Shown here: piece after piece, positions 1 through 64,000 of the stretch | Layout of the letters: the number at the start of each line of letters is the position of its first letter | How positions within the stretch are numbered: position 1 is the stretch's first letter | Assembly: GCA_029783825.1 (NCBI GenBank) | Contig: JAREIK010001479.1 | Span: forward strand, 216,102 to 280,101 | Direction of reading: 5' to 3' | Length of the DNA: 64,000 bases | DNA from: Sapria himalayana | Lineage: Eukaryota; Streptophyta; Magnoliopsida; Malpighiales; Rafflesiaceae | Translations under genes and position numbers: made by a program | Notes under the pieces: generated by a model | What the model saw: the letters and a program-made list of their open reading frames with translations, nothing else | Told to the model about the DNA's origin: nothing | Databases searched by the model: none

Positions 1-196
1 GCATGCAACACACATGTTGTGGTGTGTGCATGGAAGAGTAGATAGACATTGTACAAGCACAGTCAAGGTGTTCACTTGGGTGCACCATACTCATACAGTG
101 ATGCACTAACTGGAGGATGGAAGCGGTGTGAACAACAGTGAGTAGTGGGGTAAACAATAGTGTAAACAGTGATTATAACGGTGATTAATAGTCATG

Positions 197-351
197 CTAA
201 TAGCGATGAACAATGGTGGGCGTGGTGCAGATTGGTGTGAACAATGGTGCACATGATGCAGATTGGTGTGAACAATGGTGCGCATGATGCAGATTGGTGA
301 GAACAATGGTGTGCATGGTGCAGATTGATATGAACAATGGTGCTAACAGTG
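197..351. repeat. 31-bp minisatellite
   Basis: The unit starting cagattggtgtgaacaatgg recurs at 228, 259, 290 and 321 with a 31-bp step, and less perfect copies lie on both sides. The short minus-strand open frames here (about 106-437) only read through the repeat and encode low-complexity His/Ile peptides, so no gene is called. The rest of 1-450 is GT/GA-rich and looks like a more decayed extension of the array. Confidence 0.85.
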
Positions 352-451
352 AGGAATAATGGTGTGCAGTGGTGCAAATAGTGACGAACAGCAACAGAGT
401 TTGGTAGAAATATGCTTGTCGTGATGCACAGGTACATGGCAGTGTGGCATG

Positions 452-1324
452 ACAGAAATGTGTGTATTGACAGTATGCAAATACAGTTTATAAATTACGT
501 TAGGACAGAATGTTGCAGTATATTAGTGTGGTATGAATGGTCAACTCTTTGTTGGAGTCAATCAGGTAAATAGTGATGTGGAATATGCTTCTTGTATACA
601 AGCACATGAGAATCTTATAATGCACATAGTGTGGGAAGAAGTAATGCTCTCATGAAAAATACTATACTTTGTATAATAATAATGAGAAAATCAGGAATAA
701 GAAAAAAATTGAGTTGTAACTTTTTTTGTAAGAGTCTAGGACACACTCAGAAAGGTATTAATTGTGCATTCTAAATTTAAAATTATGAAGGCTGCTTTAG
801 GGTGCAAAGATTGCAATCCAGACTATCAGATCAACTTAGATTAAATATTTTGCATGTATATATATCTCATTACACTTGCTCAAGAGAAGTATTCAAAATA
901 TTTTTTCATTAAGGCTACCAACATCAATTGAGTTATTTCGAAAGATTAAAATATCAATTTCTACGGATATATCAGTACTTGAATATCACAGATATATCAA
1001 ATATATCAAAAATATATCGGTGTATATTTTTATATGATTACCAATCAAGAATAGATATATCAATTTTGATAGATATATCGATACTTTGAATTTACGGATA
1101 TACTTAAATATATGAGGACCTTGTAGAGAGAAAATCAGAGAGAGCAATGGATGTTTTCTACTTTTTAAATATTTCATAAATTTATATAAAATTAATTTAA
1201 TAAAAATATTAAAAAAATAAAAAATAACTTTATATTATAATATATGTTAAATAAATTTTGTACTTATTTATTGAATCATGAAATTATAAATTAGACTTCA
1301 TGCACCAGCACATCCAAATAGAAT
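452..1324. other. Intergenic AT-rich stretch, no gene seen
   Basis: No recognisable coding segment was found on either strand. Around 945-1110 there is a cluster of degenerate direct and inverted copies of a gatatatc motif, probably decayed repeat DNA. The remainder is AT-rich without clear structure. Confidence 0.5.
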
Positions 1325-2222
1325 TGATTGTTAATAATATAAATATCTGATTGAAAATATTTGAACACGCCTACTTTAAAATAGTATTCCAAAATATTTT
1401 TAAAAATATTAATTTTAAATACAATATATCTCATTAATCGGATAAACACGATATAGGCTCCTTTGAGCAAGAATAGATAGTAGTTCACAAGATATCAATA
1501 ATACAAACTCATGTTAAGCAAGAAACTATGAAACTTTGTCACTTATCTTATAATTTATACTAAAATAGAGGTGTAAGATAGGTCATACCATATCGGCACA
1601 ACCCATTTGGTTATGGCCCAGTTGGGTAATTAATAATATAAATATCTAATTGAGAATTTTTGAACACGCCTACTTTAAAATAGTATTCCAAAATATTTTT
1701 AGGAATATTAATTTTAAATACAATATATCTCATTAATCGGATAAACACGATATAGGCTCCTTTGAGCAAGAATAGATAATAGTTCACAAGATATCCATAA
1801 TACAAACTCATGTTAAGCAAGAAACTATGAAACTTTGTCACTTATCTTATAATTTATACTAAAATAGAGGTGTAAGATAGGTTGTACCATATCAGCACAA
1901 CCCATTTGGTTATGGCACAGTTGGGTAATTAATAATATAAATATCTAATTGAGAATTTTTGAACACGCCTACTTTAAAATAGTATTCCAAAATATTTTTA
2001 GGAATATTAATTTTAAATACAATATATCTCATTAATCGGATAAACATGATATAGGCTCCTTTGAGCAAGAATAGATAGTAGTTCACAAGATATCCATAAT
2101 ACAAACTCATGTTAAGCAAGAAACTATGAAACTTTGTCACTTATCTTATAATTTATACTAAAATAGAGGTGTAAGATAGGTCGTACCATATCGGCACAAC
2201 CCATTTGGTTATGGCCCAGTTG
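1325..2222. repeat. 299-bp tandem repeat, three copies, each with a hAT left end
   Basis: Identical landmarks recur at exactly 299-bp steps: gaacacgcctac at 1363, 1662 and 1961, and tagaggtgtaagatagg at 1566, 1865 and 2164. Each unit holds about 236 bp of flanking AT-rich DNA followed by about 63 bp of the left terminus of the hAT that continues from 2164. Copies 2 and 3 are nearly identical, while copy 1 has diverged slightly. The minus-strand frames of 65-76 residues are the same shadow frame repeated and are not genes. Confidence 0.9.
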
Positions 2223-2831
2223 GGTAACCGAGTCATGCCAAGCACGGCACAAGATGGATCTCAGGCCATGACAGCGCAACAAAATATGCAAATAAGTCGG
2301 CTTGGCATGGCCTGCTTGACTTGCAACCTTGCATTGCCATGCCAAGTCACATCAGGTCATGTTGTATCATGTCGACTCATGCTAGGTCATGCCAAATCAT
2401 TATAGGTGGTACCGGTTCATGCCAAGTAATGCTGAGATATGCTAAGACATGTCGGGATGAATCTAGTCATGTCAAGTCATGCTAATTAAAAATAGTTTAA
2501 CTTTTAATTTTTGAATATTATTATTTAAAATATTACATTTAAATATAAAATTGATATAATCAAAAAGTATATTACATATTTATATGGTATTAAAAATTAA
2601 AATAAATTAAAATCAAATCATAATTAAAACATTAATTGACATTCAATCTGTTCAACTCAAAAATAAAAACATTTTATGAAGAAAAAAATAATTCATAATT
2701 TGATACATAACATAAAATAAAGTATAACAAGCAATAATCCACAAATAATCAAAATATCATACAAAACTAATAATCCAGAATCACATGAGTCATCAATCCA
2801 TGTATCTAGTATGATTGTACATATCTAACTC

Positions 2832-4403
2832 ATCAATATCATGTATACGTCTAAAGGTAGTACTAGTGGTGATCTCAATATTTTTGACCTCAACGTTATG
2901 TAAATCAGCATCTATCAACAATTATTTTGTTTTATCCTAAATATCCAATATTAAATCTTTCTAATTCTTCAAATATGCAAGTACCTCTATAATATCTAGT
3001 AGTTGTTTAAATCTCTTATCTAAAATAATATTAATTATCACAGAAAAAATAAACTTTTATCCTAAATACTAGAGGAATTAGGATCATATATTATCTTAGA
3101 TAATACATGATAGGTATTCGTAAGATTTCAACCAATTTAAAATATTTAAAATATTAGTATCATCATGTGATATGATGGAGTAGTAATTAACATCTAAGTA
3201 CTAAAATAATATAATCTTATTCACCAGAGCAATCATTAGTTACCTCTAACTAACTGAATAAAAAAGTTATCATCTGCAAATATGTAATTCTTATTCGTAC
3301 TTAAAACCTAGCTACAACTATCATACCAAATATCATAATATGTAAACATGTTAGTTCATTTTTCGTGAATAAAACTTTCAGATTTGTCTATTTAATTTAT
3401 TCAAGTGAATATATATTTGAATATATTTTATACTTATTTCAATTTAACTCTAAAATTTATATAGGCAATCAAGTAATACAGAATTAGAATGAATGACTAG
3501 TATTTTAAATATATAAATTCTATCTCAGTAATCATATCACTAAATGCATGATATCCTTTATATTTAATAAAAATGCTACTAATATTGTATATGTTAAAGG
3601 TAATATAATAGTATAGATGTAAATCATCATTATCATGTATATGTCTGAAGATAGTGCTAGTAGTGATCTCAATATCTTCAACATCGATGTCTCATGAGTC
3701 ATCATCCATCAACAACTATTTTGCTTTAACCTGAATGTCCAACATTAAATATTCTCAGCCCTTCAAGCATGTAAATACCTTTATGATATTTAGTCATTGT
3801 TTGAATCTCCTATTTAAAATAAGATTATATCATTAAAAAAAACAAACTTTTTTTATGCTAAATACTAGAGAAATCAATATATCACGTGTCATCTTAAATT
3901 GTATGGGATAAATAGATTGATATGATTTCAACCAACTTATAATATCCAAATTTATATTATCATTATGTAATAGGATATAAAAATAATTAATATCTAAATA
4001 CTAAGATAACTCACTCCTATTAGATGGAACAGCTCATCATTTGCTTTTATCTAATTGAATAGAAAAGTCATCATCTCCAAATATGATGAATTTATTCATA
4101 CTTAGAGTTTCACGATAACTAACATACCAAGTATCATAATATGTAAGCATATTAATTAATTTTTTGTAAATAAAACCTTCAGGTTCGTCTATTTTATATA
4201 TACAAGTGAATATATATCTTAATATATTTTTTATTTCTTTCACTTTAACCATATGATTCATATAGATAGTCAAGCAATACAAAATTGAAATGAAAGATCA
4301 ATATTTTAAATATTTAATTTTCATCTTAGCAGTTATAGCACTAAATATAAAATATTCTCTATACTTATTAAATATGCTACTAATATTATATATGCATCCA
4401 AAT
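2832..4403. repeat. Tandem duplication of hAT C-terminal region
   Basis: Two diverged direct copies of about 790 bp (roughly 2832-3602 and 3631-4403) carry the same series of landmarks. These are atgtata(c/t)gtct, gtgatctcaatat, the repeated ctaaatactagag and the run ending in the EGFIH/KLTDL-like segment. Both correspond to the transposase C-terminus on the minus strand, so the relic has two dimerisation-domain segments in a row. Confidence 0.7.
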
Positions 4404-4503
4404 ACAATATAAATGATAAAAATGTGCACAAACAAATACTTATTTATTATGTCATAAAAAATTTTTAGGAATTTCATAAAAAAATCATGTATCACAGCCT
4501 GAG

Positions 4504-5093
4504 TAGAGGTGTCAACCGGGCAGGACCAGCTCATACCGGCACGAGGCACAGCACGATTCGGCAGTGTGTGGGCCGACCAGGCACGAAAATTTCCCGTGCC
4601 CGGGCTCGTGCCATGCCCGACCACGACACAATCATGTCGTGCCATGTTGAGACCAACCGAGCCACATGTCGTGCCTGGCCCGACACGGTACCGTGGCCAA
4701 TTGGCACGGTACCGTGCCAAAATCAATTTTTTTTAATTATGATTACGGGGGCGCCGAAACCCTAATTTTTTTAAAATTAGAGTTTTAGGCACGACCAAAT
4801 CCTAATTTTTTTTAAAATTAGGGGTTCGAGCACGCCAAAATCCTATTTTTTTTTAAAATTAAGGTTTCAGGCATGCCGAAATCCTAATTTTTTTTTAATT
4901 TAGGGTTCATCCCGACCAGGCCGAACCCGGCAGATCATGTCGTGGGCCCGTGCCGAGTTGAACCCCACAAAACCATGTCGGGGCAAGTACAGCACAGTAC
5001 AGTAACCGTGCCATGACTGGCCTGGCACAAAAGCATGGTCGGGCCTGAAAAAATGGGTCGGGCAAACCCGGCACGTCCCGTTTGACACCTCTA
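4504..5093. mobile_element. Non-autonomous hAT (MITE), 590 bp
   Basis: The ends are TAGAGGTGTCAA (4504) and TTTGACACCTCTA (to 5093), with a perfect 8-bp duplication agcctgag at 4496-4503 and 5094-5101. The subterminal regions are GC-rich with repeated GGCACG/CGTGCC words. The centre holds four AT-rich units with CCTAATT...AATTAGG arms. There is no transposase, and the open frames (4298-4726, 4487-4765, 4900-5163) are by-products of the GC-rich ends. It sits inside the transposase relic of the 2164-10921 element and belongs to the same subfamily as 29668-30216. Confidence 0.95.
4763..4907. repeat. Internal ~41-bp hairpin-forming repeats of the MITE
   Basis: Four tandem units of about 40-41 bp each begin cctaattttttt and continue aaaattagg, followed by a short GC-richer spacer (ttcgagcacgccaaaat type). 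Each unit can fold into its own stem. The same organisation recurs in the MITE at 29668-30216. Confidence 0.8.
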
Positions 5094-5728
5094 AGCCTGA
5101 GTCATCAATAATAAATTTGTCATTCTTATTATTAGAAGTGTCAAACGAGCCGGCCCGGCCCATTTTTTAGGGCACGAACATGCCACCGTGCCCGGCACGG
5201 CACGGTTTAAAAACTTCCGGGCCCGGCCTATCCATACGGGACGGGGCAGCCGAGCAGAGGCAGACCCTGACCTGAGACCCGATTGGCAGGAATTTTTTTT
5301 TTTTTAAAAAAAAATTTATATATTGTAATGCATAACAGCTTAGGTGTAGGTGTACAGTACAATATTAAATATAAAATTTTTTATAAATGTTAAAAATTAA
5401 AATTAAATAAAATAACAAAGTTTAGAATTTTTTTTTTTCAAATTCAAATTAGTTTAACTTTTATTATATTTATTATTTATATATTAAAGTTATTAATGTT
5501 TAAAATAAAATTTAAATTGAAAACAAAATAAATTAATACATTATATTAGTAAAAGCTACAAATAAAAATTAAAAAAAAATTAAACAACACAAATAAGAAA
5601 TTACCAATCATCCATTTGAAACCGATGGTCCGAACATAACAAATATAAGTTTCAACACAACGTACAAACAAAGCGTACAAATACAATCAATAAAAAAAAT
5701 ATCGAAAACAAAAAACAGCAGATCATCA

Positions 5729-7735
5729 TCAATCCTCAATCGGCATATCATGAGAATCATTAGCCGCAACATCAAGATCAGTATCATATGGATCATCATC
5801 ATCGGCAATCAACTCCTCCGCCATCGTAGTGAATGTGGATGCGACTGCAGTGTCTGTCCCAATACCGGCTCCAGCACGATCATGGATGCTAAACCTCGAT
5901 TCCTCTCAATCCTTCAAACATACCAAGGCCTCAACCATATCTGGGCATAATCTCGATCTCCTATCCGAAATCACATTGACTGTAACAGAAAAAACAGACT
6001 ACGATGCTATGCTCGACAACGGAGGAGTCTGTAGATCCCGTGTCATCCTAGATAACACGGGATAGATGGACTCATATGATTTCCACCACTGTAATAAATC
6101 AAGATTCTTAGTATCAGAATGTGATAGGATTGAGCAGTAATCGGTATCTAAGTACCGAGACAGCTCGCTCCTACGTGATGGTCCACCCGTACATTTCTCC
6201 CTCGCTAGCTGAATGAAAAAATTATCATCTTCGAACTAGGTATCAATGTCTGTAATCAGTGTCTCACTACTACTACCACCACCATACCTAATATCATAGT
6301 ATGTGAACAGGTCAGTCAACTTCTCGTGAATAAACCCTTCAGGTGGCTCTTCCAAGTTCATGCACAAGGAAATGTAAGTCAGTGTATTTTCTACCCCTTC
6401 CACCTTAACCCTAGGGTCCGTGCATGCAGCGAGGCAATAAAGAGATAAAACGGTAGACCAGTACTTCAAGTACTTGGTCTCCATCTCTGCAACCATATGG
6501 CTAAGCGTCGGGTCAGCTCGATACTTCCTAAACATGCTACTAATATTGTATATGCACCAGAGTACAAAGCAAATGGTGGGCGTATAAACCGACGAACACA
6601 TGTTCGTCGTGTCATAAAATATCTTCAGGAATTTCATTAATGAAATTTCTGAAGCCCAGTCAGTGTCGTCAATAATAAGTTCGTCACTCTTACTATTGAC
6701 GTAGTCGAATATCACGTGTTCGTATCCAAAGCATGATTCCAACATCAGGTATGTATAATTCCAACGATGTCTCACATCCGATTGGAATTTCTTCTTCTTA
6801 AGATTCGCAAACAAACAGAGAGTACCAAACTCTTGTTATCTGCGAGGAGTGCGAATATACTTGAGTGCATTGCATATATTTTCCAATGCGGGGGAACACA
6901 CCTTAATACCCACTTGAACAATCAGGTTAATCACGTGACACATGCATCTGACATGAAAGATCTCTCCTAATGGTGCGTCTCTAATATTCCTAACAAACAT
7001 ATTGATCGCTACGCCATTATTAGAAGCGTTATCGAATGTGACACTAAAAATTTTATTTTGAATTTTATATTCCCTAAATATTTTCATCATAGACTCAAAA
7101 ATGTCCGGGCCATCATGAGGATGAAGAATCTCAGTGAATCCTAAAATTTTTTTATTGATTGTCCAGTTAGAATCTACATAGTGACTAGTGAGACATGCAT
7201 AAAAAGAATCATCGTGACTTGTCCATATATCGGACGTCACGGACACCGCTCCACTATATGCCATAAATTCCTTAATTATTTTTTGTTTTTCTAACTTATA
7301 TATCTTTAGTATGTCATTCCTATATGTGGACCTAGGAATTCTACAATAAGAAGGCTAAAAATAAGTCTGCATGATGCGCACTACCCTTGGATCTTCCGAA
7401 AATCTGATCAGAAGAACCATCAATGTGATGAGCCTGGCCATGCCGTCCCTACCCAACTCGCTGGAGTATACGAAGGGAGTAAACTTTGAGACTAAACTCG
7501 ATCCAGTCTCAAAAAATATAGTGTCAAGTTGGGTTTGTCTAGGATCTAAGGGTCCATGTTTTTTGGTGCATAATTTGACATGCCTCTTAAGGTGTCCTGT
7601 CCCAAATGAACTCTTGCATGTTAAAAGTCCCATACAATATTTGCACTGTGCCATTTCTTGTTCCTCACCCCTTACATTTTTTTGTGTTATGATTTTAAAA
7701 TGAGTCCAAACTACAGAAGTCCTAGTTTTTTATTT
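5729..7735 (-). pseudogene. hAT transposase, single frame with premature stops
   Basis: One minus-strand frame runs from a BED-type zinc finger (SVVWTHFK, then CKYC and TGHLKRHVKLC, about 7560-7727) through the RNase H-like catalytic region to the C-terminal dimerisation domain. Catalytic-region motifs are VTSDIWTS, FSVTFDNASNN and HVRCMCHVINLIV over about 6840-7240, then DYVNSKSDELII and MKFLKIFYDTTN. The dimerisation domain carries SELSRYL, NLDLLQWWKSYESIYPVLSRM and VISDRRSRLCPDMV, with the natural stop at 5729-5731. Five premature stops lie in that same frame at 7357, 6838, 6238, 6001 and 5908 (first base on the minus strand), and I see no frameshift downstream of the zinc finger. The true start is unclear: an in-frame stop lies just upstream, near an A-rich run ending ACTAG that could be a 3' splice site. 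From the ATG at 7654 the frame spans 641 codons, a normal hAT size. Confidence 0.9.
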
Positions 7736-8223
7736 TTTAGAACTTTGGGATTAGGTTGAGACGACTGGAGAAACCAAAATTTCAGCAGCCTCGGACCTCT
7801 GTGTAACATTTTCATTTTCCAAATTTAAATAAGTGTCAGGTGTATTTGTCATTTTTTATGTTTTTTATTTTTTCCTAAGTTTTTCTAGAGAGAGAAGCTT
7901 TAGAGAGAGAATGTAAATAAAAATGTAAAATAAATTACCCGGTAAAAACAAATGAGGTCAGTCACGTGCAAGATGCACCGCAGGAAGCTCTGATGTTCAA
8001 AACTCAAATCGAGTTTCACGAAAATCTAAGCCAAAAGCAAAATCCCGAGGCCCGAGAGAGAGATGCACGGTTTATGCGAGAGAAAAAGTTTTGAGAGAAT
8101 TTATATTTTTGAAAAACATAAATGTTATAGAGAGGGGGGTAGAATTTATAAATTAAAGATATTAATTTTTTATTATTTTTTTATTATTTTTTTATTATTT
8201 TTTTGAATTTTTAATATATATTT

Positions 8224-8287
8224 AGGGGGCAGAATCACGAGGACCGTCGGATTCTGCCCCCTAGCCGTTGGAGGCGAATCCAACGGC
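8224..8287 (-). other. Two adjacent perfect hairpins upstream of hAT transposase
   Basis: Arms agggggcagaat (8224-8235) and attctgccccct (8251-8262) are perfect 12-bp reverse complements. Immediately next, gccgttgga (8264-8272) and tccaacggc (8279-8287) form a second perfect 9-bp stem. A decayed version of the same pair occurs at 44684-44745, in the equivalent position upstream of another hAT transposase. The role is unknown; transposase binding or leader-RNA structure are guesses. Confidence 0.75.
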
Positions 8288-8689
8288 TGAAATTCAATTA
8301 TATTTGAATTTTTTTTTCCCCATTGGGATTGGGTCGGGTGTCGGGACCGCGGGTGGGTCCAATCAGACCCAACCCGCGGTCTTTTTTTAGGCAGGGGCAG
8401 GATCACGCTCACGCCCACGCGTGCTCGCGTGAGCTCAAACCAGCACGGGCCCTGGCACGGGCCCAGGCACGGTTCAAAAACGTGTCGTGCCCCGTGTCGG
8501 GCCGGCCCGGCCCGGTTGACACCTCTACTTATTATTGACGTAGTAGAATATAACATATTGGTAGTCAACACATAATCTAACATTATATAGGCATAATTCA
8601 AATAGTATCTCACATTCATTTAAAATTTTATCTTTTTTTGGCTCGCTAACAAATAAAAACTATTAAACTCTTATTATCTACTAGGTATC

Positions 8690-9405
8690 CTATGATATTT
8701 TAGTAAATTTTTTAGATTCTCTAATGTATGAGAAATAATTTGTATTCACTCTTATATTATTAGGTTAATTATATGATACATATATTTAATTTAAAAAATT
8801 TTACCTAATTACTCATCTCTAATAGCTCTAATAAACATACTAATAATGACTTTATTATTAAAAATATTATTAAATATAATATTAAAAATTTTATTATAAA
8901 TATTATATTTCCTAAAGATCTTCGTTATACTTATATATATGATAAAATCATCATAAAAATTAAGAATCTCGGAAAATCCTAATATTTTTTGCTAAACTTC
9001 CAATTTGAATCTATATAATGCACGATGAGGTATATAAATGATATATTATCTATTAGACATCCTAAAATATTTTAATGAATTTCTTATGTTTTATGATGCA
9101 GAAAAAATAATTTGTATTCTCTCTTATATTATTAGGTTAGTTACATGACACATATTTTACGTAAAAAATTTTACCTAATGACTCATTTTTAATAGTCCTA
9201 AGAAATATACTAATAGATACTTCATTATTTAAAATATTATCAAATATGAAACTAAAAATTGTATTCTAAATATTATATTATTTAAAGATCCTCATTATAT
9301 ACTCATATATGATAGAATCATCATAAAGATAAAAGATCAATAAAATTTAAATATTTTTTATTATGTTTTAATTAAATTATACATAATGGGTGATGACGCA
9401 TATGA
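8690..9405. repeat. Tandem duplication within the old hAT catalytic region
   Basis: Two diverged direct copies of about 370 bp (8690-9040 and 9055-9405) share landmarks such as ataatttgtattc(a/t)ctcttatattattaggtta. Both correspond to the minus-strand catalytic region (the cysteine/histidine-rich RCMCHVINL stretch and its neighbours). Confidence 0.65.
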
Positions 9406-10299
9406 ATGATATATTATTATGACTAATCCAAATAAAAAATATCATAAAATATCACTCTATTATATTTCTTAAATTTATTAATTATTTTTCTAAATTATAA
9501 TATTTTAATATATCATTCTTACTAGTTGATTTAGAAATCATATGATAAATAAGCAAAAAATAGATCTATATAATATAAAATATCCTAGATTCTCCAAAAA
9601 TATAATCAAAAGACTCAATCATAATTAATTTGATCATGTTTTTCTTCTCAAAATCATTGATAAATAAAGGGAGTCAATGAAGTTGAATTTGATTCAACTT
9701 CAAATGTCTCATCACATAGCTAGATTTGTCTAAAATCTAATAAAATCATATTTTTGATACATTGATCAACATGCCTCTTAAAATGGTCAGTCACACATAT
9801 ACTCATATATATATAATTTTTTATAATATATAGATTACCTCAATTCTTCATGGACACCCTAGATTTTCAATTTTTATTATGTTAAAATAAATATAAATTC
9901 ATATTATTAAAGTTTACCTAATTTTAAATTTTTTTAGATAAATTAGTTAAGGTCATTGGATATTACTTAATTTCAACCTTGAACTTTTTATTTTCTAATT
10001 ATAAATAAAAAATATAATTAATATCACAACCTAATAAATAAAAAAAATCATTTATCATAACTATATACATTTATTTGAATAACAACCCACAATCATAATT
10101 CACTTTCCATCTCTTCTTTTTTTTCTAAACTTGCAAAGTCAACTACCAGCACCAATTAAGAATAATAAAATTGAGCAATGCACAAAATATCATAACACAA
10201 AACTCAAAAGAGAATAGAATAGAAAGAGAAAAATAATAAAAAAAAAGTAAAGAAAAAATGAAATTCACAAAATTTCAATTTATTATTTTAAGAAATTAT

Positions 10300-10425
10300 T
10301 AATATCAAAAAAAATATTATTTTTATTTTTTTTATTTTTTTTATTTTTTTATTTTTTTATTATTTTTTTATTCTTTTATTTTTTTTATTTTGTTTATTTT
10401 TTTTATTTTGTTTAATTAAAAATAA
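10300..10425. repeat. Low-complexity T/A tract (TTTTTTTATT)n
   Basis: Runs of T7-9 separated by single A residues. A matching tract occurs at 56405-56465 in the related hAT relic, so it is an ancestral part of that element and not a random expansion. Confidence 0.8.
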
Positions 10426-10929
10426 GCAAAAATATAATAGCCATTAGATTTCTGACTATAGCTGTTACAAAAAAATTCGACAACTAGAAATTAATAACAA
10501 TAGAAAAAAATTGCCAACATAAAATCAATAGGTGCAGCCTTTTGCTTTCTATGGCGACACACATTACATGAAATTATAATAATCATCTATCATGGCCGGT
10601 GGGGGTGGGGGTGCTAACTCAGTAGAGTGCTATAAGGCATAGCCAATTTTTCTTTTAAAAAAAACTCAATCTTGTGACCTATAACCCATGACCTCGAGTC
10701 ATCATGCATCTAGATTGTGCCAATAAGCTAGATACGTGGGTCATGCTTGATACATAATGAAACATGACTGGCCCTGGCCCAATAGGGCATGAGCTATGAC
10801 TCAGACCAGCATGACCTCAATTCAAGCATGATTCTGGACCATACTATGTCGAATCAGGTACACCTAATTCAATTCTTGCCTCATGTCATGTCCAACCTGT
10901 CCGGCCCACTTGATATCTCTATACTAAGA

Positions 10930-12297
10930 GGAGACCTATCTTGCTCATACCAAATATAAGTCTACCAAAAAATCAGATAATTTTGCTGTCAATCTCTCTA
11001 ATCTAGACATTTCAATCAAGACTTACAATTTATAAGTTATGTTATATATTATCCTATTTATTCTTTTATTTTTTTATTACTTCTTTTAATTATAATAAGA
11101 TATTCAAATTTTTTCTAAGATATTATCTTATTCAAAATGATACCTTATCATAATTAAAAAATATGCATGATCTCCTTTCTAATTAGATATCATAACTAAA
11201 ATAACAAGCTATAAAAAAATCTATTATTGATTGTAAGTAAATATTCATTATGAAAGCTAATCTTAAAAAAAATTATCTTAAGAAAAGAAATATAACAAGG
11301 AATGGTACTCAGACATTTAGTATGAACTATCAAGATACTCTCTTTAATGATAAAGATGACCTCATGGTAAGTTGTTACTTCTCTTACAACATCTCATAGT
11401 TTGAGAATAAAATAACTAGACATGAAAATTATATTTTTTTCATGGTAATCTTTATGAACATATATATATAGCAATTAGTTACATTTTGAATAGTACAATT
11501 AGATATTGTTTATAGATTAAAAAAAATATTATAGGACATAAAGTACTCGCCAAAAACCAAATTTACAAGCTTTTCATAAACAAATATTTTATTTGTGTTA
11601 CATAAAAATGTCACAAAGGTGTCCTTGTTTTTTCGAATAAACCCTGATAGTATAGTGATTTTGTTGAAAGTACCACATTCTATTTATGAAGGGTTATAAG
11701 TTGTAGATTACTCATCTCGATGAGTACTTTCAAATACAATTTCAAATAAATAATCTTAAAAAATTCAAATATTTTCTTTTAATAGAAATGAGTTATTTTA
11801 CGAGTAGTATCAACTTATTACATAAGAGATATGTAATTGATACACTTATAAAGGTTGATATTTTTTATTGTGCTCTAGCATGTACTCATATTAATTCAAA
11901 TATTGACTTTATTTCTGATATGATCTCTTTAATTGATTCTTACTTATTTGAGAATCATAAAAAAATTAAATATTAAACTATAATCAAACTAAATATAACA
12001 TACACAATTAATTATTTCCTAGATTCTACTCAATAAATTTATTTTAAAGTAATACTTTGCATACTATAATATGGAAAAAAATCTAAAAAACTTGGTATCT
12101 CTTTCAGAGATGATAGATACTTATAGTTAGCCAAGTATTCAAATTTAAGTTGGATACAGACATGTATCAAGAATTAATCTATTATGAGATTTTGTATTTT
12201 TCCATTAGACAATCTTGTCTCTTAAAAAAAATAAATAATTATTTCAAGATCTATTAAATAGTTAAATTTCAAGATGATAATTATAATTACTTATAAG
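10930..12297 (+). pseudogene. Ty1/copia reverse transcriptase fragment
   Basis: Decayed plus-strand pol fragment. Around 11280-11460 the frames read NGTQTFSMNYQDT and then HENYIFF, which match the copia RT segment for plant VDYxETF...KNAFLHG. At 11788-11976 an open frame of 62 residues contains RYVIDTLIKVDIFYCALACTHINSN, the counterpart of the copia block before RNase H (KYVLDLL...GCKP..TP). Stops and indels break every frame, and no LTRs, primer site or gag were found. About 350 bp at the start (10930-11280) shows nothing recognisable. The small hAT at 12298 lies directly downstream. Confidence 0.65.
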
Positions 12298-12747
12298 TAG
12301 AGGTATCAAATGAGTCGGGTGACCTAGTTTAGCCAAGCCTAGCCCAGCACGACATTGTTTGGAACCATGTCATGGGACGGGTCGGGTCAAGCTGATCTTT
12401 GGCATGATTTATGCCAAGCTATGCCAGCAAAATCTGTGCCTCATGTAGGGCCAGGCATGGCCCATGTGCCTAACCCGACGGCATGGTATACCAGCTCGAG
12501 GACACAACTAGATTTTTTTTAATTTAGCTAGAAACTCATGCATGAACTAGCAAATCCAGACACGACCCGGCACAAATCACGTATGAGTCGGGCCGACGGG
12601 TCATGCCAAGCCAATGGTTCTTAAGTCATATCGTGCCTAGCAAGGCATAATTACTATATCAAGCCGTGTTGGGCACAACACGGTGGCCCAATTGGGCCAC
12701 TCAAAAATGGGTCAAGCTGACCCGACATGGCCCATTTAACACCTCTA
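12298..12747. mobile_element. Non-autonomous hAT (MITE), 450 bp
   Basis: The ends are TAGAGGTATCAAAT (12298) and TTAACACCTCTA (to 12747). Flanking duplications are cttataag (12290-12297) and cttgtaag (12748-12755), 7 of 8 matching. The GC-rich subterminal words GGCATG and CCCGAC are partly decayed from CpG to TpG/CpA. No coding content is seen. Confidence 0.9.
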
Positions 12748-15051
12748 CTTGTAAGATAGTTTGGGTGTATCACCAACTTGAATAGATTAAATATCCACTT
12801 TTTCCTCATAATATATTCTATTATAATAGTGAGACATATAACCTTAAATCTAATATTTAATGAGTAAATAAAATATATAAAAATAAATTGTTTTTTTATC
12901 AAGAAAAAAATTTAGGATATGACCATTATTATTGTTATATTCAAATAATACAACAATCAATAAACATATTCATGAAGACCTTGAAAAAATCAACATAATT
13001 TTTTCTCTTTAAAACTTAATATTCTGAACTTATACATACCAACTTAATAGAAAGTAATATAATTTTATAATTGACTTTTTATTTTATATTCATACTTTTG
13101 ATAGGAGCACTCAATATATAGATTACCTTAATTTTTTTACACAATATATTAATATATTTAATATATAAAATTTCATAGCATACTATTTTGAATTATTCAT
13201 TTTGTGTATAGGTTTATACACTAAATATTTTATTTGAACTTATCGTATTGGAAAATGCATCAAATAACCCATCACTTAATTTTTGTGTTGACTCATCCAC
13301 AAAAAAATGAGACTATAATTGATTCTTTCAAATATAAGATAATCATAAGAAATCTTAGTTAAATTAAATTAATATGTTAATATGTTAGATTTCATTTAGA
13401 GACCATAAATTAAATCAAGTTGAAATTGTCTAAAATTCTAGTTAGACTTTTGTGATCACAAAGAAAATATCTATTACTAAATTTTATATTTTTTTCTAAG
13501 AAAGAAACTTATCTCCTAAAAAAATAAATAGCATATTAGTATTTTTAGATTAGATGTTAAGATAGCATATAAAACTATACAATTAAATACTTGTAAATTT
13601 CAGTTGATCAATGAGTTTTTATATAAGTTGATTTTATCAAACTAAGACTAATAATATTTTATTTAATAATCAGGTAACTCGATACAATAATATAAATCTA
13701 GTATTTCATGAATAAATAAAATATATCAAGATCAATTATCATTTCATACGAAATAATATTCAAAATAATTATACAACTACAATCTAAATATCTACTAGTA
13801 ATCATATTATAAATATTTTTATGAAAATGCTTAAAAAAACTACAAGTATCTTTTCTTTTCATCAAGTTATGTATTTGTGATATATATGCACAATCTTGAA
13901 AGAGGATATTAATATTTATGATTTATTTAATTTTATTTAGTATTATTACCTCTTTCTTTCTTCTTTAATTGAATAAAAGAACCTAATATGTGAATTTTTC
14001 AAACCACAACTATATGTATGGTTGTGTACTCTATTTTTTCGATGAAGTAGTTTCAATATTTCTTCTAAAAGTTCTACACCTTCATTTTTGGGATTGCAAT
14101 CACTTTGAACTACCCCTCCAAAGTAGCTTTTTCATCAATAGAATTGAACTAGCCAACAATAAAAAGAAGTCAATCTAATCAAAAGAATTTTTTTGAAATG
14201 CATAACATTCAAGGGTCAAATAAATAACTAACAAAATAAAACAATGCCCAAATGCATTCACAACACATGACATTCAAACCTCACCAAAGAGAAAGAAGCA
14301 AATTGAAAACCAACATCGTTTCTCATCATAATTAAAGGTGAAAGAAAAAGGTTGACGTATTTTTCCACTTTCTTTTTCAACCAAATTGAAAGGTTCCCTC
14401 AATGAGCAGGAAAAGAAAAAGGATGTGCTTAGCATTCTTGTTCGTGAGTTAAGAACAAAGTGATAAGTGTGTAACATGTGTGAATATGCCGAACAATTCA
14501 GGTAAAATCCTAAAGGAAGCTCAAAATAACATTGCTATTGACTCTTAGTCTACCTCCTACTAGACATCTCAATACCCACTTATTTGCCATGACATAATAA
14601 GTAGAACAAATTGATTGTCAACTTGCTTTGGTTGGTTTACCTTGTTTTTGCCCCTTACTTGCTTTTCATGTATTTGGCATTGACTCTCTAACTTGAATAC
14701 ACCTCACTCCATTCTAGTAAAACTTTAATTAACACCAAGCCAAATACTAATAAGAAAGTCAACTAAGAAAGACAACAATTGAATCAACAAGCTTAGTAAA
14801 ATATCACTTAGGTTACATAAGCATTCATCAACTTCAATAAGTATAGCAAATCAAACAAATCAAGCAAATCAAGCAAAAAATCATTCATCAACCAACATGC
14901 ATCCCTCACTGATAAAAAAAGAATTCTCATTATTGTCATCCTCAGCTCAACAACATGGATTGAACTAGACCAACCTACCTAATCACTTTACCCGTTCAAT
15001 GGAAAGGGTTAAATACACTAAGGCAGAAAAGTTCGGTGTTAATATTCATAT
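12748..15051. other. AT-rich spacer, no gene recognised
   Basis: Segments 12830-13000 and 13670-13860 resemble each other (gagtaaataaaatatat/gaataaataaaatatat blocks followed by similar sequence), so the stretch contains a diverged direct duplication, possibly of a retroelement tail. Open frames at 13990-14178 and 14274-14477 are short, resemble no family I know and lack context. I see no RPN5 exon here on the minus strand. Confidence 0.5.
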
Positions 15052-15578
15052 TATAGGTGTCAAACAAGCCGGTCAGCCCATGCCCGACATGAGACATAGC
15101 TCATTTGAGCCATGTCGAGCCCAACATGGCACAGTCCAGAACCGTGCTCAAGCCCATGTCGGGCAGACTCTCAACATGACTTGTATTAGGCACAACCTAG
15201 GTGCTTGGCACATAGGCACAGCACGGGAGACTATCTAACACGTGCCTTAGAAATCGGCCAATCTAGTCAAGACTCGGGACTGTGCCCGACCCAATGCCCA
15301 ACACAATGCCCAACGAAAAATGCAACGAGCTGAGAGGGTCAGCGAGAGCACCTGCTGGGCTTTGGGGAGAGCTCGTATCCCCAAAGCCCAGCACAAACAG
15401 GCTTGAAAACAGACTAACTTTGGGCGAAGAGCCATACTAGGCCTACCCTCAAGGGAACCGTGCTGTGCTAGGTACAGTATGATTACGGTAACATGTCGTA
15501 TCTAGCATGGCACATGGGCCCGTACGGGCCGGAAAAAAATAGGCCATGCCAGCCTGCACTGCCTATTTGACACTTATA
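15052..15578. mobile_element. Non-autonomous hAT (MITE), 527 bp
   Basis: The ends are TATAGGTGTCAAAC (15052) and TTTGACACTTATA (to 15578), each one or two bases off the group consensus. An exact 8-bp duplication attcatat lies at 15044-15051 and 15579-15586. GC-rich subterminal repeats are present. The open frames at 14999-15238 and 15247-15435 derive from these repeats and are not genes. Confidence 0.92.
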
Positions 15579-16668
15579 ATTCATATCTAAGAGAAAATAA
15601 TCATTCTTATGTCATTAAACAACAAAGATGTAAGGTTCTCAAAAAGCTCTTTCTTTGCCCCTTGGTTCACCTTTGTTACTGGAGATAGCCGATTAATAAA
15701 GCCAACAGAGATAGAATGTTGCAACGAAAATTCCAGTTCAAGCATATCGTATAATAATTAAAAAGAAAGTGGGGCTAGTTAAATAGGTAGTTTTTGCTTC
15801 CTTCACCACAGGTACACTTCTTTATCCTTGGTTAGTGCTTGTGTTTTCCGTCAGCCGGTTAGAAAGGTATGAATTCAGGACAATATAAGGCAGCAACCTC
15901 GCCTGAATGTACTCCAACCCCTCTGAAATACACTATAATCTCACCAAGTTATAGCTATACCACCAAGTCTTTTCAAGTATGACTCTTAAGAATATCATTG
16001 TGTCATAGAGATCAAGGTTTCATTCATTAATCTATCTCAAATAGAAAAAAAACAAAAAACCAAATCACAAATTGGTTAGCTGAGTTCGAAAGATCTAGTC
16101 AGTTGGTAGTGGGTTTCATTGATTGCTCAACTCTCCCTCCAGAGCTACCCTTGTCTGAAAGCGAAAGAGGTGGGAAGAAGGTTGGTCATGAATCAATTAG
16201 TTATATTATATGTAATCACCTAAATCCCAAGAATTCATCAAACCAATCACAGGCCAACTACTGAATTTTGGGTCAGTGAAATCAGATTCTAGATGTAACA
16301 CCTTATTTATCCCAATCAAACCCTGAACAGAAGTCATAATAGTTTCTGCCTAAAATTAACTTAGAACTAAGAACTCCAAATTCATCGTAGAGAGTAGGTG
16401 GTTGGCATCATGCATATAGCTAGTGTTCCTTCTGAGTAGAAATTAAACTCTATTTTTGTTCTCATTCTCTCCATTAATAACAGGTCTCCTGATTTCTTGA
16501 CGCCTTCGCGACTTCCTTTTGATTTCATAGGATAACTCCAAAGACATTGATCGAAACTGAAATTTAAAATAGGTATGTAATTTTAAAAAGCACAACAATT
16601 CCAACAAGAGGCAGGAGTGGAGAATCTGGGATATTTAGTTAAAGGCGTGGAGCTCAGCCAGCTGCATC
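15579..16668. other. Less AT-rich unique sequence, probably RPN5 intron
   Basis: Sequence of more even composition than the surrounding repeats, with no coding segment that I recognise on either strand. If the RPN5 exons at 16926-17226 belong to a working gene transcribed leftward, this is part of its second intron. I looked here for the next conserved RPN5 exon and did not find it. Confidence 0.45.
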
Positions 16669-16815
16669 TCAAAAATTGCATGGAATGCATGGGTTAAACC
16701 CCATACTCTGCCCATTGATCACAACCAAGTGGGTAGATTCCCCCATGATCATCAAGTCTTCTCCAATTAAGAAATATGCCTTCCGAGACTCCTTCTCCTT
16801 AAGCTCGATATGCAT
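16669..16815 (-). CDS. Short unrecognised ORF, 48 codons
   Basis: A minus-strand frame from an ATG at 16815 to a TGA at 16669-16671 gives a peptide of ordinary amino-acid mix (starts MHIELKEKESRKAYFLIGED, ends GFNPCIPCNF). It lies about 110 bp downstream of RPN5 exon 2, in what would be intron 2. I do not recognise the product. It could be a fragment of a captured gene, an exon of a gene not otherwise visible, or chance. The composition is more protein-like than most frames in this AT-rich window, which is the only reason to list it. Confidence 0.25.
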   Translation of the reverse strand: MHIELKEKESRKAYFLIGEDLMIMGESTHLVVINGQSMGFNPCIPCNF

Positions 16816-16925
16816 TTCAGTTTGTTGTATTTCTCAAGAAGAAATTTTTTTTCCATCACATAAACAGCATAGCTTCCACACGTACAATACACCTATATAA
16901 CTTTTTCGAAGAATGTCCAGAGTAC

Positions 16926-17226
16926 CTGCTTCAGTTGCCCACGCTTCTTGGAGAGAATGATAATCTGTTCATTAAGAGCTTTCCAGTCCTTTGCGTCGAA
17001 GCAGAGTTCAATTATATCGGTGACAGCCTTCTTTAAGCCAGCCACATCGCCAGAAAGTCTCATCTGCTTCTCCAGGATTTGCATTTTTTCGATGGCGAAT
17101 TGCAAATTCTCTTGGCCCTGCATTCATCAAACGCACGTGTTCTTAAAAGCAAGAAAATATTGTCTTCGAGTGGACACAACATTGTTCCCTTAAATGAAAT
17201 GCAACGAACAGCACACTCACCGCCAT
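16926..17226 (-). CDS. RPN5: 26S proteasome lid subunit RPN5 (PSMD12), first two coding exons
   Basis: RPN5 is a PCI-domain subunit of the 19S regulatory particle lid, acting in ubiquitin-dependent proteolysis in nucleus and cytosol. Coding exon 1 is only ATGGCG (17226-17221), followed by a GTGAGTG donor. Coding exon 2 runs 17117-16926 (192 bp, 64 codons, phase 0) between a CAG acceptor and a GTACTC donor. The exon 2 protein contains LEKQMRLSGDVAGLKKAVTD and AKDWKALNEQIIILSKKRGQ, the conserved N-terminal stretch of plant and animal RPN5. The reading frame is intact. No later exon was found in the 16.9 kb to the left, so either intron 2 is longer than that or this is a detached 5' fragment. 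A hAT lies 272 bp upstream of the ATG. Confidence 0.85.
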
Positions 17227-17497
17227 CTTTGGATCAGAATCAGTGTGAAAGTTTTAGATATGCACGGCAGCGGTGTGAATTCTCAGACAGAACAGAAGTA
17301 ATGCCAGGATTTCTGTTACGCATGCAAAAGCCGAATAGTCGCAATATTCTGAGACATCAATATTTTATTGTCGAATTACAATTTTCATTTAGCAAGATTC
17401 TCAGTTTTTATTTGTATTGACACTTTTTTTATAAATCTCATCATTATCATCAAAATATATTTATAATATAAATGTTATATTTTTTATCGATTATAGT
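17227..17497 (-). promoter_or_regulatory. RPN5 5' UTR and proximal promoter region
   Basis: This is the sequence immediately upstream of the RPN5 ATG on the minus strand, cut off by the hAT at 17498. It is locally less AT-rich near the ATG, as in a 5' leader. I see no unambiguous TATA box; the AT-rich end (17400-17490) offers several candidates. The call rests on position only. Confidence 0.4.
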
Positions 17498-20277
17498 TAG
17501 AGGTGGAAGTGGGACGAGCAACCCAAGCAAGGAACGAGGCACGGCCTAACTGAGTCTTGCCTAGCATCGCATGACACGCTCCAGAACTCCACATGGACTT
17601 GGGTTGTATCGACCCAAGGTATGGCTCATGTCATGCTAGGCCGGAGGTGCCTGGCCCGTTAGCAGTTAGCACGATCCATTAACATGATTACAATGATTAT
17701 GGATCGTGGATTGGGAAGCGGGTGCAGTCCATTTAGCCAGTGCTTGCCCTGCCCAATTCATTTTAAAAAAATATATATATAATTTTTTTATCCCACCTCA
17801 CATGGTTCATGTGGTGGATTTGTTTAATGTGCCCCTCATATGGTTGGCTATGCTCGTGTGTGTGACATGACTTAGGTGCACCCAGACCCAAACTCAAATG
17901 TCTAAAAAATAAAAAACTAGAATAACATATATAGTTTAGACTCACTTTAAATATAATACAAAATAAAAATATTTGAGTATCGATAAAGAATCGATACAAT
18001 ATAAATATTATAAAAAAATATATACATGTAATAATATGGGTGGGATTGGGCACTTAAAGAGGCATGCCGATCAATACATTGAAAATTATAGTGTATTAAA
18101 TCTAGGCAAACTCAATTTACCAATGAGGTCTTTGAGGTTGGATTTAGTACTTTTTTGTGACGGTCCATATTCATATATTGCAACGAGTTAGGGAGTAAAG
18201 GCATGGTCAAACTAGTTACCAAGATGAGTCTTTCAATTAGATTTTCAAATAATCATAGGGTAGTCCGTATCATGTATACTTATTCTTAGCCTATATATCA
18301 TAGGATTCAGAGGTCCACATATAGAAATAACATACTAAAATATTATGAGTTAAAAAAACAAATAATAATTCTTAGGAAATATAGTGGCCTGGCATCCGTG
18401 AAGTTCGATAATTGGACTAGTCGTGATGATGCATCTATTGATTACCTCACCACCCACTATATAGATTCTAAATGAATACCTAATAAAAAGATTTTATGAT
18501 TTTTATAGATTTTTCATCATCATGATAGCCCTGCCATATATGAAAGTATGATGATAATTCTTTAGAAAGTATCATATTCAAAATAAAATATTTAGTGTCA
18601 TATTTGATAACACATCTTAATAATATAGTCGACATTAAATTGTATGTTATGATATTTAGAGATCAACCATTAGAAGAGATTTTTCATGTTAGATGCATGT
18701 GTTACATTATTAACCTGATAGTACAAGCGAGGATGAAAGTTATTTTCCAACATTAGAAAAAATATGAAGCTTACTAAAATATCTTCGGACACCTAGTAAA
18801 TAATAGGAGCTTGGTAGACTTTATTTGTTTGCTAATCTAAAGAAGAAGAAATTCCAAATGAATATAAAATACCATGAAACTATACTTACATGATATTGGA
18901 GTCACATATTGGATACGACCATATGATATCCGATTACATCAATAGTAAGAGTGACGAACTTATTATTAGTGACAGAGACTAGGATATATAAATATTATTT
19001 ATGAAATTCTTGAAGATTTTTTATGAAGCTTCATGACGAACATGTTTTTGTCTATTTACACTCTCACCTTTTGCATTGCACTCAAGTGCATATGTAATAT
19101 TGGTAGCATATCTAGGAAGTTTAGAAGATTACCCTACATTTTGTGATATGACTATTGAGATAGAAACTAAGTACTTAAAGTATTGGTCCGTCATTCCATC
19201 TCTTTATTGTCTGACTGCATGCATGAATCCCAGAGTTAAGGTGAAAGGAGTAGAGAATATTTCGACATACATATCCATGTGCATGAACTAGGAACACCAA
19301 CCTGAAGGGTTCATTCATTAAAAATTGACTAAGTTATTTATATATTATGACACTAGGTATGATAGTAGTTGTAGCCAGACCTCGAGTAAGGACATAGACA
19401 CCGTATTTCGAGATGATGACTTCTCCGTTCAGTTAATGATGGGGGAATGATAGGGTGGTCTATTAAATAGGAGCGAGCTATTTTTGTACTTAGATACTAA
19501 TTACTACTTAATCCTGCAACATAATAATAACAAGAACCTTGATATTTTACAATGGTTAATGAATCCACCTATCTTGTGATGTCTAAGATGGTAAGGAATC
19601 TATTGACTCCTCCGATATCGAGCATAGCATCGAAGTCTGCTTTTTCTATTATAGTAAATATCATTTCGAATAGGAAATCGAGACTGTGACCAAATATCAT
19701 TAAGGTATTAACATACATGAAGGATTGGAAGGATTCAAGGTTAGGTATCCAAGATTGGGCTGGAACAAGAGCAAAGGAGTTGCTGGCATATGATGATTCA
19801 TGAGACTTTGAGGATGGTGAGTCCACCAATGATGATATTATTAGACACTTACATGATAATGATCATTTGCATACTAACATTGATTGTCATTGGGATTAAA
19901 TTTGATTAACTATTATTGTGTTGTGTTATTTTACTTTTTTTTGAATTAGATAATGGATTATTTTTTTCATTATTAAAATTTTTGTTATGATTTATGTGAA
20001 ATCATAATTCATAATGGTTAGTTTTAAATTTACAAAATAAAAATTTAAAATCCTAAACCAATTAACTAGGTGGCAGTCTCTAAGCACGACCTGGCCTGAT
20101 TGGCTGATTCTGCCCAGGCTCAGGGCATAGGGTCATGCCGGGCTAACATGATTCAAGTCGTGCTATATTAAGCATAACACATGTCTTACCGGGTAGTGCT
20201 CGGCACGGCTATGTGGCTTGATCGGGCCACTAAAAAATGTGTCATGCCAGCATGACACTATCCATTTGGCACCTCTA
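17498..20277 (+). mobile_element. hAT element, 2.8 kb, degenerate
   Basis: The left end is TAGAGGTGGAAG (17498) and the right end is TTTGGCACCTCTA (to 20277). Flanking 8-mers attatagt (17490-17497) and attctagt (20278-20285) match at 7 of 8. The transposase relic is on the plus strand. The subterminal regions are GC-rich but decayed. The element sits in the upstream region of the RPN5 5' exon. Confidence 0.85.
17900..19900 (+). pseudogene. hAT transposase relic
   Basis: In order on the plus strand: a BED finger remnant GIGHLKRHADQYI (18040-18080), a catalytic start SVKFDNWTSRDDASIDYLTT (about 18396-18455), the EIETKYLKYWSVIPSLYCLT and MNPRVKVKGVENISTYIS block in the 71-codon frame at 19076-19291, and the dimerisation region around 19440-19800 (SSIASKSAFS near 19620). 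Several stops and frameshifts separate these blocks. The order and spacing match the copy at 5729-7735. Confidence 0.8.
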
Positions 20278-20479
20278 ATTCTAGTTCAAATAATATAATT
20301 CTCACATAATTTCTCATTCAATTTATTTCAAATATATATATATATATTCATCATTCTTTTTCAAATTTTTAATATGCAACTCTATTTTTGTTGCATTATC
20401 CACATCTCATTATTTTTATTCAAATTTTTAATATTTGATCTCTTTTTTATGTGTTATCCACCAACTTTGCATGAAAATA

Positions 20480-23400
20480 TTTCATGCAAGTGAACTACTT
20501 TTTTGTTGAATACTGCATTTTTACTTTAAGAGTCTTTTCTTTTAGCAAAAGTGAGAAAGCTCCCTCTTCTTCTCTCTACTTATCTTATAGAGAAGTTTCT
20601 TTATGTGTTGTGTTGTGCTTCTTTTTTTTCTGCTTCATGTGTGGTTATGTTTGTGAGGTGTGGTTGTAGAAGTGTGTGTATGGTTTGTTGTGTAAGCTAT
20701 GTGTGGTGCTGTTGTGCTTGGGTACTATGTAATGGTGTTGTGCTACTGTAATTTTAGTGGATATGATTTTAAAAAAGTTTCAAACAAAATTTTCTCATCT
20801 GTCCATAATTAATATTCGGAATCACTTCCCGAGCATCCTCCACAAAATCTCATGTTTATATGTTTGTTTTGGATTTATAATTTTAGGTTTTATATCCTAT
20901 AACAACATATTTATGTGTAAGGTGTGGTTCTGAATAAACCTTTAGTATCAAAGGCTTTAATTAAAGTTTTTGACTTTAATTAAAATTTTTATTGCATAAC
21001 CAAACAAAGAATATTTTTGACTTTTGTGATTTCGAATTAACCATAATTTAACTGACCTACCCCAACAAATAGTATTAAAGGGAGGTTCTCGGTGCCACCC
21101 AAAAGATGGCAATTGAACTTCCAACGAGGAGGTTGTTTATTGATATCAAGATGATATCTAGTTTATTTGCTATTGTTATATTAGCATTTGATTATTCTAA
21201 TAACAATATAGCGATATCAGATGTCATTGGTTACATGTAGTTGCCTTCAATTTTTATATCATGGAAAATCATTTTGTGATAATATGTTAATAAACATCAA
21301 TTATATGACTACCTTGTATTCAAATAATTATATGACCTAATGTGGAAAATGATAATCTAAAAATTAAGTAAATAAAAATGAAAAGATTTGTAATATAGGA
21401 TTACCCCCACTATTAGTAAATGGACAAGTAGTAATATTCATCAGCATGTTGTCAATGAAATAAAGGCAGACAAACCATATGAGAAACTAGAGTCTATGTC
21501 AGAAAATAATACATTTAGGAATAAAATGTTGATCATTAAATATTTAGTTTAACTGAAGTTCAAGGATTATTGTTTATTGTCAATGCACATCAATATATTT
21601 CAATGACTAGTGAATCAACTTGCATCCATGAAGATGCTCTTGAAAGATAAAATGCTAGCTTGTCCACTAGTTTGCTCACTTCTAGATAATTGGAATAACT
21701 TTGTGATTTCTTTGAATATATCATCACTTGAATGTGTTGTGTCAATGTGCATTATTACAAAAAAAACTATTTTATTCAAAGAAGCAATGAGAAATTAGAA
21801 AGAACGAGCTTCTCATGATATTCTCATTTCTGAAAGATGTGAAAGGACCATCATGAGGCACACACAAACTAATAGAAGAACTCATTCTTCTAATAGCAAG
21901 TCAAAAAGTAGAAAAGCTATCAAGTATTATCACTGTAACAAGATGAGACAAATAAAAAATGACTATCATTCTTATAAAAATTTACACCATCGAAATAGAG
22001 GAGATAAACCTGAGAAATGCTAAGGTCACCTTGGAAGATGGATTGATACAAGTTAGCAATGATAATTATACTAATATAGTATCTTAGAAGGGAAATTAGC
22101 TTATTTACTCATGAATATCATTTTATATAACTCCACATATTAACATATTTAGTAATAGTAAAATATTATATATTTTGGGCATTAGAAACATTTATCTATA
22201 GATGTAGATAGGATATTAACTAGTACTAAAGATATCTGGTACCTATAAATTATTTTTTTATAATATATATATGTATATTGAATGACATTTGGCTTTGGGA
22301 ACATGAGTTATTTTAGTGATGCCCAATGAAAACTAGCTAAAGGTTCATTAGTCATTGTGTGGGTAAGAATGAGGTACTCTATTAATCACTTTAGTAAGAA
22401 TGCCTAAAAATCTAGTAAATATTATTTATTAAAAGAGTAACATTGATCTCTAATATAAAAGACTTGGTCACATGAGTGAGAAGAACCTTCGGCTTCTAAC
22501 TATAAAGAATATTCTATTATTTGACCATATATCCCCTCTTGATGATTATACTAAATGTATGGCTACAAAATTCATATAGCACATTTTTACTCTTTTTTAC
22601 CCTTGAAAAGATTGAATATTCTTGGTCTTATTTATACCAACATTTGCTCTTTCTAAAGTAGAACACTTGGTGGACTTCTTAACTTTATCACATTCATCGA
22701 TAATTACTCTTGGAAAGTGTGAGGATATATATTGAAAACTAAAGATTAGGTCTATGTTATCTTTAAGAATTTCTATTATAGCGTTGAAAAAGTATGGTGC
22801 ATGTTTTTTCATGTACATATTCTCAAATAATTTTGAGGAGAATATATATACATGGCTATTGATGTTATCAACATATGTCATATCATCGTCCTTGGTGAAG
22901 ATGTTCTTAATAAAATCTAGACTGAAAAAATATTTAATATAATTACTTATGAGTTTTTGTATGAAAAGTCTTCATTCATATTCTAAAAGATAAATGATCA
23001 AAACTCAATAATACTACATATCCATGCATCTTTATTGATTATGGATATGAAGAGTTTGAATATAAACCATATGACCTAATCACCAAAAGCTTGCTTGGAG
23101 CATATATATGATTTTTCTAGATGAGTAATTAGTAAATGGTAATCATCCAAGCAAAGAGGAGAGTGGTTTCATAAAGATTCTTATTTACACAGATCCAATG
23201 GTGATTCATTCTAGAGATTAGTCTAATCAATAAGAATGAATTGCACATCCACCTAATAATTATGAACTAGAGAATTTATTAAATATCGTTGAGCCCCAAA
23301 ATAAGATTATTGAGGAGGTGTTGGTGGCTTTGTTAAGATGTCAAAAATTCAATGGTTTTTAGCAAAACACCAAAAGCTCATTGGATACATGTTCATGTCT

Positions 23401-23500
23401 AATAAAATTTTGTAAGTATACATGTTGTACAAGTAATACAATGAATGTAAGTCTATATATCGATCTCATGATGATTGTTTAAGTAGTTCAATCAAGTAAT
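20480..23500 (+). pseudogene. Ty1/copia relic A (LTR, gag, integrase)
   Basis: A probable LTR end cctaccccaaca at 21067 is followed by aatagtattaaaggg, a decayed initiator-tRNA primer site. Gag-type sequence follows, including an open frame at 21610-21798 with NQLASMKMLLKD and LLDNWNNFVISL (copia gag, UBN2 type). A zinc-knuckle remnant (YYHCNK) lies near 21930. The pre-integrase GLGHMSEKNLRLL-like block is at about 22460-22500, and an integrase core remnant (FITFIDNYSW) is near 22680-22715. Every frame is broken. The relic aligns over most of its length with copia relic B (32980-35960), in the same orientation. The G/T-rich stretch 20570-20750 lies in the presumed LTR and is not a gene. Confidence 0.7.
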
Positions 23501-24049
23501 AGTAAATTAGATTGTTATAGTAATTCAATCAAGTAATAGTAAATTAACAATTTTCTCAATTTAAAAAGATAAACTTAGGTCTTAGAGAGATGCCTAGAAT
23601 TTAAAGTTGATTTATTTTATTTTGTATGATATAGTTTTCTTTGGTTTTGTGTAAATATTATACTTGATTATTAGACAAAGCATATGATGATGTTGATTAT
23701 CTCCTGTCTCATTGGCATACAAAATGGTTATCAATAATTGACTATTACTACAATGAATGGTCCCCTTATAGTTGTGCATTCAATATATGACCACCATAGT
23801 CACACTTATATCTATTCATATATTATTCCACAATTCTACTCTTTTTAAATAATATGTTAATTATCATTGATGATTACTTCAAGTATATGTTTATATTGTC
23901 CTTTCTTAATTGTCTCTGAATTTTTTTTTCATAAGTAATTAAAGTATTATGTCAAGAATATGAATATGTAAGTAAAATTTTATTTTGAATCTTCGCGTGA
24001 GCATGTTGCATCTAATTTGCTCCCTTCATATCATCTCATGTTTCTTTTG
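23501..24049. other. 3' tail of copia relic A / dispersed repeat
   Basis: No coding signal. 23800-23990 resembles the sequence after copia relic B (36070-36220), so it is retroelement-derived tail DNA into which the L1 relic at 24050-25680 was inserted. Confidence 0.5.
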
Positions 24050-25680
24050 TTCCATATATAATATAAGATCGTAGTAAAATCAGCTTTCCATAAGATATTT
24101 TTGGGGGAATACCCCCACATACTCTTCACACATAAACTTTAAAGTGTTGAATAGAAATGGTAATTTGCCAGATATATCCATCCAACATTTGATTTCTTCT
24201 CATACTTCCCTATAAAATTCATTGAAAAAACATGTGCTTGATAGTTTTGTACTATTTCAAAATTCACAATTCATGTTAGAAGGATCGATGAATAATTGAT
24301 CCTTAGTTTTGAATCTTCTCATTTGGTAATCCAAAGATTGATTGTGAACTTGGGGATATAGTTTTGTACCTAGATTGTTTTTGTCTAGGATATCTTTTCT
24401 GAGGTTCATTGAGATATTAGAAAATTATATGATTCAGCCATAATTTTCCTATTTACTCCACATGTGTTACTCTTTTGATTAGCTTGCTAGACTTTTCCAG
24501 CCATGTTAATTAGGGTATCCCTCGTTGTGAACAAAAAATTTTAGAATGGTGTATCCTTTCTTGATGCCTAATAACTCTAGATATTGTAGGATATGAGGTA
24601 GCGATGATGTATGCATTTGATCCATAAAGAATTTTTTTTTTGGGTAGATTTGCTAAATTTTTTATATAAAAAAAGATTTATTTCAGCTAAGAATGTGGAG
24701 CCCTAGACCTACATAGGATGTTGGGGCATAGACTTTGTTCCAAGCTACTTTTATGTGGTAATTCCCTTTATGGGTTGCACCCCAAAGAAATCTCATGCAA
24801 GCATTGTCAATTGATTTGTAATCGAGGCTAGTAAGAGGAACATCAAAAACTAATATTCCCTTATTCCTTTTAACACTATATGTAATTGCTCTAGCCTCCT
24901 TATAATGAATAAAATTTTACTTGCCCATAGATGGATGGCATATGAGATCTTTAGCATTAAAGAAGATAATTGTGAAGTGATAAGCTTACTATAGGATAGA
25001 GGTACCCCAAATAATATGAATGGTAGTAATCTCACAGAGAACCCTGAATTAGAGACAATGTGCCTTTATATATTTTTAAATACTCTTCTAAAGTATATAT
25101 TCAATTTGGAGAAATTTACTAGGAGCTCCAATACTAATGAGAATTCCCGAATAGCATCGATGATAATATTCATGGAAACATCTTCTCTTGAAAAATAATG
25201 TCATCTGCATATATTAGATGAGTTATTCTCAAAGCGGCACACCTAAGATGAAATGAGAAACCATCTCTCCATATTTCTCTTTTGAGGAGTTAAAAGATAT
25301 AATCCATGCCGATAGCAAAATAAGTTGGGCGAGAGTAGGTCACATTGCCTTAGTCCTTTCCCCCCTCTATAGAAGCTTTGTATTTGACTATTAATGAAGA
25401 GTGAGCATGTCATGGTGGAAATGCATTCATACATTATATTAATGAAAATTTGGGGGAATTCGAGTGTGTCATGATTTCCTTCAGAAAATCCCAATTAACT
25501 ATATCATAAGCTTTATGGAGATCAATTTTAAAAAAATATGAGGGAAATTATTTTCCTTGCATATCATCTAATTAGACTTTAAGCTTTGAGAAAATTATTT
25601 GAAATTAGTCAGGCCTTGACATAGGTTGCTTCGGCTAGGTCATAATATCTTTTAATACAAAATGAAGTCTGCTCAATTAT
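24050..25680 (-). pseudogene. LINE (L1-type) reverse transcriptase relic
   Basis: Minus-strand frames show the hallmarks of plant L1 RT in the correct order. KIDLHKAYDIVNWDFLKE is at about 25475-25530, FYRGGKGLRQCDLLSPNLF is inside the 83-codon frame at 25243-25494, and further downstream are NACMRFLWGATHKGNYHIKV and the YVGLGLHI block at about 24700-24830. These blocks are split among frames by stops and indels. The YADD catalytic block and the endonuclease were not identified, so this is a 5'-truncated, decayed copy. It interrupts the tail of copia relic A. Confidence 0.8.
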
Positions 25681-25689
25681 CTTAGTAGA

Positions 25690-26240
25690 CATAATAATAT
25701 GGACATATTATATTTCTACTTTTGGCTTCATAAGTATTATACTCACATTATTTAATATATGTCTCCCTAATATTTTCATTCATGGAAGCCATATAAAAGA
25801 AAAATAATCATATGGTTGTCACTACCTAATATTTTATTTCTCCTTACATGTGTCACATGACTTACCTGTCATATCCACCATAGTCAACCCATGACTCCCA
25901 AAGATTGATGAAACCCTATGCTAAATGTTCTACATAACTCTTATATTATTGGATGACTTGTCCTTCTAGAGAATACATAATATAAAAGTTATAATTATGT
26001 CTATATTTTTAACTTCATAAGCATCATACTTATATCAATAAAGATATATTAAATTAAAAATTTTACACATGAAATCATCACGAGGAATGAGAGTCACGAG
26101 GTTGTCACATTCTATCAATGCCCACCTCTTGCATCTCTGCATCCACCATAGTCGACACACAAGGATTCATTGAATGGTGGAACTCTATTTCAACATTCTA
26201 TGAAACACTTATATTCATTAACACTCAAAGCATAACAATT
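25690..26240. repeat. Dispersed ~280-bp repeat, two tandem copies
   Basis: Copies at about 25700-25970 and 25980-26240 share acttcataagYatYatact, a gttgtcac block and a cttgcat/catatccaccatagtc block. Further relatives lie at 36400-36840 (same orientation) and 28640-28880 (inverted). These are probably retroelement terminal sequences, but no TG...CA boundaries were resolved. Confidence 0.6.
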
Positions 26241-26679
26241 CCATAATAATTTATTACATAACCACATCTATCATTTACAATTACAAAAACCAATCATAAA
26301 TTATTAATTAGCTTAATATCATGAAGAAATTCAAGTAAGTAGATTTAAGAATCATCTCATCAAATTAGGTAACCACAAAGTCAGCCAACATTAGAATATA
26401 GGTTTCAAATTAGATATCTAATACATGTTCTCTCGCATTCAACTTGGGGTTCCCTTCCTGTATAGGGTTAGAATCTTGCTTTGTGTTCAATACCCTATGA
26501 CCAATGTTTTTAGATTATTTGGCATGAAATTATTGAGATGTTTGTACTTATTGTAACATTAAATGGATAGGTTTCACTAATTAGTTATTTTGATATAATT
26601 TGATGAACCTGAGTAAAATTAGACAAATTTGGGTGAAATTAGTTAACTTGGTTGAGTGATGATTTGGAGAGGATAAAAA

Positions 26680-27400
26680 TAATAGAGAGTCATGATATTT
26701 TCCATATTATTATTTGGTTATATTTTCCACAAGTTTAAGTAGTTATCATATCTTTTCTTAGTCGTGACTCTATAAAGTAAATCATGAAAATTTTTGTATG
26801 TCACAACTCTATCATTAAGTTAACATAATTTTTTCATTATGTAATATTATCTTCATGGTTGTAATATTTTCTTAGTCATAGCCACACTCTCTCTAAAAAT
26901 AAAAATCATCTTGATCATATTTCCAAGTCACAACAACCAAGTACCTTACTGGTACAACAAGATGCAACATTCTCTAACATTGTGACTTAATCAATACAAA
27001 ACTAAAAATCATATAATGCTAAGTGATTTTTAGTTGTGGTACTATTTTCTACAGCAATTGTGTGATCAATAGAGTAAATGTCTAAGTTGTAGTATTTTTG
27101 CTATTATAACTTTGTGTTACATAAAGTAAATATCTTAGTTTTGGTAATACTTGATGCCATAACTTTGTGTTTAAGAGAATATTAATGAAAGTTGTAGTCA
27201 TTCCTAGTGTTATGGTTTTTCATCCCATAGAAAAATTATTTCAGTCATGATATTCATACCACAATAACTTTTTGCTCTGTAGGAAAGCTACTTGAGTCAT
27301 GGTATTCTTGTCATCATGACTTCTTGTACTTCAAACAAAGTTAATAAGATAAAAAAGTCATGACCTAAAGCTATTATCACAACTTCCATATTAAATAATC
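26680..27400. repeat. Degenerate minisatellite, about 53-bp period
   Basis: Successive segments alternate a gtYgtRgtaYt...tgYtattataacttt core with a variable AT-rich spacer. At least five units are readable between 27095 and 27360, with older ones to the left. There is no coding content. The flanking 26240-26680 shows nothing recognisable. Confidence 0.6.
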
Positions 27401-27598
27401 ACATGTCACCCTAAAGAATAAAAAAAATTCTTACAGTTTTTCACAAAAAAAAAAGAGAGGATGGATTAAATTTGGAGTCAAATATTTGGTAAAACCTAAG
27501 GTGGCGAGACTTCCAACCCCAAATTAGGGACAAATCCACGGCAAATACAAGAAAGAATTAGTTGGATTAAGTTCTAAAACTTAAATCCTTACTAGGAA

Positions 27599-28163
27599 TC
27601 GAGGTGTCATTTGGGTAAGGTTATGTCCACACGATCCATTTTTGCTAGGCATGGTCATGCCATCGTGTCATGACAGACACAACATGGTATGATTCTGGTG
27701 TCATGCTAGGCATGATATGAGAATCACTTGGTCAACCCAACATTGCATAGTGGCATGACTGAGTGGAGGCTATAGGGCCATGCTGAACCATGTCAGACTG
27801 TCCCTGCAAAACTCTTTGTATGAAAATATAATGGGTGGCTAGCTTGTATGGTTGACCGATTGCAATTGACCATGTAAGTAAGATCCGACTTTCATGACTA
27901 GATTTTTTAAAAAATAATAACTCATCCTATTAGGTGGTCACCCGACGGGACTTGACCCATGACCCTTAGCCAGTCTTGGGTTCCTATGCCAATGGACCAT
28001 GCCTGAGCCAAACACATGGATCATGCCTAACACAACTCAAAATATGTCATGGAGTTGCACGACCTAGGACCATGCATGATTCTGAACTATTCCATGCTGG
28101 CCAAGTATGACTGAATTAGGTCATGCCCGGGGCCCAGGCTACCCAGCCTGGTTTACACCTTTA
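27599..28163. mobile_element. Non-autonomous hAT (MITE), 565 bp, old
   Basis: The ends are TCGAGGTGTCAT (27599) and TTTACACCTTTA (to 28163). Flanking 8-mers actaggaa (27591-27598) and actaggac (28164-28171) match at 7 of 8. The subterminal regions show the same words as the younger copies, but with most CpG changed to TpG or CpA. Confidence 0.85.
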
Positions 28164-29221
28164 ACTAGGACTATCATTAGGAAACCTTAATTCAATGAGA
28201 TATCACTCCAAACAATTCACATGAAGTATTCCCTAATATCAAGCTAAATTAGGATCTAAGCTTAGTGTGATGTACTTGTGTTATAATGATGTGGATATAT
28301 AATATTTATATTCATGGTAATGTCATGGTTTGAATGTTGATAGATATAGATACCAAGTAGAATAAAATTTAGAGTTGTACTATATTATAGGTTTGTGTAT
28401 GTTGCATGTAATAGATAATAATAAGTAAGTCATAAAAAATATTCATATAGTATTATAGAAGAAAATGATTACCTTTCTAATCATAATACATGAGATAAAC
28501 ATATGTTTAAAAACCTAAGATTAAAGTAAATATAATTGTTACAAGTATGAAGATTATGAAGATGAAAGCATAAATATATTTAAAATGAATTAATTGTGCA
28601 TATTTCGATAGAATTACCATCAAGTGATTTGTGGGTTAAATAGAGCATCTAACCTAGAGATTTAACCATAGCATAAAAGTCATATATCGAGTGTGGTGGA
28701 TAGTAACAAGTATGTTATGAGACACATGCAAGTGGAGGTGCCTCATATGATAGTGACAACCCTATGGGTCATTTTCTCTTGTATAATTTCATTACATGAT
28801 ATTTATAAGAAAGTATATTAATTTATGTGAGTATAATACTTATGAAGTTAAAAATACAAACATATTTATTATCATATTATTTTGTGTCATAAATACATTA
28901 GAAGTCAGAATAAAAATACATACATGAAATAATCATTAATAGTAGTTGATATATTTTTTAAATGGAGTATACATATAAATGACCCATAAATAAAATGACA
29001 TATAATTTTGGTAGAGAAATACTAAGAATATAACTATGAAGGGATCATCCTTGGTAGTGATAGTCCAAGGATGACAACCAACTTGTATACCAAAAGGGCA
29101 ATAGAGAATTTATAGTTTTCCACCATAATCTACCCTTCATCCAATGATCTAACATAATATTCTCTAAGTACTAAAAAAATATCATCATACACAAAAAAAA
29201 AAGCTAATAATAGATTCTAAG
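28164..29221. other. AT-rich spacer with an inverted dispersed repeat
   Basis: 28640-28880 is the reverse complement relative of the repeat at 25690-26240 (landmark aacttcataagtattatactcaca read on the minus strand). Nothing else is recognisable and no gene is supported. Confidence 0.55.
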
Positions 29222-29605
29222 TAGAGGTGTCAAACGGGCCGGCCTGGGACGGCCCGGCCCGTTTTTTTAGGGCATGAACATGCTACCGTGCCCGGCCTGA
29301 CATGGTTTAAAAACATCCGGGCACGGCAGGCCGTGCCGTGCTGGGTCGGGAGTCGGGACCGCGGGTCGGGATCCAATCAGACTCGACTCGCGGTCTTTTT
29401 TTCGGGAGGGGCTGGGTCACGCCCACGCGTGCCCGCGTGAAACCGGCACGAGAAGAACTCGTGCCGCCGTGCCGTGCCACGGCACTGCTCGGGCCAGGCA
29501 CGGCACGGGCCCAGGCACGATTTAAAAACATGCCGGGCCAGCCCAGGCACCGCCGAACTGTGCCGTGCCTCGTGCCGGGCCGGCCCGGCCCGGTTAACAC
29601 CTCTA
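29222..29605. mobile_element. Non-autonomous hAT, 384 bp, deletion derivative
   Basis: The ends are TAGAGGTGTCAAAC (29222) and GTTAACACCTCTA (to 29605), with an exact 8-bp duplication attctaag at 29214-29221 and 29606-29613. The left ~100 bp match the left end of the 5133-8527 element. The right ~280 bp match its right end, including the gtcgggaccgcgggt and ccacgcgtgc blocks at 8340-8430. The transposase and the hairpin pair are missing. The frames of about 97-148 codons here are GC-rich by-products. Confidence 0.93.
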
Positions 29606-29667
29606 ATTCTAAGTATCTGTACTTATATCAAACTTTACTATTTGTATAAATTATATACTTGTAGAAC

Positions 29668-30216
29668 TAGAGGTGTCAAACGGGCCGTGCTGGGCCGGCC
29701 CGGCACGTTTTTCCAGGCCCAACCGGGCTTCCGTGTAGGGCCAAGCACAGCACGGAACAGTAACCAAGTCGTGCATGTCCCGGCATGGTTTTTTGGGGGT
29801 TCAGCCCGGCACGAGCTCGCGGCACGATTTGCCGTGTTCGGCCTGGTCGGGCCGAATCCTAAATTAAAAAAAAAATTAGGGTTTCGGCGCGCCCGAAATC
29901 CTAATTCTAAAAAAAATTAGGGATTGGGCGCCCCCGAAACCCTAATTCTAAAAAAAATTAGGAATTGGACGCACCCTAAACCCTAATTTTAAAAAAAATT
30001 AGGGTTTCGGTGCCCATTAACCCTAATTTTTTTTTAAAAAAAAAATTAAGCATAGTACCGTGCCGGGCCAAGCACATCACGAGGACCGGTTGGCCTCGGC
30101 ACGGCACGGCACGAGCCCGGGCATGGGAAATTACCGTGCTGGGCCAGCCCAAGCACGACTGAACCGTGCCATGCCTCATGTCGGGCCAGGCCGGCCCGAC
30201 CTAGTTGACATCTCTA
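29668..30216. mobile_element. Non-autonomous hAT (MITE), 549 bp
   Basis: The ends are TAGAGGTGTCAAAC (29668) and GTTGACATCTCTA (to 30216), with a perfect 8-bp duplication tgtagaac at 29660-29667 and 30217-30224. It is the same subfamily as 4504-5093, with GC-rich arms around a central array of CCTAATT...AATTAGGG units. It lies only 62 bp from the MITE at 29222-29605. Confidence 0.95.
29858..30050. repeat. Internal ~41-bp hairpin repeats of the MITE
   Basis: Four to five tandem units carry ctaattctaaaaaaaattagg stems separated by GC-rich linkers (ggcgcgcccgaaa type). One short ccctaaaccctaa run occurs by chance in a linker and is not telomeric DNA. Confidence 0.8.
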
Positions 30217-30619
30217 TGTAGAACTCATTGTATAAAAGATAATGAAGTTCTTACAAATTTTAAATGAAGTTTTTGGTACCATTGTCATGAATTATTTAGT
30301 TTGATTAGTCAACAAGAGTTAATGTAACTATTATTATAAAAGGTTAGTTCTATTTTTAGTTGTTAGGATAATCATTTATTACTTAGTATTTATAATGTAT
30401 TTATTTATTTTATTTCTTTATTTTTTTTGTTTGTATTGTAGCCACTATAGCACATGAGCCAAAGTTATGGGTTTAATTTAAGACATTTGAACCAAGAAAT
30501 TGAGAGGACAAGGAGGATAATTTTGAGATAGAGTGTTGAGAAAGAGAATATTGAAAGGAATAGTAGTAATTATATCACCATGGCACATAAGGACATGATT
30601 CCAATAATCTAATACATAA
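30217..30619. other. AT-rich spacer, nothing recognised
   Basis: AT-rich sequence between the MITE and the gypsy gag relic, probably the decayed 5' leader of the gypsy element. No terminal repeat or primer site was resolved. Confidence 0.4.
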
Positions 30620-31030
30620 TATATATTTGGTGGCTATTGGTGGCTAACTATGATGAATAATTACTCTAGGATTTGGATGTAACTAATACAAGTAAACTAC
30701 TATGAGTTGAAGCCTAGTTTAATATCTATGGTACAACAACATTGATATGTTAGACAAATTTTAGAAAATTTAAATTACCACATCACAACTTTCTTGGAGT
30801 TGTGCGATATGGTAAAGATGAATAGAGTTAGCTTGATTACTATTAGGTTAAGGCTTTCTCATTTTCTTGGAGAGATAAGGTTTGGAGCTAGTTTCAATGA
30901 GAGGATCAATTAATAGTTGAGATGAACTTATACAAGCTTTCCTCATCAAGTTCTTTTCACCTCAAATTAACTCTCAACTAAGGGGAAAGATAAGTCAAAT
31001 TCGATAAGATAAATATAATATTTTATATGA
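30620..31030 (+). pseudogene. Ty3/gypsy gag relic
   Basis: Plus-strand frames contain ELKPSLISMVQQH, then NLNYHITTFLELCDMVKMN, ITIRLRLSHFLGEIRFGA and FLIKFFSPQINSQLRGKISQ. This is the order of blocks in the plant gypsy capsid region (retrotrans_gag). Stops and a frameshift break the frame. No protease, RT or LTR of this element was found, so only a gag fragment survives. Confidence 0.75.
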
Positions 31031-31255
31031 TGCTTGAGATTGACTCAAGAAATTCGATAAGATAAATATATGTTTCTTGATTACTATTAGATTTGAATTA
31101 TGCTTACAAGCTCAAACCTTTTACAATGGGTTTTAATAATGAGGTGCATGATTAATGTGGTATTGAGTGGTTTTAACATGAATAAGTCACTTGTGGGTAA
31201 TATAGAAATATATTATTTACCTTAGAAAATTCAAATGATAGGTACTTTTATTCTT

Positions 31256-31505
31256 GTTCTTCTCATTGAATGATTATGCAAATATGTTTAACTTAGAATA
31301 AGAAATTTGAAAAAACATGTTGAATTTAGAAAATTTGCATGTTAGATTCGAATTTTTGTTTACTAAAAAGTGTTTCTTAGTACTTCTCACTGAATGAGCA
31401 TGTAAATATGTTTATCTTTGAATAAGAATTGTGAAAAACATGTTGAATTTAGAAATAATTGCATGTTAGATTCAAATTCTTGTTTTCTAAAGAAGTGTTT
31501 TTTAG
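31256..31505. repeat. Tandem duplication, ~125-bp unit, two copies
   Basis: Two copies share tcttctcaYtgaatgaRYatg, tatgtttaYctt and aaaacatgttgaatttagaaa in the same order, at a step of about 125 bp. There is no coding content. Confidence 0.8.
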
Positions 31506-32979
31506 TCCAATGTTACAATAATGTTATACCATCTATATAGAAAAATAACTTAAAGAGATTTAAAAATTTTATCTTGTTCCATCATTTATTTGTTACTTCC
31601 TATATTCTTAGTTTCCATATTTTTTATTTTTGTTATTTCCTAAAATTTACTTTTTTTATAAACTTTGTTTTACACCATTTGATGCTTGAATTGAACAAAC
31701 AAGGTTGCTCAATTAAATTTGGTTCTTTTTATACTTATTTTCACATATATTCAATTCATGTAGAGATGATACTCAATTCACAACTTTATTATTTTTTGAC
31801 CAAGTGCACTTGTATATGTCATCTGTACTCAACATTTGTTTCTATTTTGTTCGCGAAGTCCATACACAAAAGTTGATTGGTTCATTCAATTTAAGTATTT
31901 TCTTATTAAATGGCCATGAAATATGAAGACAAGATTCAATCTCCATAGCACCCTATCAAATGGGTCAAGTCAAGCTGATATGTATCATATAGTACATATT
32001 TTTATTGAGAAATCTCAAAAAATGATGAGTTGTTACCTCATTATCTCAAAGATTGACATTGAAGAGATAATATAGCGAGTATCAAATTTTAATAAGATGT
32101 CTCCAAGGATACAATGTCATTTATACAACTTCTAGGATATAATAGATTTCATGACGTAGTTTATTTGTTGGAATGAAGTCCAAGTGATGCATTGTTGCCA
32201 GTATAAGATTGATGGATTACATAGCTCCCTATATTAAAATATTAACTATTAATATTATTTGTGTATAAAATACTTATAGCATTGAATTGTATAGGGAAAT
32301 TTAAAAATGAGATGGTAACTAATAAATAGAATATATAAAACAGATGAGATGGTAAGATAAACATTGATAGCTCAATATAACATTGAATTGTATAGGGCAA
32401 CATAATATTGTAACTTTGAAGATGGTGGGTCTTCCCGAGTTGGGTAGACCATCCCAAATTTTTTGTTTTTGTTTTTAAAGCATGGTGTATGTAGATCAAG
32501 AACATGGGATAAAATCCCATGTTCTAATTTTTTAAAAAAATTTAAAAAATTACAAAAACTAGAATGTTCCTATTTTTACAAAGAGGGAACGCATGGTGCC
32601 CTTTTGGATGAGGGATTTCTCCATGCGGTTTTGTTTAAAACCAAAATCAAAAAGAATGAGAGGGGGTTTGTGCATTTTTCATGTGTTAGAGAGGGGTTGC
32701 ATTTTTCATTTCAAGATTTATGGAAAATTAAGTGGTATGTGGCATTTTTTAAGGATTGTCCAGCAAGCGGTCTCCTTTCTTCTCCCCAAGTAAGTTCTTC
32801 TTCTCTTCTTCATGCAAGAGTATTATTTGGGTAGATATTTCGGTCAGCCCATTTTACATGTAAATATTATAAAATTTGTATATTAATTATCCAGCTTATA
32901 TAATGTGTTTTTATAGTACGAGTATTGTTTTTATTTCTATTTGTATCCAGGATAAAGTGCTATGAGGAATTGAAGATTA
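31506..32979. other. Spacer with unassigned frames and a perfect palindrome
   Basis: Open frames at 31574-31876 (100 codons) and 32463-32834 (123 codons) are the longest here but show no family features. The second starts in low-complexity T/A sequence. A perfect 11-bp inverted repeat, gaacatgggat/atcccatgttc with a 3-base loop, lies at 32500-32524. cattgaattgtataggg occurs twice about 100 bp apart near 32281 and 32382. I do not call a gene. Confidence 0.4.
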
Positions 32980-35900
32980 CATAATGTTTGAAGATTCAAA
33001 AAACTATGAATAGAATATCTTATTCGCTTCGGTAATCAAGATACAACCACATCATTGATTTCAAGTCGAAAATATGATGAACTAATGCTATCGCCTAAAG
33101 AATATTGCAGAAAGTTATCTAAAGCATTCATCCCAAAATCTCAAGTTTATATATTCATACTAGATTTTAGATTTCTAGGATTTTATCACTTAGAAAATAT
33201 ATATTAGTCTTAAACATAATTTTGGGTATTGTGTACTTTATGAACTTAATGTTTGTGTGAAAAAATTTATAGCACACATTGTTTGATTTGAAATTTCTGT
33301 AATTTGAACTTTGTTTTCTATTGTAATGGATTTTTTAGAATTTTGGTATCGTGATTTTCTTTATTTTTGGGTTGTTGAATATAATACTTCCGTTATTTTA
33401 TTAATCAATCATTATTCTAAATATTTTATAATTTTGAATAAATCAGTCAAAATAGCTTACCTCCAACAACTAGTATTAGAGGGATGTTCTAATCCCACCC
33501 AAAAAGTAGTATCCAAACTTTTTTGGAGGATATTTTCATTGATACCGAGATGATATCTATTATTATATTGATATTTGATTATTCACATTTCAAGACTTTT
33601 ATTTTTTTATTGGTTATTTGTAGTCAATATTGTGTTTTGTTATCATTGAGGATTTTTATGTGATAATAAAGTTAATTGGGACCAATTACTCTATTTGGAA
33701 AAATAAAATATGCAACTATATTTTAGTCAAAATAGTTGTACAATCTAGTAGGGAAGAATGTGAAACCTAAAAAAGTAAGTGAAGAGAATAGAAAGACTTG
33801 TACTTTAGGGCTGCCTCTAGAATTTTGCAATGGATAAGTAGTAATACATATTAACATTTTGCAATGTAATAAAGGTATATAAGTTATGAGAGAATGGAGG
33901 GTCTATGTTTGAAAAGAATAAATTTATAAATAAAATGTTGACCATTAGATGTTTAATTAACCTAAAGTTCAATGATAGTAATCTAATATAGATACACATT
34001 AAAATCTTTTTATGGACTGGTGAATCAACTTTCATCCATAAAAATATTCCTAAAAGATGAGATATTAGCTTGTATAATATTGAGTTCACTTCCAGACAAC
34101 TAGGATACCTTTATGCTTTTCCTAAGCATATGATCACATGTCCATGCAAATTGTTTTAGAAACTTATTCTCCCAAGTTGCAAGTAAGAATGAGAAGGGAG
34201 GAGCTTCTTAAGGCATTCGTATTTCAGAGAGACACGATAGGAGCACCACAAGGCACACACAACTTGATGGAAAAACTCATTCTTCTAAATAGGTCGTAAA
34301 ATAAAAAAGCAATCAAGTGTTACTACTCTAATAAGATGAGACATGTGAAAAAAGAATGTTATTCTTGAAAAGGACTATAATAATAACACATGATAGGAGA
34401 TAGTCCAAACAGACGCCAATGTCACCATAGAAGGTGACTTGATACTAGTCAGCGATGATAATTCTACTAATATAGTATTATGCAAAAGTGATTGCCTTAT
34501 TGACTTAGGAGTATTATTTCATATTACTTTATACATTGACTTCTTTACTACCAAAATATCTTATAATAATGACCTAGTAAAAATGAGTAATAGTGAAACA
34601 TTATAGAGTTTAGGCAAGGGAGACATTTTTTCTGTATATGCAAACATGACATTAGTCGATGCTTAGAGATGTTTGGTACATACAAGATATTCATGTAAAC
34701 CAGATATTTATTTGCATGCTAGATGATATTGGAAATATCAGTCATATTGATGATGATTGTTAGAAATTGATCTAAGGTGCATTAGTCAATAAGGGGTAAG
34801 AAGGAGAGTACTTTATATATCACTCAGGCAATATTATGCAGAGATCAAATGAATATTATTCATCAAAAGAGCAATATTGGTCTTTGGCACATGAAAAATG
34901 ATCATGTGAGTGAGAAGGGCCTTTAACTTTTAGCTAAAAGAAATATCTTGCCTTTTGATCAAAGATTGTTTTTTTGATAAAGTGTATGGACTTCATGACT
35001 AGAAAAAACCATAAAGCATCTTTTCACTCTCGTAACCTTCAAGGAGATTGAATATATTCGATCTTATTCATACTAATATATGCTCCATGCAAAGTAGAAT
35101 ACTCTATGAGGCCCTTTATTCTATAATATTCATTGATGATCACTCTAGAAAATGTAGACATATATACTAAAAATGAAAGATTTTTTTTTATCTTTCAAGA
35201 TTTCCATACTAAAGATATGAGAAAGACCAATAAAAAAATTGATTTTTATATATTTTGATAATGAGAGGGAATATCAAGGTTAGTTTGACATCTATTATTT
35301 ATCCCATGGTATTAGACATGAAAAGATACCAACCAAGATATTATAATTAAATGTCATCATTGAGAGAATAAATTGGACTTAATGAGTGTGTTCGGGGCAT
35401 ACTATCTTACATGCATAATCCCAATAAATTTTGGAGAGATACTACGCATATGGATATTGATGTAATCAACATATATCGTGCCATCATCCTGGATGGAAAT
35501 ATTCCTAATAAAATCTAGACTGGAAAAGATATCTCATATGATCACTTATGAGTTTTTGATGGCAAAGTCTATATCTATATCCCAAAAGATTAATGATCTA
35601 AACTCAATGATATTGCACATCCATGCATTTTCATTAGCTATGGGAACACAGATTTTGGGTATAGTCTATGGAACCTAAATGCCAAGAATCTTATTTAGAG
35701 CAAAAATATAATTTTTCTAGAGGATCAATTTATGGATGGAAATCATTTGAGTTGAGAGGAGAGTGCTTATATAGATATTTCTATTTGCACATATTTGATG
35801 CTAGTTCTTTCCATAGATCAGTTTAATTAAGTAGAAGGAATTGAATAGCCAAATATTTTTGAGCCAAGATACATAATATATTTTTGAACCATAGGATGTA

Positions 35901-35990
35901 TCTAGTATTTTCGAGCCTAAGAATATACCTATGGAGAAGGTGAGGAACCATTTCTTAATCTGAACTAAGAAGATTATCTAGGTGCTATTA
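32980..35990 (+). pseudogene. Ty1/copia relic B (LTR, gag, integrase)
   Basis: This is a sibling of copia relic A in the same orientation. The probable LTR ends ttacctccaaca at 33468 and is followed by actagtattagaggg, a decayed primer site. Gag-like sequence follows at 33680-34150 (the block matching tgaatcaacttNcatccat in relic A). A zinc-knuckle remnant (KCYYSNK type) lies near 34310. Protease and pre-integrase remnants are at 34490-34930, and an integrase core remnant at about 35050-35250 (IFIDDHSRKC). All frames carry many stops. The RT portion was not recognised. Confidence 0.68.
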
Positions 35991-36059
35991 GGTATCCTCT
36001 AGATTCCATAATTATATATTACTCATGGATGTAGGCAAGCTTGAGATATATATATATAA

Positions 36060-36840
36060 TATTTTGTTCATGATTTATTTTATTTGCATATCTACTCATT
36101 TTATGCAATACGTCAATTATCTTTAATGACTATTTTGTGTATAAGTTTTTATTCTCCAATCTTTAACATCTTAAAGAAGTGAAATAATATAGTAATAAAT
36201 ATCTTTGTTCTTTCAATTTCAAAAAACATCATACTCTCATCAATTGACATATGTCTTTTATGCAATACATATATATGGTATTTCATTCATGAGTTATTCG
36301 CATGTCTACTCATTATATGCAACACGTTAACTATCTTTGACTGCTTTGAGTATGAATTATTATTCTTCGATCTCTAAATCTTTAAATAGTGAAATAATAT
36401 AGTAATAACATATAATTTTTTGTACTTTCAATTTCAAAAGTATCATACCCTCGTTAATTAACATATAACTTTTCACAAATCTTACATATGAAAATTATAT
36501 AAGAGAAACTAATTTATATTAATGTCACCATCATATGAATCACTTCTACTTATGTGTCACGTGACTTACCTATCATGACTAATACATGGCTATTACACAA
36601 TGATGAAACATTAGATTAGATGTTCTACATACCTCTTATATTGTCTGATTACCTTTGACTATTGTATTTGTACTTTTAGCTTCGTAAGCACCTTATTTGC
36701 AACAATTAGATTTATATTAATTTTGAATTTTCAAGTGTAAATTTATCTCACAAAGCAAAATTAGACCCGTTACTTCTTTTGTATCACACCTTGTGAGTGT
36801 GATCCATGGCTTACATTTTATCACCTACCACAACAACACA
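36060..36840. repeat. Dispersed repeat cluster after copia relic B
   Basis: 36070-36270 and 36290-36470 are direct copies (shared Rcatatctactcatt...gcaaYacgt and gtgaaataatatagtaat). 36400-36840 resembles the repeats at 25690-26240. Probably retroelement tail or LTR sequence. No coding content. Confidence 0.55.
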
Positions 36841-38181
36841 CAAACTTATGATGTAAGAAAAAACATAAATCTTAATTCTAATTAGCATTCTCATCCATTA
36901 ATATTTAAATCATAACATGATCATAAATAAGAGTCTTACATTCACATCATTAATAACATTAGCACATCAAACCAATCCTAAATTCGAATTTACTTTGACT
37001 TTAAGAAATAACTCATACAAGATATTTGATATATCTCATAAAATCAAGAATTAATAATAATAATCTTAATAAGGATCTATGTCTCAAAATTTAATCCTAA
37101 TTAATTCTAGTTTATGTTCACCTTCAATTTGATCCTAAATAGGAATTAGAAGTTTCGATGCCTTGGACTTTTTGTGTTTTTGATTCAAAATCTAATTTCT
37201 CTCTTTTTTTTAATGAAAATTTCTGATTTTTTCATTTATACTTTGCAGTATAAAGCAAAGCTTTAAGTAAGAAGCCATTACACTCATTAAGGTCACAACT
37301 TTTTTATATCTTTCTATCTTTTCTAGAATATAAAGATCAAGACAATAAAAGATTATCGCACTTAAATATTTACTTTTTTGAACACATAATAGCAGCGAAA
37401 AAAATTACCAAAACTAAAATTCATCACGTCATGTGATTTTTTTTTTTAAATATTAATTAAATCATAGTACTGAAAAATATCACTACTTATATCAATGAAA
37501 TACTAAATTATCATGACATAAAAGTAAACCCACAATCATTACATGTGTTAGAATTTGTACAGTCATGAACACACAAATAACTTACTTTTTTTTTTAATAT
37601 TATCATAACTTACTTTATATAATAATAATCATGCAAGATTTCCACTTATCAATAGACTATGAATAGGACAATCAGGTCATAACATAGGAAAATATCATAA
37701 TTTTCCATTACTTTTCACAACTCCAAATTAAAGCTCCATCAAATTCACCAATTTCAACCAAAAATTTTCATTTTTAATAATGCATATTTAATTAAAGCTC
37801 AAATCAATATAACCACATCACAAAATTCATACCAAAATAACGAGACCAAAAAAAATTGATATAGAGTGCTGAACAATGTTTATCGACAATTGTCAAAATA
37901 TTTTTTTTTTCTTTTTTTTTTTTTGGCCATTGCAAGCTGATAAATTACAAGCATCATGAGTATCTGCAATGGCTTAAGAAAAAAAACATTGCAGATAAAC
38001 TTGTTTCCCTGCCATTTCAGAATTCGAATCACGTCTGACCTTTGAATTTTTCATTTTCGTTAAATATTAAATCAATAAAAATACAATTTTAGCATCATGT
38101 GAGATACCAACTCCATCAAAAATCAAAACATTCATCGACCTGCTCATTGAACCCTCCCAATGAACAACCCATCCACCTTGC
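36841..38181 (-). other. 3' side of the methyltransferase gene, includes probable 3' UTR
   Basis: AT-rich sequence downstream (on the minus strand) of the stop codon at 38182. No other coding segment was seen. The first few hundred bases below 38182 should hold the 3' UTR and polyadenylation site, but I could not place them. Confidence 0.4.
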
Positions 38182-38331
38182 TTATTGTTTCAAGAATGGC
38201 TTTTGACAAATGAGCAGTTTCTCATTGCTTTTGTTTTCAATCTCAATCATCCGGGCATCCCATCTCAATTGCCGTGTTAGGGCTCTAGCCATTTCAATGA
38301 GAGCAGCCTTGTCTTGGATTATCATCCACCC
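38182..38331 (-). CDS. QUA2-like: QUA2-type pectin methyltransferase-like protein, last exon
   Basis: Terminal coding exon of 150 bp (49 codons plus TAA at 38184-38182), preceded on the minus strand by a gctgtgtag acceptor. The protein begins GWMIIQDKAALIEMARALTR and includes QLRWDARMIEIEN and ends LLICQKPFLKQ. This is the C-terminus of plant PMT family proteins (DUF248, SAM-dependent methyltransferase fold), closest in my recollection to QUA2/TSD2 and its paralogues. Those are type II Golgi membrane proteins linked to homogalacturonan methylation and cell adhesion. It joins in phase 0 to the exon ending DRLLRPE at 63903, completing the RPEG motif. The 98+150 bp seen here are only the 3' end of the gene; the rest lies to the right of the window. 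Confidence 0.9.
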   Translation of the reverse strand, partial: GWMIIQDKAALIEMARALTRQLRWDARMIEIENKSNEKLLICQKPFLKQ

Positions 38332-38718
38332 CTACACAGCAATCAACAGTAACTACTTGCATGTTCATGTCAGGAATGAGAGAAAAAGTGAATCAAAATC
38401 ACAACTCCATTCATCTCAATTCCCCCCTTCAAACTCGAAAACATATCCCTAACCAATAGGGAATCTAAGTTGCCATAGTCATATGTTTGTGTGTGTGTGT
38501 GTGTGTTGTATTGTTGTTACAATTTATGTGGATATTTTATATTTATTTTATTATTTGGATGAGAACACCTAACAAGAAGATTATCTTAATCAAATTACTT
38601 TGTATTTGTAAAACACCACCTTCATACATTACGATTATTGAGATTATTACGATATGGTCATACTTTCCACATAATATATGAGGAAGAGAGCATGTGAAGA
38701 AATGGAAGAGAGTGAAAA

Positions 38719-40178
38719 TGTGTGGCATGCATCCGTACCAACACATTCGGGTATGCACGTTACTATGCACATAACATTGACCTACTGTTGAAGTTTAAAT
38801 AAAATATATTTTTTGATAACAAATCAATTAGCACGTGTTCTCAGACACGCATAATTGATTATTTTAATCAATTTTATTTAACTTTTTCCTTTGTATTTAA
38901 GTGTAAATATCTGAAAATGCAGATGCCCTTTTTCATTTTTTATTTATGTCTCTTCAGTATTTTCTCTCAGCTTCTTTTTCTCTCTGCAAAGTTCTTTATA
39001 ATCTTTAATTGTGCTTCTGTATTATTTCTAACAGCTTATTTTTTTAAAAGTTTTATTACTAATAATTAGTATCTGAGTGAGCTTAAAATATCTCTTCTAA
39101 AATATTTTATCATAATTTTTCCTTCTACAACATCTCTTCATTTTTAAAAAGGAGATTCTTATTTTCTTAGTTGTGTCATATTTCTTCCTATCTAGACTTA
39201 AAATTACTAGATCTGAAACAATTTCATATCTAGACTGAATTACTGTGCACATAATGTTAACCTTGTATTGAAGTTTAAATCAAATAAATTTTTAGATAAC
39301 AAATCTATTGGCACATGTTCTCAGACATAAATTATTGATTATTTTATTCTATTTTACTTCAACAATTTCCCTTGTAAATAAGTATAAATTTCTGAAAATG
39401 CAGATGTTTTTAATATTTATTTATCTGCCTCAGTATTTTCCTCTCATCTTCTTTCTCTCCCCTCTACAAATTCTTAATAATCTCTGATTGTTTCTGACAA
39501 CTAATTTTTTAGTTTTATTACTAACAATTGATATTAGAGCACACTGAAAAGTGAAAACATCTCTTCTAAAATATTTTATTAAAGTTTATTCATCTTCTCC
39601 AAGATGAATAAATTACCACATGTGAAATAATTTCAATCAGATCTGCTTTTCTTAGGCCCAGTTAAGTTTCCTGAGATCTGGACTTAAAACTACCATATGT
39701 GAAATAATTTCAATCAGATCTAATAAATATCAGAATCATAGATTATTCAGTGACTTAGATCTTGAAAAACAGATCAATTCGTTGATCTGAAAAAAAAATA
39801 TGTTTATCTCAGCTGGGTCAATTCTTAGATAATAAAAATGTGTGTGGCATGAGTCTGTAACAACACATGCACACGTATATTATTGTGCACATTATTTTAG
39901 TCTACAGTTGAAGCTTAAATAAAATATATTTTTAGATAATGGATTAATTGGCATGTGTTCTCAGACGCGCATTATTAATTATTTTATTCTATTTTACTTT
40001 AACATTATCCATTGTATGTAAGTATAAACTCCTGTAAAAGCAATTGTCCTTTTTTATTTTTATTTATCGCAATATTTTCTCTCATCTTCTTTCTATGCTC
40101 TCTGCAAATTCTTTATAATCTCTAAGTGTGCTTTTGCATTGTTTCTGGCAACTTATTTTTTAAGTTTTGTTACTAACA
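38719..40178 (+). repeat. Three tandem copia LTRs with leader segments
   Basis: LTR copies lie at 38719-39064 (starts TGTGTGGCATG), about 39241-39536 (5' part missing) and 39841-40178 (starts TGTGTGGCATG). Each carries gttgaagtttaaat-type, ttctcagacNc and ttctctcNNcttcttt landmarks and ends ttactaacaatt or close. Each LTR end is followed by a decayed primer site (attagtatctgag, attgatattagagc, attaatgtcagagc) and a 170-300 bp leader. The array then leads into copia relic C. Repeated LTR-leader units are a known product of unequal recombination. Confidence 0.8.
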
Positions 40179-40345
40179 ATTAATGTCAGAGCAAGCTGAA
40201 AATACCTCTTCTAAAATATTTTATTGCAGTTTCTTATTCTTCAAGATCTCTTAATTTTCAAAAGGAAAATTGATTTTGATTTTCTTATGTGTTGTATTTA
40301 TTCATATTTGGACTTAAAATTACTAGGCCTAAAACAATTTCAATC

Positions 40346-40693
40346 TAGAGGTGTCAACCAAGCCGTGTCCGGCCTGACACAACAAGGTCTAGAACCGTGC
40401 TTGGTCCTAGGTCGTGACGTGCTGGGCCAGCACGAGCCATGCTTCGTGCCATGCTAGGCACGACCCATGAGCCAGGCTCGGAGGCACAGTCCACCAGCCC
40501 GACTGCCTGGGTCTTGCTTACGTGGCCGATTAATTGGCCGGCCAAGTAAACCGGCCACATGTGTTTTCACGCAACGAAATCTACAAAAAATATTAGGCAT
40601 GATCTGGTAGGGTCATGCCACTATGCAATGTTGGGCTAGGCACGACACGGAAATTATATTGTGTAGTGTATGGCATAGCATGGTATAATTCCC
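40346..40693. mobile_element. hAT MITE, right end not found
   Basis: The left end TAGAGGTGTCAACC at 40346 is followed by about 340 bp of GC-rich subterminal sequence typical of this group (GGCACGACCC, CGTGCTGGGC). The right terminal repeat and the expected copy of the flanking tttcaatc are absent, so the element is probably truncated. The right limit is set where the composition returns to AT-rich copia sequence. Confidence 0.65.
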
Positions 40694-41656
40694 TGGAAGA
40701 ATAGAGGATAGCTCTATTCTATTTCTAAAAACTTATTAAAAATAGGAGACCACTCTTCTACACATTTCTATAATATATATAAGAAGAGTCTATACTAAAG
40801 AGAAAAGCCAAGGTGAATTTATTGAAAGAGATTTTGTCACCAATTAAAGGATTGTAGATACAAGAATCTTCAGCAAGCTGTCTATACAAAAGACAACTCC
40901 CTAGAAGAAAGTATCTTCTTTATTCCAAACTCATTTATTAAATCATCCAACACTTGATTTATGGATAGTGATTATTCAAATAATGTGTCTGAAAATAAAG
41001 ATTTATTTATGAATTTACACTCAAAGTACACAAATAAAATTAAGCAATGATAATCTTATTTCTATAAATAGAAATTAATGAGTTAAAATAACCACTTCAA
41101 ATAGAGACAATGTTATTGATGATGTTTCTGTAAATAATCTCAACTATTAAATGTTGGTCAATTGATCCAAAAAAACTATCAACTTATTTTTGAAGAAAAA
41201 TATTGTATTATATTTTATAAAAATTCAAAAATTCTTATTTAGGAAATCAAAATGACACAAAATAAAAGTTTCTCTTGATATAATTCATTGTCTCTATATT
41301 GTATTAAAAATGCAAGTGCTACAATTCTTTAGTTGCTCATATATCACATACTTTTAAATTAATTATAAGAATTTACAACTTGCTCATACAAATATGATAG
41401 TTGGGCTACCCTATAAAATCAAGGTTGCACAATTTATCTATGATGTAAGAGTGCTATGGAGAAAAACTTTAGGTAACCCTTTCCAAAAGCTATTGTCTAG
41501 AGAGCCCAATCTCCACTTGACTTAGTGCACATTGATATTTATAAACAAATATCAATATCATCTCTAACAAGCAATAGATATTTTATGTTGCTTGTAGATG
41601 ATTGCACAATAATAACATTAATGTATCTTCTAAAATTTAAATCTGAGACTTTTAAG

Positions 41657-41792
41657 TAGAGGTGTCAAAAGGGTCGGCCTGGCCCTGCCCGGCCCGGTTT
41701 TAGGCCACCCAACTGGGCTACCATGCCTGGCCAGGCACGGTTACTGTACCGTGCCGGCCTGGCACGGACCCACGGCCCATTTGACACATCTA
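41657..41792. mobile_element. Minimal hAT MITE, 136 bp
   Basis: The ends are TAGAGGTGTCAAAA (41657) and TTTGACACATCTA (to 41792). Flanking 8-mers cttttaag (41649-41656) and cttttaaa (41793-41800) match at 7 of 8. Nearly all of it is GC-rich terminal sequence with no AT-rich centre. It is inserted in the integrase region of copia relic C. Confidence 0.9.
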
Positions 41793-43399
41793 CTTTTAAA
41801 TTATTTATAAACTTTTAGAATATATTGAAAAACAGTCTGGAAGCTTAATTAAAAAGATTAAAAGTGACAGAAGAAGTAAATTTATCTATAGAGAACTCAC
41901 TACCAACTATGAAAGTATGAGCAAAGTTAGACAGCTGCCTCTTACTCATCACAACAAACTGATGTGGTGGAGAGAAAAAATAAAATTATTATAAAGATGG
42001 CCAGAACTATGTTAAGCTTGGATTGTGAGAAACCCTACACTACATAACTTTAGTGTGTTTGATAATTTGAATTACTCTCACATACCATAATAAAAATAAT
42101 AAAAAAAAAGTTAGACCCCACTAACAAAAGATCAATCCTTGTGGATTAAAGTATAAACTCCAAAAGTTACTGATTAGATACCCTTGAAAACAACATATTT
42201 CATATCAGTAAAAATATCTTATTTATCAAAGATACTAATTGAAAATAAGTAAATATGTCATTAAAAAAAGTCACTAATTTTAAAGATATAAAAAAAATGA
42301 AATTGAATCAAATGAATCAAAATCAAAGTTACACAATTCTACATGCACAGAAAATGAAACTTAAGAGTTTGTGTACACATCTAATTTTTCTTATGAGCCT
42401 CACTCACCTACATCATCCTTTATAGGAGCCAAGTATATATCATTATAAGATATCTATGAAAGGAGTAATTTCACAATAATAAAAATAAAACTTGAACTTT
42501 GGTTGTCCACCTTATAATAAGAACATTATTAGAGTGAGGTGGATATACGAACTGAAAAATAATCTTAATAATAGCAAACCAATATTCAAGGCAAGATTGG
42601 TAGCTAAATATTACACTTAATGAAGTGGTGCTGATTATTCAGGTTCTTTTGCACTAGCAGCCCAATTAGAAATAGTAAGGTCGATAATGGTCTAGGCTAG
42701 TCAGAGATGCTAACTCTTTTATCAATTAGATATAAAATTAATCTTTCAAAATGGGACATTGAAAGAAAAAATCTATACGATTCAACCGTCTGGCTTCATT
42801 ATAAAATTTTCTAAAACTGATGTATATAATTAAACAAAACATTGTATGAGTTTAAGTAAGTTCCACGAGCTTGGTATACACATAAATATCAACTTACTAA
42901 AACATGATTTCATTAGAAGTTTAATTGAAGTCACACTATACCTACTAAAGGATAACACTACATATATTTTGATAGTTATAATATATGTAGATGAAATAAT
43001 TATTTTGAGTAATAATACGAATTTAATTAATAAATTTAAAGATTATATAATGAAAAAACATAAAATAACCAATTTAGGACTTCTCAATCATTTCCTAAGA
43101 ATTAAAATAACTCAAGATAATTTTAGAGTACTCATTATTCAAACCAATTACAAATAAAATATTCTAAAAAGATTTATAATGAATACTTATAAATTAATAT
43201 TTACTGCCTTAATAAAAAATCATAAACTAAAATTATCTGAAGAGCAAGAACCTTAAACAACAATGAGATACAAAGTGACTACAGAAGTCATCTAAAAGTC
43301 CTCACAAAATTAATTCATCATAACATTTACTTTAAATAAAATAAAAAACTCATTTTTAAGACAATAACATATCTTTATATTTTTTTAGGTATCACTGAT

Positions 43400-44264
43400 T
43401 ATTTTACTTATACTCACTTCAAATTCTTGAATTATCGATATGATGAGTTACATCAATGATAATCATATTTTATTCTTTATATTTTTTTTCTTTTCAAATA
43501 AATTATTATATTCAATGACAAATATTTAAAAATTATTAGATATAATAATAATCAACTTAGTTATTTGTTACTTCTCTATGTCTTACTTAATTCGAAATAT
43601 CCTATTAGTTTACTTTCAATATAGTCTTTTTAAACAACTCAACTCTGATTTTTTTTTTACTAGAATTTGTCTGCATAATCAAAAGACTATATGAAAAAAA
43701 ATTCATTTGGCATTAAGCATAATTGTATATTCTCTCTCTAATAATATTATTACCCTCAAGATATTTGAATATTTTAAACCAATTACTTATGATTTCTCAA
43801 TTTAGACTCTCAATATTGGCAATTTTCCTAATTTTAAGGATATTTCAAAACTAAAAATATTTTACACTCATATATATGAAGACCTAAGAGAGATTCAACT
43901 AGAGAAATATTTAGATATCTAATCACTCATGTTGATGATTTCTCGAGATATATATTGATATAATTATTTTGTGATAGATCAAATGTTATTTTTGTTTTTA
44001 AAATTTTTCACAAAATAATAAAAAATAATTTTGATAAAAATATTTAAAAAAATAAGTAATAGTTCATTAGAATATATGTAAGACTGATTTATTATATGGA
44101 TCATGAGATTATATATCAAATTTCATGTATCATCTCAACGCATACAATTTTAGATCTAACATTTAAAGAGATATAAAAAACTTTTCTCAAAATATTTTTT
44201 AATGCAATTATTTTATCCTCGATGACTCTTCAAAAAAAGAAAAATTAAAATATATGACCTTAAG
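43400..44264 (+). pseudogene. Copia integrase fragment
   Basis: Decayed plus-strand frames around 43910-44040 read THVDDFSRYILI and SNVIFVFKIFHKII, matching the copia integrase core (VDDYSR...F..KF). The upstream 43400-43900 is more decayed. It is separate from relic C because integrase appears here a second time. The hAT at 44265 is inserted at its right side. Confidence 0.55.
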
Positions 44265-44683
44265 AGAAGTGTCGAATGGGTCGGGCCCAGCTAGAGGCAC
44301 GATCCGACTCGATCGTGCCTGGCCAAGCACAGATCCGTGCTCGTGCCCGTACTCATGTTGAGCTTACTCACTGCATGCTCGTGTTGTGTCGTGCCTAGGC
44401 AAATGTACCACGTGCTGGGCCAAGGACAGCCCGATACGAGGGCCTGTGGGCATGCATTTTTGAAACAAACTGAATTGTGCCCCGACCCAGCGCCACCCCG
44501 AAGCCCGACGGATCGAAATTCTGCCAGGCCAATAACCCGACTCACCCGACCCACGGTCATTTTTTCCCAGCTTCCAGCCAGAGTTTGATTATTCTAGAAG
44601 CCGAAGCATTTGAAACCAACGATAGTCTGGGTTGGTTCGATAAACGAATTGACTCAATGGTCCAAAAAAAATTACAAATCTAA

Positions 44684-44745
44684 GCCGTTGGATTTTGCCT
44701 CCAAAGGCTATCGGGAAGAATTTGATTACTTTACGAATTCTGCCC
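44684..44745 (+). other. Decayed hairpin pair upstream of hAT transposase
   Basis: gccgttgga (44684-44692) pairs with tccaaaggc (44700-44708) apart from an inserted mismatch. gggaagaatt (44713-44722) pairs with aattctgccc (44736-44745) with one mismatch. The order relative to the transposase is the same as at 8224-8287. Confidence 0.6.
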
Positions 44746-45229
44746 AATTTTTTATTTAAAAAAATTAAAAAAATTAAAAAAAATATTCTTTTTTTAAATT
44801 ACTTTTCTAAATCTATAAACTCACCCCCGCTCCCCCCCCCCCATTCAATTATTTATGTTTTCAAAACATCATTCAATCTCACACACACACTCTCTCTCTA
44901 ATTTTCTTTCTCTAAGGCTCTTACTTTCAAATTCAGTTTCACCTTTTTGGACTCGGGTGTGCTATGGATTGTGGTGCACGTGCGATGCGGAAATCAAAAA
45001 ATCAAAATTCATGTATTACGATTAATGGATATTTTTTTTATTTATTAATTTTTAAGTTTTAGATTTTAAAATCTAAAATCTTCTTCTCTCTCCTAGTCCT
45101 AAGTCCAATTTTAAAAATAAAAAATAAAAAAATAATAAATAATAATTTTAATTATGAAAATAAAATTAATTATAATTTACATAACGAAAACCCTACGGAA
45201 AGATCCGAGAATGCCGAAACTTTAATTTC

Positions 45230-47190
45230 TTTGGTCGTCTCAACCTAAATATCTAAAAAATAAAAAATTAGAAAAACAGTATTAGTTTAGACTAACTCTA
45301 ATATAATAAAACAAAAAAATATTAGGAATATCGAAAAAAAATCAGTACAACACAAATATTACAAAAAAATTTTAAGCTGTAAGAGTTAATGTGATACTGT
45401 GCACCTCAAGAGGCATGTCAAACTATACACCAAAAAATATGATATATTAGATCATAGATAAACTCAACTCAACGATGAGATTTTTGAGGTTATATCCAGT
45501 TCAGCCTTAAAGTTGACACCCTTCATATACCGCAACGAATTAGGGATGAAAGATATGGTCAAACTGATCACCACAATAAGTTTTTCAATTAAGTTTTCAG
45601 AGAATACAATGGTAGTCAGTATCATGTAGATATATTTTTCAACATGCATATCGTAAGATTCCTAGATCTACACCTAGGAATGACATTCAAAAATTTTATA
45701 AATTAGAAAATAAAATAATAATTAATGAATTTAAAAATTTTAATAGAATAATATCCGTGACATCCGATATCTTAACTAGTCATGACAATACATCATACGC
45801 ATGCTTCACCACCAACTATGTAGATTCTAAATGGATACTAAATAAAAAAATATTAAGATTCTCTGAGATTCTTCATCTTCATGATAGCCCGACCATTTTT
45901 GAATATATCATTAAAATCTTTAGAGAATATAAAATTTAGAATAAAATATTTAGTATCATATTCGATAATATATCTAATAATAAAGTAATGATTAACATAT
46001 TTATTAGTAATATTATAGATTGACCATTATAAGATATTTTTCATGTTAGATATATGTGTCACATCATTAATCTGATAATACATATAAGAATGAAGATGTG
46101 TGCTCTCACTTTAGAAAACATATGTAACTCAATAAAATATCATCGCACGTCTCATATATAATAGAAAATTGGTAATCTCTGTTTATTTGCGAATCTAAAG
46201 AAGAAATTTCAATCAAATATAAGATATCATTAGAATTAGACATACTTTATATTAAAGACATGTATTGGATACGAATATGTAATATCCGACTATGTCAATA
46301 GTAAGAATGATGAGCTTATTATTGACGATACTGCATAAGCTACAAGAATTTTATTTATGAAATTTTTGATAATTTTTTATGACACAATGAATGTGTTCAT
46401 CAGCTTATGCTCTAATAAATTACATTAAACTCAAGTGCATATACAACATTAATAGTATGCTTAAAAAGTTTTGAGATGACCCGACACTTAGCAATTTGAT
46501 TGTAGAGATGAAAACAAGTACTTAAAGTACTAGTTCACCATTTCATTTCTATATTATCTGACTGCATGTATGAACCCTATAATTAAGGTGAAATGGGTAA
46601 AAAATATTTTGACATACATATCTTCGTGCATAAACTAGGAAGACCCACCTGAAGAATTTATTCACAAGAAGTTGACTGAGCTCTTTACATACTATAATAC
46701 TATATATGATGGTAATAGTAGGGAAACTCTGAGTATGGACATGAATATCATATTTGAAGAAAATGACTTTTTCATTTAGATGACAAGAGAAAAACAATGG
46801 GGTAAACCATCGAATAGGAACGAGTTGTCTCGGTACTAAAATACCAATTACTGCTCAATCATATCATATTCCAATAATAAAAATCTTGATATTTTACAGT
46901 GATGGTAATCATATAAGTTTACATATCCTGTGCTATCTAAAATGACATGAGATCTACTAATTCCTCTGGTGTTGAGCTTAATATCATAGTCTAATATTTC
47001 TATTGTAGTGAATATGATTTTGGATAGAAGATCCAAATTACGATCAGATATTATTAAGATATTAGCATACATGAAGGATTGAGTGAATTCGAGTTTTGTC
47101 ATCCATGATCATACTGGGAATGCAGCAAAAGCGAAGGAATTAATTACTGGTGATGATCCGTATAATATTGATATCGATAATAATTTGTGA
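45230..47190 (+). pseudogene. hAT transposase relic
   Basis: BED finger remnant VHLKRHVKLYTKKYD (45393-45440). The catalytic start MTSDILTSHDNTSYACFTTN is in the 60-codon frame 45757-45939, where the usual W of SDIWTS is L. A second block KIFREYKI and a VIFDN-like remnant are at 45920-45975, then a CHIINLII-like segment near 46055. NPIIKVKWVKNILTYISS-like sequence lies at 46570-46630, with the dimerisation region at 46810-47110. Stops and indels lie between the blocks. Confidence 0.78.
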
Positions 47191-48000
47191 TTGATGACAA
47201 TTAATGGATTGAGATACTAATGTCTGATATTTATCTTATATCATCATTTATCATATGTTGTAATACTATCTGCTGACGATATTTTTCATTTTTATTTTTC
47301 TTTTTTGGATTTACATTGTCTTTGTTTATTTTTTTTTCATAATACTTATAGTTTGAGGCTTAATTTTTAAATCTTAATTTTTTATGATCTGTATTGATTT
47401 GTATTAATATTTAAGTTTTATTAATTCAAACTCTGTTAGTTTTAAAATTTTAGTTGTTTATTATACTAAACTTAATATTTTATTTAATTTAATAAAATAA
47501 AAATTAAAAATTAATTATTTATTTTAATTTAAATAATTAACTATTAAATAATAACTATTTAAGTAATTAAGTATTAATAATTGAATATATAAAATTTAAA
47601 TTTTATAATATTTTTAATATTCAGTATTAAAATAATTAAAACATTCAAATTGGCCCGAAATAGGCTGGAACCTAGCCCAAAGGACAAAACCCAGCCTCCT
47701 ACCATGCCTGGAAGGGCCAGAACTAGTGACTACCTTCTCTTTAAAAATTCAACCATTGGTTTGGCAACCACTTTAGTGGAGCACCATGAGAAGGCGCCTA
47801 TACTTTTTTATCTCAAGACTTTGTCCAGTCACAACCCGACACGGGGTCATCCAGGCATGACCCAACTGACTGTGATGAAACCATGTCGGGCCAAGCACGA
47901 CATGATTACTATACCATATCATGCCGGGTACGGCATGGTGGCATGGTTGGGCCACCTAAAACTAGGTCGGGTCTGCCCATTTAATACCTCTAGCCTTAAG

Positions 48001-48666
48001 ATGTAATTTTATTAGATATACTAGTACTCAAAATAAATACAAATATTTCTTATGATAAAAATTAGTGAGTGAATATTACTTTTGTTATAACTTACTTTTA
48101 AGGAGTCTAGGAAGTGTGTGAATCCATTTATTACGATTGAAATCATTATATTTCTTACCTTAATTATAGTCATGCATTAACCACCAATTAATTGAGAAAG
48201 TCATCCTTCAGCTATATATAAACATGTTGATACTCAAAATAATATTAATAACATTGAATCATCGTGTTTACTAACAAATTCAAATTATATCGAGTTTGAA
48301 AAATATGAAATTTCTCGGACTGTGAAGATCTCATTCAGACTCATATGAAATGTTAGTACATAAGTTTATGCTAATACAAAAGTCTGCACTAACTCATATT
48401 GAGTATATAACTAGAAGACTTGACCAAACAAAACTATGAGTTTATATCAATAGAAAAAGATAAGCTCAACTTTCTTAAGACTTGATCATAGAAGACTTGA
48501 CCATCAATCATGCAATCATTCCCTCCGATCTTGGCTTTCTAATCATAGAGGACTTGACTCATATTCCTTTTTATTGAAGGTATTAATATACACAAGTCTT
48601 CTTCTGAAATATTATTTCATTCATGATGATATTAGATCATGATAGAAGAGATATATGTCAATTAAT
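48001..48666. other. AT-rich spacer, nothing recognised
   Basis: Intronic AT-rich sequence between two hAT elements, with repeated gacttgacca(a/t)-like phrases around 48420-48550. No coding or terminal-repeat signal. Confidence 0.4.
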
Positions 48667-50025
48667 TAAAAATATCAAAAATGTCATGTCATGCTAGCAC
48701 GACCCAATTTTTGGTGGCCAAGTCAAGCCACGGTGTCCGGTCTAACATGGCATGAGATGGGTTATCATGCATGTTGTGCTGACACGAGTTCATTACAAAT
48801 CAACCCGATAAGACTCAATTGCCTGCAATAGAGCACTTCCATGTCAAATCATGTCTAGTTGATTTAGAGATGTGTCAAGTGGTGTCAATTATGTGCAGCT
48901 GAAAGATCTAATTAAATTTGTTTAAAATATTAAATTCATTTTTATTAGAAATAATAAATATAAAAATAATAAAATTAAAAAATACAACACATTATAAATT
49001 TAAATGAATTAAATTGATATTAAAAAAAATATTTTATATTTTATTCAACTCTTGATAATGTATGAAAAAAAAATATAATCTAAAATGCTCAATATTGAAT
49101 GACAAACTAAAAAAACACAAAAACATAAATAGTAATAACTTATGAGCATAAAATCATAAATACATTATATAAGTAGAAATAAAAATAAAAAAAATATGCA
49201 TCACAATCACATGAGTTATCAGTCCATAACTATAGTATAGTAGTATAGATGCATAACATCATTATCATGTATAATTCTGAAAGTAACGCTAATAGTAACC
49301 TTAATATCATCGATGTCTTATATGTCATCATCTATTAATAACTTTTTTATTTTATTCTATATATTCTATCTTAAATCTTTTCAATTCTTCAAGCATGTAA
49401 ATACTTCTATGATATAGTCACAATTTGGATTTCCTATCAAAAATAATATTAATATAAAAAAAAATAGATTTTAATACTTTACTAGACAAATGAGGTGTTA
49501 GTAGATCATGTATTATTTTATATAACATGGAATAGATGAACTTATACGATTTCAATTAATTCAATATATCTAAATTCTTATTATCATATATAATCATATG
49601 ATAAGATAAAATAATAATTAATATCTAAGTATCGAAATAACACGCTTCTATTCATTAGACCACCTCATCGTTTGTTCCTAGCTAAATGAATAAAAAAATC
49701 ATCTCCGAATATGATATTTATATTTGTACTCAAAGTTTCACTATAATTATCATACATAGTATCATAAAATATAATAATGTCACTTAATTTAACGTGAATC
49801 AAACATTCAAATTAGTCAGCTTGGTTCATATAAGTAAATATATATCTTATTATCTTTAATACTTATTCCTCCTTAGCCCTAGAATTCATACAAGCAATCA
49901 AGCAATGAAGTATTTGAAAAAAAAAGACCGTGTAAATATGTTGTTTATATCTCAACAGTCATTATACTAAATATAATATATTCTTTATACTTGTTAAAGA
50001 TACGACTAATAATGTATATGCACCT

Positions 50026-50095
50026 TGTTGAATATAAGGTGGAACTGCTGAAGTCAGAAAAAAAAAGGTTTTCTCTATTTCTCTCTTTTTCAGCA
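50026..50095 (+). repeat. 5' LTR of short-LTR copia
   Basis: 70 bp, TGTTGAATATAAGG to TTTTCAGCA. The first 52 bases differ from the 3' LTR at two positions (G/A and C/T); the pyrimidine-rich tails differ more (CTCTATTTCTCTC against a pure TC run). There is little room for a normal promoter and terminator within 70 bp. Confidence 0.92.
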
Positions 50096-50110
50096 TGGTA
50101 TCAGAGCCAC
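50096..50110 (+). promoter_or_regulatory. Primer binding site (initiator Met-tRNA type)
   Basis: tggtatcagagccac immediately follows the LTR. TGGTATCAGAGC is the usual plant copia primer site, complementary to the 3' region of initiator methionine tRNA. Confidence 0.85.
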
Positions 50111-50159
50111 GGGAGAAAACCTAATTCTCTCCCGAAGCTTTCCGACCCATCGATCCACC

Positions 50160-50720
50160 TCTATGAAAACTTCTCCTCTGAAACTTGAATCAGAGAGGAG
50201 AACACGCTTCATCACTTCCAGAGCTTCTTTAACATCCTGAATATTTGGGGTAAAGCCATCGAGCGAAAACATTACGTCGCCACACCCGTCGACAATGAAG
50301 GAATCATAGCCATATTTCCGCATCACGGCTTCTTCGACACGAACATGAGCCATCGTATTGAACATGAAGGCATCGAAAAATGAAGGAGCCCCAACTGGAG
50401 TGATCATCAGCTCCTGAAAAGCAAGACAGTTATCTGCATGTGATCCACCATTAAGCAGCTTGCAAGAAGGAACAGGCAAAACTAGCGTCGCAGTGCCTGT
50501 AAGGTCCACCATGGGTTTGAGGAGAGGGAGATCCTTGACATAAGTTTGCATAATCAACTAGTTTTCTTGCCACATCTTGCACCGACGACACAACTTGCTT
50601 TGAGTTTGCGACCAGCCCCATTGCATTTTTCCAGTCTGCTTTTTCAATCACACTTGCCCAATCAGTTTGAAGAATTTCATTTTTCAGCCTTGCTAGAGAA
50701 ACTTATAATTTTTGGAATCC
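50160..50720 (-). pseudogene. Enolase-like segment captured in copia leader
   Basis: A minus-strand open frame (50557-50090, 155 codons) contains LVLPVPSCKLLNGGSHADN, LAFQELMITPVGAPSFFDAF, then KYGYD and LDGFTPNIQDVKEALEVMK. These align in order with enolase (the LPVPxxNxxNGGxHAGN, MQEFMxxPVGA and DEGGFAPNI blocks). Upstream sequence in another frame (KADWKNAMGLVANSKQVV and on to about 50720) may continue it across a frameshift near 50540, but that part does not clearly match enolase. Key residues are altered (DEGGFAPN reads SLDGFTPN), so no enzyme activity is expected. No introns are visible. It lies antisense between primer site and gag. Outer limits are approximate, and the last ~20 codons of the frame run into copia leader. 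A captured, processed fragment is the simplest reading; an insertion into the leader after copia arrival is the alternative. Confidence 0.75.
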
Positions 50721-50999
50721 ATGGAAATCAGGACTTGGACAGGAGCTGGAGCAGGCACAGTTAATTGAGGAACATAAACATAGCGTTATGAAGTGCTTTT
50801 CCTCCACCGTCAAGCCTTCCCAGCCCTGGAGATCATAAGAGAGGTCTACCTCCTCTGCCGTCTAGAACGAAGCTTTTCGACTATTTTTTTTCTCCACCCC
50901 AATACCTGCACGTGCCGTCGAAAGTGTTCTTCTACCTTTCGGGTGCTGTCACGCCACAATCTGAAGCTGTACTAGGGCTCTTTTTAATCTGAAGTAGAT

Positions 51000-53900
51000 A
51001 TGGCTGCTAAAACTTCCATTTTTTCCTCTATTATATCTGGATCTCCTATGATTACTTCGGAGAAATTGGTTGGCAGTGACAATTATCTTTCCTGGTCAGC
51101 TTCTGTTTAACTATGGTTTATGGGTCAAGGATGTGAGGATCACCTGGTTACACAGGAGACAGATATCTCTGAGGTTGACCGCGTACAGTGGAGGAAGATA
51201 GATGCCCAGTTATGTAGTATATTGTGGCAATCAGTTGATCATAAGATTCATCTTCATCTTCGGGCCTACAAAACTTGTTTTAAAATTTGGACTCAAGCTA
51301 AAGGATTATACACAAGTGATATCCAGCGTCTTTATAAGGTGACTTCTGCTATTGTCCATCTCAGCCAACAGGACTTGGATCTATTTACTTATATTAGCCA
51401 GATTGCTTCTCTTAAGGAAGAGTTCTTGACTGTGATGCCTCATACTTCTGATGTTGGGGCTCAACAAACACAGCTTGATAAGTTCTTCATGGTCCTTACT
51501 CTTATTGGCCTCCGTCCGGATCTTGAGCTTGTCCGCGATCAGATTCTTGGCAGTTCATCAGTTCCGTCCTTGGATGATGTGTTTGCTCGCCTCCTTCGTA
51601 TCTCGTCCACTCAGACTTTTCCATCTGATAGCACTTCAGATTATTCTGTGTTTGTTTCTCACACTACCACTCAAGGAGGCCGCAGTGATAACCGAGGTAG
51701 GGGCCAACGTCCTCATTGCACCTATTGCAATAAAATTGACCACACTCGTGATCGTTGCTATCAGTTACATGGACGGCCTCTTCGCAATGCCCATGTGGTC
51801 CAGTCCTCTGATTCTCAACTGCCTCAGCCTCCGAGCTCCTCCGCATCTCAGGCATATCAGTCTTATGTTGCCTCTGTTGCCCAGCCTGGTAATGCCTCTG
51901 TCTGCCTTACCCATACATTTTCTCTTGGATCCTGGATTCTAGATTCTGGAGCTTCTGATCACATATCTGATAATAAGGATCTTTTCTCCTCTATTTCTAC
52001 TACCTCTGCTTTACCTATTGTTACCTTAGCTAATGGTTCTCAAACTGTGGCTAAAGGTATTGGTTTGACCCTTCCTCTACCTACTCTACCTCTCACTTCT
52101 GTCCTTTATACTCCTAAATGTCCTTTTAATCTTATTTCCATCAGCAAAATCACTCGTACTCTTAATTGCTCTATTACCTTTTCTGATAAATTTGTGACCT
52201 TGCAGGACCGGAGTACGGAGAAGACGATTGACATAGGACGTGAGTCTCAAGGCCTCTATCACCTCACCTTGGATTCATCTCCTGCAGTTTGCATTTCCAC
52301 TGATGCTCCTCTCCTCATTCACAATCGTTTGGGCTACCCTAGTCTCTCCAAGTTCCAGAATATGGTTCCTCGTTTTTCCACTTTGTCGTCGCTTTCGTGT
52401 GAGTCATGTCAGTTTGGGAAACATACTCGTGTCTCGTTCCCAAAGCGTTTGGATAATCGGGCAAAGTCTTCTTTTGAGCTTGTCCACACTAATGTTTGGG
52501 ATCCTTTTCGGACTGCGTCTACTTTAGGATTTCAGTATTTTGTCACTTTTATTGATGACTATTCTCGATGTACTTGATTATTTTTAATGAAAAATTGAGC
52601 TGAGTTATTTTCTATTTTTTCAGAAATTTTATGCTGAAATCCAGACCCAATTCAATATTTCTATTCGTGTGTTACGCAGTGACAATGCCAGGGAATAATT
52701 TTCATCCCCCTTTACTTCATTTATGTCTCATCATGGGATTCTTCATCAGTCTTCTTGTGTTCATACTCCTCAACAAAATAGGGTAGCTGAACGCAATAAT
52801 CGACATCTTGTTGAGACAGCTCGTACTATCCTCCTCCATAGTAATGTTCCTCTTCGTTTTTGGGGGGAAGCTGTTCTTACCGCTTGTTATTTGATTAATC
52901 GTATGCCCTCCTCTGTTTTACATGATCAGATTCCTCATTCCCTTCTCTTCCCTGACCAACCACTTTATTTCATTCCTCCTTGTGTCTTTGGTTGTACTTG
53001 CTTTGTTCATATTCTCACTCCTAGACAGGACAAGCTTTCAGCCAAAGCCATGAAGTGTCTCTTCTTGGGATATTCCAGACTTCAGAAAAGTTATCGTTGT
53101 TATTCTCTTGAGACTCATTGCTACTTTATCTCAGCTGATGTTACTTTCTTTGAGGACTCAGCATTCTTTTCCACCACTTCTGAGTCTCTTCATGTTTCTG
53201 CAGTCTTGCTCATTCCCATTGTCTCTTCACCTGATGTTGTGCCTCCTCGACCACTTCAGGTTTATCATCGTCGCCCTCGTGTCGATGCTCCTCTGTCGTT
53301 TGCTGAGGCACCTGCTGACTCACTTCCTATCCCTTCGGCTTCTCCTGCCCTGGCTCCACCCTCTCCTGATGACTTACCCATTGCTACTCGGAAAGGTAAT
53401 CGCACTACTCGTAATCCTCATCCTATTTACAATTTTTTGAGTTATCATCGATTATCTTCACCCTATTCTGCTTTTGTCTCTGCTATATCCTCGGTTTCTC
53501 TTCCAAAGAGCACCCATGAAGCTCTTTCTCATCCAGGCTAGCGACAGGCAATGGTGGATGAAATGGCTGCTCTACACTCTAATGTCACTTGGAATCTTGT
53601 TGTTTTACTCTCTGGTAAATCTACAGTTGGTTGTCGTTTGGTCTATGCAATTAAGGTTGGTCCTGAAGGTCAGGTTGATTGCCTTAAGGCCGGCTTAGTT
53701 GCTAAAGGCTATACTCAGATTTATGGTTCTGATTATGCTGACACATTCTCCCTTGTTGCCAAGATTGCTTCTGTTCGCCTGCTTCTCTCCATGGCTGCTA
53801 TGTGTTCTTGGCCTCTTTATCAGTTGAATATTAAAAATGTCTTCCTTCATGATGATCTTGCCAAGGAAGTTTATATGGAGCAACCTACTGGTTTTGTTGC

Positions 53901-55037
53901 TCAGGGGAGTCTGGTTTAGTGTGCAAGTTATGCCGTTCTCTATATGGCTTGAAACAATCTCCTCGAGCATGGTTTAATCGTTTTAGTTCTGTTGTTCAAG
54001 AATTTGACATGTTTCGCAGTACAGCAGACCATTCAGTTTTCTATCATCATAACTCCTTGGGGCAGTGTATTTATCTGGTTGTTTATGTGGATGACATTGT
54101 CATTACATGCAGTGATCAGGATGGTATTCAGAAACTAAAACATCTTTTTACCTACTTTCAGACCAAAGATTTGGGGAAACTCAAGTATTTCTTGGGAATT
54201 GAGATAGCTCAATCTAGTTCCGGTGTGGTCTTTTCCCAAAGGAAGTATGTTTTAGACATCCTGGAAGATACTGGTATGTTAGATTGTAAACCGGTAGACA
54301 TACCTATGGATCCAAATGTCAAACTTGTACCAGGACAGGGGGAGCCTTTAGGAGACCCTGGGAGATATCGACGACTCATAGGTAAATTGAACTATCTCAC
54401 CATTACTCATCCAGACATTTCTTTTCCTGTGAATGTTGTTAGTCAATTCCTACCGTCACCATGTGATAGCCATTGGGATGCCGTAATCCGCATTCTTCGA
54501 TATATCAAAAGTACACCAGGCCAAGGTATGTTGTACAAGAACATAGGTCATACTCAAATTGTTAGTTACACAAATGCAGATTGGGCTGGCTCACCCACAG
54601 ATAGACGTTCCACTTCAGGGTACTGTGTTTTTATTATAGGTAATCTAATATCTTGAAAAAGTAAGAAACAAGATGTAGTAGCTAGATCTAGCGCTGAAGC
54701 TGAGTATCGAGTCATGGCTTTGGCAACATGTGAACTCATATGGTTGAAACATCTTCTTCGAGCGTTGAGATTTGGAAAGGATGAAGAGATGAAACTCATC
54801 TGTGATAACCAGGCCGCATTACATATTGCATCCAATCCAGTCTTTCATGAAAGGACCAAGCATATTGAAGTTGATTGTCACTTCATTAGAGAGAAGATCG
54901 TATCAGGATGTATTGCTACAAGTTTTGTTAATTCAAATGATCAACTAGCAGATATCTTCACTAAATCTCTCAGTTGTCCTAGGATTAAATACATTTGTAA
55001 CAAGCTTGGTGCATATGACGTATATGCTCCAGCTTGA
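51000..55037 (+). pseudogene. Copia gag-pol polyprotein, broken
   Basis: Begins MAAKTSIFSS at 51000. Gag extends to a zinc knuckle CTYCNKIDHTRDRC (about 51718-51760). Protease has WILDSGASDHIS (51930-51970). Integrase has the HNRLGYPSLSKF and CESCQFGKH zinc-binding parts (52320-52430), a core where the first catalytic Asp is replaced (VHTNVWDPF), then LRSDNARE and the Glu-containing VAERNNRHLVE. RT runs over about 53550-54300 with YVDDIVIT near 54090. RNase H has NADWAGSPTDRRSTSGY and RSSAEAEYRVMA. Stops are at 51108, 52575, 52596, 52696, 53539 and 54654, with frameshifts in the T run 52615-52620 and near 53905-53918. The final stop is at 55035-55037, just before the polypurine tract. Confidence 0.93.
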
Positions 55038-55044
55038 GGGAGAG
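55033..55044 (+). promoter_or_regulatory. Polypurine tract of the copia element
   Basis: cttgagggagag lies directly before the 3' LTR, as expected for the plus-strand priming site. The gag-pol stop codon overlaps its beginning. Confidence 0.85.
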
Positions 55045-55118
55045 TGTTGAATATAAGATGGAATTGCTGAAGTCAGAAAAAAAAAGGTTTTCTCTCTCTC
55101 TCTCTCTCTCTCTCAACA
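55045..55118 (+). repeat. 3' LTR of short-LTR copia
   Basis: 74 bp from TGTTGAATATAAGA to TCTCAACA, containing an expanded TC microsatellite (about 55092-55114). Flanked by the second copy of cacct. Confidence 0.92.
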
Positions 55119-56959
55119 CACCTAAACACAATATAAATGATAGAAGTATACATAGATAAATATATATTTATTATATTATAAAAAAACTTTAAAATTTTAA
55201 TAAAAGAAATTTTTATATCTCAATTTAAATCATTAATAATAAACTTATAAATCTTATTATTAACATAATTAGATATCACATATTGATAATTAACATATGA
55301 TTCTAACATCTAGTGAATATAATTTCAATATCTCATATTCAGGATCGCTGACACATATATCTAATATAAAAAATTTTATCTAACAATTAATCTCTAATAG
55401 TTCTGATAAATATATTAATAATAATATTTTTATTTTAAATATTATAAATTATAATACTAAAAATTATATTCTAAATAATATATTTCTTTAAATATCATCG
55501 TAATACAATCATATATGACAATGTCATAATAAAGATAAAGGATTTAAAAAAATTTTATAATTTTTTTATTAAGTTACCACTTAAAATCTATATATGAAAA
55601 AGTATTACATGCAAATAATACATCATGACTAATTGATAAGTCAGACATCACAAACACGACTTTGTTATATTTATTAAATTTATTAATATAAATAATTTTT
55701 TTAATTTATAATATCTTATTTTATCATTCTTATTAGTAGATATAAGAATTCTATGATAAAAAAATTAGAAATAGATCTACATAATATTGATTATCATGTA
55801 ATCCTCCCAAAATCTAATTAAAAAACTCATAAAAATAATCAATTTAATAATATCTTTCCTTTCAAAGTCATTATTATAAATGAATAAGATCAATTAATCT
55901 GAAGTTGATTTAATTTCAAAAGCTTTTCCACTCAGTTAAGTTTGCTTAGGATTTAATGCATCATCTTTTTATAGTGCATTGATCAAATATCTCTTAATAT
56001 GACAATTTCACTAGTTCTCCTATATGCACATATATTTTTATAATATATACATAATTTTTTTTAACATTCCTAAAAATTTTATTTTTAATTATGTTAAATT
56101 GAATTCAAACTGATGAAATTCAGCTAATTTTAGATTTTTTAAGCAAATTGGTCAAGGGCAATGAAAGGCACACGTACCATAATAGCATAACTTTATTTGA
56201 TCAACAGTCATAATCCATCTCTTTTTATAAACTAACAAACTCATAACATAGAGCCAACAACACAACTGAGTAGAGAAAAAGAAGATATAAGAAATGAAAA
56301 TCAAAAAAATAAGAAATAAAAAAGAGGAAAGAAAAAAAAAAGATAAAATAAATTTCATAAATATCAAAAAAAATTATATTCTATATTTTTAAAAATTTTA
56401 TATATTAAAATTATATTTTTTTTATTTTTTTTTATTTTTTTTTATTTTTTTTTATTTTTTTAATATTTAAAATGGGTAGAAATTCCACAATCATTGGATT
56501 TGTGCATAATAGTCATTGGAATCAAATCTGATGACTACAAATAATAAAAATAAAAGCTAATTTTTTTATTTTATTATAGACATTGATAGTGATGGGCACA
56601 ACCTATCACTTTCGTTGTCGAGCCCGATTACACAAACATAATGGGCAATGGCCAAGGAGAAGCTGGAGGCTCATAGTTTTTTTTAAAAAAAAAAAACCCA
56701 TGAGGCAATGACCCGTTGCCCATTCATATTGCTTGTGGATCATACCAATAAACTAGGCATGCATGTCGTGTCTGGCCCAGCACGAGACACAGTTGGATCC
56801 GACCTATAATGGCATGTGTCATGTCATGAGTCGGCAAGAACATGATCCATGAATGATTATGGATTATGTCGGATCAAGCCTAACCCGACTATTTCTAGTC
56901 ATGCCTCATGTCGTGTCTGAACCACCTAGCACATGTGACACCTCTACCAACACTCAGAA

Positions 56960-57697
56960 TTTTGTGAACAAATACCATGAATTTCAAGAAAGTCTATTGT
57001 TTTATTGTAGGTGGATGAAACATATTCATATGAAAGGTATTTGATGTGGAATACTAGGACATTTACTATTTAGTGGCCAAGATGATCATAATATATATTC
57101 TTATTTCTCTTACAGTATCTCACAATTATATGATATACTAGATAAACATGAAAAATATATTTGTTCATGATAATCTTAAGAATAAGATATTTTTAGAATA
57201 ACCAACAAGATTTTGAGCAGTACAATAAATTTTTAAACAAATAATCATCTCATTTGAGTTACATAGGTAGATTATTAATTTTTTTTATACTTTCAAAAGA
57301 TTCATGAAGCCAAGATATTTGTTGATTGTCTACGTGAAAGATAATCAGATTACTAGAGATGACATTGATAATCACTCAATTCAATGAGAACTTTTATACA
57401 CAATTTTAAGTGAATGACTAGTGAACTAGTATCGTAGTCTTTGTAAAAATTTATTATTTGTTTAGGGTAGGTATTCACGGTGAAACAAATTTAGATAAGA
57501 AGGTAGTCATCTTAATGCGAGACTTGTAGCGAGAAAAAATAATTATATATTTGATGTAGACTACTAGGAAACTTATTCTCTAGTAGCTAAGATGATCACG
57601 GCATGTATTATTATTTCTCTTATAAAATCTCAAGTTGAAGTATATACCAGTTAGACATAAAAAATATATTATTTCAATAGCCAATTTTAAAAGATAT
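56960..57697 (+). pseudogene. Copia reverse transcriptase fragments, duplicated
   Basis: Two decayed copies of the same RT block lie at about 57035-57240 and 57545-57690. Both carry the YxxETF...A/GKMIT and SQLxxxDIKxxFVHD stretch in broken form (shared agctaagatgatcaNgg and cttatttctcttaNa words). Between them, a FLIVYVKDNQITRDDID remnant near 57320-57370 corresponds to the YVDD region with the first Asp changed. Plus strand, intronic. It resembles the fragment at 10930-12297. Confidence 0.6.
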
Positions 57698-58796
57698 TAG
57701 AGATATCAAGTGGGTTGGGTAGCCCAGGCACGACACAAGGCACGACCTAAATTAGCAGTGTCTAGCCCTACCTGCGGGTTCCAAAACAATGCCTAGACCA
57801 GAGTCATGCTAGCCAGAAGCAAGGTTCGTGTCATACTGGGTCGGGGCCAACTGTGACTTATGACAACCAAGCACGACTTGCATACCTAGGCCAGTAGCAA
57901 AATACAAAGGCATGTCACCCATGACTCGTGATCAGACATGGGTCATGGGTCACAGAATAATGGACTACAACTTAATATTTTTTTTATATAAAAATGATAA
58001 TCCAACTAACTTTCTATGTCTATTATGTTTTCATATACTGGATGCTGACATGGAAAGCAATAGGCAGAGCTGATCACTTCCCATGTTGCCTAAAAAATAA
58101 AAAAAAATGTTCAAAAATTTTGTAACCATCAAATTTATTTCTAATTGTTACAGAAAGAAATCTAAAAGCTATCGGATATCTGACCAATTAACTTTAAAAA
58201 AAATAAAAAAAATAAAAAAAATATATATTATTTTAATATGAAAATATTTTATAAATATAGAATATAAATTTCTTGAATTTCATTCTCTTACCTCTTATTA
58301 TCTTCCTCTCTTCTTTCTCTTTTTCTCTTTTGAGTTCAGTACCCATTTTAAATTTTAATTTATTATTATTATTTATTTGTGGTGATGACTGATCAGGCCT
58401 GCCAAGTTTAGAAAAAAAAGAAAATATAATGGAAAGTGAAATACAAGTGTGGAGTGCTGGTTGCTATTCTAAAAAATATATGACATTGTAGTTACGGTAC
58501 ACAAATTTTTTTTATTAATTATTTATATTTTCTTATTAAATATTTAAAATTTCAAATACAAATAAAAAATGATAATTATGAGTTTAATAATAATGAATTT
58601 GATGTTAATATAGATAATAATGATAACTCGACCAAAATATCTTAGGTCAAAACTAAGTTCTCTCTAATGATTTCGATTCAAACTCATTTGCCTAAAAAAT
58701 CAAAAATTAAGTAAACTTCGATAAAACGAACACATTTTAAAATAATAAAAAATAAAAATTCTAGATATTAAAAAAAATCAACACAATGTATATATT

Positions 58797-58840
58797 ATAA
58801 ATATATAAATATATAAATATATAAATATATAAATATATAA

Positions 58841-58874
<34 letters not shown>

Positions 58875-58875
58875 G
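58797..58875. repeat. (ATATAAAT)n / (AT)n microsatellite
   Basis: Repeated aaatatat units of 8 bp, then a pure AT run ending near 58873. Lies in the hAT relic just before the zinc-finger remnant. Confidence 0.95.
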
Positions 58876-59819
58876 AGTATAAATATCTTTGATTACCTTA
58901 AGAAACATATCGATCAATATACCAAAACATATGATATATAAGATCACAAAAAAATCCAACTGAGCAACAATCAATGAAGTTGAATCAAGTTTAACTTCGT
59001 TGACCCTTGATATACCACAAAAACTTTGAAAGTAAAAGCATAGGCAAACTAATTATGATTGAGTATTTCAATTAAATTTTCAAAAAATTTTAGAATAATC
59101 AATATTATGCGAGCCTACTTTCTTGTTGATAATAAGATTTCTAGATTCATAAATATGAATAATATAATAAATTAGGATAAATTAAAAAAATAATTACTAA
59201 TTAATAAATTTAAAAAATATAATTAAATAATGTTTATGATGTCCGATAACTAGACTAGTTGCGATAGTCATCATTCACATATCTCACTACTCACTATGTA
59301 GATTCAAAATAAAAGTTAATAAAAAATTTTAGGATTTCTTGAAATCCTTTATCATCATAATGATCATGTCATATAGGAGTGTATGATAAGTTTTTTAAGA
59401 AATATGATATCCAGAATAAAATTTTTAATATTACATTCAATAATACTTCTAAGTTCTAATAATAGAATATATATTAATATATTCGTCAAGACCATTAAAG
59501 ATAGCTTGTTAAGTAAAATATTTTATATTAAGAATATATGTCATATAATTAACTCAATAATATAAGTGAGAATAAAAGATATTGATCTCACTTAAGATAA
59601 AAAAAATTATTAAAATATATTAGGATACCTAATAAACTACATGAATTTAGCAGTCTTTATTTATCAAAAAGGCTTAAAAAAATTCTAAATAAATGTGAAA
59701 TAAAATTATAATTATATCTATCTTATGTTAAAGTTGTGTTTGCTACCAACATATAATATATGATTAAATAAGAATAATGAACTTATTATTAATAATTCAT
59801 ACTACAATACAAAAATTTT

Positions 59820-62800
59820 TTTCATAAAATTACTAAAAATTTTCTATGACATGATAAATATATATTGTCTATGCATACTCCTACCAGTTACATTGCACCC
59901 AAGCACATGCATGACATCAATAGTATGTTTAATAAGTATAAAGAATATTATATATTTAATGATATGACTGCTGAAATAAAAACTAAATATTTAAAATACT
60001 TATCCTCCATTCTAACTCTATATTACTTAGATATTTATATGGATCCTAATATTAAGCTAAATTTAATAAAAAATATATTAAAATACATATCCACTTGCTA
60101 TGTTGCACGGATACACCTAGGAACTGCCATGTTGCCGTGTCCGATCCGTGTCGTTGTGTCCACGTGTCGGACACGTGGACATGGTGACACGGGTCGAATA
60201 CGTGTCCGATACGCGTCAGAGACATATCTGACGCGTTATTCAGAAACAGTCGTCATTAATAACAGACGCGTCGTTTACCTACAGACGCGTCGTTTACCAA
60301 CTGATGCGTTTTTACGATTATAACTCGTCAGAAATACACTATATATTAACTATTACTCCTACATCTCCAACAAATTGAGGAGCACACCACCGACAGTGAG
60401 TTGCCGACAAGCCGATTGCGAGAAATAGTTGTCAATTGTCATTGCGTCAAATGGGGAGGAAAGTAACACACCGCCGAGGCGCCGACAATACCTAAGGTAA
60501 CCTAATTCTATAAAGGGAAGGGGGAGTTTTGAAATCTGTATCGGGAGGGGGGAGAGTTCGAAAATCAAAACTGTAAAGGGAGGGTGGGGGGGGGGGTGTT
60601 AGAGGGTTTAAATTTTTTTTACATTATTTTAAAATACAGAATTTTAAATTATTTTAAAATACCTAATATTCATAATTAATAATTTTTATTTTTAATTTTA
60701 TTTTTTTTATCATGACGTATCCTAGTCGTATTTGTATCCTAGTTTTTTAGAATTTGCCGTGTTCACGTGTCCTGTCGTATCTCCGTGTCCGTATGCGTGT
60801 CCATGCAACATAGTCTACTTGTATGAACCAAGCAGATAAACCTAAATATTTTATTCACCAAAAATTAAGTGACGTGTTTACATATTACAATATCAAGTAT
60901 GATAGTTGTAAAGAACCTTCAAGAACAAGAATAAATATTATTTTCGAAGATAATATCTTTTTTATTTAATTAACTAAAAGCAAATAAATGGGTGGTTCAT
61001 TGAATAAGAGGGAGGCATGACTGCTGAGAAGATTGTTGAGATGATAAACATATATTTGTCTATGCATACTCCCACCAATTGTATTGCACCCAAGCACATG
61101 CATGACATCAATAATATGTTTAATAAGTATAAAGGACATTATATATTTAATGACAAAACTGTTGAGATGAAAACTAAATATTTAAAATACTTATCCTTCA
61201 TTCTAACTCTATATTACTTGAATATCTATATGGACCCTAATTAAGCTGAATTTGATTGAAAATATATTAAAATATATATCCAATTATATGAACCAAGCAG
61301 ACGAACCTAAATATTTTATTCACCAAAAATTAAGTTGTGTATTTACATATTATAATTCTAAGTATGATAGTTAAAAAGAATCTTCAAGTACGAACATAGA
61401 TATTATTTTCAGAGATAATATCTTTTTTATTTAATTAGCTAAGGGCAAATGAATAGGTGATTCGTTAAATAGGAAGAAAATTATCTCAGTACTCAGATAT
61501 CAATTACTATTTCATTATATCACACAATGATAATAAAAATTTAAATATTTTAACTAAGTAAAAATCATATGAATCTACTTATCTTGTGTTATTTGAGATA
61601 ACACATGATATATTAAGTCATTCTGATGTCTAACATAATATCGAAGTCTTCTTTTTCTGTGATAGCATATTTCAAATATGAGATCCAAATTACTATTATA
61701 TATCATAGAGACAATTATATGCATGAAAGACTAAAATATGAGATTAGATATTTAGAATAAAGTAAAAAAATTATTGATAAATGATAACTTATGAACATTA
61801 AGATCAAGGATACCAAGATCATCACTAGTGATATTTTCAGATGCATACATAATAATGATGATCTGCATCTGCAATATCATACTACAAATACAGATTAATG
61901 ATTCATATTATTTTAAATTATTTTTTTCCTATGATATGAAATTTTGTTTAATTTTATATTATTGACAATTTATATTGGGATACAAAAATTTCTTTTATGA
62001 AATTATTAAAAATTTTTTATGATACAACGAATAAGTATTCATCTATGCATACTCCGACCACTTACATTTCACTCAGATGCATACATGACATCAATAGCAT
62101 GTTTGACAAATATAGATAACATCATGCATTTAGTAAAATGACTTAAGATAAAAGCCAAGTATTTAAAATATTTGTCCTTTATTCTAACTTTATATTACTT
62201 AGATGCCTATATGAATTCTAATATTAAGATAAATTAAATAAAAAATATATTAAGATATATATCCACTTGTGTGAACCAAGCAGACATCAAAAAGTTTTAT
62301 TCACAAAAAATTAAATAACATGTTTACATATTATAACACTAAGTATGATAGTTATAGCGAGCCTTCAACTACGAATATGAATATCATATGTGAAAATTAT
62401 AATTTTTTATTCAGTTAGCTAAAATAAATAAATAAATAATCCGTTGAATAAGAACAAGTTATCTCGATACTTAGATATAAAAAACTATATCTTTTCACAT
62501 GATAATAATAGAAATTTTGTATATTTTGAGTTAGTGAAAATTATACGAATCTATCTCGAACTATTTAATATGACACGTGATCTATTAATCCATATGATAT
62601 CTAGCATAGTATCAGAATCTACTTTTTTATGATAACACATTTCAAAAAAAAAAGATCAAAACTACTACAAGATATTATAAAAATATTTACATGCATGAAA
62701 GATTAAAAAGATAAAATTAGAGAGTTAGAATAAAGTAAAAAAATTACTGACAGATAATGACTCACAAACATCAAGATTAAGAATATTGAGATCACCGCTA

Positions 62801-63190
62801 AAGATAGCTTCAAACGTATACATGATAATAACAATCTATATTTATACTATCATACAACTATAGATTGAAGATGCATAATATTTTAAATTATTTTTTTCAG
62901 ACGATATAATATTTTGTTTATTTTTTAATTTCTATCAATTATGCATCATGATATATTATGTATTATATCGATATTATATTTATAGAATATTGAGATCACC
63001 ACTAAAGATACATTCAAAAGTATATAAGACAATGACAATTTATATCTACACTACCATACTACAACTATAGATTGATGATGCATGTTATTTTAAATTATTT
63101 TTTTTCAAACAATATAATATTTGTTTGTTTTTGTATTTCTACGGATTATGCATCATGTTATATTATGTATCATATCGCTATTATGTTTAT
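59820..63190 (+). repeat. Tandem copies of hAT transposase C-terminus
   Basis: The landmark cactcc(t/c/g)accaNttNcatt recurs at 59877, 61064 and 62049. Copy 1 is short (about 460 bp once the nested MITE is removed), copies 2 and 3 are about 985 bp, and a fourth partial copy covers only the tail (about 62985-63190). Copies 1 and 2 still show open stretches such as MHDINSMFNKYKEYYIFNDM and TKYLKYLSSILTLYYLDIYM (59865-60095) and their counterpart at 61017-61244. All are broken by stops. Confidence 0.8.
60098..60813. mobile_element. MITE with CTATGTTGCA termini, 716 bp
   Basis: The ends are CTATGTTGCACGGATAC (60098) and GTCCATGCAACATAG (to 60813). Flanking 8-mers tccacttg (60090-60097) and tctacttg (60814-60821) match at 7 of 8, so it is hAT-like in target size but of a different family from the TAGAGGTG group. 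The host sequence is continuous across it when compared with the second tandem copy near 61270. It has GC-rich ends with repeated CGTGTCCG words, and contains acagacgcgtcgtttacc twice in a row and a 23-bp palindrome at 60158-60180. The 152-codon frame 59865-60323 runs from hAT relic into this MITE and is not a gene. Confidence 0.88.
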
Positions 63191-63902
63191 TGATTATTGT
63201 TTTCATTTAAGTAACTGTAATTTTCATTTAGAATTTAATCCAAATTTAAACAATTTTTTTAATTATTAATGTCATTTTAATTCATTTAATTTTATAATAC
63301 AATATATATATGTAATACACATTAGAGTATTATACATACACTTTTATCTTTTTAAATATAATATTTTGATATGTAAATATAATATTTTAATTTTTACATA
63401 ATATAAAATTATAATTTCAAAATATTTTAGCTATTCACATTCAATTCTAACTACCCGCTGTCATGCCCATTACAAGGCAGAACAATCTGTTTATCTGAGT
63501 GGTGTGTGTGTGTGTGTGTGATCCATGTAGAATTGGTGATCATAATAAACTTTCCAAGTGCAATGAGCATGCACCATACCATGGACAGTCCAGTATCACT
63601 TACATGTAATCCAACAATTCTAGCAATCTGTTTATTTGGGTGGCAGGCCAATGAGGCAGTTGACGAATCAACTTGTTTTGTTCAGTCCGTAGTTGTTCAC
63701 CATTCATAATTGATGTTTGCCATGCATACATTAGCAAGGCACAGAATAGAAGTTTGCCATTCATACATCTAGTTTCCAGTGAGCATTATTTGAGATGCCC
63801 ACAAGTTCTTCACATTATTTAACAGGTTTTAAATAGTTAAGTAGTCAAACAAATAAATGGCCATCCAAAACTAAAAGAAATGTAGGGACAACTATTTAAT
63901 AC
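63191..63902 (-). other. Unique intron sequence next to QUA2-like exon
   Basis: Non-repetitive sequence with a (GT)n run at 63503-63520, leading to the splice donor at 63902. Nothing else was recognised. Frames 63451-63651 and 63506-63709 are chance frames across the GT run. Confidence 0.55.
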
Positions 63903-64000
63903 CTCAGGGCGGAGTAGACGATCAATCTCTGTAAACACATCCAGAATGTTGCATCTGCACTTTCGAGTGGTTTGTAGGGACAATAGTCCTTCAGCATGCA
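63903..64000 (-). CDS. QUA2-like: QUA2-type methyltransferase-like protein, penultimate exon (partial)
   Basis: An open minus-strand segment of 32 codons from the window edge to a GTATTA donor at 63902. The protein reads HAEGLLSLQTTRKCRCNILD and continues VFTEIDRLLRPE. YDLxHAxGLLS and the FxEIDRxLRPEG motif are diagnostic of plant PMT/QUA2 family methyltransferases; the RPE here is completed by G at the start of the exon at 38331. The 5' part of the gene (transmembrane anchor, main SAM-binding domain) lies to the right of this window. Confidence 0.88.

Follow-up and report, generated by a model that had tools for sequence, protein, structure and literature searches.

Host-gene pieces, mostly antisense, in the leaders of a copia retrotransposon family of Sapria himalayana

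Accounts of host-gene capture by LTR retrotransposons usually concern single events that are already complete. As one review describes it (PMC13317346), maize Bs1, an LTR element, contains pieces from three host genes. A survey of the maize B73 genome (PMC2774510), which counts Bs1 among low-copy elements, gives 425 LTR elements with nuclear gene fragments and at least 189 captures, and states that under its conditions no element combined fragments from two or more standard nuclear genes. Orientation is dealt with in another source (PMC7264820), according to which genes acquired by transduction usually read in the same direction as gag-pol, and the antisense additional ORFs of Grande, RIRE2, Retand and PvRetro13 are conserved within families, sit downstream of pol and upstream of the 3′ LTR, and reportedly have related genes in transposable elements only. 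A different type of example is the abnormal template switching described for BARE-2 and Veju, in which reverse transcriptase jumps between packaged RNAs (PMC13317346). A study covering rice and sorghum (PMC3726574) has neither the word antisense nor the word orientation in its main text. A leader patchwork of the kind presented here appeared in no title or abstract found in the literature searched, which, as most subscription journals lie outside it, is weak evidence of absence.

The DNA analyzed, the window, is a stretch of 64,000 nucleotides from Sapria himalayana (assembly GCA_029783825.1, contig JAREIK010001479.1, positions 216,102 to 280,101). It contains a Ty1/copia LTR retrotransposon with short LTRs of TG...CA form, the 5′ LTR (70 bp, 50026-50095, plus strand) being a direct repeat with the 3′ LTR (74 bp, 55045-55118), and with the same 5-bp target duplication, CACCT, to its left (50021-50025) and right (55119-55123). 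The primer binding site (PBS), assigned from its sequence (TGGTATCAGAGCC..., 50096-50113, plus strand), is presumably of initiator Met tRNA type. From its start to the gag ATG at 51000 extends a leader (50096-50999) of about 900 bp, the length originally predicted, and this is the patchwork region with which the present work is concerned; its 3′ part, 50887-50999, is, from sibling comparison, common to different leader types. The gag-pol region (51000-55037, plus strand) is broken, with an in-frame TAA at 51108-51110 in gag and with pol split over several frames, so that the copy, lacking an intact gag-pol, does not qualify as autonomous. Its Pfam domains are GAG-pre-integrase, Pol_BBD, an SH3-like domain and RVT_2, and the order is that of copia elements, GAG-pre-integrase (PF13976, E=8.5e-14) being followed by PF07727 (E=9.9e-25 and 1.2e-28). 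In each of the four family copies for which both ends were examined, the 5-bp target duplication is perfect: CACCT in the window, TTGAC in the sibling on contig C1928, and GATAC and TTTAT in two further siblings (C numbers denote contigs, and L numbers fetched loci, of the same genome). A plasmid collection queried with 50000-52000, and viral contigs queried with one exact LTR pattern, each gave zero matches. Elsewhere in the window, an 85-base sequence occurs twice within 57038-57632, the copies being 79% alike and spaced 510 bases apart.

Within the leader, the minus-strand ORF 50557-50090 (155 amino acids) had been predicted, from its motifs, to be an intronless, enolase-like piece with an altered catalytic loop. 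Enolase is indeed its best match, both with Pfam (Enolase_C, E=1.4e-19, 71 bits, cut-off 21.5) and among PDB structures (E=8.4e-20); no plant relatives were noticed among the hits of the enolase protein searches. In the source genome (2.06 Gb, 18,497 contigs) the whole ORF was matched at two places, the window and C1928, among the 150 scored of 630 candidates. A parent gene on contig C2838 matches 50153-50511 (minus strand) exon by exon: the window piece consists of five parent exons joined exactly, with 350 of 359 bases identical and no indel, and all four parent introns (104, 91, 114 and 103 bp, one GC-AG and three GT-AG) are absent from it, as the prediction of an intronless piece would have it. 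The piece was, therefore, copied from spliced mRNA and represents cDNA from a gene located elsewhere. The remaining enolase bases, 50512-50540 (minus strand), read DLPLLKP... in frame with the Enolase homology and represent an upstream exon, though the parent exon for these approximately 30 bases was not located. The C1928 piece is identical to the parent at 351 of 363 bases and carries one stop codon. Since the element on C1928 has a different target duplication, the enolase piece was already inside the element when it moved, and mobilization with the element, earlier put forward as something that could have happened, is what occurred; no target duplication of its own was noticed around the piece.

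The active-site loop reads DGCGDVMFSLDGF both in the capture and in its parent, at the place of the GDEGG motif that we take to be the general-base loop of enolase, and an active-site loop with the general base, as expected of a catalytically active enolase, is thus present in neither. The altered loop that had been noted is accordingly inherited, and did not arise after capture. The parent enolase-like gene (L010 4671-6730) continues with further enolase exons, its N-terminal exons not being found in the 9.9 kb fetched, and, with the usual active-site motif absent, may encode a non-catalytic enolase relative. A high-copy repeat also carries a piece of the same gene, in this case genomic and intron-containing, and most of the 150 scored matches to the enolase query are to the single exon in it. 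Nine fetched copies (L011-L013 and L018-L023, on contigs C927, C1365, C2598, C2767, C215, C2205, C1733, C3581 and C399) have 198-334 aligned bases with 84-90% identity to the enolase-like gene, among the matches listed. As a source of the cDNA these repeats were rejected, because the nine hold genomic DNA with intron sequence at that level of identity. This host gene was apparently taken up on two occasions and by different routes. In one repeat copy, L011, there are a decayed remnant of an RNase H of the reverse-transcriptase type and, at the edge of the repeat (8005-8559, plus strand), a 184-amino-acid intronless open frame which we take to resemble an ARF-type small GTPase.

The interval 50160-50720 had been assigned to enolase as a whole. 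The assignment holds up to 50540; from 50539 to 50731 the sequence is a lipase-family cDNA piece, and from 50731 to 50774 a piece from an RRM protein. The enolase-like, antisense, intronless and mobilized character of the segment stands, but the description was incomplete, enolase being one of at least four host pieces and lying inside an older antisense capture of R2 (the ribonucleotide reductase small subunit). The window copy thus has pieces of more than one host gene, namely R2, enolase, lipase and RRM, all on the minus strand. R2 is represented by a left remnant at 50147-50161, common to R2-type siblings and overlapped by the final bases of the enolase piece, and a right remnant at 50778-50873. 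As read in the window the scrap is weak (Pfam Ribonuc_red_sm 19.7 bits, E=6e-4, below the cut-off of 33.6, and no PDB match), while in sibling L044 the same capture, also antisense, scores 151 bits with Pfam (E=5.4e-44) and matches R2 in PDB at E=1.8e-40.

The lipase piece (minus strand, reading SLARLKNEILQTDW followed by ASVIE...) has its parent exon on C5691, which starts directly after an intron acceptor, ...TTTAACAG. The piece leaves the parent exactly there, and in sibling leader L027 an upstream lipase exon is joined at that point, from which it follows that the piece comes from spliced RNA. The best relative of the parent, a maple homologue with 57% identity, has the joined sequence contiguously, with 40 of 53 residues identical to the window's own reading; in a second plant relative, P0099, part of the joined stretch is missing. 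The related proteins come from plants, and some of them contain Lipase_3 (PF01764); the parent exon itself has no match in Pfam or PDB. With a composite query, 21 of 22 genomic candidates matched the lipase piece, 10 of them near full length, of which five are in fetched copia copies. Spliced host sequence inside the LTRs, with the parent elsewhere, is therefore on hand for two of the seven modules recognized in the family, enolase and lipase.

Four of the seven identifications are secure, and three (RRM, DUF1977 and WD40) are marginal. The RRM piece (VPQLTVPAPAPVQV, minus strand in the window, and the same as part of an RRM-bearing segment in L015) scores 20.8 bits for a Pfam cut-off of 20.7. 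WD40 has 23.8 bits for a cut-off of 27 and, as best E value, 4e-6 to the DCAF4 propeller, below the cut-offs, and DUF1977 has 24.8 bits on L035 and 18.8 on L031 for a cut-off of 23.4. The U5-40K piece in L036 matches the U5 40-kDa protein at E=2.1e-19, where L033 alone would have given weak WD40-type Pfam matches only. Enolase, R2, lipase, RRM and WD40 are antisense (five of seven), and U5-40K and DUF1977 are in the sense orientation; the latter two disposed of the idea, held after three siblings, that the orientation is uniformly antisense.

For comparison across the family, 33 loci were used, comprising the best 30 of 40 scored (542 candidates, the window included) and three more; 28 of the leaders mapped have a readable PBS and are 338-905 bases long, and five are at other loci. 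The loci were chosen by similarity to the window, so that the counts are not those of a random sample, and two of them, L031 and L032, being almost identical, may represent a single duplication. The leaders of siblings have both ends in common and vary in the middle. Host-gene pieces are present in 25 of the 33. The eight without are six base leaders with no recognized module and two unclassified leaders, L050 and L051. Otherwise, a DUF1977 piece is present in six, uninterrupted R2 in two (L044 and L047), R2 joined to base leader in two, R2 with RRM in the absence of lipase or enolase in one (L015), R2 with lipase and RRM in five, R2 with U5-40K and lipase in five, R2 with WD40 in two, and enolase together with lipase and RRM, flanked by R2 remnants, in two, the window and C1928, the latter being the result of the search originally suggested for other copia copies with the insert. 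Because the pieces are nested, their order of arrival can be read: R2 came first, RRM entered inside R2, lipase replaced parts of both, and enolase or U5-40K arrived at the lipase/R2 boundary. In a gag-side tree (with midpoint root only) the 12 lipase-bearing leaders belong to a single 14-row group (support 96/87), whose other two rows are L050 and L051; the two enolase copies are unpaired in this tree, in which only three of 30 inner branches are well supported. In L009, L014 and L015, where most of the element is in hand, the remainder is colinear with the window and has no other large insert, L014 being without about 95 bases relative to it; L016, outside this comparison, is without a larger block of the coding part, 51784-53240. 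The possibility that the base leader is a further captured gene was dropped, four of the six frames of base leader L045 giving no Pfam match. The leader of L050 upstream of gag is unlike the others and has short GGCAACGCGACGCA-type repeats, and those of L026 and L036 have an extra stretch of about 30 bases (GGCGCAGCGGAA...) directly after the PBS.

Capture at the RNA level (enolase and lipase), mobilization, and repeated replacement in one interval are demonstrated by these comparisons. The probable explanation is that the window element is a copy from a large copia family with short LTRs whose leader was repeatedly patched with host-gene pieces by template switching onto host mRNAs. An alternative, that one chimaeric host transcript containing R2, lipase, RRM and enolase was captured once and that siblings then lost parts by deletion, would account for the pieces in the window all being on one strand, but it is extremely improbable and largely refuted by the nested order: L044 and L047 carry uninterrupted R2 alone, L015 has R2 with RRM and neither lipase nor enolase, U5-40K, WD40 and DUF1977 are at the same place with two of them in the other orientation, and the enolase and lipase parents are on different contigs. 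A different proposal, unlikely overall, is that separate retrocopy, Pack-type or Helitron insertions entered an integrated copia copy that transposed onward. Relevant here is a 14-base direct repeat, CGAAGCTTTYCGAC (13 of 14 alike, 50133-50146 and 50868-50881), which brackets the R2-derived block and could be the target duplication of the first (R2) capture, with a run of eight T two bases beyond its right copy; retrocopy insertion is, on account of the repeat, a possible route for R2 alone. However, a minus-strand insert with a poly(A) tail should have its T run at the left repeat, which lacks one, and where the window has the right-hand run, five T are already present in the base leaders L038, L039 and L045. 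Neither was any inverted repeat of more than 10 bases, of the sort that Pack-type insertion would call for, found in the window leader, introns are gone from both pieces with known parents, and several events would all have to hit one interval of 338-905 bp in an element of 5 kb.

The junctions are of limited help. Exact overlap with the donor is one base at each of the two testable junctions and six bases (ACGCGC) in the R2/base recombinant leader L049, with the enolase left junction being alike at eight of nine bases (ATCCACC[T/C]C) and not exact; microhomology is thus not a strong argument, and the notion of strong microhomology was given up. Under the template-switching explanation, reverse transcriptase in the particle would leave the leader for a host mRNA packaged with it and then return. 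An mRNA copied during plus-strand synthesis, right after the strand transfer at the PBS, would yield an antisense piece, and one copied during minus-strand synthesis a sense piece. The chimaera would then integrate and be copied onward, with later jumps patching earlier patches. The same antisense result would be obtained if host first-strand cDNA were copied during minus-strand synthesis, and the plus-strand timing, being deduced from orientation alone, is suggested accordingly with reserve. A more general proposal, that the stretch behind the PBS is a preferred entry for host mRNA in this family, that the growing plus strand, after the second strand transfer, switches to such an mRNA and comes back, leaving host genes in antisense, and that sibling leaders form a dated, nested log, is put forward tentatively, as less probable than not. 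Whether the pieces are kept for a function, such as antisense RNA against host genes or a changing, hard-to-silence leader, also merits consideration. The enolase piece, antisense to its host gene, has 97.5% identity to it, and lipase-bearing leaders have been copied onward, but replacement and truncation of modules recur, a stop codon interrupts the enolase piece of C1928, and six base leaders manage without a recognized module, so that selection of this type is quite unlikely and the pieces are most likely passengers.

The pertinence of the mostly antisense pieces is that they point to plus-strand synthesis as the capture step, one that to our knowledge is seldom considered in this role. The leader RNA of the window, if made, would be complementary to host mRNA over about 350 bases. 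As one genome retains two donor genes, leaders from before capture and a number of intermediate stages, the timing and strand of the enzyme's jumps become testable, and the leaders of the family constitute a natural record of repeated gene capture.

Comparison with Bs1, made in the original prediction, is apt as to multiple captures: by the review's description (PMC13317346), that element, like the window element, has pieces of several host genes inside one LTR element. In Sapria, by contrast, the larger family search gave 150 scored copies of 1,050 candidates, combinations differ from copy to copy and the nested order is readable; set against the review's gene count for Bs1, the pieces are in the leader before gag, with five of seven modules antisense. 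Elements of the maize B73 survey (PMC2774510) are, as that source presents them, of the same kind, LTR elements with gene fragments, whereas the window copy has four genes. The gag-pol orientation given as usual for transduced genes (PMC7264820) is not followed by five of the seven Sapria modules, though U5-40K and DUF1977 conform to it. With Grande, RIRE2, Retand and PvRetro13, as that source describes them, there is likeness in the presence of antisense coding sequence within the element, but the Sapria pieces are in the leader, change between copies and are derived from host genes. The parallel with BARE-2 and Veju is gain of new sequence by a jump such as that proposed for the Sapria leader; there, on the review's account (PMC13317346), the donor is another element or unknown DNA, while in Sapria the donors are host genes, two of them demonstrably as spliced mRNA, repeatedly and in one interval. 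Gene capture by an LTR element is itself a known process; what is unusual in this family is the form it takes, with serial captures that are confined to the leader, are mostly antisense and build mosaics of as many as four genes in one element.
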